This document shows positions 1 to 64,000 of a DNA stretch of 64,000 bases, one piece after another. The position numbers and the translations under genes are program-made. Every line of letters begins with the position of its first letter. Positions within the stretch are counted from its first letter, which is position 1. Below the pieces are notes generated by a model. The model was not told the DNA's origin and made no database searches. It saw only the letters and a list, made by a program, of their open reading frames with translations. Origin of the DNA: Myxococcota bacterium (GTDB lineage Bacteria > Myxococcota_A > UBA796 > UBA9615 > JAKLKC01); NCBI GenBank assembly GCA_023150875.1, contig JAKLKC010000040.1, positions 1 through 64,000 on the forward strand, written 5' to 3'.

Positions 1-3
1 CAG

Positions 4-2879
4 GCTTCAATGGAGCCACGGCCGTTCAGCCGTGGAAGGTCGAACAAGACAAGCCTCACAGCCTCCCCAAGAACGGGCTTCAATGGAGCCACGGCCGTTC
101 AGCCGTGGAAGGCGCGTGCCATGGCGCCGGGTCTGCCCTCCCCCCGGCCGCTTCAATGGAGCCACGGCCGTTCAGCCGTGGAAGGGGGTCGAAGTCCCCG
201 AGGTCGATGTTGCCGCGCGTCCGCTTCAATGGAGCCACGGCCGTTCAGCCGTGGAAGGCTCGACGTCGCACCGGGTGAGGATCGGCCTGATCGGCTTCAA
301 TGGAGCCACGGCCGTTCAGCCGTGGAAGGGTGCAAAGTTCGGCACCTCCGCCGCCACTGCGGCGCCGCTTCAATGGAGCCACGGCCGTTCAGCCGTGGAA
401 GGCGGTGGGCGCGGGAGTGGCGGGTGGACGACCCGCGCGCCGCTTCAATGGAGCCACGGCCGTTCAGCCGTGGAAGGGGTGGCGGACGTGCTCTCCGATG
501 CTCTGGTGCGAATGGCTTCAATGGAGCCACGGCCGTTCAGCCGTGGAAGGGACTCCGGTGGAGGTCATCGCCGCGCCTGGCGCCGGGCTTCAATGGAGCC
601 ACGGCCGTTCAGCCGTGGAAGGTCCCGGGTGGCCCGTCGGCGAACGGCGGCCCGTCGGCGCTTCAATGGAGCCACGGCCGTTCAGCCGTGGAAGGACCGT
701 CGCAAGCCCCTCGAGGCCGACCTCGAGGTTCTGCTTCAATGGAGCCACGGCCGTTCAGCCGTGGAAGGCCTGAAACGTGTGGTGGGGACGCCAGGCCATC
801 GCGGCGCTTCAATGGAGCCACGGCCGTTCAGCCGTGGAAGGCGCCCCACGCCCAGGGGGGCACGTCGGCGTCGAGGGTGCTTCAATGGAGCCACGGCCGT
901 TCAGCCGTGGAAGGCGCGGCGCCGGGTTGCGGGGCGAGGGCCCCGAGGCGGCTTCAATGGAGCCACGGCCGTTCAGCCGTGGAAGGGCCCTTCGACTCGG
1001 CCGGGACCCTCAAGGGCGGTGCGCTTCAATGGAGCCACGGCCGTTCAGCCGTGGAAGGGACTATGCCCCCCAAGACCCCAAGACGGCCCGGCCCGCTTCA
1101 ATGGAGCCACGGCCGTTCAGCCGTGGAAGGGGTCAAGCTCGGGCGGAACGACACCTGCACCTGGCCGGTGCTTCAATGGAGCCACGGCCGTTCAGCCGTG
1201 GAAGGGGGGCGGTGACGATCCTTGCGGCCCGGCCAGGAATGGGGCTTCAATGGAGCCACGGCCGTTCAGCCGTGGAAGGGTACTTCCCCGGGGACTCCAT
1301 GCGCGAGCTGCTCGAGCTTCAATGGAGCCACGGCCGTTCAGCCGTGGAAGGGTGACTATGGTGCCACTGGACGATCCGCTGGTAGCCCGCTTCAATGGAG
1401 CCACGGCCGTTCAGCCGTGGAAGGCCGCCTGGAGCTCCCGGATGGGCTCTGGGCCGCCAAGCTTCAATGGAGCCACGGCCGTTCAGCCGTGGAAGGGCTG
1501 GGGCTGACGGCGACGCCGTCGCGGGCCGACGGGCTTCAATGGAGCCACGGCCGTTCAGCCGTGGAAGGCGCGAGCACCGCGTCCAGCGCCCCGCGATCCG
1601 CCCCGCTTCAATGGAGCCACGGCCGTTCAGCCGTGGAAGGGGGCTCGGGAGGAGTTCACCGCGGCCAACCGCGCCGCGCTTCAATGGAGCCACGGCCGTT
1701 CAGCCGTGGAAGGTCCTCCAGAAGACCTATCAGCCGTCGCCGAGCGCGGCTTCAATGGAGCCACGGCCGTTCAGCCGTGGAAGGTGCACTATCTGGCGGC
1801 CCCGGCGCTGGAGGCGTCCGAGCTTCAATGGAGCCACGGCCGTTCAGCCGTGGAAGGCGGCCACCCGCCGCCCCAGTCGGCGGGGAGGTGGTCGCTTCAA
1901 TGGAGCCACGGCCGTTCAGCCGTGGAAGGCGCAGTCGTAGCGACCTACTACGCCACGGGCCAGGGGCTTCAATGGAGCCACGGCCGTTCAGCCGTGGAAG
2001 GGTTCGCACCGCCGCGACGGGCCTCCCCGCGGGCGCCGGGCTTCAATGGAGCCACGGCCGTTCAGCCGTGGAAGGGTCGTGCGGATCTACGTCGGCGACG
2101 AGAGCGGCGCGGGGCTTCAATGGAGCCACGGCCGTTCAGCCGTGGAAGGGGGCGGGGGGTGCCGGTGGAGGTGCCCGATGGATACGGGCTTCAATGGAGC
2201 CACGGCCGTTCAGCCGTGGAAGGTGGGGCCGTTCCAGTTCACCAGCGACACGAGCCTCAAGCTTCAATGGAGCCACGGCCGTTCAGCCGTGGAAGTCGGG
2301 GACCAAGCTCCACGTCCGGGTCGCGGTGGAGCTTCAATGGAGCCACGGCCGTTCAGCCGTGGAAGGCGCTGCTGAAGGGGGCGCGGTGGGTGGTGGGGCT
2401 GAGGCTTCAATGGAGCCACGGCCGTTCAGCCGTGGAAGGTCGCCCGCCTCCCCCACGCCAGCGCCGGGGCCTCGATGGCTTCAATGGAGCCACGGCCGTT
2501 CAGCCGTGGAAGGCGGCGGCGAAACGGGATCCCTCGTCGCAGCGTCCCTGCTTCAATGGAGCCACGGCCGTTCAGCCGTGGAAGGTAGCTCGGGTCGCCG
2601 GAGCTGGTCTCCCACGCTACGCCGCTTCAATGGAGCCACGGCCGTTCAGCCGTGGAAGGCGGCCCCCCTCGTTTCGGCGCCGGCCGCGCCGTTCGATGCT
2701 TCAATGGAGCCACGGCCGTTCAGCCGTGGAAGGGTCCGTGTCCGACGACACCGGTGTAGTGCTTCGCCAGGCTTCAATGGAGCCACGGCCGTTCAGCCGT
2801 GGAAGGGCCGCGCGTAGGCGATCTGCTCGCGTCGCCAGACGTCGCTTCAATGGAGCCACGGCCGTTCAGCCGTGGAAGG
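4..2879 (-). CRISPR. CRISPR array, 40 repeats of 36 bp (type I-G), continues beyond left edge
   Basis: Forty copies of a 36-bp repeat lie 70-75 bp apart, which leaves 39 spacers of 34-39 bp. On the plus strand each repeat starts GCTTCAATGGAG, then has stem arm CCACGGC, loop CGTTCA, stem arm GCCGTGG, and ends AAGG. Repeat starts include 4, 77, 150, 223, 294, 660, 1244, 2040, 2771 and 2844. On the minus strand the repeat ends in ATTGAAGC, the usual form of a type I crRNA 5' handle. With cas2 and a leader on the right, this indicates minus-strand transcription, so the newest spacers should be near 2844. All copies I read are identical except the one at 2261-2296, whose last base is T. Bases 1-3 are the end of another spacer, so the array is longer than the window shows. 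I saw no duplicated spacers. Confidence 0.98.
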
Positions 2880-2901
2880 ACGCCCCCCGCAACGCTGCGA
2901 A

Positions 2902-2930
2902 ACCATAGCAGGATTTCGGGGGGTTTGCGA
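2902..2930 (-). promoter_or_regulatory. Candidate promoter of the CRISPR array
   Basis: On the minus strand an extended -10-like TGCTATGGT (2910-2902) lies 17 bases downstream of TCGCAA (2930-2925). The latter is the end of a motif that recurs in the leader. A start site would fall about 15 bases before the first repeat. The -10 is fair and the -35 matches the housekeeping consensus only partly, so this is a suggestion. Confidence 0.35.
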
Positions 2931-3071
2931 GCGGTCCGTTCTTCGGGGGCGGATTCCCGGGGGGTGGGGGCGGATCGGGGGAGAAGGGGTGGGGGAATTC
3001 TCCTGTGATTTCATTAGGATATGGACTTGCGAGCGGTGACGGGGGTTTCGGCGCCACCGGACCGCTCGCAA
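2925..3071. repeat. Three copies of a 11-13 bp motif in the CRISPR leader
   Basis: TTGCGAGCGGTCC at 2925-2937 recurs exactly in inverted form at 3059-3071 (GGACCGCTCGCAA), and an 11-base direct copy (TTGCGAGCGGT) lies at 3027-3037. The copies at 3027 and 3061 can pair as an 11-bp stem around a 23-base loop. These are candidate protein-binding or adaptation-anchoring sites. Confidence 0.6.
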
Positions 3072-3257
3072 GGGGGGTTGTCAAGGAGCTGGGTCGGCGC
3101 GGGGCCGGGGTCGGCGGAGGGTCGGGGATGGGCGGGGTGGGCCCGGGGGGCTCTCCCGCCGCGGCGGGCGGGGAGGGCCGGACGCGGGAGTGTGCGGTTG
3201 TCGCCGGCTCCCGGGGGCGGGCTCCGGACGCGCCGGTGGGCTCCGCCCGCTGGATCG

Positions 3258-3548
3258 TCAGACCACCACCACGCAACGCTCGCGCTCCACGTAGGGGCGG
3301 CCCAGGCACCGGATGGCGGAGTCGTTGTGGCCGCCGGGTGGGCCTAGGGGGATGATCAGGACCTGGTCCTCCCCGTGGTGGATCAGGGGTGAGACCTTCG
3401 CCTCCAGGAGCACCCGCTCCATTGTGTTCAGCTCGCATCGGAACACCGAGTACTGGATCCGGTCGCCGAAGCCCCGCATGGTCCGGTGGACCAGGCGCAG
3501 GCGCTTCGCGTCGCTCACATCGTACACCACCACGTAAGTCGTTCGCAT
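3258..3548 (-). CDS. cas2: CRISPR-associated endonuclease Cas2
   Basis: The protein has 96 residues, the usual size for Cas2. It opens with a beta strand and VVYDVSDAKR, which carries the conserved first-strand aspartate. It has the ferredoxin-like pattern of the family, including RIQYSVFRCEL in the second half of the fold. Cas2 dimerises and bridges two Cas1 dimers to form the spacer-integration complex. The ATG at 3548 lies only three bases after the stop codon of the cas4-cas1 fusion, so the two adaptation proteins are probably translated together. It is the last cas gene before the leader. Confidence 0.95.
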   Translation of the reverse strand: MRTTYVVVYDVSDAKRLRLVHRTMRGFGDRIQYSVFRCELNTMERVLLEAKVSPLIHHGEDQVLIIPLGPPGGHNDSAIRCLGRPYVERERCVVVV

Positions 3549-3551
3549 CGG

Positions 3552-5204
3552 TCACCTCGTGCGGAAGCCCGGGAAGTCGGCGATCTCGCCTAGGATGTGG
3601 CGGGCCAGCAGGCGGGCCTGCACCGCCAGGATCCGGCGGTAGCTGATGCGGTAGCCGAACACCGGGTGGGTCGCCATCTCGTCCATCCGGCGGGCGTAGC
3701 ACTCCACCAGGGCCGCGCGTCCCCGGGACGTCATCGACACCCCCGCCGCCCCGCGCTCGAAGTCCGATGCCTTCACCACCCCGTTGTTCACGGCCGTCAG
3801 CACCGCCGAGTCGGCGATCAGGGGACGGAACTCCTCCATCAGGTCCAAGGCCAGGGCCGGACGGCCGTAGCGGGGCTGGTGGTAGAAGCCCAGCATCGGG
3901 TCGAAGCCCATCCCCTGGAGGGTCACCGTCAGGTCCTTCGCCAGCAGCGCGTAGCAGAAGGAGAGCATCGCGTTCACCGGGTCCCGGGGGGGACGGCGGT
4001 TGCGGCCGTCGAAGGCCGGGCCCTCCTTCGCCAGGGCGTCGGCTCCCTTCAGCATTCCGGCGAAGTGCTCGAAGTAGACCCGGGCCGCCGAGCCCTCGAT
4101 CCCCAGGAGGGTCTCCAGTGAACCCGCCTTCAACGCCTGGGACACCCCCCGCTGCATCGCCGCCAGGGCCTCGTCGGGGACGTCCGGGTGGTTGCGGCGC
4201 AGGAGCGTCCGCTGGTTGGCGACCTTCGTGGACACCAGGCGGCGGGCCAGGGCCAGGCTCCGTGCCGGATCGTCCGCCGCCCGGTACTGCTGCCTGCGGA
4301 GCAGCACGTTCTTGTGGGAGAGGCCCACCGCCATCCCGTAGAACCACCCTCCACCGCTGAAGAACGAGACCGGGATCCCCCGGCCCACCATCTCGCGCAA
4401 CGCCTGGGTCGTCACCTGGACCGCTCCCATCACCGAGACGTCGCTCACGTCCATCAGGCGCACTTCCGCCAGGACCTCGCTCCCCGCCTTGACCCTCGCC
4501 ATCTCCCCCGACAGGCCCACCGTCGCCCCCTGCTTCTGCACCACCAGGGGCAGCGCGTCGTCCCGGGCCGGGACCAGGCGGCGGGGCTCCTCCACCCCCT
4601 CGCCCCGCACCAGGTTCACCTCGTCGGGGAGGCACAAGGGGGCCAGCGAGCATCGCGGGCACTTGGCGCTGTTCACCAGCGGAGGCGGCGCCACCTCGCT
4701 CCGGGCCGCCGCCATCGCCCCGTCCCGGAGATCCAGCGTCCGCGCCACCAGCTCCGCGGTGAACGGGACCTCCACCCGACGCCGAGAGGCCGCGAAGTAC
4801 AGCACGCCCCCTCGGCTCTCGTACCCGTGGGCCCGGAGGAGCAGCCCCTGGGCGCACACCTGCACCCGCTCCGGCTCCCACGCCCCCTCGGGCAGGTCCG
4901 GCGCCTCGCCCTTCTTGTAGTCCACCGGGGTCGCCACGCCCCCCGCCGCCTCCACCAGGTCGATCCGGGCCACCAACCCCAGCGCCTCGTCGGAGAGGTA
5001 CACCGAGCGGGCGTGGACCCGCTCCGCCTCCCCCGCCGCCTCGGGCAAGGCCTCCTCCCGGGCGTCCACGCGGCGGTGGACGAAGCGACCCTCCACCGTG
5101 TCGGCGTTGTCCCGGAAGTCCCCCTCCACCCACTCCAGGTAGAAGAGGCGCGGGCAGTAGGCGAACTCGTTGAGCATCCTCGCGGGAAGAAGCGGCTCTC
5201 CCAT
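3552..5204 (-). CDS. cas4-cas1: Cas4-Cas1 fusion (spacer selection and integration)
   Basis: The protein has 550 residues. Residues 1-195 are Cas4: first cluster cysteine in FAYCPRLFYLEW (about Cys17), RecB-type nuclease motif VDYKKGE, and distal cysteines in CPRCSLAPLC, together able to hold a 4Fe-4S cluster. From about residue 205 to the end is Cas1, with the expected metal ligands Glu in YFEHFAG, His in YHQPRYG and Asp in PLIADS. Fused Cas4-Cas1 is typical of type I-G, where Cas4 trims prespacers and sets PAM choice before Cas1-Cas2 integrates them. I chose the ATG at 5204 because GGGGAGGG lies seven bases upstream and the product begins close to the Cas4 fold; an in-frame GTG at 5240 would add 12 unsupported residues. 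Confidence 0.95.
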   Translation of the reverse strand: MGEPLLPARMLNEFAYCPRLFYLEWVEGDFRDNADTVEGRFVHRRVDAREEALPEAAGEAERVHARSVYLSDEALGLVARIDLVEAAGGVATPVDYKKGEAPDLPEGAWEPERVQVCAQGLLLRAHGYESRGGVLYFAASRRRVEVPFTAELVARTLDLRDGAMAAARSEVAPPPLVNSAKCPRCSLAPLCLPDEVNLVRGEGVEEPRRLVPARDDALPLVVQKQGATVGLSGEMARVKAGSEVLAEVRLMDVSDVSVMGAVQVTTQALREMVGRGIPVSFFSGGGWFYGMAVGLSHKNVLLRRQQYRAADDPARSLALARRLVSTKVANQRTLLRRNHPDVPDEALAAMQRGVSQALKAGSLETLLGIEGSAARVYFEHFAGMLKGADALAKEGPAFDGRNRRPPRDPVNAMLSFCYALLAKDLTVTLQGMGFDPMLGFYHQPRYGRPALALDLMEEFRPLIADSAVLTAVNNGVVKASDFERGAAGVSMTSRGRAALVECYARRMDEMATHPVFGYRISYRRILAVQARLLARHILGEIADFPGFRTR

Positions 5205-5292
5205 GGCGGATCCCTCCCCAGAAGCGGCGCACCGCTTCACCGGCAGCTTGGGAGCGGCCCGCCCGCCAACAGCGAGACTAAACGTCGTCGCG

Positions 5293-6305
5293 TCAGCGAA
5301 GGACGGGACGGGCGGGAGTGAAGTTGCGGTATCGATCCACCGTGATCCGGCGAGTCCGCATCACCTCGACGACGCCGATGGGCCCCAAGACCTGAGCCCT
5401 CGGCTCCGCAACCACCAGTTCCGCGTGGTTCAACAACGTGCGAACCGCGTCGGCCCCGGCGGCAACGTTCCAGAGGGGCCAACTGTACTCGATCCCAGGC
5501 GCCCTCGACCCCCGCCGGAACCCGCTCGTCACCGGCCCGCGAGACCGGGGTACCGTGGGCAGGTAAGGCATGGCCTCCAATGCCAAGCGGTTGGCACCCC
5601 TCACCGTCCGGATCACGTCGGCGCTCGGATCTCGCGCCCGGAGCGCATACCGGCGATCATCGTGCGCATCCCATCTCATCGACGGACGCTCGTCTTCATA
5701 GCGCCACTTCTCGAAGAGCGCCCTCCTCAGGTGCGCCACCGCGGTGGTGTCGACGAGTTGCCGCATGAACGCCAGGAAGTGCTGGTGCCCGGCACCCGAC
5801 ATGGTCCGGAACGCGGTGTCGACCATTGCGTCCTTCGACCTGTACGCGTCCGTACCCCACGCGGCGCAGAAGTCGGCAAACGCCCGATCCGTCGGCGTCG
5901 CCTGAGTACTCGCAGACTCCGCCACTCGTGAGAAGTCCGCGGCGCTCAAGGTCAGGTTGTCCTGCTCCAGCAAGCCGGCCGTTGCCAGTGAGAAGGCCGG
6001 GCTCCCGCGCCCCGATGACAGCGCGGCGTCCAGTCGCTGGAGCAGTTCCGCACCCGTGATCTCCTCGTCCAGGTGAAGAGTCGGGCTCCATCGAGAACCG
6101 ACTCGGCTCCAGGAAAGGCGACCGCCCCCGCCCTGGGCGATCCCCGTCCAAGTCCGGAGGGTGCCCACTGCGGCGAGGAAGGCGAGAAGGTTGCTCCCAT
6201 CCAGCCCCGCCAGGACGTGGTCACGCCGGGGTGGTTCATCCTCGGGCCCGACGGGCGGGGCGACAGCCTCCACCGCCTCCGCCACGACCGCCCCTTGACG
6301 CTTCT

Positions 6306-6309
<4 letters not shown>
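5293..6309 (-). CDS. csb3: Short type I-G large subunit Cas8 (Csb3/Cas8u2-like)
   Basis: The protein has 338 residues, too short for the Csx17-type Cas8 of other I-G loci but right for the Csb3/Cas8u2 type found in Geobacter-like systems. After a Pro/Glu-rich leader of about 30 residues comes LAGLDGSNLLAFLAAVGTLR, a start pattern shared by Csx17 and Cas8u2 proteins. The rest is divergent, and the assignment rests on this motif plus position between cas3 and cas4-cas1. Its expected role is PAM recognition within Cascade. The ATG at 6309 overlaps the cas3 stop by four bases, indicating coupled translation. Confidence 0.8.
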
Positions 6310-9266
<2,957 letters not shown>

Positions 9267-9297
9267 GGGGCGATCACTCCAAGGGGCGGCTCGCGCC

Positions 9298-10737
9298 TCA
9301 GTCGGTGCGCGTGAAGAGTCCCAGCCCCAGGTAGCGTCCCGCTCCGAGGAGTAATGGTCCCCGCACCTCCTGTTCGAACTCGAGGACGGCATGGACGCGG
9401 GGGCGGAGGAGGGAGGTCCTTCCCTCGGGCGGGATGAAGTGGCTGGCGGGAGCAACACCCAGGATGGGTGACACCTGCCCCACGTGCACACGGGCGGGCT
9501 CGGGAAGCTCGACGTGAGCGCAGGCCCGCCGAATGAGCGAAGCCGGGTCCAGGCCCGGGCGGTCCTTCGGCCAGCGGTCAAGAACGACCGGAGTGACGCT
9601 GGCCCAGCGACGGGAGGGCCGTTCGTACCGACCGAGCGACAGCGATCGGAGGGGAGCGTCCCCTACCACGCGCTCGATGCTCCACGCCCCGCCCCGCCCC
9701 ATGGCGAGCTTTCGGAAGCGCGGCTCGCCCTCCTCGTCCAGGGCGGTGAGGGCGGCGAACAGCCGGCGGACGTCACCGTCTGGGGTCTCCCGAGGGAGGA
9801 GCAAAGCGAACCCGGCCATCGCACCGTCCGCCCAGTCGTGCCCGACGTTCGCCAGCGGAGCAACGGCGAGGTGGGGGCGCTGGCTGGGGGCGCCTCCGTC
9901 ACCGTGGCCGGAGAAGACCTCGGGGACAGGATCTTCGATATGGCAGATCAGGGCATCCCGGACTGCGCCGGTGACCACGGTCGAGGCATGGAGCGGGATG
10001 CGCGGACCGTCGACGCGGCGATAGACGACCGCCTCGCCAAAGACCGAGGCCGCGACCACCCCCGCAGCCCCGCGCCGGGCCGCCGAGTAGCGAGCCGCCG
10101 GAGCGGCGATGGGGCGCTCGCCGGCAGAGTAGGACTCCTCCAGCTCTCGGATCCGCCCGGGGACGGGGACTCTGAGGCGCAACGGGCCGGTGGGATCGGG
10201 GACCCAGTTCGCGTCGAGCTCCGCGGGATCGCCCAACGCCACTCGCACCGGCGTGGAGGAGTGCCCGAGGTAGCCGACCGCGGCCGCGAGCCGCCCCAGC
10301 GCGGCGACGTGGCGCTGGTCCCCCTGGGAGTCCACGTCGGCCCACCCATACCGGACTATGGACTCTTCCGGAACCACGGTCGGAAACCGGCGTTCCTTGC
10401 GGGGCCTCGTCCCAGGCAGGAGTCTCCAGGCATCGGGTGACGGCGCGCGGGAGTCCGCCTTTCGACCCGCTTGCGGGATAGCGGTGTCGTTCACCGGAAC
10501 GTAGGTTGCCACCGTCTTGCGAGCATGCGCATCCGACGCCCGGACCCGGGGGGGCGGCTGGGCTTCCAGCCACTTCAGTGCCGCACCCTCCTCGTCCCCG
10601 AACTCGCCCTCCTTCCACGCAGCGACCAGCGCGGAGAACAATCGGTCGGGGTGGGGAGGCCACTCCGCCTCCTCCCGGTCGTAGCGTGAGGTCGCGACGT
10701 ATCGGCCCGCGAGGAGCTCGACGACGAGGACGATCAT
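9298..10737 (-). CDS. csb2: Csb2, fused Cas5-Cas6 of type I-G
   Basis: The protein has 479 residues and belongs to the GSU0054/Csb2 family. The N-terminus (MIVLVVELLAGRYVATS, then WPPHPDRLFSALVAAW) is the Cas5-like half that holds the crRNA 5' handle. The C-terminus ends in GPLLLGAGRYLGLGLF, a Gly-rich RAMP loop of the Cas6 type, so this half should cut the hairpin-bearing repeat transcript. The ATG at 10737 shares one base with the csb1 stop codon (TGATG), a tight coupling that also rules out the longer upstream start. Confidence 0.92.
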   Translation of the reverse strand: MIVLVVELLAGRYVATSRYDREEAEWPPHPDRLFSALVAAWKEGEFGDEEGAALKWLEAQPPPRVRASDAHARKTVATYVPVNDTAIPQAGRKADSRAPSPDAWRLLPGTRPRKERRFPTVVPEESIVRYGWADVDSQGDQRHVAALGRLAAAVGYLGHSSTPVRVALGDPAELDANWVPDPTGPLRLRVPVPGRIRELEESYSAGERPIAAPAARYSAARRGAAGVVAASVFGEAVVYRRVDGPRIPLHASTVVTGAVRDALICHIEDPVPEVFSGHGDGGAPSQRPHLAVAPLANVGHDWADGAMAGFALLLPRETPDGDVRRLFAALTALDEEGEPRFRKLAMGRGGAWSIERVVGDAPLRSLSLGRYERPSRRWASVTPVVLDRWPKDRPGLDPASLIRRACAHVELPEPARVHVGQVSPILGVAPASHFIPPEGRTSLLRPRVHAVLEFEQEVRGPLLLGAGRYLGLGLFTRTD

Positions 10738-11951
10738 CACTCCGCCCCGGCCAAGGCCCGGCCCCGCTGCAGCAAGGTCACGAGATCCGGGTTCGGTTCG
10801 AGGACGATCTCCTCGCCCCGCCACGGAAGCCCGACTCGGCCGAGAACCTCCGCGGCGCGGGCCAGCAGCGAGTTGGCCTCGTCCGGCGTGAGCGTGAACC
10901 CCCGCACCGCACCGTCCGGGAGCACCTCTTCGAACACGGGGGCGGCTTCAGGCACGAGCGCACACCTCGACCGGAGGTCGAACCCGTCACTATGCTGGTG
11001 AACCACCGCAGCCAGCGCCAGCGCACCGAGCGCGGTCCATGCCGCGCGCGCCCGGGAGACCCGCGCCTCGACGGAAGCCCCCGCGCTGGGGAACCGGAGC
11101 TTTCGCAGACCCGCGAGGGACAGGACGACCGTTTGCTGCGCGTGCAGCATCGTGATCCCACCGGCGATGGGCTCCTTGTGACCGTCTCGGACGATGTCCG
11201 GCGTCACGTTGCCGTGGTTCACGTCGGACGGCTTGAGCTTGACGGGCTCCCCCTTCTTGTCCCGCGCGGCAAGCGCCGGATCCAAGGTCCACCCTCCGGC
11301 GGAGGCCCGGAAGATGTCGACCAGCTTCTCGATCCGAAGGGGATCGATCCGGCTGCTGGTCCGCACGCCCAGTTCGACACCGTACCCGACGATCTCCGAG
11401 GTGAGGGCCCGCGCGAACTTGTTGCCCAATCCTCCGGCCGCCCCCGTAGAGTCCCAGGTCCCGAACACCAGCGCGGTGGGGCAGAGCATCAGCAGGGCGG
11501 TCGCGTCGGCGACGCTCGACTTCTCGAAGGCCCGGCCCGCGTCCGACTGGCGGAATGCCACTCCACCCAAGAGGCTGTCCCGGAAGATCGCGTCGGCGAT
11601 CCGGTGAGGGGCATCGAGGGCGGTGATCCGGCCGATCCCATCCACCCTGGACGAGAAGTCCACGGCCATCAGGGGGAAGCGCACCTCGCCCCGGTCGTAG
11701 GCGGCGAGGAGTGCCGCTTCGAGGCGGTTCGCCTGCGACTGCACCGAGTCCAGAAGTACGCAGTCCACCACCGCCCCCTCCGCCGTGCGCCGGCGCTCCG
11801 TGGCGTAGATCGCGCCGTCATACGTCGGCGGAAACACCTTGTCGCCGGGCCCCCCCGCGGGCTGGAGGCGGGTCCGAACACGGATGGCGGAACTACCCGC
11901 AACCGCGGCCGCGAGGGAATCGAAGTCGAGGGCGCTCTCTCGTGCAGGCAT
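10737..11951 (-). CDS. csb1: Csb1, Cas7-type backbone subunit of type I-G
   Basis: The protein has 404 residues and is recognisable as the GSU0053/Csb1 family. Characteristic stretches are KVFPPTYDGAIYATE near the N-terminus, VLLDSVQSQANRLE, TALVFGTWDSTG, GNKFARALTSEIVGY and DVNHGNVTPDI. Csb1 is the Cas7 homologue that polymerises along the crRNA to form the Cascade backbone. It is first in the minus-strand cas operon, so the operon promoter should lie upstream of 11951. The ATG at 11951 follows only a weak purine-rich stretch. Confidence 0.93.
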   Translation of the reverse strand: MPARESALDFDSLAAAVAGSSAIRVRTRLQPAGGPGDKVFPPTYDGAIYATERRRTAEGAVVDCVLLDSVQSQANRLEAALLAAYDRGEVRFPLMAVDFSSRVDGIGRITALDAPHRIADAIFRDSLLGGVAFRQSDAGRAFEKSSVADATALLMLCPTALVFGTWDSTGAAGGLGNKFARALTSEIVGYGVELGVRTSSRIDPLRIEKLVDIFRASAGGWTLDPALAARDKKGEPVKLKPSDVNHGNVTPDIVRDGHKEPIAGGITMLHAQQTVVLSLAGLRKLRFPSAGASVEARVSRARAAWTALGALALAAVVHQHSDGFDLRSRCALVPEAAPVFEEVLPDGAVRGFTLTPDEANSLLARAAEVLGRVGLPWRGEEIVLEPNPDLVTLLQRGRALAGAE

Positions 11952-12736
11952 GGGCTCAGGCCCCTTTCGTGGAGGTTCTGGATCAACTCGCCCCGAGCCC
12001 GGCCGCCACGTGAGCGAACGGACCAGAGAGGGAAAGAAGTTTACCGTACCGAACGGACGGGGCAGGTATCAGATAGCGATACCCCGGCGCGGTTGTCTGT
12101 TGAGTCCGCCAGGCGATGCGTCTTCGCCGGCTTCGGGCACAATGGAGCCCGGTCCAGGACCGGGATGTCAAAATATCGGAGAAGCAACCGTCTACCCGCG
12201 AGACAACTGCAATCGAGCCGGCCGACCGACCGGACGGGCCATCGGGTGAGCACAGCGGCAGGCTCCGCTCTGGCCCAACATGAGATCGGTGGGGCGGCGT
12301 ACGCATCGCCGCCCCCGGTGGGGGTCTGGAGTCCCGACCGGCCGATCGCCGACAGTCCTATCGCATCCGCCGGCGCAATTCAAGCGTCTTCCCACTAGAC
12401 AGAACGGAATGTCGTTATCAGGGACTGACCCGTCCTTGCTGTGGCTGCGAAAGGGGAAGATCAGGCGTGCCTCGGATCAACCACGTTCGGTGCCGCTCCC
12501 GCTCAGCCCTTCACCCCGGCCCGGCATCATCGGGCCCCACGGCCACGCCCCCGCCCCCCGGCGACACGGTTCGTTCGCGGTCCGGAGCCGTCCTCACCGG
12601 CCCCGCCCGGCGCCATGGACGCGGGGGGGGCGTTCGACCCGGGGGGCCTGCGACTTGCACCGGCCAGCGGCCGGAGCGCCGGGGCGGTCCCGGGCCGGAC
12701 CCGTCGGGGACGGCGGGCCGGGACCAGGGAGATCCC
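11952..12736. other. Intergenic region upstream of the cas operon
   Basis: These 785 bp separate the divergent csb1 and hdeD-like genes. No reading frame here looks like protein. Base composition is visibly less G+C-rich between about 12000 and 12430 than in the flanking genes. The only structure I can point to is the dyad at 12148-12164 with a TTGACA nearby; the stretch 12480-12720 shows nothing clear. Confidence 0.6.
12148..12171 (-). promoter_or_regulatory. Candidate cas operon control site: 8-1-8 dyad beside a TTGACA
   Basis: CCCGGTCC, one base, GGACCGGG form a perfect inverted repeat at 12148-12164. Read on the minus strand, a perfect TTGACA (12171-12166) sits directly before it, pointing at csb1 about 200 bases away. 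I see no convincing -10 at the right spacing, so it could equally be an unrelated hairpin. Confidence 0.3.
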
Positions 12737-13300
12737 ATGCCGACTTGGGTCCGTCACTGGTGGTCGCTGGTCGTCCGCGGGTTCGCGGCGGTCATGTTCG
12801 GGATCCTGCTCGTCGCGCTGCCGCAGGTGGGTCTGGTGACCCTGGTGGCCCTGTTCGGCGCCTACGCGCTGGTGGACGGGATCTTCGCCCTGGTCGCCGC
12901 GGTGCGGGCCGCCCGGGGCGAGGAGGCGTGGGGCGAGTTGGCGTTCGAGGCGATCGCCAGCCTGGCCGCCGCGGCCGTCACCCTCCTGTGGCCGGGGATC
13001 ACCGCCGTCGCCCTCCTGTTCGTGATCGCCTTCTGGGCCCTGTTCACCGGGATCCTGGAGGTCGGGGCGGCGATCCGCCTCCGGAGGGTGATCAAGGGGG
13101 AGGGCTGGCTCGCCCTCGCGGGGGTGCTCTCGGTGGTCCTCGGGATCCTCCTCCTCGCCCAGCCCGCCGCGGGCCTGCTGGCCCTGGTGTGGATGATCGG
13201 GATCTACGCCATCGTCTTCGGCGCCCTGCTGATCGGGCTCGGCTTCGCGCTTCGGACCCGGGGCGGCGTCGGCGTCGGGCCGGGGACCGTGCCGGGCTGA
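12737..13300 (+). CDS. HdeD-family (DUF308) membrane protein
   Basis: The protein has 187 residues and six predicted membrane segments in three repeated pairs, the layout of the HdeD/DUF308 family. It starts MPTWVRHWWSLVVRGFAAV, a typical opening for that family, followed by FGILLVALP and GAYALVDGIF. HdeD is linked to acid resistance in enteric bacteria, but most relatives, probably including this one, have no established role. An AGGGAGA lies just upstream of the ATG. It points away from the cas operon, and its neighbour on the other side is the WYL regulator, which is convergent with it. Confidence 0.85.
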   Translation: MPTWVRHWWSLVVRGFAAVMFGILLVALPQVGLVTLVALFGAYALVDGIFALVAAVRAARGEEAWGELAFEAIASLAAAAVTLLWPGITAVALLFVIAFWALFTGILEVGAAIRLRRVIKGEGWLALAGVLSVVLGILLLAQPAAGLLALVWMIGIYAIVFGALLIGLGFALRTRGGVGVGPGTVPG

Positions 13301-13350
13301 CGGGGGCGGCCGGTCCATCGGCGGCGTCCAAGCGACCGGAGGCGTCAGGG

Positions 13351-14322
13351 TCAGTCCGCGCCGCCCCCGTCGTACCTCGCCAGGGCGCCCCGCAGCTCGG
13401 CGATCACCGCCGCCCGCAGCCCCGGGGGCTGCACCACCTCCACGGTCTCGCCGTACTCCAGGGCCAGGCGGACCAGCTCGCGGCCGTGGGTCCGCATGCG
13501 GAGCTCGACGCCTCCCCCCTCCAGGTCCGTGAGGGTCGCCGTGGGGTGCCACACCCGGCTGCGGACCAGGTGGGCCACCCGGGGATCGAACCGCAGCACC
13601 ACGTCCTCGGGCTGGCCCGACGACTCGATGCCGAAGGGGCCCAGGAGCTCGGCGGCGGGGTCGAAGCCGTCGGGATAGGGGAAGTGGGAGGGGAGGCGCC
13701 GGGCGCGGCGCACCCGGTCCAGGGCGAGGCGGCGGCGGATCCCCGCGGCGGGGTCCTCCGCCAGCAGGTAGAGGGCCCGCCGGTAGACCACCAGGGTCAG
13801 GGGACGCAGGCACGGGTAGGTGCGGGTGACGTGCTCCACCTCCAGCTCCCGGGACTGGAGCAGGGCCGACAGCACCTCGTCCACCACGTCGTCGTGGGCG
13901 TCGTAGGAACGGTAGGGCTCGCTCAGGTAGTACAGGCGGGTGCGGAAGTCCGCCAGGCGCTCCGGCACCCCCTCGGGCAGCGCCGGGCGAAGCTTCTCCT
14001 GGAGGTCCGCCATCCACCCCGGGAGGCTGGTGCCCCCCAGGAAGCCCATGAGCTGCCGGCCGAACTCCAGGGCCATCGCGTCCCCCAGGGTGACGTTCAC
14101 CCGGGTCCGCCGGTAGCCCTCGTCCAGCTTCCAACGCCGCGCGCTCCCCTGCCCCACCGGGTACACCGGCAGCCCCGCGTCCTGGAGGGCCCGCAGGGAG
14201 CGCAGCGCCCTCTGCTTGTCCACCTCCAACAGCCCCATGACCTCCCGTGTCGCCAGCTCTCCCCGCCCGAGCAGCGCGTCCCACAGTCGGATGCACAACG
14301 TCGTCCTGGACTCGTCTCCCAC
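13351..14322 (-). CDS. WYL-domain transcriptional regulator with N-terminal winged helix
   Basis: The protein has 323 residues. The first 70 or so form a helix-turn-helix region (LWDALLGRGELATREVMG, KQRALRSLRALQDAGLP). The middle contains the WYL-type domain (TLVVYRRALYLLAEDP), and the end matches the WCX domain (VVLRFDPRVAHLVRSRVW...HGRELVRLALEYGETVEVVQP). WYL regulators bind nucleic-acid ligands and frequently accompany CRISPR or other defence loci. The frame is open to 14547, but GTG at 14322, preceded by GGAGGGCGAGG, gives a product that begins at the HTH. The ligand and target are not evident; a dyad lies about 190 bases upstream. Confidence 0.82.
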   Translation of the reverse strand: MGDESRTTLCIRLWDALLGRGELATREVMGLLEVDKQRALRSLRALQDAGLPVYPVGQGSARRWKLDEGYRRTRVNVTLGDAMALEFGRQLMGFLGGTSLPGWMADLQEKLRPALPEGVPERLADFRTRLYYLSEPYRSYDAHDDVVDEVLSALLQSRELEVEHVTRTYPCLRPLTLVVYRRALYLLAEDPAAGIRRRLALDRVRRARRLPSHFPYPDGFDPAAELLGPFGIESSGQPEDVVLRFDPRVAHLVRSRVWHPTATLTDLEGGGVELRMRTHGRELVRLALEYGETVEVVQPPGLRAAVIAELRGALARYDGGGAD

Positions 14323-14512
14323 CGGGCCTCGCCCTCCGAGGGATCGGACTCTACCACTCCGCCGCGCCCGCGTGCCCGCCGCATCGCTGCGACAAACCAC
14401 ACGGGCGTGGGCGAGTTCCGGTGGGGCGTCCTGCCAGGGAAGCCCCCTGAGGGTGGACGTGGGAGCGGCGAGGGAGGGAAAGCCGCCGCCGGTCCGGACG
14501 ACGAGGGCGGAA

Positions 14513-14533
14513 TCGCCAGACGGCGTCTGGCGA
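14513..14533. repeat. Perfect 9-3-9 inverted repeat upstream of the WYL regulator
   Basis: Arms TCGCCAGAC and GTCTGGCGA flank a GGC centre. It lies in the 317-bp gap between the regulator start (14322) and the end of the ATPase gene (14640). It could be an operator for autoregulation or part of a terminator for the ATPase gene; there is no T-run. The rest of the gap shows nothing recognisable. Confidence 0.45.
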
Positions 14534-14639
14534 ATCGGACCCAGCACCGCGGCTGCCGTGCGGTGCGGATCCAGGTCCGGCCAGGCCAGCGCGGCCCGTC
14601 ACCTCGGGCGCCGGACTCGTGAGGGCTCCGCGCGTCTCG

Positions 14640-15881
14640 TCAACTCCACAGGCACGCGATGGGGACGGCGGCGATCCGGTCGTCCAGCCGGAAGACTCGG
14701 GCTCCCGCGTGGAGGACCAGTCCGGCGACGAAGCGGTCGCCGACCTCGTCCCGAAGCCACGCGAGGTGGCGGGCGTCGGCGCGCCCCGGGGCCGAGGTCG
14801 CCTTCACCTCCAGCGCGACCAGGTCCTGGCGGGGGAGCTCGGCCAGGATGTCCACCTCCTGGCGCCCCTGCTCCGTGCGCAGGTGGTAGAGCCGGGCGCG
14901 GACCCGCGAGGCGGGGAGCTCGGCGCGGACCTGCGCGGCGACGAAGGTCTCCAGGAGCCGCCCCAGGACGGCGGCGTCGCGCAGGATGCCGTCCTCGTCG
15001 ATCCCGACCGCCGCGGCGGCCAGGGCCGCGTCCACGAGGAACCTCTTGGGACGCTGCACCAACCTCTTCGTGCGGTTGCTCCACCAGCCGGGAAACGTGT
15101 CGACCAGCGACAGGTCGGTCAGCAGCGCCTCGTAGGCCTGGGCCGTGCGGCGGTTGATGCCCGCCGTGCGGCACAGGGTCGCGTCGTCCACGACGCCGGC
15201 GGTGTTCACCGCGAGGGTCTCCAGGAACCGGCGCAGCTTGACCGGGTCCCGGCCGTGGTCGACGGTCGCGGCGTCCCGGGTGATCACCTGGTCGAGGTAG
15301 CTGGACAGCCAGATCTCCCGTCTCGACGGCGGAAGGTGGACGGCGGGCTGGGGGAAGCCGCTCGTCAGCAGCTCGGTCACGTAGCCGCGGAGGTCTGGCG
15401 GGTCGGCCGGGGGCTCGACGGCATCGAGCCCCCCCTGGACGATGCGCTCCATGAGCCCCGGCCGGTCGGCGGCACCAACGCGCTCCCGGGTGGTGAGGCC
15501 GTAGAGGGGAACCCGGACGAGCCGGCCGGTGCCGGGCCACAGGTCGGGAGCGAGCTCCGAGCGCGCCGAGCCGGTCACGAGGAAGCGTCCGGGGACGGGG
15601 TCCCGGTCGATGGCCCTCTTGACGGCGCCCAGGATGGAGGGGACGGCCTGCCACTCGTCGATGAGGACCGGCGGCTCCCGTCCCCTCAGGACGGCGTCCG
15701 GGTCCGCCGCGGCGACGGCGGCCTCCTCCGGCCGGTCCAGGTGGACGACGGATCGGGCGAGGCGTGCCGCCGTGGTCGTCTTGCCGGTGGCCCGGGGGCC
15801 GGTCAGCATGACGGCGGGCAGATCGGCGAGGAGATCCCGGAGGACGGGGTCGACGAGGCGGGGCAGGTAAGGGGCTCGCAC
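14640..15881 (-). CDS. AAA-type ATPase with DUF4143 C-terminal domain
   Basis: The protein has 413 residues. It opens YLPRLVDPVLRDLL, then Walker A LTGPRATGKTTT, Walker B-like PPVLIDEWQAVP and sensor stretch FLVTGSARSE, the pattern of the AAA_14/DUF4143 family. The C-terminal half has the PD-(D/E)XK-like DUF4143 signature: GRQEVDILAELPRQDLVALEVKA. The biological role of this abundant family is not established. A GTG at 15881 puts the start where relatives begin; the in-frame ATG at 15923 would add 14 Pro-rich residues and lies inside a tandem repeat, so I rejected it. Confidence 0.85.
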   Translation of the reverse strand: MRAPYLPRLVDPVLRDLLADLPAVMLTGPRATGKTTTAARLARSVVHLDRPEEAAVAAADPDAVLRGREPPVLIDEWQAVPSILGAVKRAIDRDPVPGRFLVTGSARSELAPDLWPGTGRLVRVPLYGLTTRERVGAADRPGLMERIVQGGLDAVEPPADPPDLRGYVTELLTSGFPQPAVHLPPSRREIWLSSYLDQVITRDAATVDHGRDPVKLRRFLETLAVNTAGVVDDATLCRTAGINRRTAQAYEALLTDLSLVDTFPGWWSNRTKRLVQRPKRFLVDAALAAAAVGIDEDGILRDAAVLGRLLETFVAAQVRAELPASRVRARLYHLRTEQGRQEVDILAELPRQDLVALEVKATSAPGRADARHLAWLRDEVGDRFVAGLVLHAGARVFRLDDRIAAVPIACLWS

Positions 15882-15908
15882 GGGGGGTAGGATACTCCCG
15901 GGGGGTCT

Positions 15909-15978
15909 GTGAGTGCCAGGCATACGCGGTCACGAGTGCACACGAAACGCAGTCGTGAGTGCCGCTCATACGCAGTCA
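15909..15978. repeat. Three tandem 23-bp repeats between the ATPase gene and hemN
   Basis: Copies start at 15909, 15932 and 15955 with an exact 23-base period. Copies 1 and 3 share GTGAGTGCC, three variable bases, CATACGC, one base, then GTCA. The middle copy is more diverged but keeps GAGTGC and ACGCAGTC. They lie 28 bases upstream of the ATPase start, in a 322-bp divergent gap. Iteron-like binding sites are the obvious guess. Confidence 0.7.
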
Positions 15979-16203
15979 AGAGAGGTTCGCCCCCACGGCT
16001 TCGGTCCCCGGCAACCCCGAAGGAGCAGCCGGATCGGACGGAGCCCCAGGGCGCCGGGGCGGTTGCCCCGCCGCGGCTGTGCTATTACGCCACGAGGCGC
16101 GCGGGCGGGCGGGCCGGCCCTTGCCGGACCTCCCGGGAGTTCGGACCTCTCGGGGGAGGGGCCGCCGACCCCGCTCCCCCCGCGCCGCGCCGCACCGAGG
16201 ACC

Positions 16204-17643
16204 ATGCCCACCGATCCCGCCGCCCCCCGCGCCCCCGTCGCCGCCGGCCCCGGAGCCCCGTGGGACGCCGCCCGCGCCTTCGCCCTGGTGTCCGACGATG
16301 TGGTGCGCCGCTACGACGTGGCGGGCCCCCGCTACACCTCCTACCCCACGGTGCCCGAGTGGTCCGCCGACTTCGGGGCCGACGAGTACGGCGGCGCCCT
16401 GGCCGAGGCGGGGGCGGGCGCCCCCGACACCCCCCTCTCGCTCTACGTCCACCTGCCCTTCTGCCGCGAGCTGTGCGCCTACTGCGGGTGCAACGTGGTG
16501 GTGGGCCGGGACGCCGCCTACGTCGCCCGCTACCTGGACGCCGTGGACCGGGAGCTGGCCCTGGCGGCGGAGCGGCTGGGGCGGAGGAGGCGCCTTTGCC
16601 AGGTGCACCTGGGGGGCGGTACCCCCACCTTCCTGGACGAGGTCCAGCTCGCCCGCCTGTGGGAGGCCATCACCCGCTCCTTCACCCCCGAGCCCGGCGC
16701 CGAGATCGCCCTGGAGGCCCACCCCGCCGTCACCCGGAACGAGCAGCTCGACCTGCTGGCCCGCCTGGGGTTCAACCGGCTGTCCATGGGGGTGCAGGAC
16801 CTGGACCCCACCGTCCAGGAGGCGGTGCGCCGGCGCCAGGACGTGGAGCGGATCCGGGGCCTGCTGGAGCACGCCCGGGAGGTGGGCTTCACCGGGGTGA
16901 ACTTCGACCTGATCTACGGCCTGCCCCACCAGACCCCCGAGAGCTGGCGCCGCACCCTTGAGAAGGTGGTGGAGATGCGCCCCGATCGCCTGGCGATCTA
17001 CTCCTTCGCCTACGTGCCCGAGGTGCGCCCCCACCAGCGTCGCCTCTCCGCCGAGGCCATCCCCTTCGGGATGGCCCGCATGGAGCTGCTGCGGGGCGCC
17101 CACGAGGTGCTGGGCGGGGCGGGGTACGCCGCCATCGGGATGGACCACTTCGCCGTGCCCTCGGACGACCTGTCCCGGGCCGCCGCGGACGGCACCCTCA
17201 CCCGCAACTTCATGGGCTACGTCAGCGCCGCCGCGCCCGAGATCGTCGCCTTCGGGATCACCGGGATCAGCGACGTGGGCGGCGTGTACGCCCAGGGCCA
17301 CCGGGGGCTCGGGCCGTGGTTCCAGGCCATCGAGGAGGGCCGGCTGCCCACCTCCCGGGGGCTCCGCCTGACCCCCGACGACCACCGCCGCCGCCGGATC
17401 ATCGCCGACCTGATGTGCCGCTTCGAGGCCGACCTGGGTGAGGGGGGCGAGGATGCCTTCGCCGAGGAGCTGGAGGACCTGGCCCGCCCCGATCTGGCCC
17501 CCCTGGTGGACGTCCGGGGCGCGCGGCTGAGCCTGACCCCCCTCGGCCACCTCTTCGTCCGCAACGTCGCCATGGTCTTCGACGCCCACCTGCGGGTCCG
17601 CCAGCGCGAGGGAGGCCGGGCGGCCTTCTCGCGGACGGTGTGA
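16204..17643 (+). CDS. hemN: Oxygen-independent coproporphyrinogen III oxidase (radical SAM)
   Basis: The protein has 479 residues, close to the usual HemN length. After a Pro/Ala-rich leader it carries RYTSYPTVPEW, a HemN signature, then the radical-SAM cluster motif HLPFCRELCAYCGCN with Cys87, Cys91 and Cys94, and the Cys96 that separates HemN from HemW. Later stretches GGGTPTFLD, NRLSMGVQD and YGLPHQTPESW also fit. It decarboxylates two propionate chains of coproporphyrinogen III to give protoporphyrinogen IX without oxygen. I chose the ATG at 16204; the open frame further upstream has no protein-like content. No other haem gene is nearby. Confidence 0.95.
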   Translation: MPTDPAAPRAPVAAGPGAPWDAARAFALVSDDVVRRYDVAGPRYTSYPTVPEWSADFGADEYGGALAEAGAGAPDTPLSLYVHLPFCRELCAYCGCNVVVGRDAAYVARYLDAVDRELALAAERLGRRRRLCQVHLGGGTPTFLDEVQLARLWEAITRSFTPEPGAEIALEAHPAVTRNEQLDLLARLGFNRLSMGVQDLDPTVQEAVRRRQDVERIRGLLEHAREVGFTGVNFDLIYGLPHQTPESWRRTLEKVVEMRPDRLAIYSFAYVPEVRPHQRRLSAEAIPFGMARMELLRGAHEVLGGAGYAAIGMDHFAVPSDDLSRAAADGTLTRNFMGYVSAAAPEIVAFGITGISDVGGVYAQGHRGLGPWFQAIEEGRLPTSRGLRLTPDDHRRRRIIADLMCRFEADLGEGGEDAFAEELEDLARPDLAPLVDVRGARLSLTPLGHLFVRNVAMVFDAHLRVRQREGGRAAFSRTV

Positions 17644-17653
17644 TCCGGGAGGC

Positions 17654-18514
17654 TCAGGCGCCGGAGGCCGCGGGCGCCTCGTCCCCTCCGTCCCCACCCT
17701 CCCGGGGAGGCGGGAGGCGCCCCGAGGGGAAGTCGCGGTCGGCCTCGCCGGTCGTGTCCTGGCGGCCCCGGCGGGAGCGGTGGACCAGGACGGCGATCCC
17801 GCCCGCCGCCAGGGCGAAGCACCCGTACTGGGCCGGTGTCAGGCCGAGGTAGCGGGTGTCGGCGTTGGGCAGGTCCGTGGCCCGCAGGAAGTCGAGGCCG
17901 AAGCGGACGGGGGCGTAGAGGATCATCATCCAGCCCACGAAGAAGCCGTGGAAGCGGGGACGCCGGTCCAGGGCCAGGAAGGCGAGGAAGATCGCCGCCG
18001 CCAGCAACGCCTCGTACAGGCCGAGGTCGTGGCGGCCCCCGGTGGGGAAGTCCACGCCCAGGAAGAACTCGGTGCGGGCGCCCCGGTGGTCGTGGGCGGT
18101 GAAGCAGCCCAGGCGGCCCAGGGTCCAGCCGGCCATGAAGCCGATGGCGAGGCAGTCGGCGTAGGCCCAGGCCGGCGCCCGCCGCAGGCGGAGCAGCAGG
18201 GGGATGGCGACGGAGGCCCCGATGAAGCCCCCCATGGACGAGAAGCCGTTCCACACCTCCAGCAGGTAGATCGGCCGCTCGCGGAACTCGTCGAAGTGGT
18301 AGCCCAGGACGTGGAGGAAGTGGGCGAAGACGAAGGAGATCGCCACCATGCCGAGGGTGGTGTCCACCGTCACCTTCACCGACAGGCCCTCCCGGATCGC
18401 CCGGGCCCGGGCCACCTCCATGCCGACGTAGATCCCGGCGATGACCAGGAAGGTCCAGGAGTCGAGCTGGAAGGGTCCGAGGGAGACGCGGGGGGTGGCG
18501 AAGTAGGGGATCAC
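17654..18514 (-). CDS. lgt: Prolipoprotein diacylglyceryl transferase family protein
   Basis: The protein has 286 residues and about seven hydrophobic segments. The Lgt hallmark appears as GWTLGRLGCFTAHDHRG, with the conserved Arg of GRLGCF. It is preceded by SSMGGFIGASVAIP, which matches the H-x-x-GGL-G region of the family loosely. The enzyme moves diacylglycerol from phosphatidylglycerol onto the lipobox cysteine of prelipoproteins in the inner membrane. The tail (about 45 residues, Arg/Pro/Gly-rich) is longer than usual. The very next genes on this strand encode lipoproteins, probably by chance. It converges on hemN with a ten-base gap. Confidence 0.82.
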   Translation of the reverse strand: MIPYFATPRVSLGPFQLDSWTFLVIAGIYVGMEVARARAIREGLSVKVTVDTTLGMVAISFVFAHFLHVLGYHFDEFRERPIYLLEVWNGFSSMGGFIGASVAIPLLLRLRRAPAWAYADCLAIGFMAGWTLGRLGCFTAHDHRGARTEFFLGVDFPTGGRHDLGLYEALLAAAIFLAFLALDRRPRFHGFFVGWMMILYAPVRFGLDFLRATDLPNADTRYLGLTPAQYGCFALAAGGIAVLVHRSRRGRQDTTGEADRDFPSGRLPPPREGGDGGDEAPAASGA

Positions 18515-18634
18515 GGGGGGCCGGGGCGCGCCCGGTGGTCGGGTCGACGGGCGCGGGGCCGAAGTCTACGCCAGCGGCGACGCCGCCGCACCCCGTCCGC
18601 CCCCGGGTCGGAGCCGGGCTGGACGGCATCCGGA

Positions 18635-19486
18635 TCAGATCGGCATCACCGTCCACTCGCCGTCGAGGCGGTTGGTGCCGTCGTCGTACAGGAAGGTGCC
18701 GTGGCCCTGGGCGGGGGAGAAGATCCCCGTGGTGTCGAGGTAGCCCACCCCGCCGTCGGGCCCCTCGCTGGAGATGGTGCCCACGAAGGACGACCCGGCG
18801 AGCTGGCCGTCCAGCTCGAAGAGCACCGTGTAGTCCACCAGGTCCACCTCGCACTGGCCCGAGCCCGTCCCGTGGCCGTCGGGGCCGATCTCCACCTGGA
18901 TCTGGCCCGAGCACTGGAGGTCGATGTCGAAGCCCTTGTACTCGGTCTCAACGTCGGCGAGCAGGGGGCCGCGCCAGGTGCCCTCGAACTGCGACGGGGC
19001 GTCCACCACCACGTACACGTCGTCCACGTCGCTGGAGCCGTCGCCGTAGGTCGCCTCGACGGTGAGGGTCTGCTCCCCGGCCGCCAGCGTGACCTGCCCG
19101 GACAGGGCGGCGAGGCCCAGGTCCCCGCCCAGGGACGAGCGCCAGGAGACCGACGCGGGGGAGACCGGCGACCCCGAGCCGTCCACCACCGTCGCTGCCA
19201 CCATCGTCGGGGACCAGGAGCCCAGGGTGTGGGCGGAGGTGGGGGAGTCCAGGGTCAGGGTGAGCCGGTCGGCCTCGGAGGCGTCGTCGTCGTCGGAGGC
19301 GTCGTCGTCGTCATCGGAGGCGTCGTCGTCGGAGGCGTCGTCGTCGTCCCCACCGATCCAGGAGTCGTCGTCGCCTCCCCCACCGCCGTCCCTGTCCCCC
19401 TCTCCGAAGTCGGAGCCGCAGCCCAGGGGCGGCGCCAGGGCCGCGAGGACGGCGAGGAGGAGGATCGAAACGAGGAGGCGGGGCAC
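18635..19486 (-). CDS. Lipoprotein with Asp-rich linker, unknown function
   Basis: The protein has 283 residues. A signal peptide (MPRLLVSILLLAVLAALAPP) ends in lipobox L-G-C-G. Next comes a stretch of about 45 residues of Gly and Asp with DDDDASDDD-type repeats, then a beta-rich region. That region has one Ig/bacterial big-domain-like part (residues about 75-155: SPTMVAATVVDGSGSPVSP) and a C-terminal part (FEGTWRGPL ... DGEWTVMPI) that reads like a lipocalin-like or protease-inhibitor-like barrel. No enzyme motif is visible. The Asp-rich linker recurs in two other lipoproteins of this window and may bind calcium or keep the domain away from the membrane. Confidence 0.8.
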   Translation of the reverse strand: MPRLLVSILLLAVLAALAPPLGCGSDFGEGDRDGGGGGDDDSWIGGDDDDASDDDASDDDDDASDDDDASEADRLTLTLDSPTSAHTLGSWSPTMVAATVVDGSGSPVSPASVSWRSSLGGDLGLAALSGQVTLAAGEQTLTVEATYGDGSSDVDDVYVVVDAPSQFEGTWRGPLLADVETEYKGFDIDLQCSGQIQVEIGPDGHGTGSGQCEVDLVDYTVLFELDGQLAGSSFVGTISSEGPDGGVGYLDTTGIFSPAQGHGTFLYDDGTNRLDGEWTVMPI

Positions 19487-19562
19487 GGCGGACCCTCCGG
19501 GGGACGGGGTCGGGGTGATTCTAGCGGAAAACCGGACGGGTGGAGGAGGAGTGGGAGGGCGC

Positions 19563-21596
19563 TCAGTTCGCGCTGCCCGGGACGACCAGGATGATCTGGA
19601 GCTGGTCCAGGAGGGTCACGCCGTCGCCGACCACGTCCAGGTCCAGGTGGAAGAGCTGGTCCTCGGTGGAGGCGGCCACCACCCCCGCGAAGGAGAGGGT
19701 GAAGGAGATGGAGGTGCCCGTAGGCACGCCGGGGTAGCCCGCGGCGGGGGAGATCCCCGTGACGAAGCCGTGGGTGTCGTTCGGGACCTCCAGGGTCACG
19801 TCGAAGACACCCGTCGCCGCCAGCCCGACGATCCCCTCCACCACCGAGTCGACCACGTCGGCGTCGGTGCCGGTGAAGGCGAGGGGTTCCGCCGCCACGC
19901 CGTCGCCGTCCAGGTCCGCGTAGGAGCCGGTGGCGTGCAGGACCTCCGTCGCCTGGGGCAGGAAGTCGGCCGAGGTGTCGACCTCGACGGCGATCACCTT
20001 CGCGCCCACGGCGTTGACCGCCTCGGCGGTGGCGGCGAGGCCCGCCGGCGCCGAGCAGGGGTCCGGTGCCGGGTAGCCGCCGTCGGGGTCCCGGATCTCC
20101 GCGTCGCTGGCCCACACCACGATGGGCAGGCTGTAGGGCCGGAAGCCCACCCCCCCGCCGTCGCCGGAGCCGGGGGTGGCGGGGTCGTGGGCGCCGGGCA
20201 CCGTGCCCCCGAAGGCGTCGAAGGGAGAGGCGAGGAAGGGCGCGACGTCGTCCTGGGAGTCGAAGGCGTCGTCGCAGTCCTGGTCGTACCCCTCGCCGGT
20301 GACCGCCTGGAACAGGGCCTCCAGCGCCGACTCCTCCCAGTCGCTCCCCCCCGAGGCCGACAGGCCCGAGAGGGCGGCCTGGACCCGGGCGGTGTCGGTG
20401 GTCACCTGCTGCTCCAGGTAGAAGGGCAGGTCGGATCCGCCCCCGAAGCCCTGGTCGTTGTAGTCCCGGAACTGCGCCACTCCGAAGGCGACGTTGGGGA
20501 TCGAGGCGCCGACCCGGGCGACGATGCTGGAGAAGCTCGACGACATCGCCGACACCGTCGAGCCCATGGAGCAGGTGGTGTCCAGCAGGAAGACCACGTC
20601 CGCGACGTTGACGTCCGTGGTGAAGGTGAACCGCTCGTCGGTGGTGGACCGCTCCTCGACGATCACGTAGACCCCGTCGGGCCAGTCGTGGGGGTCGGTG
20701 GGGCTCGATCCGCCCAGGGCCTCCGCGCCGTCGGTGTAGCCGTCGCCGTCGGTGTCGGCGTCGTAGGGATCGGTCTCGTCTCCGCTGCCCGGCACGCCGT
20801 CCGGTCCCAGGGCCTCCTCGGAGTCGCCGATCCCGTCCCCGTCGGCGTCGGGGTCGATGGCGTCGTAAAGGCCGTCCCCGTCCAGGTCCCGGGGCGGGCA
20901 GCCCGCGCACCCCAGGTGGGCCTCGTCCCGGTCGGGGATGCCGTCCCCGTCGGAGTCGAGGTCCAGGTAATCCGGGGTGCCGTCCTGGTCCGAGTCCCGG
21001 GGCTCGGGGTCGAAGGCGCCGGTCCCCGCCTCGTACACGTCGTCGATCCCGTCCCCGTCGGAGTCGGTGTCCAGGTAGTCCGGCGCGCCGTCCCGGTCCG
21101 AGTCCGGGGGCGAGGCCGGATCCCCCGCCATCTCCACCACGTCGGGCAGGCCATCGCCGTCGTTGTCCAGGTCCGAGGGATCGGGGACGCCGTCGCCGTC
21201 GGTGTCCACGGGGTCCTCGGGGTCCGACCCCGCCTCGAGGCGATCGCCGATCCCGTTGTCGTCGCTGTCGGTGTCCAGGAAGTCGGGGGCGCCGTCGCCA
21301 TCGACGTCGAAGGGCAGCGTGAGCACGTCGGCGTCGCCCGCCTCGATCCGGTCGGGGACGTGGTCCCCGTCGGAGTCGGGGTCCTCGTAGTCCGGGAGAC
21401 CGTCGCCGTCGTGGTCGATGGGTCCCTCGTGGACGTCCAGGATCGCGTCCCCGTCGGCGTCCGCGGACCCGGCCCCGTCGGCGGCGCCCTCCCCGTCCCC
21501 TTCGGCCTCCTGGGTGCCGGCACATCCCGCGGCGGCGAGGAGGACCGCGCCAGTCGCGATCCAGGCGGGCAGGGACGGGGGGACCCGGGGAGCCAT
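19563..21596 (-). CDS. Lipoprotein with thrombospondin type-3 repeats and a VWA domain
   Basis: The protein has 677 residues. The signal peptide ends in A-A-G-C. Residues about 45-300 are a run of DxDxDGxxD calcium-binding repeats of the thrombospondin type-3 kind (DTDGDGVPD, DNDGDGLPD, DSDGDGIDD and others). A von Willebrand A domain follows, starting NVADVVFLLDTTCSMGS. The MIDAS motif is DTTCS rather than DxSxS, so metal binding may be altered. The C-terminal part (VTLEVPNDTHGFVTGISP) looks like a beta-sandwich. The protein is most likely anchored at the outer membrane and used in adhesion or surface assembly; this is inference from domain content. Confidence 0.85.
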   Translation of the reverse strand: MAPRVPPSLPAWIATGAVLLAAAGCAGTQEAEGDGEGAADGAGSADADGDAILDVHEGPIDHDGDGLPDYEDPDSDGDHVPDRIEAGDADVLTLPFDVDGDGAPDFLDTDSDDNGIGDRLEAGSDPEDPVDTDGDGVPDPSDLDNDGDGLPDVVEMAGDPASPPDSDRDGAPDYLDTDSDGDGIDDVYEAGTGAFDPEPRDSDQDGTPDYLDLDSDGDGIPDRDEAHLGCAGCPPRDLDGDGLYDAIDPDADGDGIGDSEEALGPDGVPGSGDETDPYDADTDGDGYTDGAEALGGSSPTDPHDWPDGVYVIVEERSTTDERFTFTTDVNVADVVFLLDTTCSMGSTVSAMSSSFSSIVARVGASIPNVAFGVAQFRDYNDQGFGGGSDLPFYLEQQVTTDTARVQAALSGLSASGGSDWEESALEALFQAVTGEGYDQDCDDAFDSQDDVAPFLASPFDAFGGTVPGAHDPATPGSGDGGGVGFRPYSLPIVVWASDAEIRDPDGGYPAPDPCSAPAGLAATAEAVNAVGAKVIAVEVDTSADFLPQATEVLHATGSYADLDGDGVAAEPLAFTGTDADVVDSVVEGIVGLAATGVFDVTLEVPNDTHGFVTGISPAAGYPGVPTGTSISFTLSFAGVVAASTEDQLFHLDLDVVGDGVTLLDQLQIILVVPGSAN

Positions 21597-21757
21597 CGAG
21601 ACCTCCGAGCGTGGATGGGCAGGGCGCGGCGCGGGACCTGCGTTCCCCGCATGGGACTCGATTCCATGCTATTCAGCCCCTCCCCGCTGGCAAAGCCGGG
21701 GCCGTCCCCCCCGCGGCCCCGGCGCCCCGCCGGGCGGGGGGGAGGAGGCCCGGGGCC

Positions 21758-22378
21758 GTGGCGAAGAACCCCTACGTCGGAGACCGCTTCACCCGGAAGG
21801 CGAAGGAGGAGGGCTACGCCGCCCGCTCGGTCTACAAGCTGGAGGAGATCGCCGGGCGATACGGGCTGCTCCGCCCCGGGGAGCGGGTGCTGGACCTGGG
21901 GTGCGCCCCGGGCTCGTGGACCCAGTTCGCGTCCCGGCGGGTGGGCGGGAGCGGCCTGGTGGTGGGGATCGACCTGAGCGGCGTGACGGTGCCCCTGCCC
22001 CCCCACGCCCGGGTCCTGAGGGGGGACGCCTTCGACCTCGAGCCCGAGAGCCTCGCCGAGGCGGCGGAGGGCCGGGCACCCCCCTTCGACGGGGTGATGT
22101 CCGACATGGCCCCCCGCACCACCGGCGTCCGCTCGGCGGACCAGGCGGCCTCGGCGGGCCTGGCGGAGCGGGCCCTGGAGGTCGCCCGGAGGGTGCTGGC
22201 ACCCGGGGGGTGGTTCGTGGTGAAGGTCTTCGAGGGGCCCGACGTGAGGGCGCTGCGGGAGGAGGTGCGGCGCTCCTTCGTAAGCGTGGCCACCGCCCGC
22301 CCCGAGGCCACCCGTCAGCGGAGCATCGAGGTCTTCATCGTGGGGACGGGCTTCCGCGGCGGGGAGCCGCCGGAGTGA
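21758..22378 (+). CDS. rlmE: 23S rRNA 2'-O-ribose methyltransferase RlmE (FtsJ)
   Basis: The protein has 206 residues, the normal size for RlmE. It begins AKNPYVGDRFTRKAKEEGY, continues RSVYKLEEI, and carries the SAM-binding motif VLDLGCAPGSWTQ. The catalytic K-D-K-E set is visible as Lys in SVYKL, Asp in MSDMAP, Lys in FVVKVFEG and Glu in RSIEVF. It methylates a single uridine in the A-loop of 23S rRNA. I took the GTG at 21758, nine bases after GGAGGAGG; the open frame begins at 21611, but those extra 49 residues are not protein-like. Confidence 0.95.
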   Translation: MAKNPYVGDRFTRKAKEEGYAARSVYKLEEIAGRYGLLRPGERVLDLGCAPGSWTQFASRRVGGSGLVVGIDLSGVTVPLPPHARVLRGDAFDLEPESLAEAAEGRAPPFDGVMSDMAPRTTGVRSADQAASAGLAERALEVARRVLAPGGWFVVKVFEGPDVRALREEVRRSFVSVATARPEATRQRSIEVFIVGTGFRGGEPPE

Positions 22379-22387
22379 CGGGACCGA

Positions 22388-23887
22388 TTAGCGGCAGAGC
22401 CAGCGGAGCAGCAGGCGGACGGGGTAGCCCGTCCCCCCCTTGGGGGTGGAGGGGCGCCCCTTGTCGGCGTGGACGGGGCCGGCGATGTCCAGGTGGGCCC
22501 AGCGCTTGTCGGGGGATACGAACTCCTTGAGGAACATCGCCGCCGTGATCGACCCGCCCCAGCGGGGGCCGACGTTCTTGAGCTCGGCGACCTCTCCCTT
22601 GAACAGCTCGCGGTACTCCTTGGGCATGGGCATGCGCCAGAGCTTCTCGTCCGCCGACTCCCCCGCTTCGACGAGCTGCCGGGCAAGCCGGTCGCTGTCC
22701 GTGTAGAGGCCGGCGTAGTCGGTGCCCAGGGCGACCACGCAGGCGCCGGTCAGCGTCGCGGCGTCGACGATGGTGTCGACCTCCAGCTCCGAGGCGTAGC
22801 ACAGGGCGTCGGCGAGGGTGAGGCGCCCCTCGGCGTCGGTGTTGCCGACCTCGATGGTCTTGCCGTTGGCGGCCCGCAGCACGTCCCCCGGACGGTAGGC
22901 GGCGGGGCCGATCATGTTCTCGGTGGCGGCGAAGATCCCGTGGACCTCCGCCTGGGGCTTCAGGTCGGCGATCCCGGCCATGGTCCCCAGCACCGCCGCG
23001 GCGCCGCCCATGTCGATCTTCATGTCCAGCATGCCGTCGGGGGGCTTGATGTCGTAGCCGCCGCTGTCGAAGGTCAGGCACTTGCCCACCAGCGCCACCC
23101 GTCGCTTGACCTCGCCCCCGGGGCGCCAGGTCAGGTGGACCAGGAAGGGGGGATGCTGGGTCCCCTGGGACACCGCCAGGAGGGCCCCCATCCCCCGCGC
23201 CTCCAGCTCGGGGCGCTCCAGGACCCGCACCTCCAGGCCCTTCTCGGCGGCGAGGCGGCGGGCGTACTCGACCATGTAAGGAGGGGTGGCGACGTTCGCC
23301 GGCTCGTTGACCAGGTCCCGGGCCAGGCACTGGGCGTCCGCCACCTTCCGCCCCGCCTCCATGGCCTCCACGACCTCGGCGGCCCCCTTCCTCGCGGGGT
23401 AGAGGACGCGGACGTCCTGGACGTCGAAGGCGTCCTGGTCCTCCGCCTTCAGGTACTTCTGGAAGCGGTAGCCCCCCAGCACCAGCCCCTCGGCGAGGGC
23501 CTGGGCCTGCCGGGGGCCGAAGCCGCCCCGGCCCTCCACCGCCGTCTCCAGGGCGAAGCCGATCCTCTGGAAGCCCGCCTTGCGGGCCCGGGCCCCGGCG
23601 TGTCCGCCCAGATCTCGGTAGCTCCGCTCGGTGATCTCGCGCCGCTCCCCGAGGCCCACCAGCAGGACCTGGCGGCAGCCCACCCGGGTCATGCCGGGCA
23701 GCAGGAGGGTCTCACCCGCCTTGCCGGTGAACTTCTCGTCCCGGACCGCCGCTTCCGCCGATCCGTCCGCCGCCGCGTCCAACTCCTGGAAGACCGCCGA
23801 CTTCTTGGGATTGCCCTGGGGGACGCCGACCACCAGCAGGCCGGGGGTCAGCTTGGGGACGGGACCGCGGGCGAGGGAGAACTTCAT
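22388..23887 (-). CDS. pepA: Leucyl aminopeptidase (M17 cytosol aminopeptidase)
   Basis: The protein has 499 residues, the usual length. It contains the M17 signature NTDAEGRLTLADAL with the metal-binding Asp and Glu, the catalytic Lys/Asp region LVGKCLTFDSGGYDIKP, and DMKIDMGGAAAVLG. Two metal ions activate water to remove N-terminal residues from peptides in the cytoplasm; some homologues also bind DNA. It converges with rlmE with nine bases between the stop codons. The ATG at 23887 is the natural start. Confidence 0.96.
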   Translation of the reverse strand: MKFSLARGPVPKLTPGLLVVGVPQGNPKKSAVFQELDAAADGSAEAAVRDEKFTGKAGETLLLPGMTRVGCRQVLLVGLGERREITERSYRDLGGHAGARARKAGFQRIGFALETAVEGRGGFGPRQAQALAEGLVLGGYRFQKYLKAEDQDAFDVQDVRVLYPARKGAAEVVEAMEAGRKVADAQCLARDLVNEPANVATPPYMVEYARRLAAEKGLEVRVLERPELEARGMGALLAVSQGTQHPPFLVHLTWRPGGEVKRRVALVGKCLTFDSGGYDIKPPDGMLDMKIDMGGAAAVLGTMAGIADLKPQAEVHGIFAATENMIGPAAYRPGDVLRAANGKTIEVGNTDAEGRLTLADALCYASELEVDTIVDAATLTGACVVALGTDYAGLYTDSDRLARQLVEAGESADEKLWRMPMPKEYRELFKGEVAELKNVGPRWGGSITAAMFLKEFVSPDKRWAHLDIAGPVHADKGRPSTPKGGTGYPVRLLLRWLCR

Positions 23888-23928
23888 CGAACGACTCCGA
23901 AGGGGGGCGCGGGAGGGGTGCGTCGGGG

Positions 23929-25536
23929 TCAGCGAGAGCGCGGGGGGGCTCCCCCCTCGCCGTCATCGGGATCGGGGGGGACGATGGGAGGGAAGCGCCG
24001 GCGGAGCCCCGTCGAGGCGCGGGACTCGGGCACATCCGCGGAGACCGGGGTCCACGGCGTCCCCCCCGGGGAAGGCGCGGGCCGCCGGCTGCCCGCCGGG
24101 GTCGGCGGCGGCACCGATGGGGCCGGGACCGGGGGGGCGGGACGGGTCCGGGGGTCCGGAGCGGGGATCGGGGCCGGCGCGGAGACTCGATCCGGACGGC
24201 GGTCCGGGGGAGGCTCGGCGGGACGGGGGGGATCCCGGCGCTCCCCTCGCCACTCCGGCAGGGCGTCTCCGGGGAGCGCGGGGTCCCGGTCGTCGCCGGG
24301 CTCGCGTCCCGCCCGGCGGGGCTCGGCCTCCACCACGCAGGACGCCGCGGCGAGACGCGCCGCCGCCGAGCTCCCCGCACAACGGAAGGCCACCTTGAGC
24401 TCCATGCGGCCGACGGGCAGGTCCTCGACCTCGAAGCGGTAGGACATCCGCCCGGTGTCGTAGCGACGCACCGAGTAGGAGATCCGGGCGCCGGTCACCT
24501 TCCGGCCCCGGTCGAGGTCCGTGACGGTGGTGAAGACCTCGATCCCGTCGGGGTCGGCTGCGCCCTCGCTGCCGGAGACGAGCACCGCGAAACGGGCGAT
24601 CTCTCCCGATCGGAAGGAGACCCGCCCCGACGGGAACTCCACCCGGAGGGGGCCCACCTCCACCACCTCGGGGCGGAACATGCGGGCCAGGCGCTCCAGG
24701 CGCTCGGCCATCTCCTCGGCCCGCAGGTACCGGTAGGGGGGGCTGGGGGAGTCCCGCCGCGAGGCCGCGCGGCAGGTGATGGCCACCGCCTCCCGCAGGA
24801 TCCGGGGTCGGAAGGAGTCCGGCACCGCCAGGGACAGGAGCTCCTCCAGGGCCTCCTCCAGCGCCTTGCGCTCGGGGGAGGAGATCCCGGCGGAGCCCAC
24901 ATGTGGCATGGGCCGCCGGGACAGGGCCCGCACGGACTGGTAGAGGATCGCCCCGAGGGCGTACGTGTCGGCGCTGGCGCGGCCCTCGGCGGCCTCGGGG
25001 CCGGCGCGCCCTTCGGGGGGGGAGGGGGCGGGATCGGCGGGATGGGGCGGCGGGCCGGCCAGGAACGAGCGCGCCGGCAGGGGATCGGAGAGGAGCACGG
25101 CCCCCGTCTCGTCCACGAGCAGGTTGGTGGCCCGCAGGTTGCCGTGGACCTGCCCCTGCCGCTCCAGGCCGGAGACGGCCCGGGCGGCCCGGGCGACGAT
25201 GGCGACGACCTCCCGCAGGGGAGGAACCTCCCTCAGCCTCTCCGCCAGCGAGACGGCGTACAGGGGCATCATCATGCCCGGGGTGCCGAGGGGGGTCTCT
25301 TCGAGCCAGGCCACCCCGGGCACGCCGCTGCCGGCCAGGGAGCGCGTGCGCTGGCCCAGCTCCCGGAGCAGCTCCACCCCTTCCGGTCCCCCGCCGACCC
25401 GGGCGGTCTTCAGGGCGAAGCGGGAACCGTCCCGGACGGAGCGCACCCGGTAGACCTGCCCGAAGGCGCCCGTGCCGAGCAGGGCCTCGACCTCGAACGC
25501 GTCGCCCGAGCGCTCACGGAGGTTGTCTTCGCCCAT
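23929..25536 (-). CDS. Pseudokinase-like protein with Pro-rich tail
   Basis: The protein has 535 residues. Residues about 15-270 have a Ser/Thr kinase fold: Gly-rich loop LLGTGAFGQVYRV and the ATP-anchoring lysine in ALKTARV. The catalytic loop is HGNLRATN instead of HRDLKPxN, and DFG is replaced by SDP, so the catalytic Asp is missing. A beta-rich domain follows (RVEFPSGRVSFRSGEIARFA ... FEVEDLPVGRMELKVAF). The last 140 residues are Pro/Arg-rich and probably disordered. I infer a scaffold or regulatory role in the cytoplasm. ATG 25536 has a GAGG close by; ATG 25560 is the alternative. Confidence 0.75.
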   Translation of the reverse strand: MGEDNLRERSGDAFEVEALLGTGAFGQVYRVRSVRDGSRFALKTARVGGGPEGVELLRELGQRTRSLAGSGVPGVAWLEETPLGTPGMMMPLYAVSLAERLREVPPLREVVAIVARAARAVSGLERQGQVHGNLRATNLLVDETGAVLLSDPLPARSFLAGPPPHPADPAPSPPEGRAGPEAAEGRASADTYALGAILYQSVRALSRRPMPHVGSAGISSPERKALEEALEELLSLAVPDSFRPRILREAVAITCRAASRRDSPSPPYRYLRAEEMAERLERLARMFRPEVVEVGPLRVEFPSGRVSFRSGEIARFAVLVSGSEGAADPDGIEVFTTVTDLDRGRKVTGARISYSVRRYDTGRMSYRFEVEDLPVGRMELKVAFRCAGSSAAARLAAASCVVEAEPRRAGREPGDDRDPALPGDALPEWRGERRDPPRPAEPPPDRRPDRVSAPAPIPAPDPRTRPAPPVPAPSVPPPTPAGSRRPAPSPGGTPWTPVSADVPESRASTGLRRRFPPIVPPDPDDGEGGAPPRSR

Positions 25537-25678
25537 GGACCTCGGAAAGGGGGTGACCACCCGCCAGCACGGCGCCGACTCCGGCGACCGGGCGGCCGAC
25601 GATAGCGTCCACTCCGAGGGCTGTCAACGGCGAGTCCCGGCGAGTCCCGGCCACGCCGGGCGGGGCCGTGTATGTGGA

Positions 25679-26854
25679 TCAGGAGCCGGGGACGGGACAG
25701 GGAGCGGTCGCGGTGCCGGCGCCGTCCCAGGCGGACAGGATCCAGGCCACCAACTCGTCGGCCTTGTACTTGTCGGAGTTCGAGAAGACGTGCTTGTCCT
25801 GCCGCCAGTCGCTCACACAGGCCCGCCCGGACTCGTTGGGACCGAGGTGCTGGAGGATGGCGTTGGCGGTCTGCACGGTGAGGTCGTCGTCCACCAGGGA
25901 GTCGACGGAGGAGTACTGGTAGGCCACCGGACGCTGGTAGCCGTCCGCCACCACGCTGCCGAACCAGGCGTCCTCCAGGGCCGCCTCCAGCAGGTCGCAG
26001 TCGGGGTCGGTGTCGTGGTCGATCCCGTAGATCGCGTGCAGCCCGTAGACGTAGTCGGCGTTGATGCTGCAGGCGCCGCCCCCGACCACCGGCCGGAGGT
26101 CGTCCGGGGAGCTGTCGATGAGCACCGCGGTGACGTCGCTGTTGGCGAGGTTCTCCCCGCCGTACTCCGAACGGATCCGCACGAGGTCCGTCACGCCGCG
26201 CCCCCCCTCGCCCAGCCCCACCGCCAGGACCCGGGACGGGTCGACGGGCAGGTCCGCGAGCGCCGCGGTGAGGACGTCGTCCGCCAGGTACAGGCCCATG
26301 CGGAAGAAGCCCTCGTCGTAGTCGTTGTTGGCGGTGCCGTGCCACAGGTCCCCCCAGCAGTCGGTGGGGGCGACGACGTGGAAGCCGTTCTCGATCAGCG
26401 CGGCCACCAGGGCCCCGGGGGCGTCCGCGGCCACGGCACCGTCGGAGTCGAGCCCCAGCATCGACTCCACCTCGGCCGCCGCCCACTCGGCGTTCAGCCG
26501 GTCGATGATGGAGTAGTGCTCCCCGTTGGCCACCACGTAGTCGAAAGCGCCGGGGTGGAGCAGCAGGGCCAGGGGCGTCGTGGTCGCGTCCCCGAGGTTG
26601 GTGGGGGCGATGGTGTAGGTGCGGGCGGCCCGGCCGTCGGGACAGGAGTAGCCCTCCACCGCCGTCACCGTCACCTCGGCGAGGCCGGCGTCGAGGTAGA
26701 CGTTCTTGAACGGGGAGACCTCCAGGGGGATGTCGGGCCAGTCCTGGTCCTGGAAGCAGCCCCCGAGGGCCACCGACGCCACCACGGCCGCGGCCGCGGC
26801 GGTCCGGGTCCGGATCCCGGAGGGTCTCCCGATGCTCGAACGGCCTGTGCCCAC
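25679..26854 (-). CDS. Lipoprotein, possible alpha/beta-hydrolase fold
   Basis: The protein has 391 residues. A basic N-terminus and hydrophobic stretch end in the lipobox L-G-G-C (Cys33). The mature part includes LALLLHPGAFDYVV, GFHVVAPTDCWGD and VLAVGLGEGGRGVTD. These read like the oxyanion-hole strand and a nucleophile elbow of an alpha/beta hydrolase, but Gly-Glu-Gly replaces the usual G-x-S-x-G, so hydrolase activity is doubtful. A late Asp/His (SDWRQDKHVFSNSD) could be relics of the triad. Several cysteines in the mature part may form disulphides. I do not recognise a named family. Confidence 0.7.
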   Translation of the reverse strand: MGTGRSSIGRPSGIRTRTAAAAAVVASVALGGCFQDQDWPDIPLEVSPFKNVYLDAGLAEVTVTAVEGYSCPDGRAARTYTIAPTNLGDATTTPLALLLHPGAFDYVVANGEHYSIIDRLNAEWAAAEVESMLGLDSDGAVAADAPGALVAALIENGFHVVAPTDCWGDLWHGTANNDYDEGFFRMGLYLADDVLTAALADLPVDPSRVLAVGLGEGGRGVTDLVRIRSEYGGENLANSDVTAVLIDSSPDDLRPVVGGGACSINADYVYGLHAIYGIDHDTDPDCDLLEAALEDAWFGSVVADGYQRPVAYQYSSVDSLVDDDLTVQTANAILQHLGPNESGRACVSDWRQDKHVFSNSDKYKADELVAWILSAWDGAGTATAPCPVPGS

Positions 26855-27005
26855 GCGCGTTCCTCGACCCGCGGCGTCCCCGCTGCCGGGTCCGTCAGGG
26901 TCCGTCAGTGCCCGCCCCGACGTCGATTCTGCGGGGCCGGCGACGGGGATGTCAAACCGGCTCCGTGCCCCCCGCCGACCGGGCTCCCGGCAAAGGGAGG
27001 TCCGT

Positions 27006-29618
27006 TCAGAACAACGCGAGGTAGGCCCAGAAGTTGTCCGTGTCGTAGTACCCCGACATCGGAACCGGAGCGGGGGTCAGCCGGACGAAGATCCCGGTGG
27101 GGTCCCAGTAGTCCCCCGCCCAGGAGGGGGCCCGCATGTAGAAGCCATCGATGGCGTCGTAGTTCGGGCGATAGGTCTCCACGATGTTGGCGTTGGTGGC
27201 CAGGACCGGGTTCGAAGAGACGTCGTGGGTGACCCCCCAGGTCGTGATCTGTTCCCGCTCCGACGCATCCACGAACCACTCCTCGGGCCAGTCGCAGGGC
27301 AGGTCCTGGTCCGCCGAGAAGGCCAGGTCCAGGTGCCAGGTGTCGTCGCAGTCGCAACTCGCCTCGGGGGGGCCGACGGTGATGTTGCCCAGGAGGTCGA
27401 AGGTGTCCCAGCACAGGTAGTTGCCGTCGGTGTCGCGGTACTCGATGTCGAGCCTCCCCGTCACCGTCGGTCCCGTCACCTCCACCGCGATCCACAGGGT
27501 CGCCTTCTCGGGCGTGGGGGCGTCCGCGCCGGAGCAGTTCTCGTCGAGGCCGTTGGAGGGCACGTCGTCGCCCCCCGGGCTCACGTCGGGATCGGCGTCG
27601 TCGCAGTCCCCACCCGAGGCCACGTTCACGCACGGCTCGGTCTCGCAGTAACCGTCCCCGTCGTCGTCGTAGGCGGTGGTCCCCTCGTCCACCGTACCGT
27701 CGCAGTCGTTGTCCACCCCGTCCAGGGACTCGGTGCGGCCGGGGTACCGCTGCGTCGTGGTGTCGTCGCAGTCCCCCCCCGCCGCCGCGTTCACGCACGG
27801 AGCGGTCTCGCAGTAGCCGTCCCCATCGTCGTCGTAGGCGGTAGTCCCCTCGTCCACCGTGCCGTCGCAGTCGTTGTCCAGGCCGTCCCGGGACTCGGAG
27901 TTGTAGGGGAAGCGCGCGGCGTTGGCGTCGTCGCAGTCGCCGCTCGCCTCGGTCCAGCCGTCCCCGTCGTCGTCGTACACCGTGGTCCCCTCGTCGACGA
28001 CGCCGTCGCAGTCCTCGTCGATGCCGTTGGCCAGCTCCGCGGCCCCGGGGCGGACCCCCGCGGACGCGTCGTTGCAGTCGCCGCCCACGTCCCCGGGGCT
28101 GGTGCAGGGGGAGGTCTCGCAGTAGCCGTCGCCATCGTCGTCGTACGCCGTCGTCCCCTCGTCCGCGGTTCCGTCGCAGTCGTTGTCCCGGCCGTCCGCC
28201 ACCTCCGTCGCCCCGGGGCGAACCAGGGCGTTGGCGTCGTCACAGTCCCCGGCGTTCTCGGTCCAGCCGTCCCCGTCGTCGTCGTAGGCCGCCGTCCCCT
28301 CATCCACCAGGCCGTCGCAGTCCTGGTCGATCCCGTCGGCGGTCTCGGTGGCGCCGGGGCGGACCGAAGAGGAGACGTCGTTGCAGTCCCCCGGGAGCAC
28401 CCCCGCCTGGGTGCACGGCGAGAGCTCGCAGTAGCCGTCGCCGTCGTCGTCGTAGGCGGTGGTCCCCTCGTCCACCAGGCCGTCGCAGTCGTCGTCCACT
28501 CCATTGGGCGCCTCCGCGGCCCCGGGATGCACGCTGGCGTCGGAGTCGTCGCAGTCGCCCCCGAGTCCGGTGTAGCCGTCCCCATCGTCGTCGGCCCCCT
28601 CGGTCCCCTCGTCCACCAGGCCGTCGCAGTCGTCGTCCCTGCCGTTCAGGGCCTCGCTGGCGCCGGGGTAGACCAGGGAACGGGTGTCGTCGCAGTCCCC
28701 CGGCGAGGCGCCGCCGACGCAGGAGGCCCCTTCGCAGTAGCCGTCGCCGTCGTCGTCGAAGGCCGAGGTCCCCTCGTCCGCCGTGCCGTCGCAGTCGTCG
28801 TCGATGCCGTTGGCGATCTCGGCGGCGCCGGGGCGGATCGTGGCGTTGCCGTCGTTGCAGTCGCCCTCCGCCTCGCTGAACCCGTCCCCATCGTCGTCGT
28901 AGGACGTGGTCCCTTCGTCCACGAGGGTGTCGCAGTCGTTGTCGAGGCCGTCTCCCGCGCCGGTGCCCGCGCCACCGTCCTCTTCGGCACCCGGGTACAC
29001 CGCCGGCTCGGCGTCGTCGCAGTCGCCGCCGACCTCCGTGTGGCCGTCGCCGTCGTCGTCGTAGCCGTCCGTGCCGTCGTCGACCAGGCCGTTGCAGTCC
29101 TGGTCGACGCCGTCCAGGACCTCGACCGCCCCCGGGCGGACCGTGGCGTTCTGGTCGTTGCAGTCCCCCTCGACCTCGCTCCACTCGTCGCCGTCGTCGT
29201 CGTAGGCGGTGGTCCCCTCGTCCACGAGGGTGTCGCAGTCGTTGTCGAGGCCGTCGCCATCGCCGGTGCCGGTGCCTCCGTCCTCGTCAGCGCCGGGGTA
29301 GACGGTGGCGTTGTGGTCGTCGCAGTCCTCGGACTGGTCGAAGCCGTCACCGTCCTGGTCGAGGCCCGAGGACGTGTCGTCGTCGGCGGTGTCGTCGTCG
29401 GGGACGGTATCGTCGTCGGCCGTGTCGTCGTCGGACGCGCTGTCGTCGTCCGGCGCCGTGTCGTCGTCGGACCCGCTGTCGTCGTCGGCGGTGGCGTCGT
29501 CGTCGTCGAGGTCGTCGTCCCCGCTCGGGGCGCACCCCGCGGACATCGCCAGGAGGCCGAACAGCACGAACGCCAGGGCGGCGCGGGACATCGGGAACGG
29601 GGACGCGGAGTGGCTCAT
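27006..29618 (-). CDS. MopE-like lipoprotein with twelve Asp-rich (Stigma_1) repeats
   Basis: The protein has 870 residues. Signal peptide, then lipobox S-A-G-C, then an Asp/Ser/Ala/Thr linker made of short DDD blocks. Twelve repeats of about 47-57 residues follow. Each has the pattern YDDDGDG...GDCDD...V.PGA.E..NG.DDDCDG.VDEGT, the MopE/Stigma_1 putative metal-binding motif common in myxobacteria. Repeats 5, 7, 9, 11 and 12 have an extra Cys pair (DGYCE..PC). A unique C-terminal domain (about 200 residues, starting near ATLWIAVEVTG) is beta-rich and Trp/Tyr-rich. Likely a calcium- or copper-binding surface protein. ATG 29618 follows GAGGTGG; the frame beyond it to 30038 is not protein-like. 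Confidence 0.88.
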   Translation of the reverse strand: MSHSASPFPMSRAALAFVLFGLLAMSAGCAPSGDDDLDDDDATADDDSGSDDDTAPDDDSASDDDTADDDTVPDDDTADDDTSSGLDQDGDGFDQSEDCDDHNATVYPGADEDGGTGTGDGDGLDNDCDTLVDEGTTAYDDDGDEWSEVEGDCNDQNATVRPGAVEVLDGVDQDCNGLVDDGTDGYDDDGDGHTEVGGDCDDAEPAVYPGAEEDGGAGTGAGDGLDNDCDTLVDEGTTSYDDDGDGFSEAEGDCNDGNATIRPGAAEIANGIDDDCDGTADEGTSAFDDDGDGYCEGASCVGGASPGDCDDTRSLVYPGASEALNGRDDDCDGLVDEGTEGADDDGDGYTGLGGDCDDSDASVHPGAAEAPNGVDDDCDGLVDEGTTAYDDDGDGYCELSPCTQAGVLPGDCNDVSSSVRPGATETADGIDQDCDGLVDEGTAAYDDDGDGWTENAGDCDDANALVRPGATEVADGRDNDCDGTADEGTTAYDDDGDGYCETSPCTSPGDVGGDCNDASAGVRPGAAELANGIDEDCDGVVDEGTTVYDDDGDGWTEASGDCDDANAARFPYNSESRDGLDNDCDGTVDEGTTAYDDDGDGYCETAPCVNAAAGGDCDDTTTQRYPGRTESLDGVDNDCDGTVDEGTTAYDDDGDGYCETEPCVNVASGGDCDDADPDVSPGGDDVPSNGLDENCSGADAPTPEKATLWIAVEVTGPTVTGRLDIEYRDTDGNYLCWDTFDLLGNITVGPPEASCDCDDTWHLDLAFSADQDLPCDWPEEWFVDASEREQITTWGVTHDVSSNPVLATNANIVETYRPNYDAIDGFYMRAPSWAGDYWDPTGIFVRLTPAPVPMSGYYDTDNFWAYLALF

Positions 29619-29816
29619 GTCGCCCACCTCGGCTGGGGGGTGCCGGCGCGCGGTCGGGACCGGCACACGGTCGTGAGTCGGTGATCGTAGCACGGCGGGA
29701 CCCAAGGGGGGCGGCCCCGCCGGGTCGAGCGGCGGCGACGCTTGCCCGCGGCCCGCTCCCGCGGCATACCGGCGGGAGCCCGCCCGGCAGCGGCGCGGCG
29801 CGGACAGGAGGCGGTG

Positions 29817-30626
29817 GTGCCCGAGCTTCCCGAGGTCGAGATCTGCCGGCGGAACCTGGCCCGGTGGGTCGGTGCGCGGGCCCTGGAGGGGGCTCGGGTT
29901 CCGGAACCGCGCTCCCTGGTGGGCTGCTCCCCCGGGGACCTGGACGAGGCGGTGCGGGGCCGGCGGACGGAAGCGCTGTCGCGCAAGGGGAAGCGGATCC
30001 TGTGGGTCCTGGAGGGGGGGCTGGCCCTGTGCCTGCACCTGGGCATGACCGGCAAGTGGCTCAGGAGGGAGCCGGGGGAGGACCCGCCCCGCTTCACCCG
30101 CGCGGTCCTCCAGGTGCGGGGCGGGCCCGTGCTGTGCTACCGGGACCCACGGCTACTGGGGCGGGTGGGCCTCCGGGGCGAGGCAGGGGGCAGGGCGTGG
30201 CTGGAGGCGGGCCTGGGCCCCGACGCGCTGGACGAGGCGCCCGACGGGCCGGGGCTGAGGGCGAGGCTCGGCGGCACGCGCCGGCCGCTGAAGGTCGCGC
30301 TGATGGATCAGGCCGCCCTCGCCGGGCTCGGGAACATCCAGGCCGCCGAGGTCCTGTGGCGGGCCCGCCTGCGCCCCGACCGCGCCCCCGCCACCCTGTC
30401 GGACGCGGAGTGGAGCACCCTGGCCCGGACCATCCCCGCCGTCCTGGAGGAGACGATCCGGGAGGAGGACGCCGACGAGATCGCGTACGTGGAGGAGGAT
30501 CCCTCCGCCAACCCCTTCCGGGTCTACGGCCGGGCGGGGCAGCCCTGCCCCCGCTGCGGCGCAACCCTGATCCGGAACGTCCACGGTGGCCGCGGCACCT
30601 ACGGGTGCCCGGGTTGCCAGGAGTGA
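29817..30626 (+). CDS. mutM: Formamidopyrimidine-DNA glycosylase (Fpg/MutM)
   Basis: The protein has 269 residues, the family norm. The GTG at 29817, behind AGGAGG, gives V-PELPEVEICRR. After removal of the first residue, proline becomes the catalytic N-terminus and Glu3 the general acid. A Lys in SRKGKRILW and the H2TH region GLGNIQAAEVLWRARLRP are present. The C-terminal zinc finger CPRC...CPGC carries the Arg near the tip. The enzyme removes 8-oxoguanine and formamidopyrimidines and nicks the strand. It is divergent from the MopE-like gene across 198 bp that show nothing else. Confidence 0.96.
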   Translation: MPELPEVEICRRNLARWVGARALEGARVPEPRSLVGCSPGDLDEAVRGRRTEALSRKGKRILWVLEGGLALCLHLGMTGKWLRREPGEDPPRFTRAVLQVRGGPVLCYRDPRLLGRVGLRGEAGGRAWLEAGLGPDALDEAPDGPGLRARLGGTRRPLKVALMDQAALAGLGNIQAAEVLWRARLRPDRAPATLSDAEWSTLARTIPAVLEETIREEDADEIAYVEEDPSANPFRVYGRAGQPCPRCGATLIRNVHGGRGTYGCPGCQE

Positions 30627-30640
30627 AGCCGCCCGCGCGG

Positions 30641-31315
30641 TCAGTCGAGGAGGGCGCACAGGCCGGAGAGGTCGTCCAGGACGTGGCGGGCGCCCGCGTC
30701 GCGCAGTGAAGCGGCGTCCCAGGCGTGGGCCCCCACGCCCACGGGCACGAAGCCGGCGTCGAGGGCCCCCGCCACGTCCTGGGGGGTGTCCCCCACCACC
30801 CAGATCGACTCCGGGGGGAAGGACCGGCGGTAGTGGGCCTCGGCCCGGAGTCGAGCCGCGGCCAGCAGGCCGGAGCGGAGCCGGTGGTCGGAGCCGTAGC
30901 CGCCCACGGGGAAGTAGCGGGCGAGTCCGCCCCGGTCCAGCTTCAGGGCCGCCCCCCGGTGGACGTTGCCGGTGCCCACCGCCAGGGAGACGTCGGGACG
31001 CACCGAGAGGGCCTCCAGGCAGGGCCGGACGTGGGGCATCAGCCGGAAGCCCGGCGACGCGGCCAGCTCCTCGGCCATCACCGCCAGGTAGGCCTCGATG
31101 ACCCGCGCCTCCACGCCGGGATCCCCGAGGAGGTGGGGGGCGCGGCGGGTGAAGACCGTCTCGACGATCAGGGGATCGGTCATGCCGGCGCAGGACACCC
31201 CCTCCATGGCGCCCTCGATCCCGCACACCTCCAGGAAGGCCCGGGCCAGCGCCCGGGACCCGGCCCCCCCGGAGAGGAGGAGGGTGCCGTCGATGTCGAA
31301 GAGCAGCAACCGCAT
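30641..31315 (-). CDS. HAD-superfamily phosphatase (phosphoglycolate phosphatase-like)
   Basis: The protein has 224 residues. Motif I is LLFDIDGTLL with the nucleophile Asp and acid/base Asp. The helical cap (residues about 15-85) includes SCAGMTDPLIVETV. Motif II is LAVGTGN, with Thr, and motif IV is WVVGDTPQDV. The layout fits the Gph/PgmB-type subgroup with a four-helix cap; the substrate is not clear. The ATG at 31315 begins directly at motif I. It is divergent from the metal-uptake operon, and the 17-bp dyad at 31400-31416 lies between them, so it might be co-regulated. Confidence 0.88.
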   Translation of the reverse strand: MRLLLFDIDGTLLLSGGAGSRALARAFLEVCGIEGAMEGVSCAGMTDPLIVETVFTRRAPHLLGDPGVEARVIEAYLAVMAEELAASPGFRLMPHVRPCLEALSVRPDVSLAVGTGNVHRGAALKLDRGGLARYFPVGGYGSDHRLRSGLLAAARLRAEAHYRRSFPPESIWVVGDTPQDVAGALDAGFVPVGVGAHAWDAASLRDAGARHVLDDLSGLCALLD

Positions 31316-31399
31316 CGCACCCGCAGGATGATCCCGGAGCGAGGGCCGGGCAAGCGGGGGGCGGGACGCGCCGGACGCCGGGAAATCTCCTCCACGCTC

Positions 31400-31416
31400 T
31401 TGCGACACTGTCGCAA
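31400..31416 (+). promoter_or_regulatory. Perfect 17-bp dyad, candidate Fur/Zur-type operator
   Basis: TTGCGACACTGTCGCAA is a perfect 8-1-8 inverted repeat, 52 bases before the start of the metal-uptake operon and 85 bases before the divergent HAD gene. A weaker TGCCA/TGGCA pair follows at 31418-31432. The 8-1-8 form resembles Fur-family operators, and a Fur-family gene lies at the far end of this cluster. I cannot name which metal it senses from the sequence. Confidence 0.6.
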
Positions 31417-31467
31417 TTGCCATAGGGTGGCAGTGTCCGGTCGGCGGTGGGCGCGGAGGACGGGCGC

Positions 31468-32787
31468 GTGGCGGAAGGGAAGGTCGTGGCGAGGAGCCGA
31501 GGAGCGGGGATCCGGCAATGGGGCTGGGGCGGGCCGGGGCCTTGGGCACTGGCCGGCGTCCTCCTCTTCACGGCGCCCGGAGCCCTGGCGGAGGAGGGGG
31601 AGGCGGGCGGGGACGGGGCGGAGGAGACGGACCCCGCCGGCGGCACGAGCGCCGAGGACCAGGCCGCCATCGAGGCCGCGTTCGCGGCGGCCGCATCGCC
31701 CCCGGCCTCGGCCCCCCCGCCCGGCACCGGCCAGGTCCTCCAGGCCCTGATCCCCGACATCGCCGTCATCGCCGACGTCGCCCTGGCGGTCTTCTCGGCC
31801 GACGACCCGATGCAGACCGGCGGCCACGACCCCACCGCCACCGGGTTCAACCTCCAGCAGGTGGAGCTCTCCATCGGCAAGTCGGTGGACCCCTACTTCC
31901 GGCTGGACGGCAACATCGTCTTCAGCCTGTTCGGCGTCGAGGTCGAGGAGATCTACGCCACCACCCTGGGCCTGCCCGCCGGCCTCCAGGTGCGCCTCGG
32001 CCAGTTCCTCACCCGCTTCGGCCGCGCCAACGCCACCCACCCCCACGCCTGGGACTTCGCCGACCAGCCCCTGGCCATCGGGCGGGTATTCGGGGGCGAG
32101 GGGAACCGCGGGCTGGGGGCCGAGGTGTCGGTGCTCCTGCCCCTGCCCTGGTACGTCGAGGTGGTGGGCTCGGCGACCGGCGCCGCCGGCGAGGCCACCG
32201 CCCGCAGCTTCTACAGCGCCCAGGATCTGGGGGTGGACTCCCCCCTGGACTTCCAGTACACGGCGGCGATCAAGCAGTTCTTCCCCCTCTCGGACGACTG
32301 GTCCCTGGCGTGGGGGCTCAGCTACGCGGGCGGGCCGAACCCCACGGGCCGGACCAACCGCAGCGAGGTCTTCGGGACCGACCTCTACCTGAAGTTCCGC
32401 CCCGTCCGCAGCTCCCGCGGGACCATGGTGGCCCTCCAGTCGGAGTGGCTGTACCGCAGGCGCCAGGTCCCCGGCGACGTGCTCCAGGACGTGAACGGCT
32501 ACGCACACCTCCTGTGGCGGTTCGCCCCCCGCTGGGGCGCCGGGGCCCGCTACGAGCTGGGAACCCCGGCGTGGGCGGGCGAGGACGGGACCCAGGACGA
32601 CCTCGACCCCGATTGGACCACGCTGCGCCACCGGATCTCGGCGAACGTGACCTTCTGGCCCACCGAGTTCTCCCGGATCCGCCTCCAGGGGTCCAGCGAC
32701 GTCGCCGGCTGGCGGGACGCCCCGGTGTGGGCGGGCTTCCTGGCCTTCGAGTTCGTGATCGGCGCCCACGGTGCCCACGCCTTCTGA
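31468..32787 (+). CDS. Outer-membrane beta-barrel (porin-like) of the metal-uptake operon
   Basis: The protein has 439 residues. A signal peptide ends near TAPGALA, followed by an acidic, Ala/Pro-rich linker. From about residue 105 onward alternating aromatic strands (FNLQQVELSIGKSVDPYFRLDGNIVFS, LQVRLGQFLTRFGRAN) suggest a 14-18-strand barrel like phosphate-selective or short-chain porins. The last residues are ...FVIGAHGAHAF, ending in Phe as outer-membrane barrels usually do. Two His occur in the final loop. It lies 12 bases before znuA, so it probably admits the metal or a metal complex. I took GTG 31468 after GGAGGA; GTG at 31447 and 31486 are alternatives. Confidence 0.82.
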   Translation: MAEGKVVARSRGAGIRQWGWGGPGPWALAGVLLFTAPGALAEEGEAGGDGAEETDPAGGTSAEDQAAIEAAFAAAASPPASAPPPGTGQVLQALIPDIAVIADVALAVFSADDPMQTGGHDPTATGFNLQQVELSIGKSVDPYFRLDGNIVFSLFGVEVEEIYATTLGLPAGLQVRLGQFLTRFGRANATHPHAWDFADQPLAIGRVFGGEGNRGLGAEVSVLLPLPWYVEVVGSATGAAGEATARSFYSAQDLGVDSPLDFQYTAAIKQFFPLSDDWSLAWGLSYAGGPNPTGRTNRSEVFGTDLYLKFRPVRSSRGTMVALQSEWLYRRRQVPGDVLQDVNGYAHLLWRFAPRWGAGARYELGTPAWAGEDGTQDDLDPDWTTLRHRISANVTFWPTEFSRIRLQGSSDVAGWRDAPVWAGFLAFEFVIGAHGAHAF

Positions 32788-32799
32788 CGGAGTCTGCCC

Positions 32800-33720
32800 A
32801 TGATCCCCCGCCGTCTCGCCCTCCTGGCCCTGGTGGCGCTCCTGGCCGCGGGCGCGCCCTCCGCCGCCGCCGCGGCGCTCCGGGTCGTCGCCACCGTGCC
32901 CGATCTCGCCGCCCTCACCCACGAGGTCGCCGGGGACCGGGCCCGGGTGGTGTCCCTCGCGCTGCCCAGCCAGGACCCCCACTTCGTCGACGCGAGGCCT
33001 AACCTGGCGCTGGAGCTCTCCCGGGCAGACCTCCTGGTGACCGTAGGCCTGGAGCTGGAGGCGGGCTGGCTCCCCAACCTCCAGGTGGGCTCCCGGAACC
33101 CGCGGATCCAGACCGGCGCCCGGGGGCACCTGGACTGCTCTCGCCTGGTCCGCCTCCTGGACGCCCCCGCGGGCCCCATCGAGAGGTCCATGGGGGACAT
33201 CCACCCAGGAGGAAACCCCCACTACCTCCTGGACCCCCGCAACGCCGCCGCCGCCGCCCGGGGGATCGCCTCGCGGCTCTCCGAGCTGGACCCCGCGGGC
33301 GCCCCCACCTACCTGGCGCGGGCCGACGACTTCGCGCGGCGGGTGGAGGAGGCCCGGGTGCGGTGGGAGCAGGCGATGGCGCCGCTGCGGGGGGCGAACG
33401 TCGTGGGCTACCACCGCTCCTTCCCCTACCTCGCCGAGTGGCTGGGCCTGAACGTCGTCGAGCACATCGAGCCCCGGCCGGGGATCCCCCCCACCCCGGG
33501 CCACGTCCACCACGTGCTGGCCACCATGCGCGAGAAGGGGGTCCGCATGGTCCTCCAGGAGCAGTTCTACCCCCAGACCTCGGGGCGACTCGTCGCCGAC
33601 CGGGCCGGCGTCCCGGTGGTGACCGTCGCCGGGGGCACCGACTTCCCCGCCGGCCAGACCTACATCCAGCGCATGGAGGCGCTCGTCGGGCAGCTCGGGG
33701 TCGCGGGGGGTGGCAAGTGA
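32800..33720 (+). CDS. znuA: Metal ABC transporter substrate-binding protein (ZnuA/cluster A-I)
   Basis: The protein has 306 residues with a cleavable signal peptide (about 1-26). It has the cluster A-I ligand set: His61 in QDPHFVDARPN, His141 in GNPHYLLDP, His205 in VGYHRSFPYL, and an acidic residue near Asp281 in GGTDF (or Glu254 in LQEQF). EPRPGIPPTPGH is the typical hinge motif. The His-rich loop of many zinc-specific members is absent, so zinc and manganese are both possible. It delivers metal to ZnuBC. The stop overlaps the GTG of the next lipoprotein gene. Confidence 0.9.
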   Translation: MIPRRLALLALVALLAAGAPSAAAAALRVVATVPDLAALTHEVAGDRARVVSLALPSQDPHFVDARPNLALELSRADLLVTVGLELEAGWLPNLQVGSRNPRIQTGARGHLDCSRLVRLLDAPAGPIERSMGDIHPGGNPHYLLDPRNAAAAARGIASRLSELDPAGAPTYLARADDFARRVEEARVRWEQAMAPLRGANVVGYHRSFPYLAEWLGLNVVEHIEPRPGIPPTPGHVHHVLATMREKGVRMVLQEQFYPQTSGRLVADRAGVPVVTVAGGTDFPAGQTYIQRMEALVGQLGVAGGGK

Positions 33721-34547
33721 GCCCCCACCCGCTCCGCCTCGTCGCCCTGGTCGCCGCGCTGTCCGCCGGCTGCACCTTCACCCCGGGAGGAGGCTTCGGG
33801 ACCCTGGGGGAGGCGACCTTCGCCGCTGCCTTCGAGCCCGGCGCCCGGGACCTGGGCGACGGCGGAGCCCTGACCGACCTGCTGTACCGGGTCCACCTCG
33901 ACTCCGCGACCCTCTCCGCCGGCGACCTCGTCCTGGCGGAGCTGTCGGGGGGGGGAGGAGCCTCGTTCGACCCCGCCGCGCCTCCCCCCGGCTACACCCT
34001 CTGCCACGGCGGGCACTGCCACTCCGAGGACGGCGCCCTCGTCGACTACGCCGACATCGAAGCGGAGCTGGCGGGGGGAGCGGCTTCCTTCGTGCCGGTG
34101 CTCACCTTCCCCCTGAGCGGCGACCTGGACCTCCTCGCGGGGGGATCCGTGGCCCTGGATCCCGTTGGGGATGGCTCCCTCCTGCCCGCGGCGGAGGTGA
34201 GCAAGGCCACTCTCGACGTCAGCAGGATCCGCCTCGCGGGGAGCGTCTCCGGCGGCCCGGAGGGCTCGGGGATCGGCGAGATCGGGGTGCCCCTGGCGGT
34301 GGACCTCGAGGTCTCGGGTCAGGTGGGTGCGGGGCTGGACCTGCCCATCGCCCGGGACGAGGACCCCATCATCGACCTGTCGGTCCGCCTGGTGGTGGAC
34401 GGCACCGTCTTCGACGGCATCGACTTCGCCCCCCTCTCCGCCTCCGGCGAGGTGATTCTGGATGCCCTGGAGGAGGAGGCCGCCGCGGCCCTGGCCGCCG
34501 CCGTGCTGGCGAGCGGCCTCGAGATCGACCTGGAGCGTTCCCGGTAG
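33717..34547 (+). CDS. Lipoprotein with a CHGGHCH motif in the metal-uptake operon
   Basis: The protein has 276 residues. The GTG at 33717 overlaps the znuA stop (GTGA) and gives a signal peptide ending L-S-A-G-C (Cys19). The mature protein is beta-rich. Residues 96-102 read CHGGHCH, followed by SEDG, a compact cluster of two Cys and three His that would bind Zn or Cu well. The C-terminal half (VDLEVSGQVGAGLDLPIARDEDP, then an Ala-rich helix) has no recognised motif. Being between znuA and znuC, it is probably a periplasm-facing metal relay or buffer. I do not know a named family for it. Confidence 0.8.
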   Translation: MSPHPLRLVALVAALSAGCTFTPGGGFGTLGEATFAAAFEPGARDLGDGGALTDLLYRVHLDSATLSAGDLVLAELSGGGGASFDPAAPPPGYTLCHGGHCHSEDGALVDYADIEAELAGGAASFVPVLTFPLSGDLDLLAGGSVALDPVGDGSLLPAAEVSKATLDVSRIRLAGSVSGGPEGSGIGEIGVPLAVDLEVSGQVGAGLDLPIARDEDPIIDLSVRLVVDGTVFDGIDFAPLSASGEVILDALEEEAAAALAAAVLASGLEIDLERSR

Positions 34548-34580
34548 CGCCATCCCGGCGCCGACCCCTACGGAGGAGAG

Positions 34581-35066
34581 ATGATGATCCGAAACGCCCA
34601 CGCCGCGAGGTGGCTGCTGACCGCCGGAGCCCTGGCCCTGGCGGGCTGCGAGCCCGAAGTCGAGGACCCCGCCGCCCACGCCTGCGAGCACGTCTCGGAG
34701 GCGGGGACGGCGGTGACCGCTTCCGACGTCATGGACGCCAACACGCCGGAGATCGTCCTGGGCGAGGAGCCCCACACCGTCACCCTGGCCGCCGCCACCC
34801 CCGGGTACGTGCGGGTGGAGATCGAGGGCGACACCGCCGCCCTGCTCTTCGCCGGGACCGCCGACGTGGTCCAGGGCCTCTTCCACGGCACCGAGGAGGA
34901 GTCCCTCCCCGAGCCCTCCCCCAACGACCTCTGCGCCGAGGACATCCCCGAGCACTACGATCTCGACTTCCACGAGGCCGGCTCCTACTATCTGGAGCTC
35001 CTCTCCGCGCAGGGTGGCGACGTGTGGCTGCTGCTGTCGTCCGCTGAAGGCCACGGCCACGAATGA
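34581..35066 (+). CDS. Small lipoprotein with His/Cys clusters in the metal-uptake operon
   Basis: The protein has 161 residues. A strong GGAGGAGAG precedes the ATG. The signal peptide ends L-A-G-C (Cys23). Close after it is HACEHV with His33, Cys35 and His37. The middle has a beta-sandwich-like pattern (ATPGYVRVEIEGDTAALLFAG), and the C-terminus is EGHGHE. Histidines at both ends suggest metal binding. Its stop overlaps the znuC ATG (ATGA), so it belongs to the transporter operon. Function is inferred only from place and composition. Confidence 0.8.
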   Translation: MMIRNAHAARWLLTAGALALAGCEPEVEDPAAHACEHVSEAGTAVTASDVMDANTPEIVLGEEPHTVTLAAATPGYVRVEIEGDTAALLFAGTADVVQGLFHGTEEESLPEPSPNDLCAEDIPEHYDLDFHEAGSYYLELLSAQGGDVWLLLSSAEGHGHE

Positions 35067-35824
35067 GCGACGCGATCCCGCTTGCCCGCCCCGAGCCGAC
35101 CGCGGCGGTGCTCCGCTGCGAGGGGCTGCGGGTCGGCTACGGCGGGACGCCGCTACTCCCTCCCATCGACGTCGAGGTCCGGGCCGGCGAGTTCTGGGCC
35201 GTGGTGGGCCGCAACGGCTCGGGCAAGTCCACCTGGTTCCGCACCCTGCTGGGCCTCCAGCCCCCCGTCGGCGGGCGGATCGTCTGGCCGTCGGGGGATC
35301 CCCGGATCTCCTACGTCCCCCAGCGCACCGGCTTCGACGACCTCTACCCCATCCTCGCCCGGCACGTGGTGGCGATGGGGATCGACCGGGGCTGGTCCTT
35401 CCTGCGCCCCTCCCTCCTCCGGGAGTCCCCCGAAGTGGGGCGGGCCTTGGGCGCGGTGGGCGCCGGGGACCTCGCCGACCGGACCTTCCGCTCCCTCTCC
35501 GAGGGCCAGAAGCAGCGGGTCCTCCTCGCCCGCCTGGTGGTGTCCGGCGCCCGCCTGGTCCTCCTGGACGAGCCCACCGCCGCCATGGACGTCGTCGCCG
35601 AGGCGGAGTCCCTGCGGATGCTGGACGAGCTGCGGAGGCGGTACGGGATGGCGACGATCGTGGTCAGCCACTACCTGGGCGTCGCCCGGGACTTCGCCGA
35701 CCGCGTGATCCTGCTGGACCGGGACGAGCAGGAGGTGGTGGTGGGGACCCCCCGGGAGGTCTTCGAGCACGCCGCGTTCCGCTCCCGCTACGGCGAGCCC
35801 GAGGACCTGCTCTTCCATGGGTGA
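35063..35824 (+). CDS. znuC: Metal ABC transporter ATPase
   Basis: The protein has 253 residues. Walker A is GRNGSGKST (49-57), the signature is LSEGQKQRVLLARL, Walker B is LVLLDEPTAAMD, and the switch His is in IVVSHYLG. Size and neighbours fit the ZnuC/MntA-type ATPase that drives metal import. It overlaps the gene before by four bases and the permease gene after by eight, so the three are translated together. Confidence 0.93.
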   Translation: MSDAIPLARPEPTAAVLRCEGLRVGYGGTPLLPPIDVEVRAGEFWAVVGRNGSGKSTWFRTLLGLQPPVGGRIVWPSGDPRISYVPQRTGFDDLYPILARHVVAMGIDRGWSFLRPSLLRESPEVGRALGAVGAGDLADRTFRSLSEGQKQRVLLARLVVSGARLVLLDEPTAAMDVVAEAESLRMLDELRRRYGMATIVVSHYLGVARDFADRVILLDRDEQEVVVGTPREVFEHAAFRSRYGEPEDLLFHG

Positions 35825-36671
35825 GCCCGCCCCTTCCTGGGCGGAGTTCGCCTCCGCCTTCGAGCTCTTCCGCGACCCCATCGTCTGCGGCGTGCTGGCG
35901 GGGGTGGTGCTGGGCTACCTCGGCGTCTTCGTCGTCCTCCGCCGCATGGTCTTCGTCACCGCGGCCATCAGCCAGTCCGCCGGCCTCGGCGTCGCGCTGG
36001 CCTTCTACGCCCAGATCCACCTCGGCCAGGAGACCGCCCACCCCGTCGCCGGGGCCCTGGCCCTGTCGGTCCTGGCGACCCTCCTCTTCGCCGCCCAGCC
36101 CGAACGTCTCCGGGTCTCGCGGGAGAGCCTGCTGGGCCTCGCCTACGTGGCCGCGGGCGCCGCGGCGGTGATCGTGGGGGACCGGATCACCCAGGAGTCC
36201 CACGACATCTCCGCGATCCTCTTCGGCACCGCGGTGCTCGTCCGCCCCGAGGACCTGCGGGCCGTCCTCGGGGTCGGCCTCTTCGTCACCGCGGTCCACC
36301 TGTGGTGGCACCGGGGCTTCCTGTTCGCCGCCTTCGACCCCGACGGCGCCCGGGTCCACGGCCTGCCGGTGCGCCTCCTGGACACCGTCCTCTGGCTCCT
36401 GGTGGCCCTGGAGGTCTCGGTGACCACCCGGGCCCTGGGGGCGCTGCCGGTCTTCGCCTTCGCCGTCCTGCCCGCCATGGCCGCGCTGATGGCCAGCGGC
36501 GGGCTCCGGGGCGCCTTCCCCCTCGCGGCCCTCCTCGGGGGGATCGCCGGGGGCGCCGGTTACGTGCTGGCCTACTTCCTGTCGACTCCGGTGGGAGCCA
36601 CCCAGGTCGTGGTCGCCGCCTCGCTGGTGCTCCTGGCGCTGCCCGTCCGGGCCGTCCGGGGCCGGGCCTGA
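35817..36671 (+). CDS. znuB: Metal ABC transporter permease
   Basis: The protein has 284 residues and about eight membrane segments, the ABC-3 family pattern. Family marks include FVVLRRMVFVTAAISQSAGLGVAL near the start and the conserved DISAILFGTAVLV in the middle. It forms the homodimeric channel with ZnuC. Its start overlaps the end of znuC by eight bases. The next gene (a glutaredoxin fusion) begins 129 bases later and could be in the same transcript or separate. Confidence 0.93.
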   Translation: MGEPAPSWAEFASAFELFRDPIVCGVLAGVVLGYLGVFVVLRRMVFVTAAISQSAGLGVALAFYAQIHLGQETAHPVAGALALSVLATLLFAAQPERLRVSRESLLGLAYVAAGAAAVIVGDRITQESHDISAILFGTAVLVRPEDLRAVLGVGLFVTAVHLWWHRGFLFAAFDPDGARVHGLPVRLLDTVLWLLVALEVSVTTRALGALPVFAFAVLPAMAALMASGGLRGAFPLAALLGGIAGGAGYVLAYFLSTPVGATQVVVAASLVLLALPVRAVRGRA

Positions 36672-36800
36672 TCTCCCCTCGGATCCGGACCTCCCGGCTC
36701 CTCCCCACCGGAATCCGCGTCCGGGGGCTGGCCGGAAAGGTGACGTGACGTCAGAATCTCCGCCGCCGGCCGCGAGGTGCCGGCCCACCGGAGGCTGGAC

Positions 36801-37724
36801 ATGGAGCTCCACGAAGACACCCGCAAGCGCATCTCGCAGATCGTCGAGTCGAGCCGGGTCGTCCTGTTCATGAAGGGCGATCGGACCCAGCCCCGGTGCG
36901 GCTTCTCGGCGGCGGTGGTGGGGGTGCTCGACGAGATCGGCGTGGAGTACGAGACCGTCGACGTCCTGGCGGACCAGGAGATCCGCGAGGGCGTGAAGGG
37001 CTTCAGCAACTGGCCCACCCTGCCGCAGCTCTACGTGGGCGGGACCTTCGTGGGCGGTTCCGACATCGTCCGCCAGCTCCACGGATCCGGGGAGTTGAAC
37101 GAGATGCTCGGAGTGCCGGTCGTCCCCGTCTCCGCCCCCGGGATCTCGATCACCGACGCCGCCCGGGACGAGCTGGCGCGGGCGGTGGCGAGCGCCGGGG
37201 GCGAGGCCGTGCGCCTGGTGGTGGACGCCCGCTTCCAGGTGGGCCTGGAGCTGGACACCCCCCGGCCGGGGGACTTCGAGGTCCAGGCCAACGGCGTGAA
37301 GCTCCTGGTGGACCGGGGCTCGGCCCGGCGCGCCGACGGGATCGCCATCGACTTCCGCACCTCCCCCATGGGCCGGGGCTTCGTCATCGACAACCCCAAC
37401 CGGATCCAGGTCCGCTCCATCACGCCGGCGGAGCTGAAGGAGCGCATGGACCGGGGCGACACGCCTCGGATCCTGGACGTGCGGGGCGCCGACGAGCGGG
37501 CCATCGCCCGCATCGAGGGATCGCGGCTGCTGGACGCCGCGGAGGCGAGGGAGGTGGAGGGGCTGCCCAAGGACGCCTTCCTCGTCTTCGTCTGCCACAC
37601 CGGCGTCCGGAGCCAGGACGCCGCGGAGCGCTTCGCCTCCCGGGGTTTCCGGAACACCTACAACCTGACCGGCGGGATCGACGCCTGGTCCCGCGAGGTG
37701 GACCCCTCCGTCCCGCGCTACTGA
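36801..37724 (+). CDS. Monothiol glutaredoxin - A-type-like - rhodanese fusion
   Basis: The protein has 307 residues in three parts. Residues about 1-105 are a Grx4-type monothiol glutaredoxin with RCGFS active site, WPTLPQLYVGG and GGSDIVRQL. Residues about 115-205 resemble an IscA/A-type carrier fold (ISITDAARDELARAV ... ANGVKLLVDRGS ... GIAIDF), but all three cysteines of A-type carriers are absent. The C-terminus (about 210-307) is a rhodanese with active-site loop FVCHTGVRSQ. Grx4 proteins carry Fe-S clusters; the rhodanese suggests sulphur handling. The ATG at 36801 is seven bases after GGAGG. It converges on the Fur-family gene. Confidence 0.88.
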   Translation: MELHEDTRKRISQIVESSRVVLFMKGDRTQPRCGFSAAVVGVLDEIGVEYETVDVLADQEIREGVKGFSNWPTLPQLYVGGTFVGGSDIVRQLHGSGELNEMLGVPVVPVSAPGISITDAARDELARAVASAGGEAVRLVVDARFQVGLELDTPRPGDFEVQANGVKLLVDRGSARRADGIAIDFRTSPMGRGFVIDNPNRIQVRSITPAELKERMDRGDTPRILDVRGADERAIARIEGSRLLDAAEAREVEGLPKDAFLVFVCHTGVRSQDAAERFASRGFRNTYNLTGGIDAWSREVDPSVPRY

Positions 37725-37754
37725 CGGGTCGGGTCTCCCACCGGGGCAAGCGCC

Positions 37755-38201
37755 TCAGGCGCAGCGCTCGCACTGGCCCTTGAGCTGCACCTCCAGGGTC
37801 CTGCCCGTCAGGGAGCGGGCGGGGGCGCCGGCGTCGGTCAGCTCCACCCGCACCCCCGGGAGGCACTTCACCTCTCCGCAGGTCACGCACATGAAGTGGG
37901 GATGCTCCCCGGGGGCTCCGCCCCCACCATCCGGGCGCATCTCGTATCGCCAGACGTGGTCGCCCAGGTCCGTGCGGGACACGATCCCGGCCTCGGTCAG
38001 GTCCGCCAGGTTCCGGTAGATCGTGGCCCGGTCCCAGCCGTCGGGAGCCAGGTCTTCCATGACCTGGGCGTGGCTGAGGGGGGTGTCGGCGCCGCAGAGC
38101 CGCCGGAGCACGGCGATCCGCGGGGCGGTCGTCCGGAGTCCCGTGGACCGGATCCGTGCCCGCAGCTCCTCGATGCTCGGGGCTCGCCGGGGTCCGCTCA
38201 T
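37755..38201 (-). CDS. Fur-family metalloregulator, probably Zur-like
   Basis: The protein has 148 residues. The N-terminal winged helix includes LRTTAPRIAVLRRLCGADTPLSHAQ and RATIYRNLADLTEAGIV, the Fur-family recognition region. The C-terminal part has HPHFMCVTCGEVKCLP and QCERC, two CxxC pairs that make the structural zinc site. With apparent His ligands in GDHVWRYEM and HPHF it could sense zinc, manganese or peroxide; its place beside a znu operon favours Zur. It is a good candidate to bind the dyad at 31400-31416. The 189 bp upstream shows no dyad of the same sequence. Confidence 0.88.
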   Translation of the reverse strand: MSGPRRAPSIEELRARIRSTGLRTTAPRIAVLRRLCGADTPLSHAQVMEDLAPDGWDRATIYRNLADLTEAGIVSRTDLGDHVWRYEMRPDGGGGAPGEHPHFMCVTCGEVKCLPGVRVELTDAGAPARSLTGRTLEVQLKGQCERCA

Positions 38202-38390
38202 GGTGGCCCATTATGCGCGATGCCCCCCTCGCCCGCAAACGAGCGGTCGGGACCGCCCCTGCGCCGGCAACCGCCGCTCCGTCACCCCGCGGGGGGTCGC
38301 CGGCACGGGCCGTGCTGACCGCTCCGGCGGGGCACGACCCGGTGGGCGCGCCCCCAGGGGCCCGGGACGGGCTCCGGAAGGGATAGGGAC

Positions 38391-38843
38391 ATGAGGCTCC
38401 ACACCATCCGCACCCGACTGGGATCCGCCTTCGCGCTGGCCCTGGCCCTCGGCGTCTCCTTCGGCCCCGGCGCCGCCGAGGCCCGTGACCAGGAGCGCTC
38501 GCCCGAGAAGGTGACCCCCGAGGTCACCCCCAAGACCCCCCGCCAGGTCCTGCCGCCCCGGCTGCACCTCCGCGACCAGACGCGCTCGGGGCGCTCCTGC
38601 GCCGCGGACCTCCAGCGCTGCAAGACCATCTGCCGGGTGGTCCACTCCCCGGGCAGCCGGCTCCCGCAGACGCGCCGCTCGCCCAAGCTGACCCTGCGCA
38701 TGTCCGAGGGTCTCGACGCCTGCTCGGCGCGCTGCGAGCGGCGGGCGCAGCAGTGCCGGCGGCAGCTCCGGAGCGGCACCCCCAAGGGTCCCCTCGGCGT
38801 CCGCCCCTTCGAGCGCAAGGTGGCCAAGCCCGCGGACGACTGA
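38391..38843 (+). CDS. Small secreted basic protein with mirror-symmetric cysteines
   Basis: The protein has 150 residues. A signal peptide (about 1-31, ending AAEA) is followed by a Pro/Lys/Arg-rich segment. Six cysteines then appear in two triplets: Cys70, 77, 81 (CX6CX3C) and Cys111, 115, 122 (CX3CX6C), in mirror order. This suggests two helices joined by disulphides as a hairpin. It is rich in Arg and Lys. I do not recognise a family, and the neighbours give no hint. RBS GGAAGGGATAGG precedes the ATG. Confidence 0.65.
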   Translation: MRLHTIRTRLGSAFALALALGVSFGPGAAEARDQERSPEKVTPEVTPKTPRQVLPPRLHLRDQTRSGRSCAADLQRCKTICRVVHSPGSRLPQTRRSPKLTLRMSEGLDACSARCERRAQQCRRQLRSGTPKGPLGVRPFERKVAKPADD

Positions 38844-38964
38844 CGGCCCCGGGCGGCGGCGCGGCTCGGCGGCCACGAAGCGGGACCCGCCGACCCCAAG
38901 GGCCGCCGCCCGCGGCCGGCTCCGCGACCCCTGGCGGCGCCGGTGGCCGCGTTAGCGTTGTGCC

Positions 38965-39747
38965 ATGGCGCAGGTCCATCCCCCGTCCGCGGAGCGCTCC
39001 CTCTCCCGCGCCGCCGAGTGGCTCGGTCAGGCCCGACGGCCGGTGGCCCTCACCGGCGCCGACCTGCCCCCGGGCCCGGGCCCCGAGCCCCCTCGCCTCG
39101 TCATGCCCCCCGGCGACTACCGCCTGGACGATCTGGAGTCCCCCGAGGGTTTCGCCCGCTGGCCCCGAGCCGCCTGGATCCACGCCTTGATCCAGCGCAA
39201 CCGCGCCGCCTTCGCCCGCCCCGGTCCCGCCCACCGCGCCCTGGTGGAACTGGAGGGCCGCCTGGGCTCCCTGCCGGTGGTCACCGAGGCGGTGGACGGC
39301 CTCCAGGTCCGCGCCGGATCCCAGGACGTGGTGGAGCTCCACGGCTCGGCGCTCCGCTTCCGCTGCTCCCGGGACGAAGCCCACGCCCTCCCCGCCCCCG
39401 GCGGAGCCGGCGGAGGGGGCCCCCCGCCCTGTCCCACCTGCGGGGCCCCCGCGCGGCCCGACGTGGTGTGGTTGGACGAGCCCATCCCCGAGCGGACGAT
39501 CCGCCGCGCCTTCGACCTGGTGGGGGACTGCGACCTCCTGCTGGTCGCCGGGACCCGCGGCCTCTACCACCCCGCGGGGGACCTGCCCTTCGTCGCCCGG
39601 GAGGTGGGCGCGAGGGTGGTCCTGGTCGCGCCCGCACCGACCCCCCTGGACGCCGACTGCGACCTGCGGATCCAGGGGCTCCCCCAGGCGGTGCTCCCCG
39701 CCCTGGCGGCGGTCACCCGCGCCCGCCCGACCCCGACGTCGTCTTGA
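38965..39747 (+). CDS. Degenerate sirtuin (Sir2-like) protein
   Basis: The protein has 260 residues. The Sir2 order is visible: PVALTGADLPPG in place of the GAGxS loop, VTEAVDGLQVRAGSQDVVELHGS in place of TQNxDxLHxxAG...ELHG, a zinc region reduced to one Cys in FRCSRDE and CPTC, then RPDVVWLDEPIPE and LLVAGTRG in place of GTS. The catalytic His of ELHG is kept, but the NAD-contacting Gln-Asn, the Ser of GTS and one zinc Cys are lost, so deacylase activity is doubtful. The C-terminus is short. A role in NAD or ADP-ribose binding is possible. Confidence 0.75.
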   Translation: MAQVHPPSAERSLSRAAEWLGQARRPVALTGADLPPGPGPEPPRLVMPPGDYRLDDLESPEGFARWPRAAWIHALIQRNRAAFARPGPAHRALVELEGRLGSLPVVTEAVDGLQVRAGSQDVVELHGSALRFRCSRDEAHALPAPGGAGGGGPPPCPTCGAPARPDVVWLDEPIPERTIRRAFDLVGDCDLLLVAGTRGLYHPAGDLPFVAREVGARVVLVAPAPTPLDADCDLRIQGLPQAVLPALAAVTRARPTPTSS

Positions 39748-39792
39748 TCCCGGTCGCCAGACGCATGAGTGCTGGTACGTGACCCCCTCCAC

Positions 39793-40383
39793 TCACCGCA
39801 CGTAGAGCTTCGCCTCAGCCTCGCCGGAGCAGTGGTGGCAGTCGTTGCAGGCGCCCGAGTCCACCGACCGCTCCATCCATCGCAACTGGCCGTCCCTCTC
39901 GACCTCGGCGTCGATGGGGAAGACCAGGTCCACCGCGGTGTAGAAGTTCCCGGCCGAGTTGCTGGTGAGTTCCACGACCGTGCCCGCGGCGTCGACGATC
40001 CGAACGATCGCGCCTCCCGCCGCCGCCGTCCCCTCCTCGTCCCCGTACACCGTTCCCGCCGCCGTGAAGTAGAGGTCTTCGTCGTCGCCGTCGTCGTCGT
40101 CGCCGTCATCGTCGTCGTCGCCGTCGTCGTCGTCGTCGCCATCCCTCAGAGCGGACGCGCCGAGGTCATCGTCGTCCTCCACCGTATCCAGGATCCCCGG
40201 GGCGTGGCATGCCAGGCAGTTGGCGCCGGGGAGCATGAGGGAGGACTCCTCGACCTCGCAGCCGGAGAGCGGGCCGCAGGCCACGTTCTGGTCGGCGCAC
40301 TCCCGGGGCTCCGGAGCGCAGGACGCGATGGGCGCCAGCGCCAGCCACATCGGAACGGAGAGCAGTCGGACCGGAGGGCGCAT
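39793..40383 (-). CDS. Lipoprotein with two CXXCH motifs and an Asp-rich linker
   Basis: The protein has 196 residues. The ATG at 40383 gives a signal peptide ending I-A-S-C (Cys22). Two haem-binding-type motifs appear: CLACH (56-60) and, near the C-terminus, CNDCHHC. Between them is a Gly/Asp run of about 20 residues and a beta-sandwich that resembles carboxypeptidase regulatory-like domains (GTVYGDEEGTAAAGGAIVRI). It may be a dihaem electron-transfer or surface lipoprotein, but the motifs could also bind metal. The longer open frame upstream of 40383 is not supported. Confidence 0.7.
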   Translation of the reverse strand: MRPPVRLLSVPMWLALAPIASCAPEPRECADQNVACGPLSGCEVEESSLMLPGANCLACHAPGILDTVEDDDDLGASALRDGDDDDDGDDDDDGDDDDGDDEDLYFTAAGTVYGDEEGTAAAGGAIVRIVDAAGTVVELTSNSAGNFYTAVDLVFPIDAEVERDGQLRWMERSVDSGACNDCHHCSGEAEAKLYVR

Positions 40384-40691
40384 GGGGATGAGGCCTCGCG
40401 CGGGCGCGTGCCCGTCTGGGTGTGGGGCGGCTCGGCACGGACTCCGAAGGTTGAACGGCACGGCGCCCGAAAGGTGAACCGATCATCGCACCGGCCCCGC
40501 CTTTCGGCCACCCTCCCGCGCCAGGTACGGCATCCCGTTCCTGCCATGGTGCCCGGTTCCACCGCGTCCGGTACCCGACCCAGGACCGTTGCCATGGGGA
40601 CGACGCCACCGCCCCGCTCGCATGCCCCGCCACCGACCCTCCCTGGGAGGTCCCCTCGGTGACGTGGGGCCGCGGCGCCGGCGGAGAGGCT
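40384..40691. other. Intergenic region, nothing recognised
   Basis: This 308-bp stretch between the CXXCH lipoprotein start and the end of the LRR gene holds no credible gene or hairpin that I can see. It should contain the promoter of the lipoprotein gene. Confidence 0.5.
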
Positions 40692-42194
40692 TCACAATCC
40701 GCCCGCCGCCATCCCCCGGGCCATTCGGATCGCCCTCGCATGCAGTGGGCCGGGGAGCTGGTTGACGAACTCCTCGATCGCCTCGGCGCCCTCCTCGTCC
40801 CTCAGGCAGCCCTCCAACAGGGGCGCGACCTGCGGCGCGGCGCCCCCTCCGCCCGCCGCGCAACTCGCGTAGTGGGCGGCGTGCCGCTCCTTCGCCCAGT
40901 GGGTCAGGGCCTCGGCCAGCCCTTCGATGGACTGCCAGTGGTGGTCGTCCTCGAAGAAGAGCCCTCCCCACCCCTCGTAGAGCTCCTGCATCTCGCCGGC
41001 GCCAAGCCGGATCTCCTTGCCCCGCCGGGGCGACTTCACTCCTCCTCCCGCGGCGGGCGCGGGTACCGGCGGGGGTGCCCCCGGAGTCCGCACCACCGCC
41101 TCGGGCATGGGCCCGAGAAGGCCCTGGGATTGGAGCTCGTCCACGTGCGACTCCGTCCAGGCCACGCGGGTCGGAGCCAGGGACTCGGCCAGCGCCGCGC
41201 GGTCTGCTCGCGGGAGCTTGCCGTTCCCATGCAGGAGCAGGGCGCGGAGCTGCGGGAGCTGCCAGACCACGGGGGGCACCGCGGCAAACCGGTTGCCGCC
41301 CAGGTCCAGGACCTGGAGCCGGGTCAGGCGCGCCAGGTCGGGGGGCAGGGCCGACAGCCGGTTGTCGCTCAGGTCCAGCACCTTGAGCCCGGAGAGGTTG
41401 GACACCGCCGGCGGGACCGCCCCGAGGCCGTTGTAGCTCAGCTCCAGGTGTTCGAGCGCGGAGAGCCTCCCAGCCTCGAGGGGCAGCGAGACCACATGCG
41501 CTCCGCCCGCCGCTCGCCCGGTCAGCGTCAGCCGCCTGAGCCGCTCCAACTCGCCCAGTCGCGGGCTGACGTGGACGAAGGCCCCCAGGTCCAGCACCTC
41601 CAGGTCGGTGAGCAGGCCGACGGCGTCGGGCATTCGGGCCCTGGCACCCCCGTCTCCCGTGCCATGGATGGACAGGCGGCGCAGGCGCGTGAGCGCGCAG
41701 ACCTCGGTGGGGAGCGGGGGAATCCGCACCCCGTTGACCTCCAGCTCCTCCAGTCCGCCGAGCCCCGACAGAGCACCCAGGCTGCCGATCCCGCGGCACT
41801 GGTCGAGCTTCAGGGACCGGAGCGCCGGGCCGGCAGGCATCGACCCGGGGAACACCTCGGGCAGGGTTCCACCGCGGATGGCCAGCGTCTCCAGGCCCGG
41901 CAGGTGGGCCAGAGTATCCGGCCGGAAGGCCAGCGACGGCTCCCCGCCGTACCCGCAGTCCATGGTGAGCGAGGTGAGCCGCGGCAGGGCCGAGACCGCC
42001 CGGAAGACGGCGTCCGCGTCGATCTCGCCGCGAGCGTACGCCAGGGAGATGGACAGGCTGCGGAGCGAGGTGAGGCCCTCGATCTCGACCTCGACCTGGC
42101 CGGTCGGATCCGCATGGTCCAGCAGCAGGCTCAGCTCCCGCTCGTCCGGGGTGGGCGCGGCAGCGGTCGCGTATCGGGTCCATCGCAGTCTCAT
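40692..42194 (-). CDS. Leucine-rich-repeat protein
   Basis: The protein has 500 residues and no signal peptide. About eleven leucine-rich repeats cover residues 40-330, with clear units such as LSALEHLELSYNGLGAVPPAV, LSGLKVLDLSDNRLSALPP and LTRLQVLDLGGNRFAAVPPV. A Pro/Ala/Gly linker (about 375-400) leads to a C-terminal region of about 110 residues (GAGEMQELYEGWGGLFFEDDHHWQ...) without known motif. GGAGA lies five bases before the ATG. LRR proteins of this type in myxobacteria and relatives are usually protein-interaction scaffolds; the partner is unknown. It is transcribed alone. Confidence 0.88.
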   Translation of the reverse strand: MRLRWTRYATAAAPTPDERELSLLLDHADPTGQVEVEIEGLTSLRSLSISLAYARGEIDADAVFRAVSALPRLTSLTMDCGYGGEPSLAFRPDTLAHLPGLETLAIRGGTLPEVFPGSMPAGPALRSLKLDQCRGIGSLGALSGLGGLEELEVNGVRIPPLPTEVCALTRLRRLSIHGTGDGGARARMPDAVGLLTDLEVLDLGAFVHVSPRLGELERLRRLTLTGRAAGGAHVVSLPLEAGRLSALEHLELSYNGLGAVPPAVSNLSGLKVLDLSDNRLSALPPDLARLTRLQVLDLGGNRFAAVPPVVWQLPQLRALLLHGNGKLPRADRAALAESLAPTRVAWTESHVDELQSQGLLGPMPEAVVRTPGAPPPVPAPAAGGGVKSPRRGKEIRLGAGEMQELYEGWGGLFFEDDHHWQSIEGLAEALTHWAKERHAAHYASCAAGGGGAAPQVAPLLEGCLRDEEGAEAIEEFVNQLPGPLHARAIRMARGMAAGGL

Positions 42195-42473
42195 CGGCTC
42201 TCCGGGGGGCGTTGCCTGCGGGGATGGGGGTCCGGGTCAAGGACTCGGACGATGGCGCCACCGAACGCACCGGTGGGTGGGACCGGGCGGTCCCGCTCCG
42301 CGGGGACTCGGGGCGCGACCGCCAAGAAGGGCCGGGATGCTACCATGACGTCGAAGGGGACGACCGGGACCGGCAGACCGACTGATCCCGCGGAGGCGGC
42401 CGATCCTCTACACTCCCCGCGCCCCCGGCCCCGCTCCCCGGGGTCGGCCCGTCCTTCCGCGGAGATCGCCGAC

Positions 42474-43169
42474 ATGGCCGCTCCGGCCCCGTGGCCCGAC
42501 AACCCCATCGCCCGGGCGATCCGCCGGCACCCCCGGATCGCCGCGGCCCTGGTCGCCCTCGGCGTGCTCGCGGTGGGCCTGCCCCTGCTCCGGTCGGGTG
42601 CGGGGGAGCTGGCCTGGCGCCGCTCCCACCCCTCTCCCGTGCCGGCGGACCTCGGCGCCCTGGCCGACGGCTCGGCGCCCAGGGGCGGGGATCTCGGCTT
42701 CTTCCGGGTGGTCGCCACCCCCTTCCCCGAGCTGACCGAGGCCGCCTCCCGCGGCACAGGCGGAGCGGGGCCGGCGCAGCTCCCATACGTACCGTTGGGA
42801 AGGACCAAGGGGAAGGGCAAGGGCAGGAAGCGCGAGGTGCTGGCGGTGGCGCGGATCGCGGGAGATCCGGCGGACCCCGCCTGGCGCGGCGGGGCCCCGC
42901 GGGAGATCGACGTGGTGGCCCACCCCGGGGCCCGGCTGCCCGGCGACGTCGCCGCCCTCTTCGCCGGGGCGGACTCCGGGACCCCCTGGGCGACCCTCCC
43001 CCTCCTGGACGAGGCGGATCCCGACGACCGGGCCGCGACCCGCGCCGCGGTGGTGGGGGGGATCGCCGTCGGCCTCGCCCTCCTCGCCCTCCTCGGGGCC
43101 GCCGCCGGCGGGCGGCAGGGCGGTGGGGCAAGCCCTCCCCTCCCTCGCCCCCCGGAGGAGGAGCGTTAG
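42474..43169 (+). CDS. Two-span membrane protein, unknown function
   Basis: The protein has 231 residues. Hydrophobic segments lie at about 23-42 (IAAALVALGVLAVGLPLLRS) and about 185-208 (GGIAVGLALLALLGAAAGG), with a soluble stretch of about 140 residues between them that would be periplasmic. That stretch has a basic patch GKGKGRKRE. No family recognised. ATG 42474 follows GGAGATCG. The next gene (CDP-alcohol phosphatidyltransferase) starts 18 bases after the stop, so the two are probably co-transcribed. Confidence 0.65.
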   Translation: MAAPAPWPDNPIARAIRRHPRIAAALVALGVLAVGLPLLRSGAGELAWRRSHPSPVPADLGALADGSAPRGGDLGFFRVVATPFPELTEAASRGTGGAGPAQLPYVPLGRTKGKGKGRKREVLAVARIAGDPADPAWRGGAPREIDVVAHPGARLPGDVAALFAGADSGTPWATLPLLDEADPDDRAATRAAVVGGIAVGLALLALLGAAAGGRQGGGASPPLPRPPEEER

Positions 43170-43187
43170 GGTGCCTGGGGAGGCCCC

Positions 43188-43775
43188 ATGTCCCAGGACC
43201 CCCACCCGCCCCTCCTCTCGCTCCCGGACCTCCTCAGCCTCTCCCGCCTGGGGATGGCGGCTGCCTTCGTCCGGTGCCGCACGGACCCGGAGAGGAGGGC
43301 GCTGGTCCTCGCCGCCTCCGCCAGCGACTGGTTCGACGGGCGGATCGCCCGGCGGATGGGGTGGACGTCGCGGTGGGGCCACCTCGCCGATCCCGCCGGG
43401 GACCGGGCCTTCGTGCTGGTGGCCCTCGCCTCGCTGGCGGCCCGGGGGGTGCTGACCCCGGCCCAGCTCGCGCTGCTGGCGAGCCGCGACCTGGCGACCG
43501 CGGCGTCCTTCCTCGCCACCCGCCCCTTCCCCCGCCTGCGCCGCGTGACCTTCCGGGCCCGCCCCCTGGGCAAGGTGGTGACATCGCTCCAGTTCCTGGC
43601 GCTGGTGGTGGCCACCTCCCGGCCCCGGGCCCTCGCCCCGGTGGTGGCCTGCACGGCCGTCGCCAGCGCCGCCGCCCTGGTGGACTACGGGCTCTACTTC
43701 CTGGCCGCCGCCCGGCCGCACCGCGGGTCCAGGGCCGCTCCCGCGCCGACGCCCGCCGCGTCCGGTACACCCTGA
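43188..43775 (+). CDS. CDP-alcohol phosphatidyltransferase family protein
   Basis: The protein has 195 residues and about five membrane segments. It carries the complete family motif DG-x2-AR-x8-G-x3-D-x3-D as DGRIARRMGWTSRWGHLADPAGD, so it should transfer a phosphoalcohol from a CDP-linked donor in the inner membrane. The product (phosphatidylglycerophosphate, cardiolipin or another lipid) cannot be told from the sequence. GGGGAGG precedes the ATG. The last 20 residues are Pro/Ala-rich. The gene runs over its whole length opposite another open frame described next. Confidence 0.88.
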   Translation: MSQDPHPPLLSLPDLLSLSRLGMAAAFVRCRTDPERRALVLAASASDWFDGRIARRMGWTSRWGHLADPAGDRAFVLVALASLAARGVLTPAQLALLASRDLATAASFLATRPFPRLRRVTFRARPLGKVVTSLQFLALVVATSRPRALAPVVACTAVASAAALVDYGLYFLAAARPHRGSRAAPAPTPAASGTP

Positions 43776-44043
43776 ATGCGGCTCGTAGCGCGAGCAAGGC
43801 GAAGACCAGGGCGGGGATCGACCACAGGGCGCCTCCCCTCGTCAGGTTCTCGCCCCCGGGCGTCACGCAACTGGACCTCGCCTCCTCGATGCACGCCCTC
43901 CAGTTCCAGTACCGCTCGATGAACGCGAGGAAGAACGCCCCGGCGAGGGCCAGGTGGGCCGCCCCGAACAGGGCCAGGCGGGTGGTGGGGGGAGTGCATC
44001 CGTCCCTCGTCCCGGGTCGATCCGATTCCACGGGACCCGTCAC
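43234..44043 (-). CDS. Possible two-span membrane protein overlapping its convergent neighbour
   Basis: The open frame encodes 269 residues, but only about the first 100 (44043 to roughly 43744) look like protein. There are two hydrophobic segments, LALFGAAHLALAGAFFLAF and LWSIPALVFALLALRAAF, joined by a loop with two Cys (ACIEEARSSC). The GTG at 44043 follows GGGGAGG by seven bases. The remaining frame lies antisense to the phosphatidyltransferase gene and is Arg/Pro/Gly-rich, typical of shadow sequence. Either the gene truly ends inside its neighbour, or a sequencing slip hides an earlier stop near 43750. Confidence 0.4.
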   Translation of the reverse strand: MTGPVESDRPGTRDGCTPPTTRLALFGAAHLALAGAFFLAFIERYWNWRACIEEARSSCVTPGGENLTRGGALWSIPALVFALLALRAAFRVYRTRRASARERPWTRGAAGRRPGSRARSPPGRRRWRRPCRPPPGRGPGAGRWPPPAPGTGAMSPPCPGGGPGRSRGAGGGRGGWRGRTPRSPGRGSPAARAGPGSAPPGPPARRGPPARRPGPRRDRRGGPTATSTPSAGRSARRTSRWRRRRGPAPSSPGPCGTGRRQPPSPGGRG

Positions 44044-44284
44044 CTCTCGACCTCCCCGCCCCGCCCGCCGCGGACCGCGCCGGGAGCATCGGGACGTCCT
44101 GGCGACCTGTCAACTCGCTGTACCGGCGGCGTGCTCCTGCCGGGAGGAGCGAGCACCGGGGGTGCGCCCGCCACCGCGACCGCCCTCGCCGGGGGACGCT
44201 GGCGGTCCCGCACGGACCGCCCGGGCCGCGCCCCGGTCCCCCCCCCAGGTGGTACGATGCCGGCCCCACGCCGGGAGTGCCCCG

Positions 44285-47200
44285 ATGCGCCGCGCCGCCC
44301 CCTGCCTCGCCGTCCTCGCCGCCGCCCTCGGTCTCGCCGCCGCCGTGCGGGCCGAGCTGCCCATGCCGGTCTTCCCCGAGTGCGGCGAGCCCGATCGGCC
44401 CGACCTGTGCCCCAACGACCTCGGGCTGACCTGGAACTTCCTGAGCTACGTCCCCGCCGAGTGGAAGCCCCACGTCCGCGAGGCGGAGTGGGAGCTGGGC
44501 TCGGGGATGCACGCGGACCGGGCGTGGCGGCGCACCACCGGGGACTGGGACGCCGTCATCGCCGTCACCGACTCCGGGATCTACTGGGGAGAGAGCAACA
44601 CCCGCCGGAAGATCCGACTCAACGTCGCCGAGCTGCCGCCGCCCCAGCGGGAGGACGGCGGCACCGCCGAGGGAGAGCTCCCGGACCCCTACGACCTGGA
44701 CGGCAACGGGCTGGTGAACGTCGAGGACTACGCCCTGGACCCCAGGGTGGACCCCGCCTCCGGCTCCGACACCGACGCGTGGCAGGTGCTGGACCCCGGC
44801 GACCTCATCGCCACCTTCTCGGACGGCGTCGACGACGACGGCAACGGCTACGTCGACGACATCGCCGGGTGGGACTTCATGTGGGACGACAACGACCCCT
44901 TCGACGACACCGAGTTCGGCCACGGGTACTGGGAGGCCCGGGAGGCCGCCAGCGAGGGGAACGACGGCGGCCACGTCTCCCCCTGCCCGAACTGCTCCAT
45001 CCTTCCCCTGCGGGTCTCCGACTCCTTCATCGCCGACGGCAACCGCTTCGCCATCGCCACCGTCTACGCCGTCGACCAGGGGGCCCAGGTCGTCAACTGC
45101 GCCCTCGGCACCCTCACCCACTCCACCTTCGCCCGCGCCGCCGTCGACTACGCGTGGGAGCGGGGCGCCCTGGTCATGGGCTCCGCCGCCGACGAGACCT
45201 CCTACCACCTGAACTGGCCCTCGGGGAGCCAGCACACCCTCTACGTCAACGACATCCGCTACGACGACGCCGACGTCGAGGACGCCACCTCCTTCCTCCA
45301 GTTCGCCAACTCCACCAACTACGGGCCCCGGGTGGACGTCGCCGCCCCCGCCACCGGCGCCAGCAGCCGCGCCACCGCCGTCGCCGCGGGCGTCACCGGC
45401 CTCGTGTTCTCGGCCTCCCTCGCCGGCTCGCCCCACGAGGGGATCGACCCCCTCGTGCCCCCCCTCAGCGCCAACGAGACCTACCAGATCCTCACCAGCA
45501 CCACCCACGACATCGACATCCCCGAGAGCCGGGGGGAGGGCGCCGATCCGGACAAGTACCCGTCCAAACCCGGCTGGGACCGCTACTTCGGCCACGGGCG
45601 GATCCACGCCGCCCGCGCCGTGGACGCCGTGCTCGACCGCCAGATCCCCCCCGAGGCCGACATCACCTCCCCCGAGTGGTTCGCATACCTGGACCCCGAC
45701 GCCACCCCCGAGCTGGTGGTCTCCGGCTACGCCGCCGCCCGCCGCTCCGCGTCCTACTCCTGGGTGCTGGAGTGGGCCCCGGGGGACGAGCCCGACGACG
45801 CCGAGTTCGTGGAGATCGCCCGGGCCGACGGCCTGACCGAGGCCACCCAGGGGGCCCTGGCCACCTTTCGCCTCGCCGACATCCCCGCCTCCGCCTTCGA
45901 CGCGGCGGCGCAGATCCCCGCCATCACCAAGGACCACGACAACGTCACCCGGGCCGACCGCGCCTTCCTGGCGCTGATCACGTTGCGCCTCCGCGTCACC
46001 GACGCCGAGGGGCGGAGCGGCGCCATGCGGCGGGCCATCCACGTCCGCCGGGATCCCGACTCCCTCCCGGGCTTCCCCATGGACCTGGGGGCCTCCGCCG
46101 AGGCCTCCCCCAAGCTCGCCGACCTGGACGGGGACCGCGTATACGAGGTCGTCCAAGTCACCACGGACGGGGAGGTCCACGCCCTGCGGGGGGACGGCAC
46201 GCCGCTGGAGGGCTGGCCCGTCCGGGTGGAGCCCTTCGTCGCCGTGGACCCGGACCGCCCCGCGAACCACCGTGCCGCCCCCGCCTTCGCCTCGGGCTCC
46301 CTGGACGCCGACGTGCGCGAGGCGATCATCGCCACCCCCGCGGTGGGGGACGTGGACGGCGACGGCTCCCCGGACGTCGTGGTGGCCACCCTCGGGGGCA
46401 GGATCTGGGCCTTCTCCGCCCAGGGCGTCCCCCTCCAGGGCTTCCCCGCCCGCATCGACCCCGCCCACTTCGACGAGCCCACCGGGCCCGAGAACGTGCT
46501 GGACACCGGCTTCTTCGCCGCCCCCGCCCTCGGGGACCTGGACGGGGACGGGGTCCTGGACATCGCGGCGGGGGGGTTGGACGGCTGGCTGTACGCCTTC
46601 GACGGACAGGCGCGTACCCTGCCGGGCTTCCCGGTCCAGCTCGCCTTCGACCCCGAGGGACAGGTGGGCCAGCGCAACCGGATCACCTCCAGCCCCGCCG
46701 TGGCCGACCTGGACGGGGACGGCCGCCTGGACGTGATCGTGGGCACGAACCAGGCCATCAACACCAGCTACGCCCCGGTCTTCGCGGTCCACGGGGACGG
46801 CAACGAGCACCCGGGCGGCCCCTTCCTGGAGGGCTGGCCGGCGATCCTGGCGGCGGTCTACGCCGAGGCCCTGCCCTACGTCGGCGAGGGGGTGCCCTCC
46901 GCCCCGGCCCTGGCGGACCTGGACGGCGACGGATCGCTGGAGGTCTTCGCCTCGGCGGTGACCGATCCCGGCCACGTCCGCTCCGCCGACGGCTCCCTGT
47001 TCCTGGACCTGGGCTTCCTCGCCGACGAGTGGGGCCGGGGCAGCAACACCCGGGAGACCGCGGCGGTGATGATGGTCCACAGCGGCAGCTTCGGGGACCT
47101 GGACGGCGACGGCCGCCCCGAGCTGGTGGACGGGGTGCTGGGGATCGGCTGGATCACCGGCGGCGCCGCCGACTGGAGGCGGGAGGAGTTCGACCACCTC

Positions 47201-47788
47201 CTGGGCGCCTGGCAGATGGACGATGGTCGCATGTTGGACGCCTTCCCCCGCCAGGTGGAGGACTTCCAATTCTTCATGAACCCCGCCATCGCCGACATCA
47301 CCGGCGACGGCGCCCCCGAGGCCATCTCGGGCACCGGCGGGTACCTCGTGAACGCCTTCGACAAGGACGGCGCGTCCCCCGAGGGCTGGCCCAAGATGAC
47401 GGGCCAGTGGATCGCCGGCTCCCCCGCCGTCGGGGACGTGGACGGGGACGGCTACCACGACGTGGTGGTGTCGACCCGCGGTGGCTGGCTCTTCGCCTGG
47501 ACCACCCGGGGCCGCGCCGACGTCCCCCCCGAGTGGGGCTCCTTCCACCACGACGCCCGCAACACCGGCAACTACGAGGAGCCCATCGAGGCCCAGCCCG
47601 GCCCCACGGACGAGCAGCAGCCCCCCGCAGAGGAGGAGCAGGATCCCCCCGGCGGCTGCGGCTGCGGCGCGGCGCGGGGCGGCGCCCCCTCCGGCTCCGC
47701 CGTGGTCCTGGCCCTGGGGGCGTGGGCGGCCCGCAGGCGGAGATCCCCCGCCACCCCGCGGGGCCCGGAGGGGAGCGAGCAGCGATGA
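44285..47788 (+). CDS. Secreted subtilase-like protein with VCBS repeats and MYXO-CTERM-like tail
   Basis: The protein has 1167 residues. After a signal peptide (about 1-23) comes a peptidase S8 fold with candidate triad Asp96 (VIAVTDSGI), His213 (GHGYWEA) and Ser360 (TGASSRATA). The oxyanion Asn region (normally AAGN) reads GSAADE, so activity is uncertain. EF-hand-like DLDGNGLVNVEDY and DDDGNGYVDD lie between Asp96 and His213. From about residue 590 at least eight VCBS/FG-GAP units (GDLDGDGVLDI, ADLDGDGRLDVIVG) probably form a beta-propeller. The end, GGCGCGAARGG, a hydrophobic stretch and RRRR, matches MYXO-CTERM sorting tails. ATGA overlap joins it to the next gene. Confidence 0.88.
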   Translation: MRRAAPCLAVLAAALGLAAAVRAELPMPVFPECGEPDRPDLCPNDLGLTWNFLSYVPAEWKPHVREAEWELGSGMHADRAWRRTTGDWDAVIAVTDSGIYWGESNTRRKIRLNVAELPPPQREDGGTAEGELPDPYDLDGNGLVNVEDYALDPRVDPASGSDTDAWQVLDPGDLIATFSDGVDDDGNGYVDDIAGWDFMWDDNDPFDDTEFGHGYWEAREAASEGNDGGHVSPCPNCSILPLRVSDSFIADGNRFAIATVYAVDQGAQVVNCALGTLTHSTFARAAVDYAWERGALVMGSAADETSYHLNWPSGSQHTLYVNDIRYDDADVEDATSFLQFANSTNYGPRVDVAAPATGASSRATAVAAGVTGLVFSASLAGSPHEGIDPLVPPLSANETYQILTSTTHDIDIPESRGEGADPDKYPSKPGWDRYFGHGRIHAARAVDAVLDRQIPPEADITSPEWFAYLDPDATPELVVSGYAAARRSASYSWVLEWAPGDEPDDAEFVEIARADGLTEATQGALATFRLADIPASAFDAAAQIPAITKDHDNVTRADRAFLALITLRLRVTDAEGRSGAMRRAIHVRRDPDSLPGFPMDLGASAEASPKLADLDGDRVYEVVQVTTDGEVHALRGDGTPLEGWPVRVEPFVAVDPDRPANHRAAPAFASGSLDADVREAIIATPAVGDVDGDGSPDVVVATLGGRIWAFSAQGVPLQGFPARIDPAHFDEPTGPENVLDTGFFAAPALGDLDGDGVLDIAAGGLDGWLYAFDGQARTLPGFPVQLAFDPEGQVGQRNRITSSPAVADLDGDGRLDVIVGTNQAINTSYAPVFAVHGDGNEHPGGPFLEGWPAILAAVYAEALPYVGEGVPSAPALADLDGDGSLEVFASAVTDPGHVRSADGSLFLDLGFLADEWGRGSNTRETAAVMMVHSGSFGDLDGDGRPELVDGVLGIGWITGGAADWRREEFDHLLGAWQMDDGRMLDAFPRQVEDFQFFMNPAIADITGDGAPEAISGTGGYLVNAFDKDGASPEGWPKMTGQWIAGSPAVGDVDGDGYHDVVVSTRGGWLFAWTTRGRADVPPEWGSFHHDARNTGNYEEPIEAQPGPTDEQQPPAEEEQDPPGGCGCGAARGGAPSGSAVVLALGAWAARRRRSPATPRGPEGSEQR

Positions 47789-48843
47789 CGCGCGAGATCC
47801 TCTACTCCTACCAGGACCCCCTGGACCTGATCTGGCTCGACGCCGCCCGGCGCGTGGGCATGAGGGTGGTGCGCTCGGACGAGGTGCACGCCTGGTGGGA
47901 CGGGGCCGGCACCCTCAGCCTCTCCACCCCCGAGGGCTTCGACCCCGACGACAGCCTGGCCCAACTGATCTTCCACGAGATCTGCCACGCCCTGCTGGAG
48001 GGCCCGGCGGCATTCCACCTCCCCGACTGGGGCCTCGACAACCTCACCGACCGGGACCTGTGGCGCGAGGACGCCTGCCACCGCCTCCAGGCCGCGCTGA
48101 CGGCGCGCCACGGTCTGCGGGACTTCCTGGCCCCCACCACCGACTTCCGCCCCTACTGGGACGCCCTGCCCGAGGATCCCCTGGCCCCCGGCGACGACCC
48201 CGCCATCCCCGTCGCCCGGGAGGCGTGGGAGAGGGCCCGGCACGGACCCTGGGCCGAGGTCCTGGAGGACGCCCTCGCCGCCACCCGCCGCGTCGCCGAC
48301 GCCGCCCGCCCCTTCGCGCCCCCGGGCTCCCTGTGGGCCCGCACCCTCCCCCTCCACCCCACCGGCTTCCCCGTGGGCGGGGGGGAGTCCTGCGGCACGT
48401 GCGGGTGGCGGTACGCGACGCGGCGGGGAGCGCCCCAACGCTGCCGCCAGGCCCGGCCCCCGGGCGGCGGACCCGGCCCGCTCGTGGACCCCGCCTGGCG
48501 GGCCTGCGATCGCTGGGAGCCGGTCCTGGACGCCTCCTCCTGCGAGTCCTGCGGCGCCTGCTGCCGGGGGGGCTACGACCTCGTCCCCGTCGGCCTACGC
48601 GCCCCCCTGGCCCGGAGCCACCCCGAGCTGATCGCCCGGGACGCCCACGGAGCCCACCTGGCCCGCCCCGGGGGACTCTGCGTCGCCCTGGACGCCGAGG
48701 CGGCGCCGCGGGGACGCTGGCGCTGCCGCGTGTACGACGAGAGACCCCGGTCCTGCAAGGACTTCGCGGTGGGGGGGGACCACTGCCTGGAAGCTCGGAG
48801 GCGGGTCGGGCTGAGCCGCTCGGGGGACCCCGTCCGTCCGTGA
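47785..48843 (+). CDS. HEXXH zincin-like plus YkgJ-type Cys-cluster protein
   Basis: The protein has 352 residues with no signal peptide. The N-terminal part contains LIFHEICHALLEGP, an HExxH motif of metallopeptidase type. A middle helical part leads to a Cys-rich region (ESCGTCGWRYATR ... CDRWEPV). The C-terminal about 100 residues are a YkgJ-like metal-chelating domain: SSCESCGACCRGGYD, GGLCVALDAE, WRCRVYDERPRSCKDF. Its start overlaps the stop of the secreted subtilase-like gene (ATGA). Co-translation suggests a cytoplasmic role linked to that protein, for instance maturation; this is inference. Confidence 0.82.
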   Translation: MTREILYSYQDPLDLIWLDAARRVGMRVVRSDEVHAWWDGAGTLSLSTPEGFDPDDSLAQLIFHEICHALLEGPAAFHLPDWGLDNLTDRDLWREDACHRLQAALTARHGLRDFLAPTTDFRPYWDALPEDPLAPGDDPAIPVAREAWERARHGPWAEVLEDALAATRRVADAARPFAPPGSLWARTLPLHPTGFPVGGGESCGTCGWRYATRRGAPQRCRQARPPGGGPGPLVDPAWRACDRWEPVLDASSCESCGACCRGGYDLVPVGLRAPLARSHPELIARDAHGAHLARPGGLCVALDAEAAPRGRWRCRVYDERPRSCKDFAVGGDHCLEARRRVGLSRSGDPVRP

Positions 48844-48934
48844 TCCTCCTGCGGGCGCAGGATCCCCCGCCCGGTATCGAGATCCGTGCTATCCTCCACC
48901 CGCTTGCCGCCAGACCATGAGGGAGGTCCGGCCC

Positions 48935-49621
48935 GTGGATCGACACGCTCGGGGGATGCTGCTGGCGGGGGTGCTCGCCCTCTCCGGCCCTGGTGCGACG
49001 GCGCTCGCGGAGGAGGACGGGGCGGTGGCGGCCCCCTCGGGGATCGGGGGTGGGTCGGACGGTGCCTCGTTCGATCGGGAGTGGCTCGGCGTTGCCGCGC
49101 TCCTCGTGCTGTGGCTGCTCACCCGCACGAGCCAGCGGCGGGCGGCCATCCCCGCCCACGGTCCCGCCCACCGGGGGGCCGTCACCCCCGACGAGGTGGG
49201 CAGGGCGGTCTTCGCGGCCGCGCGCTCCGACGACTTCGACGCCTACCGCGCCCAGTACCTCGGCGGGGCGGAGGCCACCCGTGTCCTCGGCCGGGAGCGG
49301 GCGGAGGCCTACCTGGACGGCCGCCCTCCGGAGCGGATCCGCCTGGCCTTCGCCCGCCTCGGCCACGCCATCGACCCCGAGACGGTCTACGACTGCGTCG
49401 AGTCCGACGCCGGGGGGCTCTGGAGCCTGCGTCTGAAGCGGCAGGGCGACGTGCGCCTCACCGTCCCCCTGGGCACCCTCCACCGGGTGGGCGGCCTGTG
49501 GCGCCTGCTGGACCCCCCAGACGGGGGCGGCATGACCGAGGAGGCGCCGGGGGCGGAGGACGGCCTCCCCACCCTGGACACCGGCCGCTACGCCCCCTTC
49601 GGCGACGAGCCGCGGCGCTGA
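48935..49621 (+). CDS. Membrane protein with signal or anchor, unknown function
   Basis: The protein has 228 residues. It starts with a signal-like stretch (MLLAGVLALSGPGATALA), a Gly-rich segment, and a membrane span WLGVAALLVLWLLT. A cytoplasmic-looking part of about 140 residues follows (TPDEVGRAVFAAARSDDFDAY ... LWSLRLKRQGDVRLTVPLGTLHRVGGLWRLLD). The last part reads like a nuclear-transport-factor-2-like or DUF4878-type fold, which I cannot prove. GTG 48935 is eight bases after GAGGGAGG; ATG 48917 is the alternative. Confidence 0.65.
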   Translation: MDRHARGMLLAGVLALSGPGATALAEEDGAVAAPSGIGGGSDGASFDREWLGVAALLVLWLLTRTSQRRAAIPAHGPAHRGAVTPDEVGRAVFAAARSDDFDAYRAQYLGGAEATRVLGRERAEAYLDGRPPERIRLAFARLGHAIDPETVYDCVESDAGGLWSLRLKRQGDVRLTVPLGTLHRVGGLWRLLDPPDGGGMTEEAPGAEDGLPTLDTGRYAPFGDEPRR

Positions 49622-49622
49622 G

Positions 49623-51719
49623 TCACAGCGCGCAGCCGGGATCCGTCCCCTGGACCCCGAGCACCAGGGCCTCCGCCTGGACCTTCTCCCGCTCCCAGAA
49701 GCAGAGCTGCTCGGCGCGATACAGGTACCCGTAGTCGTAGATCGTGGGGTTGTCGTTCCGCTCGACGAGGGTCGCGGCGTCGGGGTCGTGCATCGCCCCG
49801 TGGCGCCGGTCCACCACGACGCGGGCCTGCTGTCTCAAGGACTCCGCCTGGGCCAGCTCCCCGTCGTCGCCGCCGTGGTCGGCGTGGTTCAGCACCGCCT
49901 GGTACAGGCGGGCCACGTACTCCGCCCGCAGGGCGTCCACCTCGATCCCGTCCAGGACCTCGTCGAGCCAGGTCTGGCCGCCGGGGAGGTGCAGGGCCCG
50001 GACGTCCTCCAGGACCGCCGCCGTCTCCTCCGCCAGCGCCCGCAGCCCGTCCACCACCGCGTCCCCGAAGGCCGCCCGGTCGGGCTCCGGCAGGGCCGCC
50101 ACCTGCGCGAAGGTGAGCCGCTCGGGCTGAGACACGATCCCCAACTGGTAGCCGACGTCCATGATGCTGTCCCGACCCGCCAGGTAGCCGGCGAGGCGGG
50201 CCCCCATCAGGTGGCGGTGCTGGACCTCGGCCAGCTCGGCGATGGCCGCCGCCAGCGCGGCGCCGTCCTGCCCGAAGGGGGCGAACATCTCCTGGAACGA
50301 CTCCGCGAAGGACGCGGGCAGCTCGAAGCCGAAGCGCAGGGTGGCGTAGTCGTTCTGCCAGTAGCCCCACTCCCACCCCGTGCTGAACAGGACGTGGGAG
50401 GGCAGCGGTCCCGCCCCCTCCCGGGCGATCCCGTCGTAGTCCACCCACCGGGAGCGCACGTACAGGGGCAGGTAGGTGGGGACGGGGTTGTCGAAGGCCA
50501 CCCAGTAGGCCGACTCGGGGAAGTAGCCCACCGCCTCCCCCGCGGCGAGCCGCTCCAGCAGGAAGGCCCGGTGCTCGTCGAACTCGTCGTGGTGATACGC
50601 CCCCCCCGCGTCCTCGAAGAGGTCGTAGTACATGACCGAGTGGACCCACGGCGTGATGGCGGGATCCGCGAACTGCACCAGGAAGTAATACAAGTATTCC
50701 TCGCCCTGGTACTCGATCCGCAGGTCCTCGGAGTCCCCGACGTGGATCACGCTGGTCACGTCGATCCCCGGCGCGACCTCCTGCATCACCTGGTAGGCGA
50801 GGTCCACCGCCGCGATGAACGCCTCGGGATCGGCCCCGAAGAACTCCCCGAAGGAGAGGTTCACGCGGTCGAAGTCCAGGCCCTCCAGGACGCGGCGCAG
50901 CCGGGGCTCCATCTGGGCCCTCCAGGCGGCCTCGTCGTCCCCGGAGTCCACCAGGTCGTAGGCGAGCTGGAGGTTGCTGGCGCCGAAGAGCTGGAGCCCG
51001 ATCCCCACCTCCACCCCCCGGGAGTGGGCGTAGTCCACCACCGCCGCCGTGTGGGTCCGCCACGCCTCGTGGGCCGCGTCGTCCATGACGTCGTCCAGGC
51101 CGGGCCACTGGAGGTAGTCCCCCCGGCTCTTGACCGTCCAGTCCACGATCCGCTTCGCCCCCTCCAGGCCCTCCGGAGACGGGACCCACACGTCGTAGAG
51201 GCCCTCGATGGGGTGGAGGGTGTGGAGGTGCAGGCCCCGCTCCGCCACCTCGGGCTCGTGGACGCGCCCGAAGGCGGGAACCGCCGCGTCCCGGTCCAGG
51301 AGGGCGTCGGCGGAGAGGTGGGGGCGCCACGGGTGGAAGAAGCGGTACCCCGCGAGCTCCAGGACGTGGGTCACGCCGTACTGCACCCCCAGCAGGTCGC
51401 CGCCGTCGACGTGGAGGGTGGAGGAACCGGAGACCTCGTCGATCCGGTAGCACTCGGCGCAGTCCTGGTCCGCGGTCACCGCGACCACCGCTGGGCCGCC
51501 CTCCGCCGCCGCGGCGTCGTGCAGGGGGCGGGCGCTCTCCCGCACCGACAGCCGGCCGTCCCCGACCATCCCCACCAGGTCCTGCACCGCCGCCAGGTGT
51601 TCCGGCGACACGAAGAACACGAGGCCCGGCTCCGGGGCGGAGTCCCCCGGGCAACCGGCGAGACCCCCGGCGAGGGGCAGGAGGGTGGCGAGGGCCGCCG
51701 CGCTTCGTCCATGATTCAT
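49623..51719 (-). CDS. Large lipoprotein, glycoside-hydrolase-like
   Basis: The protein has 698 residues. The signal peptide ends L-A-G-C (Cys23). Residues about 30-130 resemble the N-terminal domain that precedes TIM barrels in GH20/GH67/GH84 enzymes (STLHVDGGDLLGVQYGVTHVLELAGYRFF). The central region has barrel-like strands with paired acids (FDRVNLSFGEFFG, VGIGLQLFGA, VMYYDLFEDAGG). The last about 220 residues are helical. A carbohydrate-active role at the outer membrane is plausible but the family is not certain. It is the last gene of the minus-strand run that starts in the flagellar operon, three bases after the Nif3-like gene. Confidence 0.7.
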   Translation of the reverse strand: MNHGRSAAALATLLPLAGGLAGCPGDSAPEPGLVFFVSPEHLAAVQDLVGMVGDGRLSVRESARPLHDAAAAEGGPAVVAVTADQDCAECYRIDEVSGSSTLHVDGGDLLGVQYGVTHVLELAGYRFFHPWRPHLSADALLDRDAAVPAFGRVHEPEVAERGLHLHTLHPIEGLYDVWVPSPEGLEGAKRIVDWTVKSRGDYLQWPGLDDVMDDAAHEAWRTHTAAVVDYAHSRGVEVGIGLQLFGASNLQLAYDLVDSGDDEAAWRAQMEPRLRRVLEGLDFDRVNLSFGEFFGADPEAFIAAVDLAYQVMQEVAPGIDVTSVIHVGDSEDLRIEYQGEEYLYYFLVQFADPAITPWVHSVMYYDLFEDAGGAYHHDEFDEHRAFLLERLAAGEAVGYFPESAYWVAFDNPVPTYLPLYVRSRWVDYDGIAREGAGPLPSHVLFSTGWEWGYWQNDYATLRFGFELPASFAESFQEMFAPFGQDGAALAAAIAELAEVQHRHLMGARLAGYLAGRDSIMDVGYQLGIVSQPERLTFAQVAALPEPDRAAFGDAVVDGLRALAEETAAVLEDVRALHLPGGQTWLDEVLDGIEVDALRAEYVARLYQAVLNHADHGGDDGELAQAESLRQQARVVVDRRHGAMHDPDAATLVERNDNPTIYDYGYLYRAEQLCFWEREKVQAEALVLGVQGTDPGCAL

Positions 51720-51722
51720 GTA

Positions 51723-52502
51723 TCACAGCCCCGTCGGTGCATGCACGAACTCCCAGGGCACCCCCAGCTCCCGAGACATCCGCTCCCCGAGGGCGCGGAC
51801 GCCGAAGGTCTCGGTGGCGTAGTGCCCGCCGCACAGCAGGTGGAGGCCCAGCTCCCCGGCGAGACACGCCGCCGCGTGGTCGGTCTCGCCGGTCACGTAG
51901 GCGTCGACGCCGACCTTCGCCGCCTGGTCCACCCAGTCGGCGGCGTCCCCGCTGACGATCCCCACGGTCCGCACCGCCTCGGGCCCGTTCCCGAAGCCGC
52001 AGACCGCGCCCCCGTATGGCTGGACGCAGGACGCCAGCCGGGCCGCCAGCTCGGCGGCGGTGACGGGGGTGGGGAGTGCGCCGGCGATCCCGATCCGCTG
52101 CCCGGGCCGGTCCTCGAAACAGGAGCGCGTCTCCCCGAGGCCCAGGGCCGCGGCGAGCCGGGCGTTGTTCCCCACCTCGGGGTGGGCGTCCAGGGGCAGG
52201 TGCGCCGCGTACACGGCGATCCCGCCGTCCAGCAGCGCCTTCAGCCGGCGGTGGTGGGGCCCGACCACCCTCTCGGGCTCCCTCCAGAAGAGACCGTGGT
52301 GCACCACCAGCAGGTCCGCCCCCGCCCGGCGCGCCGCCTCGATGGACTCCATCCGGCAGTCCACCGCGGTGGCGATCCGGCTCACCCCGCCGCCGTTCTC
52401 CACCTGGAGGCCGTTGCGGCTGGAGTCCACGAAGTCCGCCGTGCGGAGGAGGGCGTCGAGCCAGGCGACGGCTTCGGCGAGGGGGACCGTTCGGGGCCGC
52501 AC
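51723..52502 (-). CDS. Nif3-like dinuclear metal centre protein (YbgI family)
   Basis: The protein has 259 residues, the typical bacterial size. Metal ligands of the family are visible: LVVHHGLFW with two His, AAHLPLDAHPEVGNN with His and Asp, and the late GGHYATE with His and Glu. NGLQVENG near the start is also conserved. YbgI-type proteins form hexameric toroids; they are often annotated GTP cyclohydrolase I type 2, but the true substrate is unsettled. GTG 52502 follows GGGAGG by six bases. It lies 84 bases after flgJ on the same strand. Confidence 0.93.
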   Translation of the reverse strand: MRPRTVPLAEAVAWLDALLRTADFVDSSRNGLQVENGGGVSRIATAVDCRMESIEAARRAGADLLVVHHGLFWREPERVVGPHHRRLKALLDGGIAVYAAHLPLDAHPEVGNNARLAAALGLGETRSCFEDRPGQRIGIAGALPTPVTAAELAARLASCVQPYGGAVCGFGNGPEAVRTVGIVSGDAADWVDQAAKVGVDAYVTGETDHAAACLAGELGLHLLCGGHYATETFGVRALGERMSRELGVPWEFVHAPTGL

Positions 52503-52586
52503 GGGAGCCTCCCACCCCGCGGGGACCGCCCCCGTGCGGGAGGGCCCACGGTAGCCGGGGGGGAGGGCCCGGTCAACGACCTGGCG

Positions 52587-53396
52587 CTACGGTGAATCCG
52601 CCGGCGAGGCCAGCCAGCCCAGGGGGTCCACCGCCTCCCCCTCCACCCTCACCTCCAGGTGGAGGTGGGGCGAGGTGGAGCGGCCCGTGGAGCCGACCCG
52701 GGCCACCGGCGTCCCCGGGTCCACCCGGTCGCCGGGGCGCACCAGGACCTCCCGGGCGTGGGCGTAGAGGGACCGCACGCCGCCGCCGTGGTCCACCACC
52801 ACCAGGTTCCCGTAGCCCCCCCGGGCGCCGGCCTCCACCACCGTCCCCGGGGCGACGGGGAAGATCGCCGCCCCCTCCGCCGCCGCGAGGTCCACACCCC
52901 GGTGGGCCCTCCGCTCCCCCGTGAAGGGGTCCCGGCGCTCGCCGAAGCGGTTGGGCTCCCGAAGGCCCGCCGGCATGGACTCCAGGGGCCAGCGCCACCC
53001 CGCCCGGGGGCCGGAACCCACCCCCGGCAGCTTCGCTGGGGCCGCCGCCGCGCCCGCGTACTCCCGGGCGCCCCGGGCCCGGGTCAGGGAGTCGACGATG
53101 AGGTCGGCGATCCCGAAGCTCCCCGCCCGGGCGGCGCGGCCCGACAGCTCCTCGTCCAGCATCCCCTGGAAGGTCGCCATCCCCGGGCCCGCGTCCGGGG
53201 CCACGGAGCCGGCCCGCATCTCGCGGAAGAGCTGCTGGACGAACCACTGCTCGAATCCCTCCGCGGCCCGCCGCAGCGCGGCGGCGTCCCCCCGGTCCGC
53301 CGCGCGGCGCAGGCCCTCCCCCCGGGCCTCGGCGTCCCCCCCGGGGGCGGGGAGCCCCACCATCGCCCGCGGGCCCCCCGGGACCGCCCCGGTCAC
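52587..53396 (-). CDS. flgJ: Flagellar rod-binding FlgJ domain fused to M23 endopeptidase
   Basis: The protein has 269 residues. Residues about 46-110 match the rod-binding N-terminus of FlgJ (AEGFEQWFVQQLFREMRAG, MLDEELSGRAARAGSFGIADLI). After an Ala/Pro linker, residues about 150-265 are an M23/LytM peptidase with the full zinc set: His165 and Asp169 in HRGVDL, His213 in YAHARE and His244-x-His246 in SPHLHLEV. The classic gammaproteobacterial FlgJ has a glucosaminidase instead, so here the peptidoglycan would be opened at cross-links for rod passage. The GTG at 53396 overlaps the flgI stop. I see no signal peptide. Confidence 0.9.
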   Translation of the reverse strand: MTGAVPGGPRAMVGLPAPGGDAEARGEGLRRAADRGDAAALRRAAEGFEQWFVQQLFREMRAGSVAPDAGPGMATFQGMLDEELSGRAARAGSFGIADLIVDSLTRARGAREYAGAAAAPAKLPGVGSGPRAGWRWPLESMPAGLREPNRFGERRDPFTGERRAHRGVDLAAAEGAAIFPVAPGTVVEAGARGGYGNLVVVDHGGGVRSLYAHAREVLVRPGDRVDPGTPVARVGSTGRSTSPHLHLEVRVEGEAVDPLGWLASPADSP

Positions 53397-54514
53397 ATGG
53401 ACACCAGGTCGGCGTCCAGGGCGCCGGCCGCGCGGATCTGCTGGAGGATCTCGATGAGGTCCACCGGCGTCACCCCGAGGGCGTTCAGGCCGGCGACCAC
53501 CTCGGAGATGGTGACCCCGTGGACCACCCGGAGCTCCGCGCCCTTCTCGCCCAGGGCGACCTCGGACTTCTCCACCACCTCGGTCCTCCCCCGGGACAGG
53601 GGGCCGGGCTGGCTCACCTGGGGGGTGGTGTCGATCTGGATGGTGAGGTCGCCGTGGGCAACGGCCACCTTCCCGATCCGCACGTCCTGGCCCATCACCA
53701 CGGTGCCGGTGCGCTCGTTGACCACCACCCGGGCGGGCACCCGGGGTTCGAGCTCGATGTCCCCCAGCAGCGCCATCATCGTCGCCACGTCCGTCCGGTA
53801 CTGGGGGGGCACCCGCACGACGACGGTGCGGGGATCGGTGGCGTGGGCGAAGGGGCCCTGGAGGGCCTCGTCGATGCGGGCCGCCGCCTCCACCGCCAGG
53901 TGGAAGTCGGGGCGGCGGAGGGCGAGGGTGAGGGTCTCCCGGCCGTCCAGGGCGACGGGGACCTCCCGCTCCACCCGAGCTCCGTCCACGATCCGGGCGG
54001 AGGTGGGGTGGTTCTTGACCCGGGAGGCCCCGCCGGCCGCGCCGGCGGCGCCCCCCACGATGAGGGGGCCGGTGGCGACGGCGTAGGCCTCCTGCCCGCT
54101 CGGGCCCTTGAGGGCGGTGGCCAGCAGGGTGCCGCCGAACAGGCTCTTGGCGTCCCCGAGGCTCTGGACGGCGGCGTCGATCTCGCTGCCGGCCCGGGCG
54201 AAGGCGGGGAGCTCGGCGGTGACCGACACCAGCGCCGCGTTGCGGAGCTTCAGGTCCCGGGGGTCCACCGTCGTGCCCGCCGCCGCGAGGAAGCGGGCCA
54301 GGGCCGCCCTCAGGGCGACGGAGTCCCCGTCCCCCGTGCCGTTCAGGCCCACCACCACCCCCACCCCCGACAGCGCGTTGCCCCGGACCCCCTGGACGTC
54401 GGCGAGCTGGCGCAGGGGCGTCGCCACGGCGGGCCGCGGGGCCAGCAGCGAGGCGGCCAGGATGGCGAAGACGGCGAGGCCGACCCCCGCCCGTTCAGAA
54501 CGGCGACACCGCAT
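53393..54514 (-). CDS. flgI: Flagellar P-ring protein FlgI
   Basis: The protein has 373 residues, the normal FlgI length. A signal peptide (about 1-31) is followed by the family start LRQLADVQGVRGNALSG and VVVGLNGTGDGDS. The C-terminus VVAGLNALGVTPVDLIEILQQIRAAGALDADL is highly typical. FlgI forms the ring in the peptidoglycan layer around the distal rod, with FlgA as assembly chaperone. Its start lies 20 bases inside the end of flgH. Confidence 0.97.
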   Translation of the reverse strand: MRCRRSERAGVGLAVFAILAASLLAPRPAVATPLRQLADVQGVRGNALSGVGVVVGLNGTGDGDSVALRAALARFLAAAGTTVDPRDLKLRNAALVSVTAELPAFARAGSEIDAAVQSLGDAKSLFGGTLLATALKGPSGQEAYAVATGPLIVGGAAGAAGGASRVKNHPTSARIVDGARVEREVPVALDGRETLTLALRRPDFHLAVEAAARIDEALQGPFAHATDPRTVVVRVPPQYRTDVATMMALLGDIELEPRVPARVVVNERTGTVVMGQDVRIGKVAVAHGDLTIQIDTTPQVSQPGPLSRGRTEVVEKSEVALGEKGAELRVVHGVTISEVVAGLNALGVTPVDLIEILQQIRAAGALDADLVSM

Positions 54515-55244
54515 TGAACAGCCTCATCCCCCACGGCACCCGGGCCGCCTCCCCCGCGGGCCCCCCAAGACTGGACGACTCGATCCGCGCGTCGAAGAGC
54601 GCGGTGCTGGACACGGAGTTGTCGGCGGAGATCGCCCGGGGGTCCACGATCCCCGTCAGCGCCAGCACCTGGACGTCGCTGTTGACCTTGGTCTGGGTCT
54701 CGGCGTAGAGCCGCAGGAAGCCGTTGGGCAGGACCTCCACCACGCGGGCCGTCAGGGCCCCCGTGACCTGGCCCGCCGTCTTGGTCTTGCCCGTCCCGTT
54801 GAAGCTCGACCCCGACTCCGCCCCCAGCAGGGCCGAGAGGTCCACGTCGGGGTTGGCCGCCGTCACCGACTTCTCGAGCCCCGCCAGGGCGCTCACCCCC
54901 AGGCTGGCCTCGGACTGGCGGCCCGTCTCCACCACGTTCTCCTGGGACGCGCTGGTCTCCTGGGCGACCACGATGGTGACGTGATCGCACACCCGGCGGG
55001 CCCGCTGCTCGCCGAACACCAGCCCCGTCGGCCCCGAGGCCACGAACAGGGACCCGTCCGCGGTGGCCACCGGCGGCGGCGCCAGGTCGGCGCAGGGATC
55101 CGACCCCTCGTTCCAGGATCCCGCGAGGCGCTGGGTCCGGCAGCCGGCCGTGACCGTCAACGCCGCCAGCAGCAGCCCGGGAGGCAGCCCCCGGATCCCC
55201 AGGAGCGGGCGCGCGATGCGGCGATCCTTGATTTCTTGTCTCAC
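54495..55244 (-). CDS. flgH: Flagellar L-ring lipoprotein FlgH
   Basis: The protein has 249 residues. The signal peptide ends in lipobox T-A-G-C. The family core is present: GSLFVASGPTGLVFGEQRARRVCDHVTIVV, FNGTGKTKTAGQVTGALTARVVEVLPNGFLRLYAE, and GIVDPRAISADNSVSSTALFDARI. FlgH makes the outer-membrane ring. The GTG at 55244 overlaps the flgA stop (GTGA), so the long open frame upstream to 55841 is a shadow. Its presence shows a conventional outer membrane. Confidence 0.96.
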   Translation of the reverse strand: MRQEIKDRRIARPLLGIRGLPPGLLLAALTVTAGCRTQRLAGSWNEGSDPCADLAPPPVATADGSLFVASGPTGLVFGEQRARRVCDHVTIVVAQETSASQENVVETGRQSEASLGVSALAGLEKSVTAANPDVDLSALLGAESGSSFNGTGKTKTAGQVTGALTARVVEVLPNGFLRLYAETQTKVNSDVQVLALTGIVDPRAISADNSVSSTALFDARIESSSLGGPAGEAARVPWGMRLFNAVSPF

Positions 55245-55942
55245 CGCAGCGCCACCTCCACGGTGCTCCGGTCCCGCAGCGTCCCCCGCAGCTCCCGCCG
55301 CGTGGCGACGCACACCACCCGCACCGTCTCGCCGATCCGCGCGTCGTGGACCAGGATCCCCGAGGCGGAGATCCGCAGGCCCGGCGACTCCAGTCGCAGG
55401 GTGACGGCGTCCCCCCGCCGCCCGTCCACCACCTCCACCAGGTCCGTGCGGCCCACCGCCTGCCCCGGCCCCAGGTCCCGGCGGGCGGTCCTTCCCACCA
55501 GCTCGGCGGCGTCCAGCACCGCGTCGCGCCCCAGCGAGGACAGGGGCCTCTCCCCGAGGGCCACGTCGGCGGCCCGGATCTCCGCGCCCGCGGCCACCCG
55601 GGCCGCCAGCACGGGTACCGGGCGGACCAGGTCGGCGTGGAACGTCACGTTCAGGGTCCGCGCCCGCCGCCCCGCGACCCACACGTCCACGGGGAGGCTG
55701 ACCCTGCCCAGCAGGGACCGGGTCGCCTCGGCGCGGGGGCGCAGGTCCAGGGGGCCGTCGGGCACCTCCACCGGGGCCCCGAGGCTCAGCCCCGTCACCG
55801 TCACCCGGCCGGCGCCGGGGGGGATCAGCTCCTCCAGCCACGCCACCAGCCCCTCCCGCACCGCCTCGGGGGCGAGGGAGGCCGCGGCGGCCTCCCCGGG
55901 GAGGGCCAGGCAGGCGGCGAGGCCCGCGAGGGCGAGGCGCAT
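55241..55942 (-). CDS. flgA: Flagellar P-ring assembly chaperone FlgA
   Basis: The protein has 233 residues. A signal peptide (MRLALAGLAACLALPGEAAA) leads to a SAF-like domain near residues 115-190 (VAAGAEIRAADVALGERPL ... ELVGRTARRDLGPGQAV) and the FlgA C-terminus (ILVHDARIGETVRVV). It helps FlgI polymerise in the periplasm. GGAGGTAGCG precedes the ATG at 55942, two bases after the flgG stop. Confidence 0.94.
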   Translation of the reverse strand: MRLALAGLAACLALPGEAAAASLAPEAVREGLVAWLEELIPPGAGRVTVTGLSLGAPVEVPDGPLDLRPRAEATRSLLGRVSLPVDVWVAGRRARTLNVTFHADLVRPVPVLAARVAAGAEIRAADVALGERPLSSLGRDAVLDAAELVGRTARRDLGPGQAVGRTDLVEVVDGRRGDAVTLRLESPGLRISASGILVHDARIGETVRVVCVATRRELRGTLRDRSTVEVALR

Positions 55943-55944
55943 CG

Positions 55945-56730
55945 CTACCTCCGGATGGAGTTGGCGTACCCCATCATCTCGTCCGCGGCCTGGACCACCT
56001 TCGAGCTCAGCTCGTAGGAACGCTGGGCGCGGATCATGTTCACCAGCTCCTCGGCCACGTCCACGTTGGAGCCCTCGATCCCCCCCTGCTGGACCCGCCC
56101 GAAACCCGCCTCGCCGGGGTTTCCCAGGGCCGCGTCCCCCGAGCGGTCCGTGGCGGCGTAGAGGTTCCCCCCAAGGGCGTCGAGCCCCGCGGGGTTGATG
56201 AACGTCGCGAGCTGGATCATCCCCAGGCTCTGGGGCTCCTCCTGCCCGTCGGTGTATGCGTTCACAGAACCATCCTGGCCGATCGCCAGGTCCCGGGTCC
56301 CCTCGGGCACCGTCATCTCGGGGAGCAGCGGGAACCCCTGCTGGGTCGTGATCCTCCCCTCGGCGTCCCGCTGGAAGGACCCGTCGCGGGTGTACGCGAG
56401 GGATCCGTCGGGCCTGGAGACCTGGAAGAAGCCGGGCCCGTCGATGGTGAGGTGCAGGGGCTGGTTGTCCACCACCATGGTGCCCTGGGTGAAGACCCTC
56501 TCGATGGCGACGGTCCGGACGCCGTTGCCCACGGCGACGCCCGACGTGTTGGCGGTGCCCTGGGCCGACGTCGGGCCCCCGGCCTGCACCTTCTCGTAGT
56601 ACAGGTCCTGGAAGCTCTCCCGGGACTTCTTGAAGCCCGTGGTGTTCACGTTGGCGAGGTTGTGGGCGATGTTGTCCAGTCGCACTTGCTGGGCGCCCAT
56701 GCCCGACGCGGCGGAGTTCAGGGCTCGCAT
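55945..56730 (-). CDS. flgG: Flagellar distal rod protein FlgG
   Basis: The protein has 261 residues. It starts MRALNSAASGMGAQQVRLDN and continues NIAHNLANVNTTGFK, the hallmark of rod/hook proteins, and ends LVNMIRAQRSYELSSKVVQAAD. Central stretches PLHLTIDGPGFFQVSRPDGS and YTRDGSFQRDAEG are typical of FlgG. It forms the distal rod, which the P and L rings surround. GGGAG lies about six bases before the ATG. The 523 bases before it, towards flgF, are unusually structured. Confidence 0.97.
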   Translation of the reverse strand: MRALNSAASGMGAQQVRLDNIAHNLANVNTTGFKKSRESFQDLYYEKVQAGGPTSAQGTANTSGVAVGNGVRTVAIERVFTQGTMVVDNQPLHLTIDGPGFFQVSRPDGSLAYTRDGSFQRDAEGRITTQQGFPLLPEMTVPEGTRDLAIGQDGSVNAYTDGQEEPQSLGMIQLATFINPAGLDALGGNLYAATDRSGDAALGNPGEAGFGRVQQGGIEGSNVDVAEELVNMIRAQRSYELSSKVVQAADEMMGYANSIRR

Positions 56731-56841
56731 GTCGGCTCCCTTTCCGGCGGGAGGGCCCGCGCCGCTCGGGGCACGTACCCCGGGCGGCGCGGACCGACCA
56801 GCCGCCGGCCGAGCGGCCCCTCCCTGGGGACCCGGCCGACC

Positions 56842-56873
56842 GGGACGCCCCCGCCCCATCGCGGGGGCGTCCC
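56842..56873. repeat. Perfect hairpin, 13-bp stem and 6-base loop
   Basis: GGGACGCCCCCGC at 56842-56854 pairs with GCGGGGGCGTCCC at 56861-56873 around CCCATC. It lies about 110 bases upstream of flgG on the transcribed strand. There is no T-run after it in either direction, so a simple intrinsic terminator is unlikely. Confidence 0.7.
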
Positions 56874-56876
56874 TGT

Positions 56877-56904
56877 GGCACCGCCCGATGTCTCGGGCGG
56901 TGCC
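56877..56904. repeat. Perfect hairpin, 11-bp stem and 6-base loop
   Basis: GGCACCGCCCG at 56877-56887 pairs with CGGGCGGTGCC at 56894-56904 around ATGTCT. It begins three bases after the neighbouring hairpin. The pair would be a stable double stem-loop in the mRNA ahead of flgG, possibly affecting stability or processing. Confidence 0.7.
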
Positions 56905-57253
56905 TTCCGACGCGACGCTTCCACCGCAAGGCCCCTCCCCAGGGGAACGGCCTCCACGTCGCGCCTCGTGGCGCCGCGGGCGGGACTCCCATTCCGCACG
57001 CGGCACCCTCCCGCCCCCGTCCCGTCCCGGCAAGGCCCCTCCCCAGGGGAGTCCGGGTCGTGATCGCGGGCGCTGCCGGAGACCGCCGCCGGGGGGGAAC
57101 CCCACGCCGGCCTCCGCGGCCCCCCGGCAGGTCCCGGGAGCGGCCCCTCCCCAGGGGACTCCCAGGAACTCGCCGGGTCCTCCTCCTCCTCCACCTCCTT
57201 TCCTTCGGGGGCCCTCGGCCCCGTGCTGGGTTCGCTCCGGCGCCGGTGCGCCG

Positions 57254-58000
57254 CTACTGCCACCTGCCGAGCTGCGTGTCCCGCTGCGTCGCGAGCTGGC
57301 TCATCGTCTCGATCACCTTCTGGTACGCCTGGTAGGCGCGGGTCACCTTCACCAGGTCCACCATGGCCCGGGCGGGGTCCACGTTGGAACCCTCGACCCG
57401 GCCCTGCTCCACCCGGGGGTCGCCGGCCGCAGACAGCGACGCCGGATCCGCCTCCCACAGGTTCGATCCCACCTTCGCGAGGTCCCGGGGACCCCGGACC
57501 TCCACGAGCTTGAGTCTCCCGATCTCCTCCCCGGACTGGACGATCCGGCCCCGGGAGTCGATCTCCACAGGCCCTCCGCCCAGGCGGATCGGGCCCCCCT
57601 CCCCCACCACGCGCCGCCCGCTGCCGTGGACCAGGAGTCCCTCGGAGTCCACCGAGAGGCCCCCGTCCCGGGTCAGCAGCTCCTGCCCCGGCTGGTCCCC
57701 CTCGACGGCGAGGAAGCCCTGGCCCAGGAGGGCCACGTCCAGGGGCTTGCCCGTCTCCCGCAGCGCCCCCCCGGTGAGGTCGAAGGTGACCTCGTCCACC
57801 AGGTCGTAGCGCTCGGCCATGACTCCTTCGTCGCCCCGGGGATCCGTCCCCGCCGCGGCGTCGGGCATCGCCACCCGGAACGTCGCCCGGTCGGCCTTGA
57901 AGCCCTGGGTGTCGACGTTGGCCAGGTTGTTGGCCATCACGTCCAGGGCCTTCCAAGCGGCCCGCCCGCCGGCGAGGGCGACGTAGAGCCCGTCATCCAT
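57254..58000 (-). CDS. flgF: Flagellar proximal rod protein FlgF
   Basis: The protein has 248 residues. It starts MDDGLYVALAGGRAAWKALD and has VMANNLANVDTQGFKADRA, then LDVALLGQGFLAVEG and LTRDGGLSVDSEG, and ends MVDLVKVTRAYQAYQKVIETM. These mark the FlgF branch of the rod family, shorter and more diverged than FlgG. The ATG at 58000 overlaps the end of fliA by eight bases. Confidence 0.94.
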   Translation of the reverse strand: MDDGLYVALAGGRAAWKALDVMANNLANVDTQGFKADRATFRVAMPDAAAGTDPRGDEGVMAERYDLVDEVTFDLTGGALRETGKPLDVALLGQGFLAVEGDQPGQELLTRDGGLSVDSEGLLVHGSGRRVVGEGGPIRLGGGPVEIDSRGRIVQSGEEIGRLKLVEVRGPRDLAKVGSNLWEADPASLSAAGDPRVEQGRVEGSNVDPARAMVDLVKVTRAYQAYQKVIETMSQLATQRDTQLGRWQ

Positions 58001-58880
58001 TGGACACCTTCTTCAGCTCCGCCTCGTCCCCGGCGCACTCGACGACCGACGTCGCGTCCAGGGCCGCGGCCCGGCCCCGGGGGCGCCGCGTCTTCTGCTT
58101 GCGGGGGATGGTCTCACCGGGCCGCAGCAGGTCCCCGAGCCGGGACCGCAGGCGCAGGCACGCCTCCGTGTGCATCTGGCTGACCCGGGACTCCGTCACC
58201 CCCAGCACGGCGCCGATCTCCTTCAGGTTCATCTCCTGGAAGTAGTACAGCGTCAGCACCAGGCGCAGCCTCTCGGGGAGCGAGTCGTCGATGGCCTCCT
58301 TGAGCAGGTCCACCGCCTGTCGCTTGGAGAGCTCGCCGTCGGGCGACTCCTCCCGGTCGTCCTCGATCACCTCGTTGAGGGGCCGGCGGTCCTGGTCGGT
58401 GCCGGGCTTGGGGCTGTCCAGGCTCACCAACGTGACCGGGCGCACCTCCTCCAGCAGGTCCTGGTACTCCACCACCGTGATCCGGAGCGCCTTCGCCACC
58501 TCGTCCGAGGAGGGGGGGCGCCCCAGCGCCCCTTCCAGGTCCCGGATGGTCTTCTGGACCTCGTTGGCCTTCTCCCGGACGTTGCGGGACACCGGGTCGA
58601 TGCGGCGGAGCACGTCGAGGATGGCGCCGCGGATGCGGAACTCGGCGTAGGTGCCGAACTTCACCATCTTCGTCGCGTCGTACTTGTCGATGGCGTCCAG
58701 CAGCCCCAGGGCCCCCGAGTTGATCAGGTCGTCCAGCTCCAGGGGCGCGTTGGGGGGCAGCCGGTGGGCGATCCGCCGCGCGATGAAGCTGATCTTCGGC
58801 GCGTAGGTCGCCATGAGCTGGGTGCGGGTGAGGCCGTCGATCAGTTGCTCTTCGGGGTTCCTGTATGCGTGCGCAGTCAT
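57993..58880 (-). CDS. fliA: Flagellar sigma factor FliA (sigma-28)
   Basis: The protein has 295 residues. Region 2 reads LDDLINSGALGLLDAIDKYD and FGTYAEFRIRGAILDVLRRID, the sigma-28 form. Region 3 includes GRPPSSDEVAKALRI, and region 4 ends LTLYYFQEMNLKEIGAVLGVTESRVSQMHTEA. A basic tail of about 45 residues is longer than usual. FliA directs late flagellar genes; no flgM anti-sigma gene is in the window. The ATG at 58880 overlaps the flhG stop and follows a G-rich ribosome site. Confidence 0.96.
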   Translation of the reverse strand: MTAHAYRNPEEQLIDGLTRTQLMATYAPKISFIARRIAHRLPPNAPLELDDLINSGALGLLDAIDKYDATKMVKFGTYAEFRIRGAILDVLRRIDPVSRNVREKANEVQKTIRDLEGALGRPPSSDEVAKALRITVVEYQDLLEEVRPVTLVSLDSPKPGTDQDRRPLNEVIEDDREESPDGELSKRQAVDLLKEAIDDSLPERLRLVLTLYYFQEMNLKEIGAVLGVTESRVSQMHTEACLRLRSRLGDLLRPGETIPRKQKTRRPRGRAAALDATSVVECAGDEAELKKVSNG

Positions 58881-59788
58881 TGCTCCGCCCCCCCCAACCG
58901 CTGGCGGGAAAGGAAGTGATGGGCACCCCTCGGGCGTGCCGGCCTCTCCTTCTGGAGCAGGCGCGTCGCCAGCCCCCGCGCCGCGGCGGCGAACGGGGAC
59001 CTGGGGGCGGTGAGATACAGGGGCTCCCCCCGCATCACGGCGGCGGGGAGCCCATCGTCCTTGGGCAGCGAACCGAGGTACTCGACGTAGACCGGCAGGA
59101 AGCGGCTGGCGACGGCCGACAGGCGGCGGTGGACCGACACCCCTTCCAGATCGTCCCGGACGGAGTTGACCGCCAGCGAGAAGCGGTCCTCGCCCCACCG
59201 CTGGTTCAGCAGCTTGATCACCGCGTAGGCGTCCCGGAGCGCGGTGGGCTCCGGGTTCGTCACCACCACCACCTCGTCGCACGCCGCGGACAGGGGCAGC
59301 GCGTCACCGGCCACCCCGGCGCCGGTGTCGATGACCACCAGGTCATACCGCCAGGCCATGCCGTCGACGGCGTCCACCAGGTTCCGACGCTCGCCGTCGC
59401 TGAGGCCCATCAGCCCGGGATCGCCCACGGGGGAGGCCAGCAGCTCCAGGCCGCCGGGCACCTCCACCACCGCGTCCTCCAGGGCCACTTCGCCCCGCAC
59501 CACCTGGCCCAGGCCGTGGCGCGGACGGGCGCGGACCAGCAGGTCCTGGCTGGCGAGTCCCACGTCGGCGTCGATGAGCAGCACCCGCTGGCCCCACGAC
59601 GCCGCGCCCGCGGCAAGGTAGAGGGCGACGTGGGACTTGCCGACGCCCCCCTTGCCGGATGTGACCGCGACGGTCCGGGCCGGGCCCGCGTTCGCGGCCC
59701 TGAGCAGGGCCCCGCTGCCGATCCCGGGGAGGACGGTGTCGCATCCCACGGCGTTGTCGTTCGCCCGGAGGCGAGCGGTGGCGGTCAT
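58877..59788 (-). CDS. flhG: MinD-like ATPase FlhG (FleN), flagellar number regulator
   Basis: The protein has 303 residues. The deviant Walker A is SGKGGVGKSHVALYLA (Lys51 of GKS), with LLIDADVGLASQDLL and LVVIDTGAGVAGDALP as the other nucleotide motifs. It belongs to the FlhG/FleN branch that limits flagellar number with FlhF. flhF itself is not in the window; the next gene upstream is divergent. I chose ATG 59788, six bases after AAGAGG, over the in-frame start at 59830. It is the first gene of the flhG-fliA-flg run. Confidence 0.92.
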   Translation of the reverse strand: MTATARLRANDNAVGCDTVLPGIGSGALLRAANAGPARTVAVTSGKGGVGKSHVALYLAAGAASWGQRVLLIDADVGLASQDLLVRARPRHGLGQVVRGEVALEDAVVEVPGGLELLASPVGDPGLMGLSDGERRNLVDAVDGMAWRYDLVVIDTGAGVAGDALPLSAACDEVVVVTNPEPTALRDAYAVIKLLNQRWGEDRFSLAVNSVRDDLEGVSVHRRLSAVASRFLPVYVEYLGSLPKDDGLPAAVMRGEPLYLTAPRSPFAAAARGLATRLLQKERPARPRGAHHFLSRQRLGGAEQ

Positions 59789-60183
59789 CCTGGACCTCTT
59801 CGGGCGGCTTCCCGCCGCCCTTCCCGGCACCCCATCCTCGGGGTCGCCGCGTCTTCCTGGCCGGTCGTCCCGTGGACGGCCGACGCTCCCCCATCATCGC
59901 AACGGCCGTGCCGGCTCGCCTTTCCGGGCTCCTTTTTTCTTCCGTGTCGATTCATATCGCTGTTCTTACTGTGTTTTTTTGATGCGGTGCGACACCGGGG
60001 AGCGCCGGCCGCCCCGAGACACGCCAGGACCGGCGGGCCGGGAGGCCGTCACTGCGCCGGAAATCCGGCTCGGGGGTGTCGGCGACTTGACGGTGGCCTC
60101 CGGCCGCGACCCTCTCCGGTGGGGCCCGGGTGGTGGTGGCACACCCGTTGCGACCGGGGCCCTTCCGGAAGGAGGCTCCGGCC
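59789..60183. promoter_or_regulatory. Divergent promoter region of flhG, with an A+T-rich island
   Basis: This 395-bp gap separates flhG from a divergent lipoprotein gene. Bases about 59930-59985 are the most A+T-rich stretch in the whole window, with T-runs at both ends. It is the natural place for the flagellar operon promoter. I looked for a sigma-28 or sigma-54 pattern and found no clean match. Confidence 0.5.
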
Positions 60184-60981
60184 ATGGCGACGACAGGCAT
60201 GATGGGCGCGCGCGCCCTGTTGGGGGCGCTGGTCCTCGCGGTGGGGGCGCCGGGGTGCGCCTTGGAGCACGTCCGGGGGGAGGCTGAGCCCACCACGGAC
60301 GCCCGCGGTCAGGACGCGAGGGATGGGCGGATCGGCCCCGTCGAGGGAGGGCGGGCCCCGATCCCCGAACGCGACCGCGGGGATGAAGCCCGGATGCAGG
60401 TCCGGGGCTTCGTGCCCATGGGCACGCGGTTCACCGTGTCCATGGACCAGGCCCTGCCCCTCCAGCGGGTGCGGGTCGGGCAGGAGTTCACCGCCCGCAC
60501 CGTCGAGGCGGTGGAGGGGGCCGACGGGGAGGTGCTGATCCCCGTCGCGGCCACCCTCACCGGGGAGGTGGTCGCGGTCCGCAGGGCCCGGAACCCCATG
60601 ATCGCCGTCCAGTTCCACTCCATCGAGACGGTGTCCGGCGAGGAGGTGCCCATCGACATCGCGGTCCTCGAGGTGGACGTCCAGCGCCGTCCCGGCGCGC
60701 CGCGCCCCCGCGCCCTGTATGCGGATCCGGAGGCGCCGGCCTTCGGCACGACCCTGTCGGAGCGGTGGCTTCGCCGGTATCCCCCCACCGGCGGGCGGGT
60801 CCGCGGGCAGGAGCCGGTCTCGGCGATCTACCTGGGCTCCCTCTACAGCCCCGGCGAGGCCCGGGTGCCCGAGACCGCCGAGCTCCGCCTGATCCTCACC
60901 CGCCCCCTGGTGTTGCCGGCGGAGGGGGAGGGGTGGAGGGAGAGGCGGGAGCGGGCGCGGGAGCGCGATCCGCGGTCCTGA
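60184..60981 (+). CDS. Lipoprotein, unknown function
   Basis: The protein has 265 residues. GGAAGGAGG precedes the ATG. The signal peptide ends A-P-G-C (about Cys25), followed by a charged linker. The core (FVPMGTRFTVSMDQALPLQRVRVGQEFTARTVEAV ... VLIPVAATLTGEVVAV) is beta-rich. It resembles the small beta-domain often found in acidobacterial and myxobacterial lipoproteins that mention 'G-T-x-F-x-V' barrels. No catalytic residues are visible. The C-terminus is a short Arg/Glu-rich helix. Confidence 0.7.
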   Translation: MATTGMMGARALLGALVLAVGAPGCALEHVRGEAEPTTDARGQDARDGRIGPVEGGRAPIPERDRGDEARMQVRGFVPMGTRFTVSMDQALPLQRVRVGQEFTARTVEAVEGADGEVLIPVAATLTGEVVAVRRARNPMIAVQFHSIETVSGEEVPIDIAVLEVDVQRRPGAPRPRALYADPEAPAFGTTLSERWLRRYPPTGGRVRGQEPVSAIYLGSLYSPGEARVPETAELRLILTRPLVLPAEGEGWRERRERARERDPRS

Positions 60982-61019
60982 TCCGGGGCGGGCCCCGGGG
61001 CGTGGGGTATGATGGCGCG

Positions 61020-61748
61020 GTGCCGATCTGGATCGATCCCCGCGTCCCCCCGGACCCCCGCTCCGCCGGGGAGTCCGGGCTGGTGGCCATCAGCCCCTTC
61101 CTGGACCCGCGCCTGGTGCGCGTCGCCTACCGGCGCGGCCTCTTCCCGTGGTCGTCGGAGCCGGTGGTGACCTGGTGGTGCCCGGCGGAGCGGGCGGTCT
61201 TCGACCTGGAGTCGTGGCGGCCCTCCCGATCCCTCCGGCAGGAGGTCCGGCGGGCGGGCTGGCGCTTCACCCTGGACCGGGACTTCGGCGCGGTGATGCG
61301 GGGCTGCGCCGCCTCGGTGGAGGGGCGGGAGTCCACCTGGATCACCCGGGACTTCATGGAGGTCTACGGCGCCCTCCACGCCGCCGGCGAAGCCCACAGC
61401 GTCGAGGTCTGGGAGGGGGAGGAGCTGGTGGGGGGCCTCTACGGAGTCGGCATCGGCGCCTTCTTCGGGGGCGAGTCGATGTTCCACCGGCGCACCGGCG
61501 CCTCCAAGGCGGCCCTCGCCTGGCTGGTGGAGCGCCTGCGGGCCGGGGGCTTCACCCTCCTGGACGCCCAGGTGTTGAACCCCCACCTCGCCCGCCTGGG
61601 GGCGGTGGAGATCCCCCGGGACGTCTACCTGGAGCGGCTCGCCGCCGCGCTCCGCGCCCCCGCGACCCTCGCCGCGGGACCGGCCCCCGAGCTGCTGGGC
61701 GCCCGAGCCGGCGGGGCGCCCCCCCCGGGGGACCGAGCCCCGCGATGA
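61020..61748 (+). CDS. aat: Leucyl/phenylalanyl-tRNA-protein transferase
   Basis: The protein has 242 residues, the family size. Clear marks are AYRRGLFPWSS, VTWWCPAERAVF, SVEVWEGEELVGGLYGVGIG, FFGGESMFHRRTGASKAAL, LLDAQVLNPHLARLGAVEIPR. It adds Leu or Phe from aminoacyl-tRNA to proteins with N-terminal Arg or Lys, marking them for ClpS/ClpAP. The GTG at 61020 fits the usual N-terminus. The stop overlaps the start of the dipeptidase gene (ATGA). Confidence 0.96.
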   Translation: MPIWIDPRVPPDPRSAGESGLVAISPFLDPRLVRVAYRRGLFPWSSEPVVTWWCPAERAVFDLESWRPSRSLRQEVRRAGWRFTLDRDFGAVMRGCAASVEGRESTWITRDFMEVYGALHAAGEAHSVEVWEGEELVGGLYGVGIGAFFGGESMFHRRTGASKAALAWLVERLRAGGFTLLDAQVLNPHLARLGAVEIPRDVYLERLAAALRAPATLAAGPAPELLGARAGGAPPPGDRAPR

Positions 61749-62881
61749 CCGGTCCCACCGCCCTCGCCCCGCCGGGGCCCTCCCCGGATCCCCGGGTGGG
61801 TCCCCCCGCCATGCCGGAGCCCGGGGAGGTCGCCCGCCGCCTGGGGATCTCCGAGGAGGCGGCCCGCCTCGCCCGGGACTGCGAGGTGGTGGACCTGCAC
61901 GTCGACACCTTCATCCCCCCCCGGCTGTGGGGCTACGACCCGTTGCGCCGCCACGGGGCGGCCCTGGCGGGCCGCTGGTTCTTCGGGCACCTGGACCTCT
62001 ACCGGATCTTCGAGGGGGGCCTGGGCGGGGCGATGTGGTCCATCACCACCAACCCCATCCGGGGACGGCGGGGGAGGTGGCGGGCCTTCCAGCGGAACCT
62101 CGCCGGCCTGCGGGCCCTGGTGGACCGGTCGGGGGGCTGGATGCGGGTGGCCCGGGACGCGACGGAGTACCGGGAGGCCCGGGCGGCGGGGGCCCACGCC
62201 GTGCTGATCTCGGTCCAGGGGGGGAACGCCCTGGACGGGGCCCCCGAGGGCGCGGCCTCGATCCCCGACGACGCGGTGGTCCGGGTGACCCTGGTGCACC
62301 TCACCGACTCGGGCCTGGGCGCGACGTCCAGCCCCTTGGGCCTGCTCCGGCGGGACAAGCGCCTCACCCCCGCGGGGCGGGACCTGGTCCGGCGCCTCGA
62401 CGAGCGGCGGATCTTCGTGGACCTCGCCCACGCCCACGAGCGCACGTTCTGGGACGCCGTGGACGCCCACGACCGGAGCCTCCCCCTCGTCGCCACCCAC
62501 ACCGGCGTGGTCGGGGCGAGGCCCCACTGGCGGAACCTCGACGACCGGCAGCTCGAGGCCATCGCCGACACCGGCGGGACGGTGGGGATCATCTTCAGCG
62601 AGCAGTTCCTGAGGCGCCCGGGCGGTCCCCGGGACGGCCGCATGGTGGTGGAGCACATGGAGCACGCGATCCGGGTGGCGGGCGAGGACTCCGTGTCGGT
62701 GGGGAGCGACTACGACGGCGCCATCACCCCTCCCCGGGACCTGCGGGGGGGCGAGTGCTACCCCCGCCTGGTCCAGCACATGCTGGACGCCGGTTGGGGG
62801 CACGAGCGGATCGCCAAGGTCCTGGGGGGCAACTTCCTCAGGTGTCTCGCGGCGTTGCGCCCCGGCCGCGGGGGGACGTGA
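61745..62881 (+). CDS. M19 membrane dipeptidase-like protein with a changed metal ligand
   Basis: The protein has 378 residues. The M19 fold is clear: first zinc ligands His52 and Asp54 in VVDLHVDTF, later His in FVDLAHAHERTF and His in LVATHTGVVG, and the Asp in SVGSDYDGA. The bridging Glu normally found in the 'S-x-E-G' strand is a Gln here (ISVQGGNAL, Gln158), so the binuclear zinc site may be altered. No signal peptide is visible, unlike the eukaryotic enzyme. It is translationally coupled to aat, which may be chance. Confidence 0.88.
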   Translation: MTGPTALAPPGPSPDPRVGPPAMPEPGEVARRLGISEEAARLARDCEVVDLHVDTFIPPRLWGYDPLRRHGAALAGRWFFGHLDLYRIFEGGLGGAMWSITTNPIRGRRGRWRAFQRNLAGLRALVDRSGGWMRVARDATEYREARAAGAHAVLISVQGGNALDGAPEGAASIPDDAVVRVTLVHLTDSGLGATSSPLGLLRRDKRLTPAGRDLVRRLDERRIFVDLAHAHERTFWDAVDAHDRSLPLVATHTGVVGARPHWRNLDDRQLEAIADTGGTVGIIFSEQFLRRPGGPRDGRMVVEHMEHAIRVAGEDSVSVGSDYDGAITPPRDLRGGECYPRLVQHMLDAGWGHERIAKVLGGNFLRCLAALRPGRGGT

Positions 62882-62912
62882 GGGGGATCCCCCGGGACCG
62901 GGGAGCCCGGGG

Positions 62913-64000
62913 TCACAGGAAGCACCTCCCCTGCCCCCGGTAGGTCGGCTCCCGGGCCACGATCCGGCCCCCGCCGACGAGGAGGTACTCGTCGAAGCGC
63001 TCGGCGAGCTCCCCCGCCTTGGCGTGGCGGAAGACCACGGGATCGCCGACGGCGAGGGGGAGCGCGGCGGGGCCGCGGCGCAGGGGGGTCTGCACCTCTC
63101 CCGCCCCCTCCATGGGGACGTAGGCGAGCCCGCGGGGCAGCCAGGGGAGGGGCAGGCGGTCGAGGCCCGGCTCCCCGGACGCGACGTAGCCGCCACCGGC
63201 GCAGGTGACGTGACCCGGATCCGGGACGCGGCAGATCTCCAGGGCGAAGAAGGCGGCGGGCTCCAGGTCCTGGCCGGCGAAGTAGTCGAAGAGGTGGGAG
63301 CACAGGAAGCCGGAGCCGGCGGTCACCTCGGTGATACATGATTCAGCGGCGGTGGAGCCGAGGCTGCCGGTGCCGCCGCCGTTGACCAGGCGCAGCTCGA
63401 CGCCCTCCGCCGCCAGGGCGGTGACGGTGCGGGAGCGGAGCCGCGACACGGCGGGGACGGCGAGCCGCTTCAGGGCCTTCCGCAGCGGGTTCATGGCGGG
63501 GCTGAAGGGGTTCTCGTCGGGCACGCCGGCGACGTGGGCCTCGTAGCCCATGAGTCCCACGACCCTCACCCCCGGGATCCCCGAGGCGGCCCGGGCGAGG
63601 ACGACGACGTCGGCGGCGGACCGCAGCGGGCTCCTCCGGGCCCCGAGGTGCAGGCGCCCCCCCAGGGGGCGGTACGAGACGTCCAGCTCCAGCACGGCGT
63701 CGAGGACCGCCCCGGCCTCCCTCCCCGCGCGCCCCATGGCCTCCAGGTGCTCCGGGCAATCGGCGACGAGCCGGACCGTGGCGCCGCGGCCGGCGGCCCG
63801 GGCCAGGGGGAGGAGGGCCTGGTGCTGGAGGGTGGGGTAGGCGACGAAGAGGTCGTCGAAGCCCTCTTCCACCAGGAAGGCCGCCTCCTCGGCGGAGTAG
63901 CACATGAGCCCCCGGAAGCCGTTCCCGCCCCGGTCCAGGACGCGCCTCAGCAGTCCCACGTGTCTCACCGACTTCGAGGCGACGCGCAGCGTCTTTCCGG
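62913..64000 (-). CDS. PLP-dependent D-threonine aldolase/alanine racemase-like enzyme, 5' end outside window
   Basis: The visible part has about 362 residues and is open to the right edge. Codons 63969-63998 continue the protein as GKTLRVASKS, which contains the lysine (ASKS) that would hold PLP in this fold type III family. The start therefore lies beyond 64000, and the GTG at 63968 is not the true start. Other marks are VAYPTLQHQALL, VRLVADCPEHLE, VELRLVNGGGTGSL, and a C-terminal D-serine-dehydratase-like domain with HAKAGELAERFDEYLLV. Its substrate is a D-amino acid or hydroxyamino acid; which one is not clear. Confidence 0.85.
   Translation of the reverse strand, partial: GKTLRVASKSVRHVGLLRRVLDRGGNGFRGLMCYSAEEAAFLVEEGFDDLFVAYPTLQHQALLPLARAAGRGATVRLVADCPEHLEAMGRAGREAGAVLDAVLELDVSYRPLGGRLHLGARRSPLRSAADVVVLARAASGIPGVRVVGLMGYEAHVAGVPDENPFSPAMNPLRKALKRLAVPAVSRLRSRTVTALAAEGVELRLVNGGGTGSLGSTAAESCITEVTAGSGFLCSHLFDYFAGQDLEPAAFFALEICRVPDPGHVTCAGGGYVASGEPGLDRLPLPWLPRGLAYVPMEGAGEVQTPLRRGPAALPLAVGDPVVFRHAKAGELAERFDEYLLVGGGRIVAREPTYRGQGRCFL

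Follow-up and report, generated by a model that had tools for sequence, protein, structure and literature searches.

How zinc crosses the outer membrane when no TonB-dependent receptor carries it, and how it then reaches ZnuA, is poorly understood, and a gene cluster in a Myxococcota genome raises both questions at once. The window analysed here, a stretch of 64,000 nucleotides from contig JAKLKC010000040.1, contains between 31486 and 36671 a tightly coupled operon in the order barrel, ZnuA, LP1, LP2, ZnuC, ZnuB. An earlier note had read it as a full route for metal from the outside, and that reading fits what follows, with regulation pointing to zinc. The host, a Myxococcota bacterium, has what is most likely a zinc-starvation operon, one that joins its own outer-membrane channel and a zinc importer to two undescribed lipoproteins. 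The operon and its presumptive controls comprise:

31401..31415, no strand assigned: Fur-family (Zur-type) operator 1, TGCGACACTGTCGCA, a variant of TGCAA-N5-TTGCA, with no second perfect copy anywhere in the 6.9 Mb genome
31418..31432, no strand assigned: Fur-family (Zur-type) operator 2, TGCCATAGGGTGGCA, the tandem partner of operator 1, which it follows at a distance of 17 bp
31486..32787, plus strand: outer-membrane barrel OMB, with weak barrel-family matches in relatives; conserved E167/E168, H198/H200 (HxH) and C-terminal GAHGAHxF
32800..33720, plus strand: ZnuA, cluster A-I metal-binding protein (PF01297, E 4e-46); invariant H61, H141 and H205; no His-rich loop
33717..34547, plus strand: LP1, lipoprotein with a CHxxHCH module; start GTG, lipobox Cys19
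33966..34049, plus strand: LP1 module FDPxxPPxGYxxCHxxHCHxxDGxxVxY, residues 84-111
34002..34022, plus strand: CHGGHCH codons, LP1 residues 96-102
34581..35066, plus strand: LP2, small lipoprotein with a beta-sandwich fold; Cys23 in the lipobox, C35 and C118 unvarying
34677..34694, plus strand: HACEHV codons, LP2 residues 33-38
35049..35063, plus strand: GHGHE codons, LP2 residues 157-161, at the C-terminus
35063..35824, plus strand: ZnuC, ABC ATPase, by family match
35817..36671, plus strand: ZnuB, ABC-3 permease (E 5e-42)
37755..38201, minus strand: Fur-family regulator, candidate Zur of the operon; in other genomes its homologues stand next to barrel/znu or LP2 genes

All six genes lie where the earlier note had put them, coupled as it described: 12 bases separate the end of the barrel (32787) from the start of ZnuA (32800), ZnuA and LP1 overlap in GTGA, 33 bases part LP1 from LP2, LP2 and ZnuC overlap in ATGA, and ZnuC and ZnuB share 8 bases. 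The barrel frame is open from a GTG at 31447, the GTG at 31486, behind GGAAGGGA, being the likelier start; a scan for sigma-70 promoters and terminators found none. Across Myxococcota—284 genomes were surveyed, together with three named genomes—the order barrel-ZnuA-LP1-LP2-ZnuC-ZnuB is kept. Many Myxococcota also have barrel-ZnuA-ZnuC-ZnuB without LP1 or LP2, and so both lipoproteins are accessories. We found no paper in the open literature on zinc uptake in myxobacteria.

The importer itself is beyond doubt: a PF01297 binding protein, an ABC ATPase and an ABC-3 permease stand in a single operon, which makes it ZnuABC, as had been claimed. ZnuA is the sole PF01297 protein of the host genome, and its three histidine ligands are invariant in 26 aligned ZnuA sequences, in all of which the loop is short (GDIHPGGNPH) and not His-rich. 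In Gram-negative ZnuA a His-rich loop is common, not obligatory. The best NCBIfam models are AztC for ZnuA and AztA for ZnuC, yet all three subunits stay below the equivalog cut-offs (145 of 220, 103 of 280 and 95 of 350 bits for AztA, AztB and AztC). AztABCD of Paracoccus denitrificans is an ABC zinc importer whose binding protein receives zinc from an additional periplasmic protein (PMC6689063). An AztD-like accessory was sought among the lipoproteins; neither LP1 nor LP2 has such a family match, and their modelled folds match no such protein. We know of no barrel in the AztABCD operon.

The operators point to zinc. Operator 1 sits inside a perfect 17-bp palindrome, TTGCGACACTGTCGCAA (31400-31416). 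The degenerate pattern TGCNA-N5-TNGCA has eight sites in the host genome, two of them side by side at 31401-31432, against a high background (20 sites in the reversed control), and the others, at five loci, have no member of the tested zinc families beside them. The host operon's own boxes are TGCGA and TGCCA variants, differing from the exact consensus TGCAA-N5-TTGCA, which stands upstream of the barrel at 13 of 69 loci where 0.01 would be expected. A shared 17-mer palindrome was also sought upstream of the barrels; that count gave no common box, and it was the 15-bp form that emerged. In relatives whose parts are scattered, the exact consensus precedes barrel-LP1, precedes ZnuACB (L164-L166, L168, L172) and recurs at Fur/LP2 pairs (L167, L177, L190). 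Two such boxes precede the ZigA gene of one relative (NF038288, E 2e-156); ZigA is absent from the host genome. This consensus is the 15-bp core of the Desulfovibrio Zur box, ATGCAACNNNGTTGCAT (PMC545781), so the metal of the operon is, to judge by its operators, most likely zinc. The Desulfovibrio znuABC-zur genes share that core; unlike the present operon, they are described without a barrel or lipoproteins (PMC545781). Zur control of this ZnuABC-type operon is thus indicated at the level of operator sequence. The tandem operators and the downstream Fur-family gene are additional to what the earlier note observed.

For the barrel, the earlier assignment is supported by weak matches of its relatives to BBP2, Porin_O_P and TonB-barrel families, by a signal-peptide-like start and by a C-terminal Phe. 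Its profile is matched by a Vibrio campbellii protein (E 5e-33) whose gene is preceded by two gamma-type Zur boxes, and E167, E168, H198, H200, H441 and H444 are retained in Vibrio and Sulfurovum. This match makes the barrel a homologue of 'omr', which is under Zur control in the Vibrio omr-znuA2-znuB2 cluster (VP_RS21430-21420 in V. parahaemolyticus); there a barrel with the same HxH and a C-terminal GAHGAHAF is followed by ZnuA and ZnuB, with Zur boxes in front. Zinc limitation raises the counterpart genes of V. parahaemolyticus by factors of 283 to 1034 (PMC9817125). LP1 and LP2 were not found in the Vibrio cluster, nor does a ZnuC adjoin it. The earlier note knew of no described system of exactly this make-up; that holds for the lipoproteins, which appear to be new, and not for the barrel-ZnuA-permease core, which is known already from Vibrio.

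In databases the Vibrio barrel is called a zinc-regulated TonB-dependent receptor, a name that its sequence does not support and that, our findings suggest, is wrong. ZnuD-type TonB-dependent receptors provide outer-membrane zinc entry under Zur. The present barrel is unlike them: it is about 400 residues long, and no plug domain was matched in it, its relatives or the Vibrio homologue. Zur-controlled receptors have been described (PMC6103462).

What, then, do the lipoproteins do? Neither they nor the barrel match a Pfam or NCBIfam family above cut-off, and sequence searches of the PDB with the three profiles gave no match. The Cys/His motifs noted earlier are all present, CHGGHCH in LP1, HACEHV and GHGHE in LP2, and they differ in weight. 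In all 66 LP1 homologues C96, H97, H100, C101 and H102 are unvarying, among nine invariant residues of the module (D, P, P, P, C, H, H, C, H), so the LP1 motif is not chance. C96 and C101 might be disulfide-bonded. The scaffold gives a confident structure model in which CHxxHCH is an insert; a PDB fold search with it turned up nothing significant (best E 0.026). The earlier note would have been refuted by lipoproteins that mostly lie far from metal transporters, and this is not what we see. For LP1, 55 of 55 module-bearing loci lie at a barrel, at ZnuABC or at both; in 50 of them LP1 is the immediate same-strand neighbour of the barrel, and most of the other five are cut by contig ends. In one family the barrel-LP1 pair stands alone, with ZnuACB elsewhere in the genome. 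Because LP1 follows the barrel even there, it is best read, on this genomic evidence, as the barrel's zinc-accepting partner.

Natural variants bear on that reading. In a barrel-LP1-ZnuA-ZnuC-ZnuB operon (L102) the LP1 relative has a His-rich loop, DDHGHDHGHDHEDDHGDEE, at the module site, and further His-rich loops are added in some relatives. At three other loci (L134, L114, L195) the barrel has an LP1-like neighbour that lacks both module and loop, so the scaffold must do more than bind metal. The module is also found fused to FKBP_C proteins. A single-sequence scan of named genomes with LP1 returned four relatives, all Myxococcota; LP1 was not found on plasmids, and no sequence homologue was found among known metallochaperones. 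Two families were tried and set aside: ZrgA (PF10986), which two of 53 relatives match weakly, within a His-rich stretch, and LP1 itself does not, and DUF4382, which matched one of 53. ZrgA, an unusual periplasmic protein rich in His, belongs to the ZrgABCDE zinc importer of Vibrio cholerae, which is under Zur control (PMC9820375); there, unlike here, it replaces ZnuA. With its invariant motif, LP1 looks like a new zinc-relay part.

LP2 is less solid. It occurs at 31 of the 55 module-bearing LP1 loci; away from these, one family has it immediately after a Fur-family gene. Its relatives have ends rich in His and acidic residues. C35 and C118 are invariant, and of 25 sequences 24 retain E36 and 19 retain H37. 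C35 probably pairs with C118 in a structural disulfide, which would take up the Cys of HACEHV and makes LP2 a weaker metallochaperone candidate than LP1. In its modelled fold LP2 is similar to beta-sandwiches of the collagenase PPC type (1nqd, E 6e-5), a likeness with no bearing on function.

Lipoproteins are structural partners of some other barrels, and LP1 might chiefly play such a part, as a lid or gate on the periplasmic side or as a factor in assembly, its Cys/His insert a secondary zinc sensor or buffer and no relay. It does track the barrel more tightly than it tracks ZnuABC, standing in one family with the barrel alone, and the scaffold is retained next to barrels even where the module is missing; but the module is invariant where present and in L102 is swapped for a His-rich loop, which argues for metal binding as its task, and we think the structural account rather unlikely. 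That both lipoproteins are zinc stores or detoxification traps outside the uptake path is less likely again: the His/Asp-rich ends of LP2 relatives resemble buffers, but the genes share one operon with the importer, under operators of the zinc-starvation type, and do not keep company with efflux genes.

Manganese or iron as the substrate seems very improbable. Cluster A-I transporters include importers of both, the Mn-type MntC ranks second for ZnuA in NCBIfam, and the Fur-family protein is no clear Zur equivalog; against this, ZnuA carries the zinc-type His-His-His set, the operators conform to the published Zur pattern, which one relative has before ZigA as well, and the Vibrio counterpart responds to zinc. 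We give still less credit to the thought that CHGGHCH attaches heme c, and that LP1 and the FKBP proteins sharing its motif are small cytochromes. CX4CH is a known minor heme c pattern, and CHGGHCH formally fits it; a heme site, however, would not need H97 and H100, which are as invariant as the heme-type residues, LP1 belongs to the zinc regulon, and the module can be exchanged for a His-rich loop.

We therefore return to zinc uptake, and consider it reasonably probable that the operon is a Zur-controlled, high-affinity system forming a route across the envelope. When zinc is short, the Fur-family repressor (Zur, for which 37755-38201 is the candidate) would leave the tandem operators at 31401-31432. 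The plugless barrel, with its His/acid set (E167/E168, H198xH200, GAHGAHxF), would let zinc, free or in a small complex, cross the outer membrane, presumably independently of TonB. Lipid-anchored beside it, and perhaps in contact with it, LP1 would accept the ion on the CHxxHCH hairpin, and LP2, through its His/acid-rich ends, may add binding capacity. From LP1 and LP2 zinc would pass to the His-His-His site of ZnuA, which lacks a His-rich loop of its own, and from ZnuA to ZnuBC for import. That the lipoproteins bind zinc and hand it to ZnuA, as metallochaperones would, is suggested by motif invariance, context and the His-loop swap. More tentatively, and this we hold to be doubtful, barrel and LP1 might make up a complex devoted to zinc-selective entry without TonB, in which histidines would line the channel and the lipoprotein would shut it on the inner side; the hairpin of LP1 would feed ZnuA and so complete a continuous metal path through the envelope, and CHxxHCH would then be a new mobile zinc-binding module, used in Myxococcota in FKBP foldases as well.

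Three protein families without a name emerge from the analysis, together with a candidate metal-binding module common to LP1 and foldases. It also describes a phylum-wide type of operon that pairs a zinc-regulated barrel with a lipoprotein of its own, and since nature has supplied variants in which the module is kept, swapped or lost, both of the questions with which we began are directly testable.

The six-gene operon of overlapping or closely spaced genes described in the earlier note is real and complete, and all of its genes can be located by coordinates:

Genes of the znu operon in the window
31486 (GTG, the likelier start)–32787, predicted outer-membrane barrel
32800–33720, ZnuA
33717–34547, LP1, a lipoprotein with CHGGHCH (the CHxxHCH module, residues 96–102)
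34581–35066, LP2, a small lipoprotein with HACEHV and GHGHE
35063–35824, ZnuC, the ATPase
35817–36671, ZnuB, the permease

Start-stop overlaps occur at three junctions, and the other gaps are 12 and 33 bases. ZnuA, ZnuC and ZnuB are identified beyond doubt; Pfam and NCBIfam gave no above-cut-off family match for LP1, LP2 or the barrel. Directly downstream of znuB (36777–37724, +) lies a fusion of a monothiol glutaredoxin, a weak Fe-S-biosynthesis-like stretch and a rhodanese. Elsewhere in the window (27006–30038, −) is a very Asp-rich, lipoprotein-like ORF with many calcium-binding-type DDDGDGY..DCDD repeats.

Among 284 genomes of the phylum Myxococcota, the barrel is present in 137, LP1-type proteins in 62 and LP2 in 61, and the order barrel–ZnuA–LP1–(LP2)–ZnuC–ZnuB recurs throughout. 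The window's own genome also falls in this phylum: LP1 relatives from named genomes come from Polyangiaceae, Corallococcus and Myxococcus. We scored neighbours within the fetched stretch at 55 LP1 loci, leaving out the FKBP fusions discussed below. The barrel directly adjoins LP1 on the same strand in 50, and ZnuA (43), ZnuB (35) and LP2 (31) are frequent company. The proposed tie of both lipoproteins to znuABC is borne out for LP1, which has barrel or ZnuABC genes at all 55 loci, but only in part for LP2: some of its genes are paralogues in other settings away from znu genes (L178–L181, L186, L188, L192, L193), and it is therefore less specific than LP1. Because ZnuA adjoins the barrel in all but a few of 40 fetched barrel loci that lack a full-length LP1, barrel and ZnuABC are the core, and LP1 and LP2 are added accessories.

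An outer-membrane beta-barrel is the best reading of the first gene's product, since its relatives weakly match BBP2, Porin_O_P and TonB-receptor barrels; no plug domain was seen in it. In Vibrio campbellii and Sulfurovum, too, genes for homologues are followed by those for ZnuA and a permease, and E167, E168, H198, H200, H441 and H444 are conserved in all three groups. The V. campbellii gene has two gamma-type Zur boxes, and by composition and species list its cluster corresponds to omr-znuA2-znuB2 of V. parahaemolyticus, induced 1034-, 543- and 283-fold under zinc limitation (PMC9817125). The barrel–ZnuA core is thus already known, and the claim that no system of this make-up had been described stands only for LP1, LP2 and the six-gene set, of which we found no published description in the literature searched. 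At another locus (L152), a frame at 1909–2598 (+), which runs divergently from a ZnuACB operon with a Zur-type box, resembles the plug of a TonB-dependent receptor; in some of these genomes there may be a second zinc entry of the TonB type.

The 66 aligned LP1-module sequences share FDPxxPPxGYxxCHxxHCHxxDGxxVxY, with D85, P86, P89, P90, C96, H97, H100, C101 and H102 invariant. In the predicted structure of LP1 (mean pLDDT 92) the motif lies between two short strands (93–97, 100–103); a PDB fold search with this model gave no significant match. Nature has provided informative variants. In one barrel–LP1–ZnuA–ZnuC–ZnuB operon (L102) the LP1 relative is without the module, and DDHGHDHGHDHEDDHGDEE occupies its position instead; three others (L114, L134, L195) have neither. 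Elsewhere in the phylum the module, as FDPxxPPxGxxxCHRNHCH followed by VASYxQVMxExGATK, is fused ahead of an FKBP_C domain in proteins whose genes do not lie near znu genes (L085–L088, L090, L091, L093, L094; Pfam-confirmed in four). From these variants we infer that the module is a putative metal-binding insert on a scaffold with another, barrel-tied task. Paralogues of the scaffold without the Cys/His module also occur in other settings (L194, L196, L198, L177 6942–7883), the last with AHAHPNH and near a Fur–LP2 pair.

LP2 is modeled as a small beta-sandwich (mean pLDDT 89) with a PPC-like fold, and its invariant C35 and C118 suggest a disulfide. In its relatives, runs of His and Asp follow the lipid anchor, and the ends are rich in His.

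The window's barrel is preceded by two sites 17 bp apart, TGCGACACTGTCGCA and TGCCATAGGGTGGCA; the former sits within a perfect 17-bp palindrome, and the genome has no second one of that kind. TGCAA-N5-TTGCA precedes the barrel at 13 of 69 loci (0.01 expected), and scans of eleven genomes found 2–8 boxes each versus 0–2 with a reversed control. In the family that has split the operon, boxes precede barrel–LP1, complete ZnuACB operons and a Fur gene–LP2 pair. In relatives they also occur at His-rich lipoprotein genes and, in tandem (2952, 2980), ahead of a ZigA-type zinc GTPase (L169 1672–2847, −; NF038288, E 2e-156). At L141, L142 and L173 a box adjoins other small lipoproteins with His-rich starts, some with DHWH, by eye unrelated to LP1 or LP2.

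Scattered parts thus have one operator in common, which independently supports a joint function. Since this operator has the same sequence as the proposed Zur box of Desulfovibrio (PMC545781), zinc is most likely the operon's metal. Judged from sequence, the operon reads as a ZnuABC system under Zur control that includes a barrel of its own and two hitherto undescribed lipoproteins; within it, a role for LP1 as a candidate relay is the best-supported inference.
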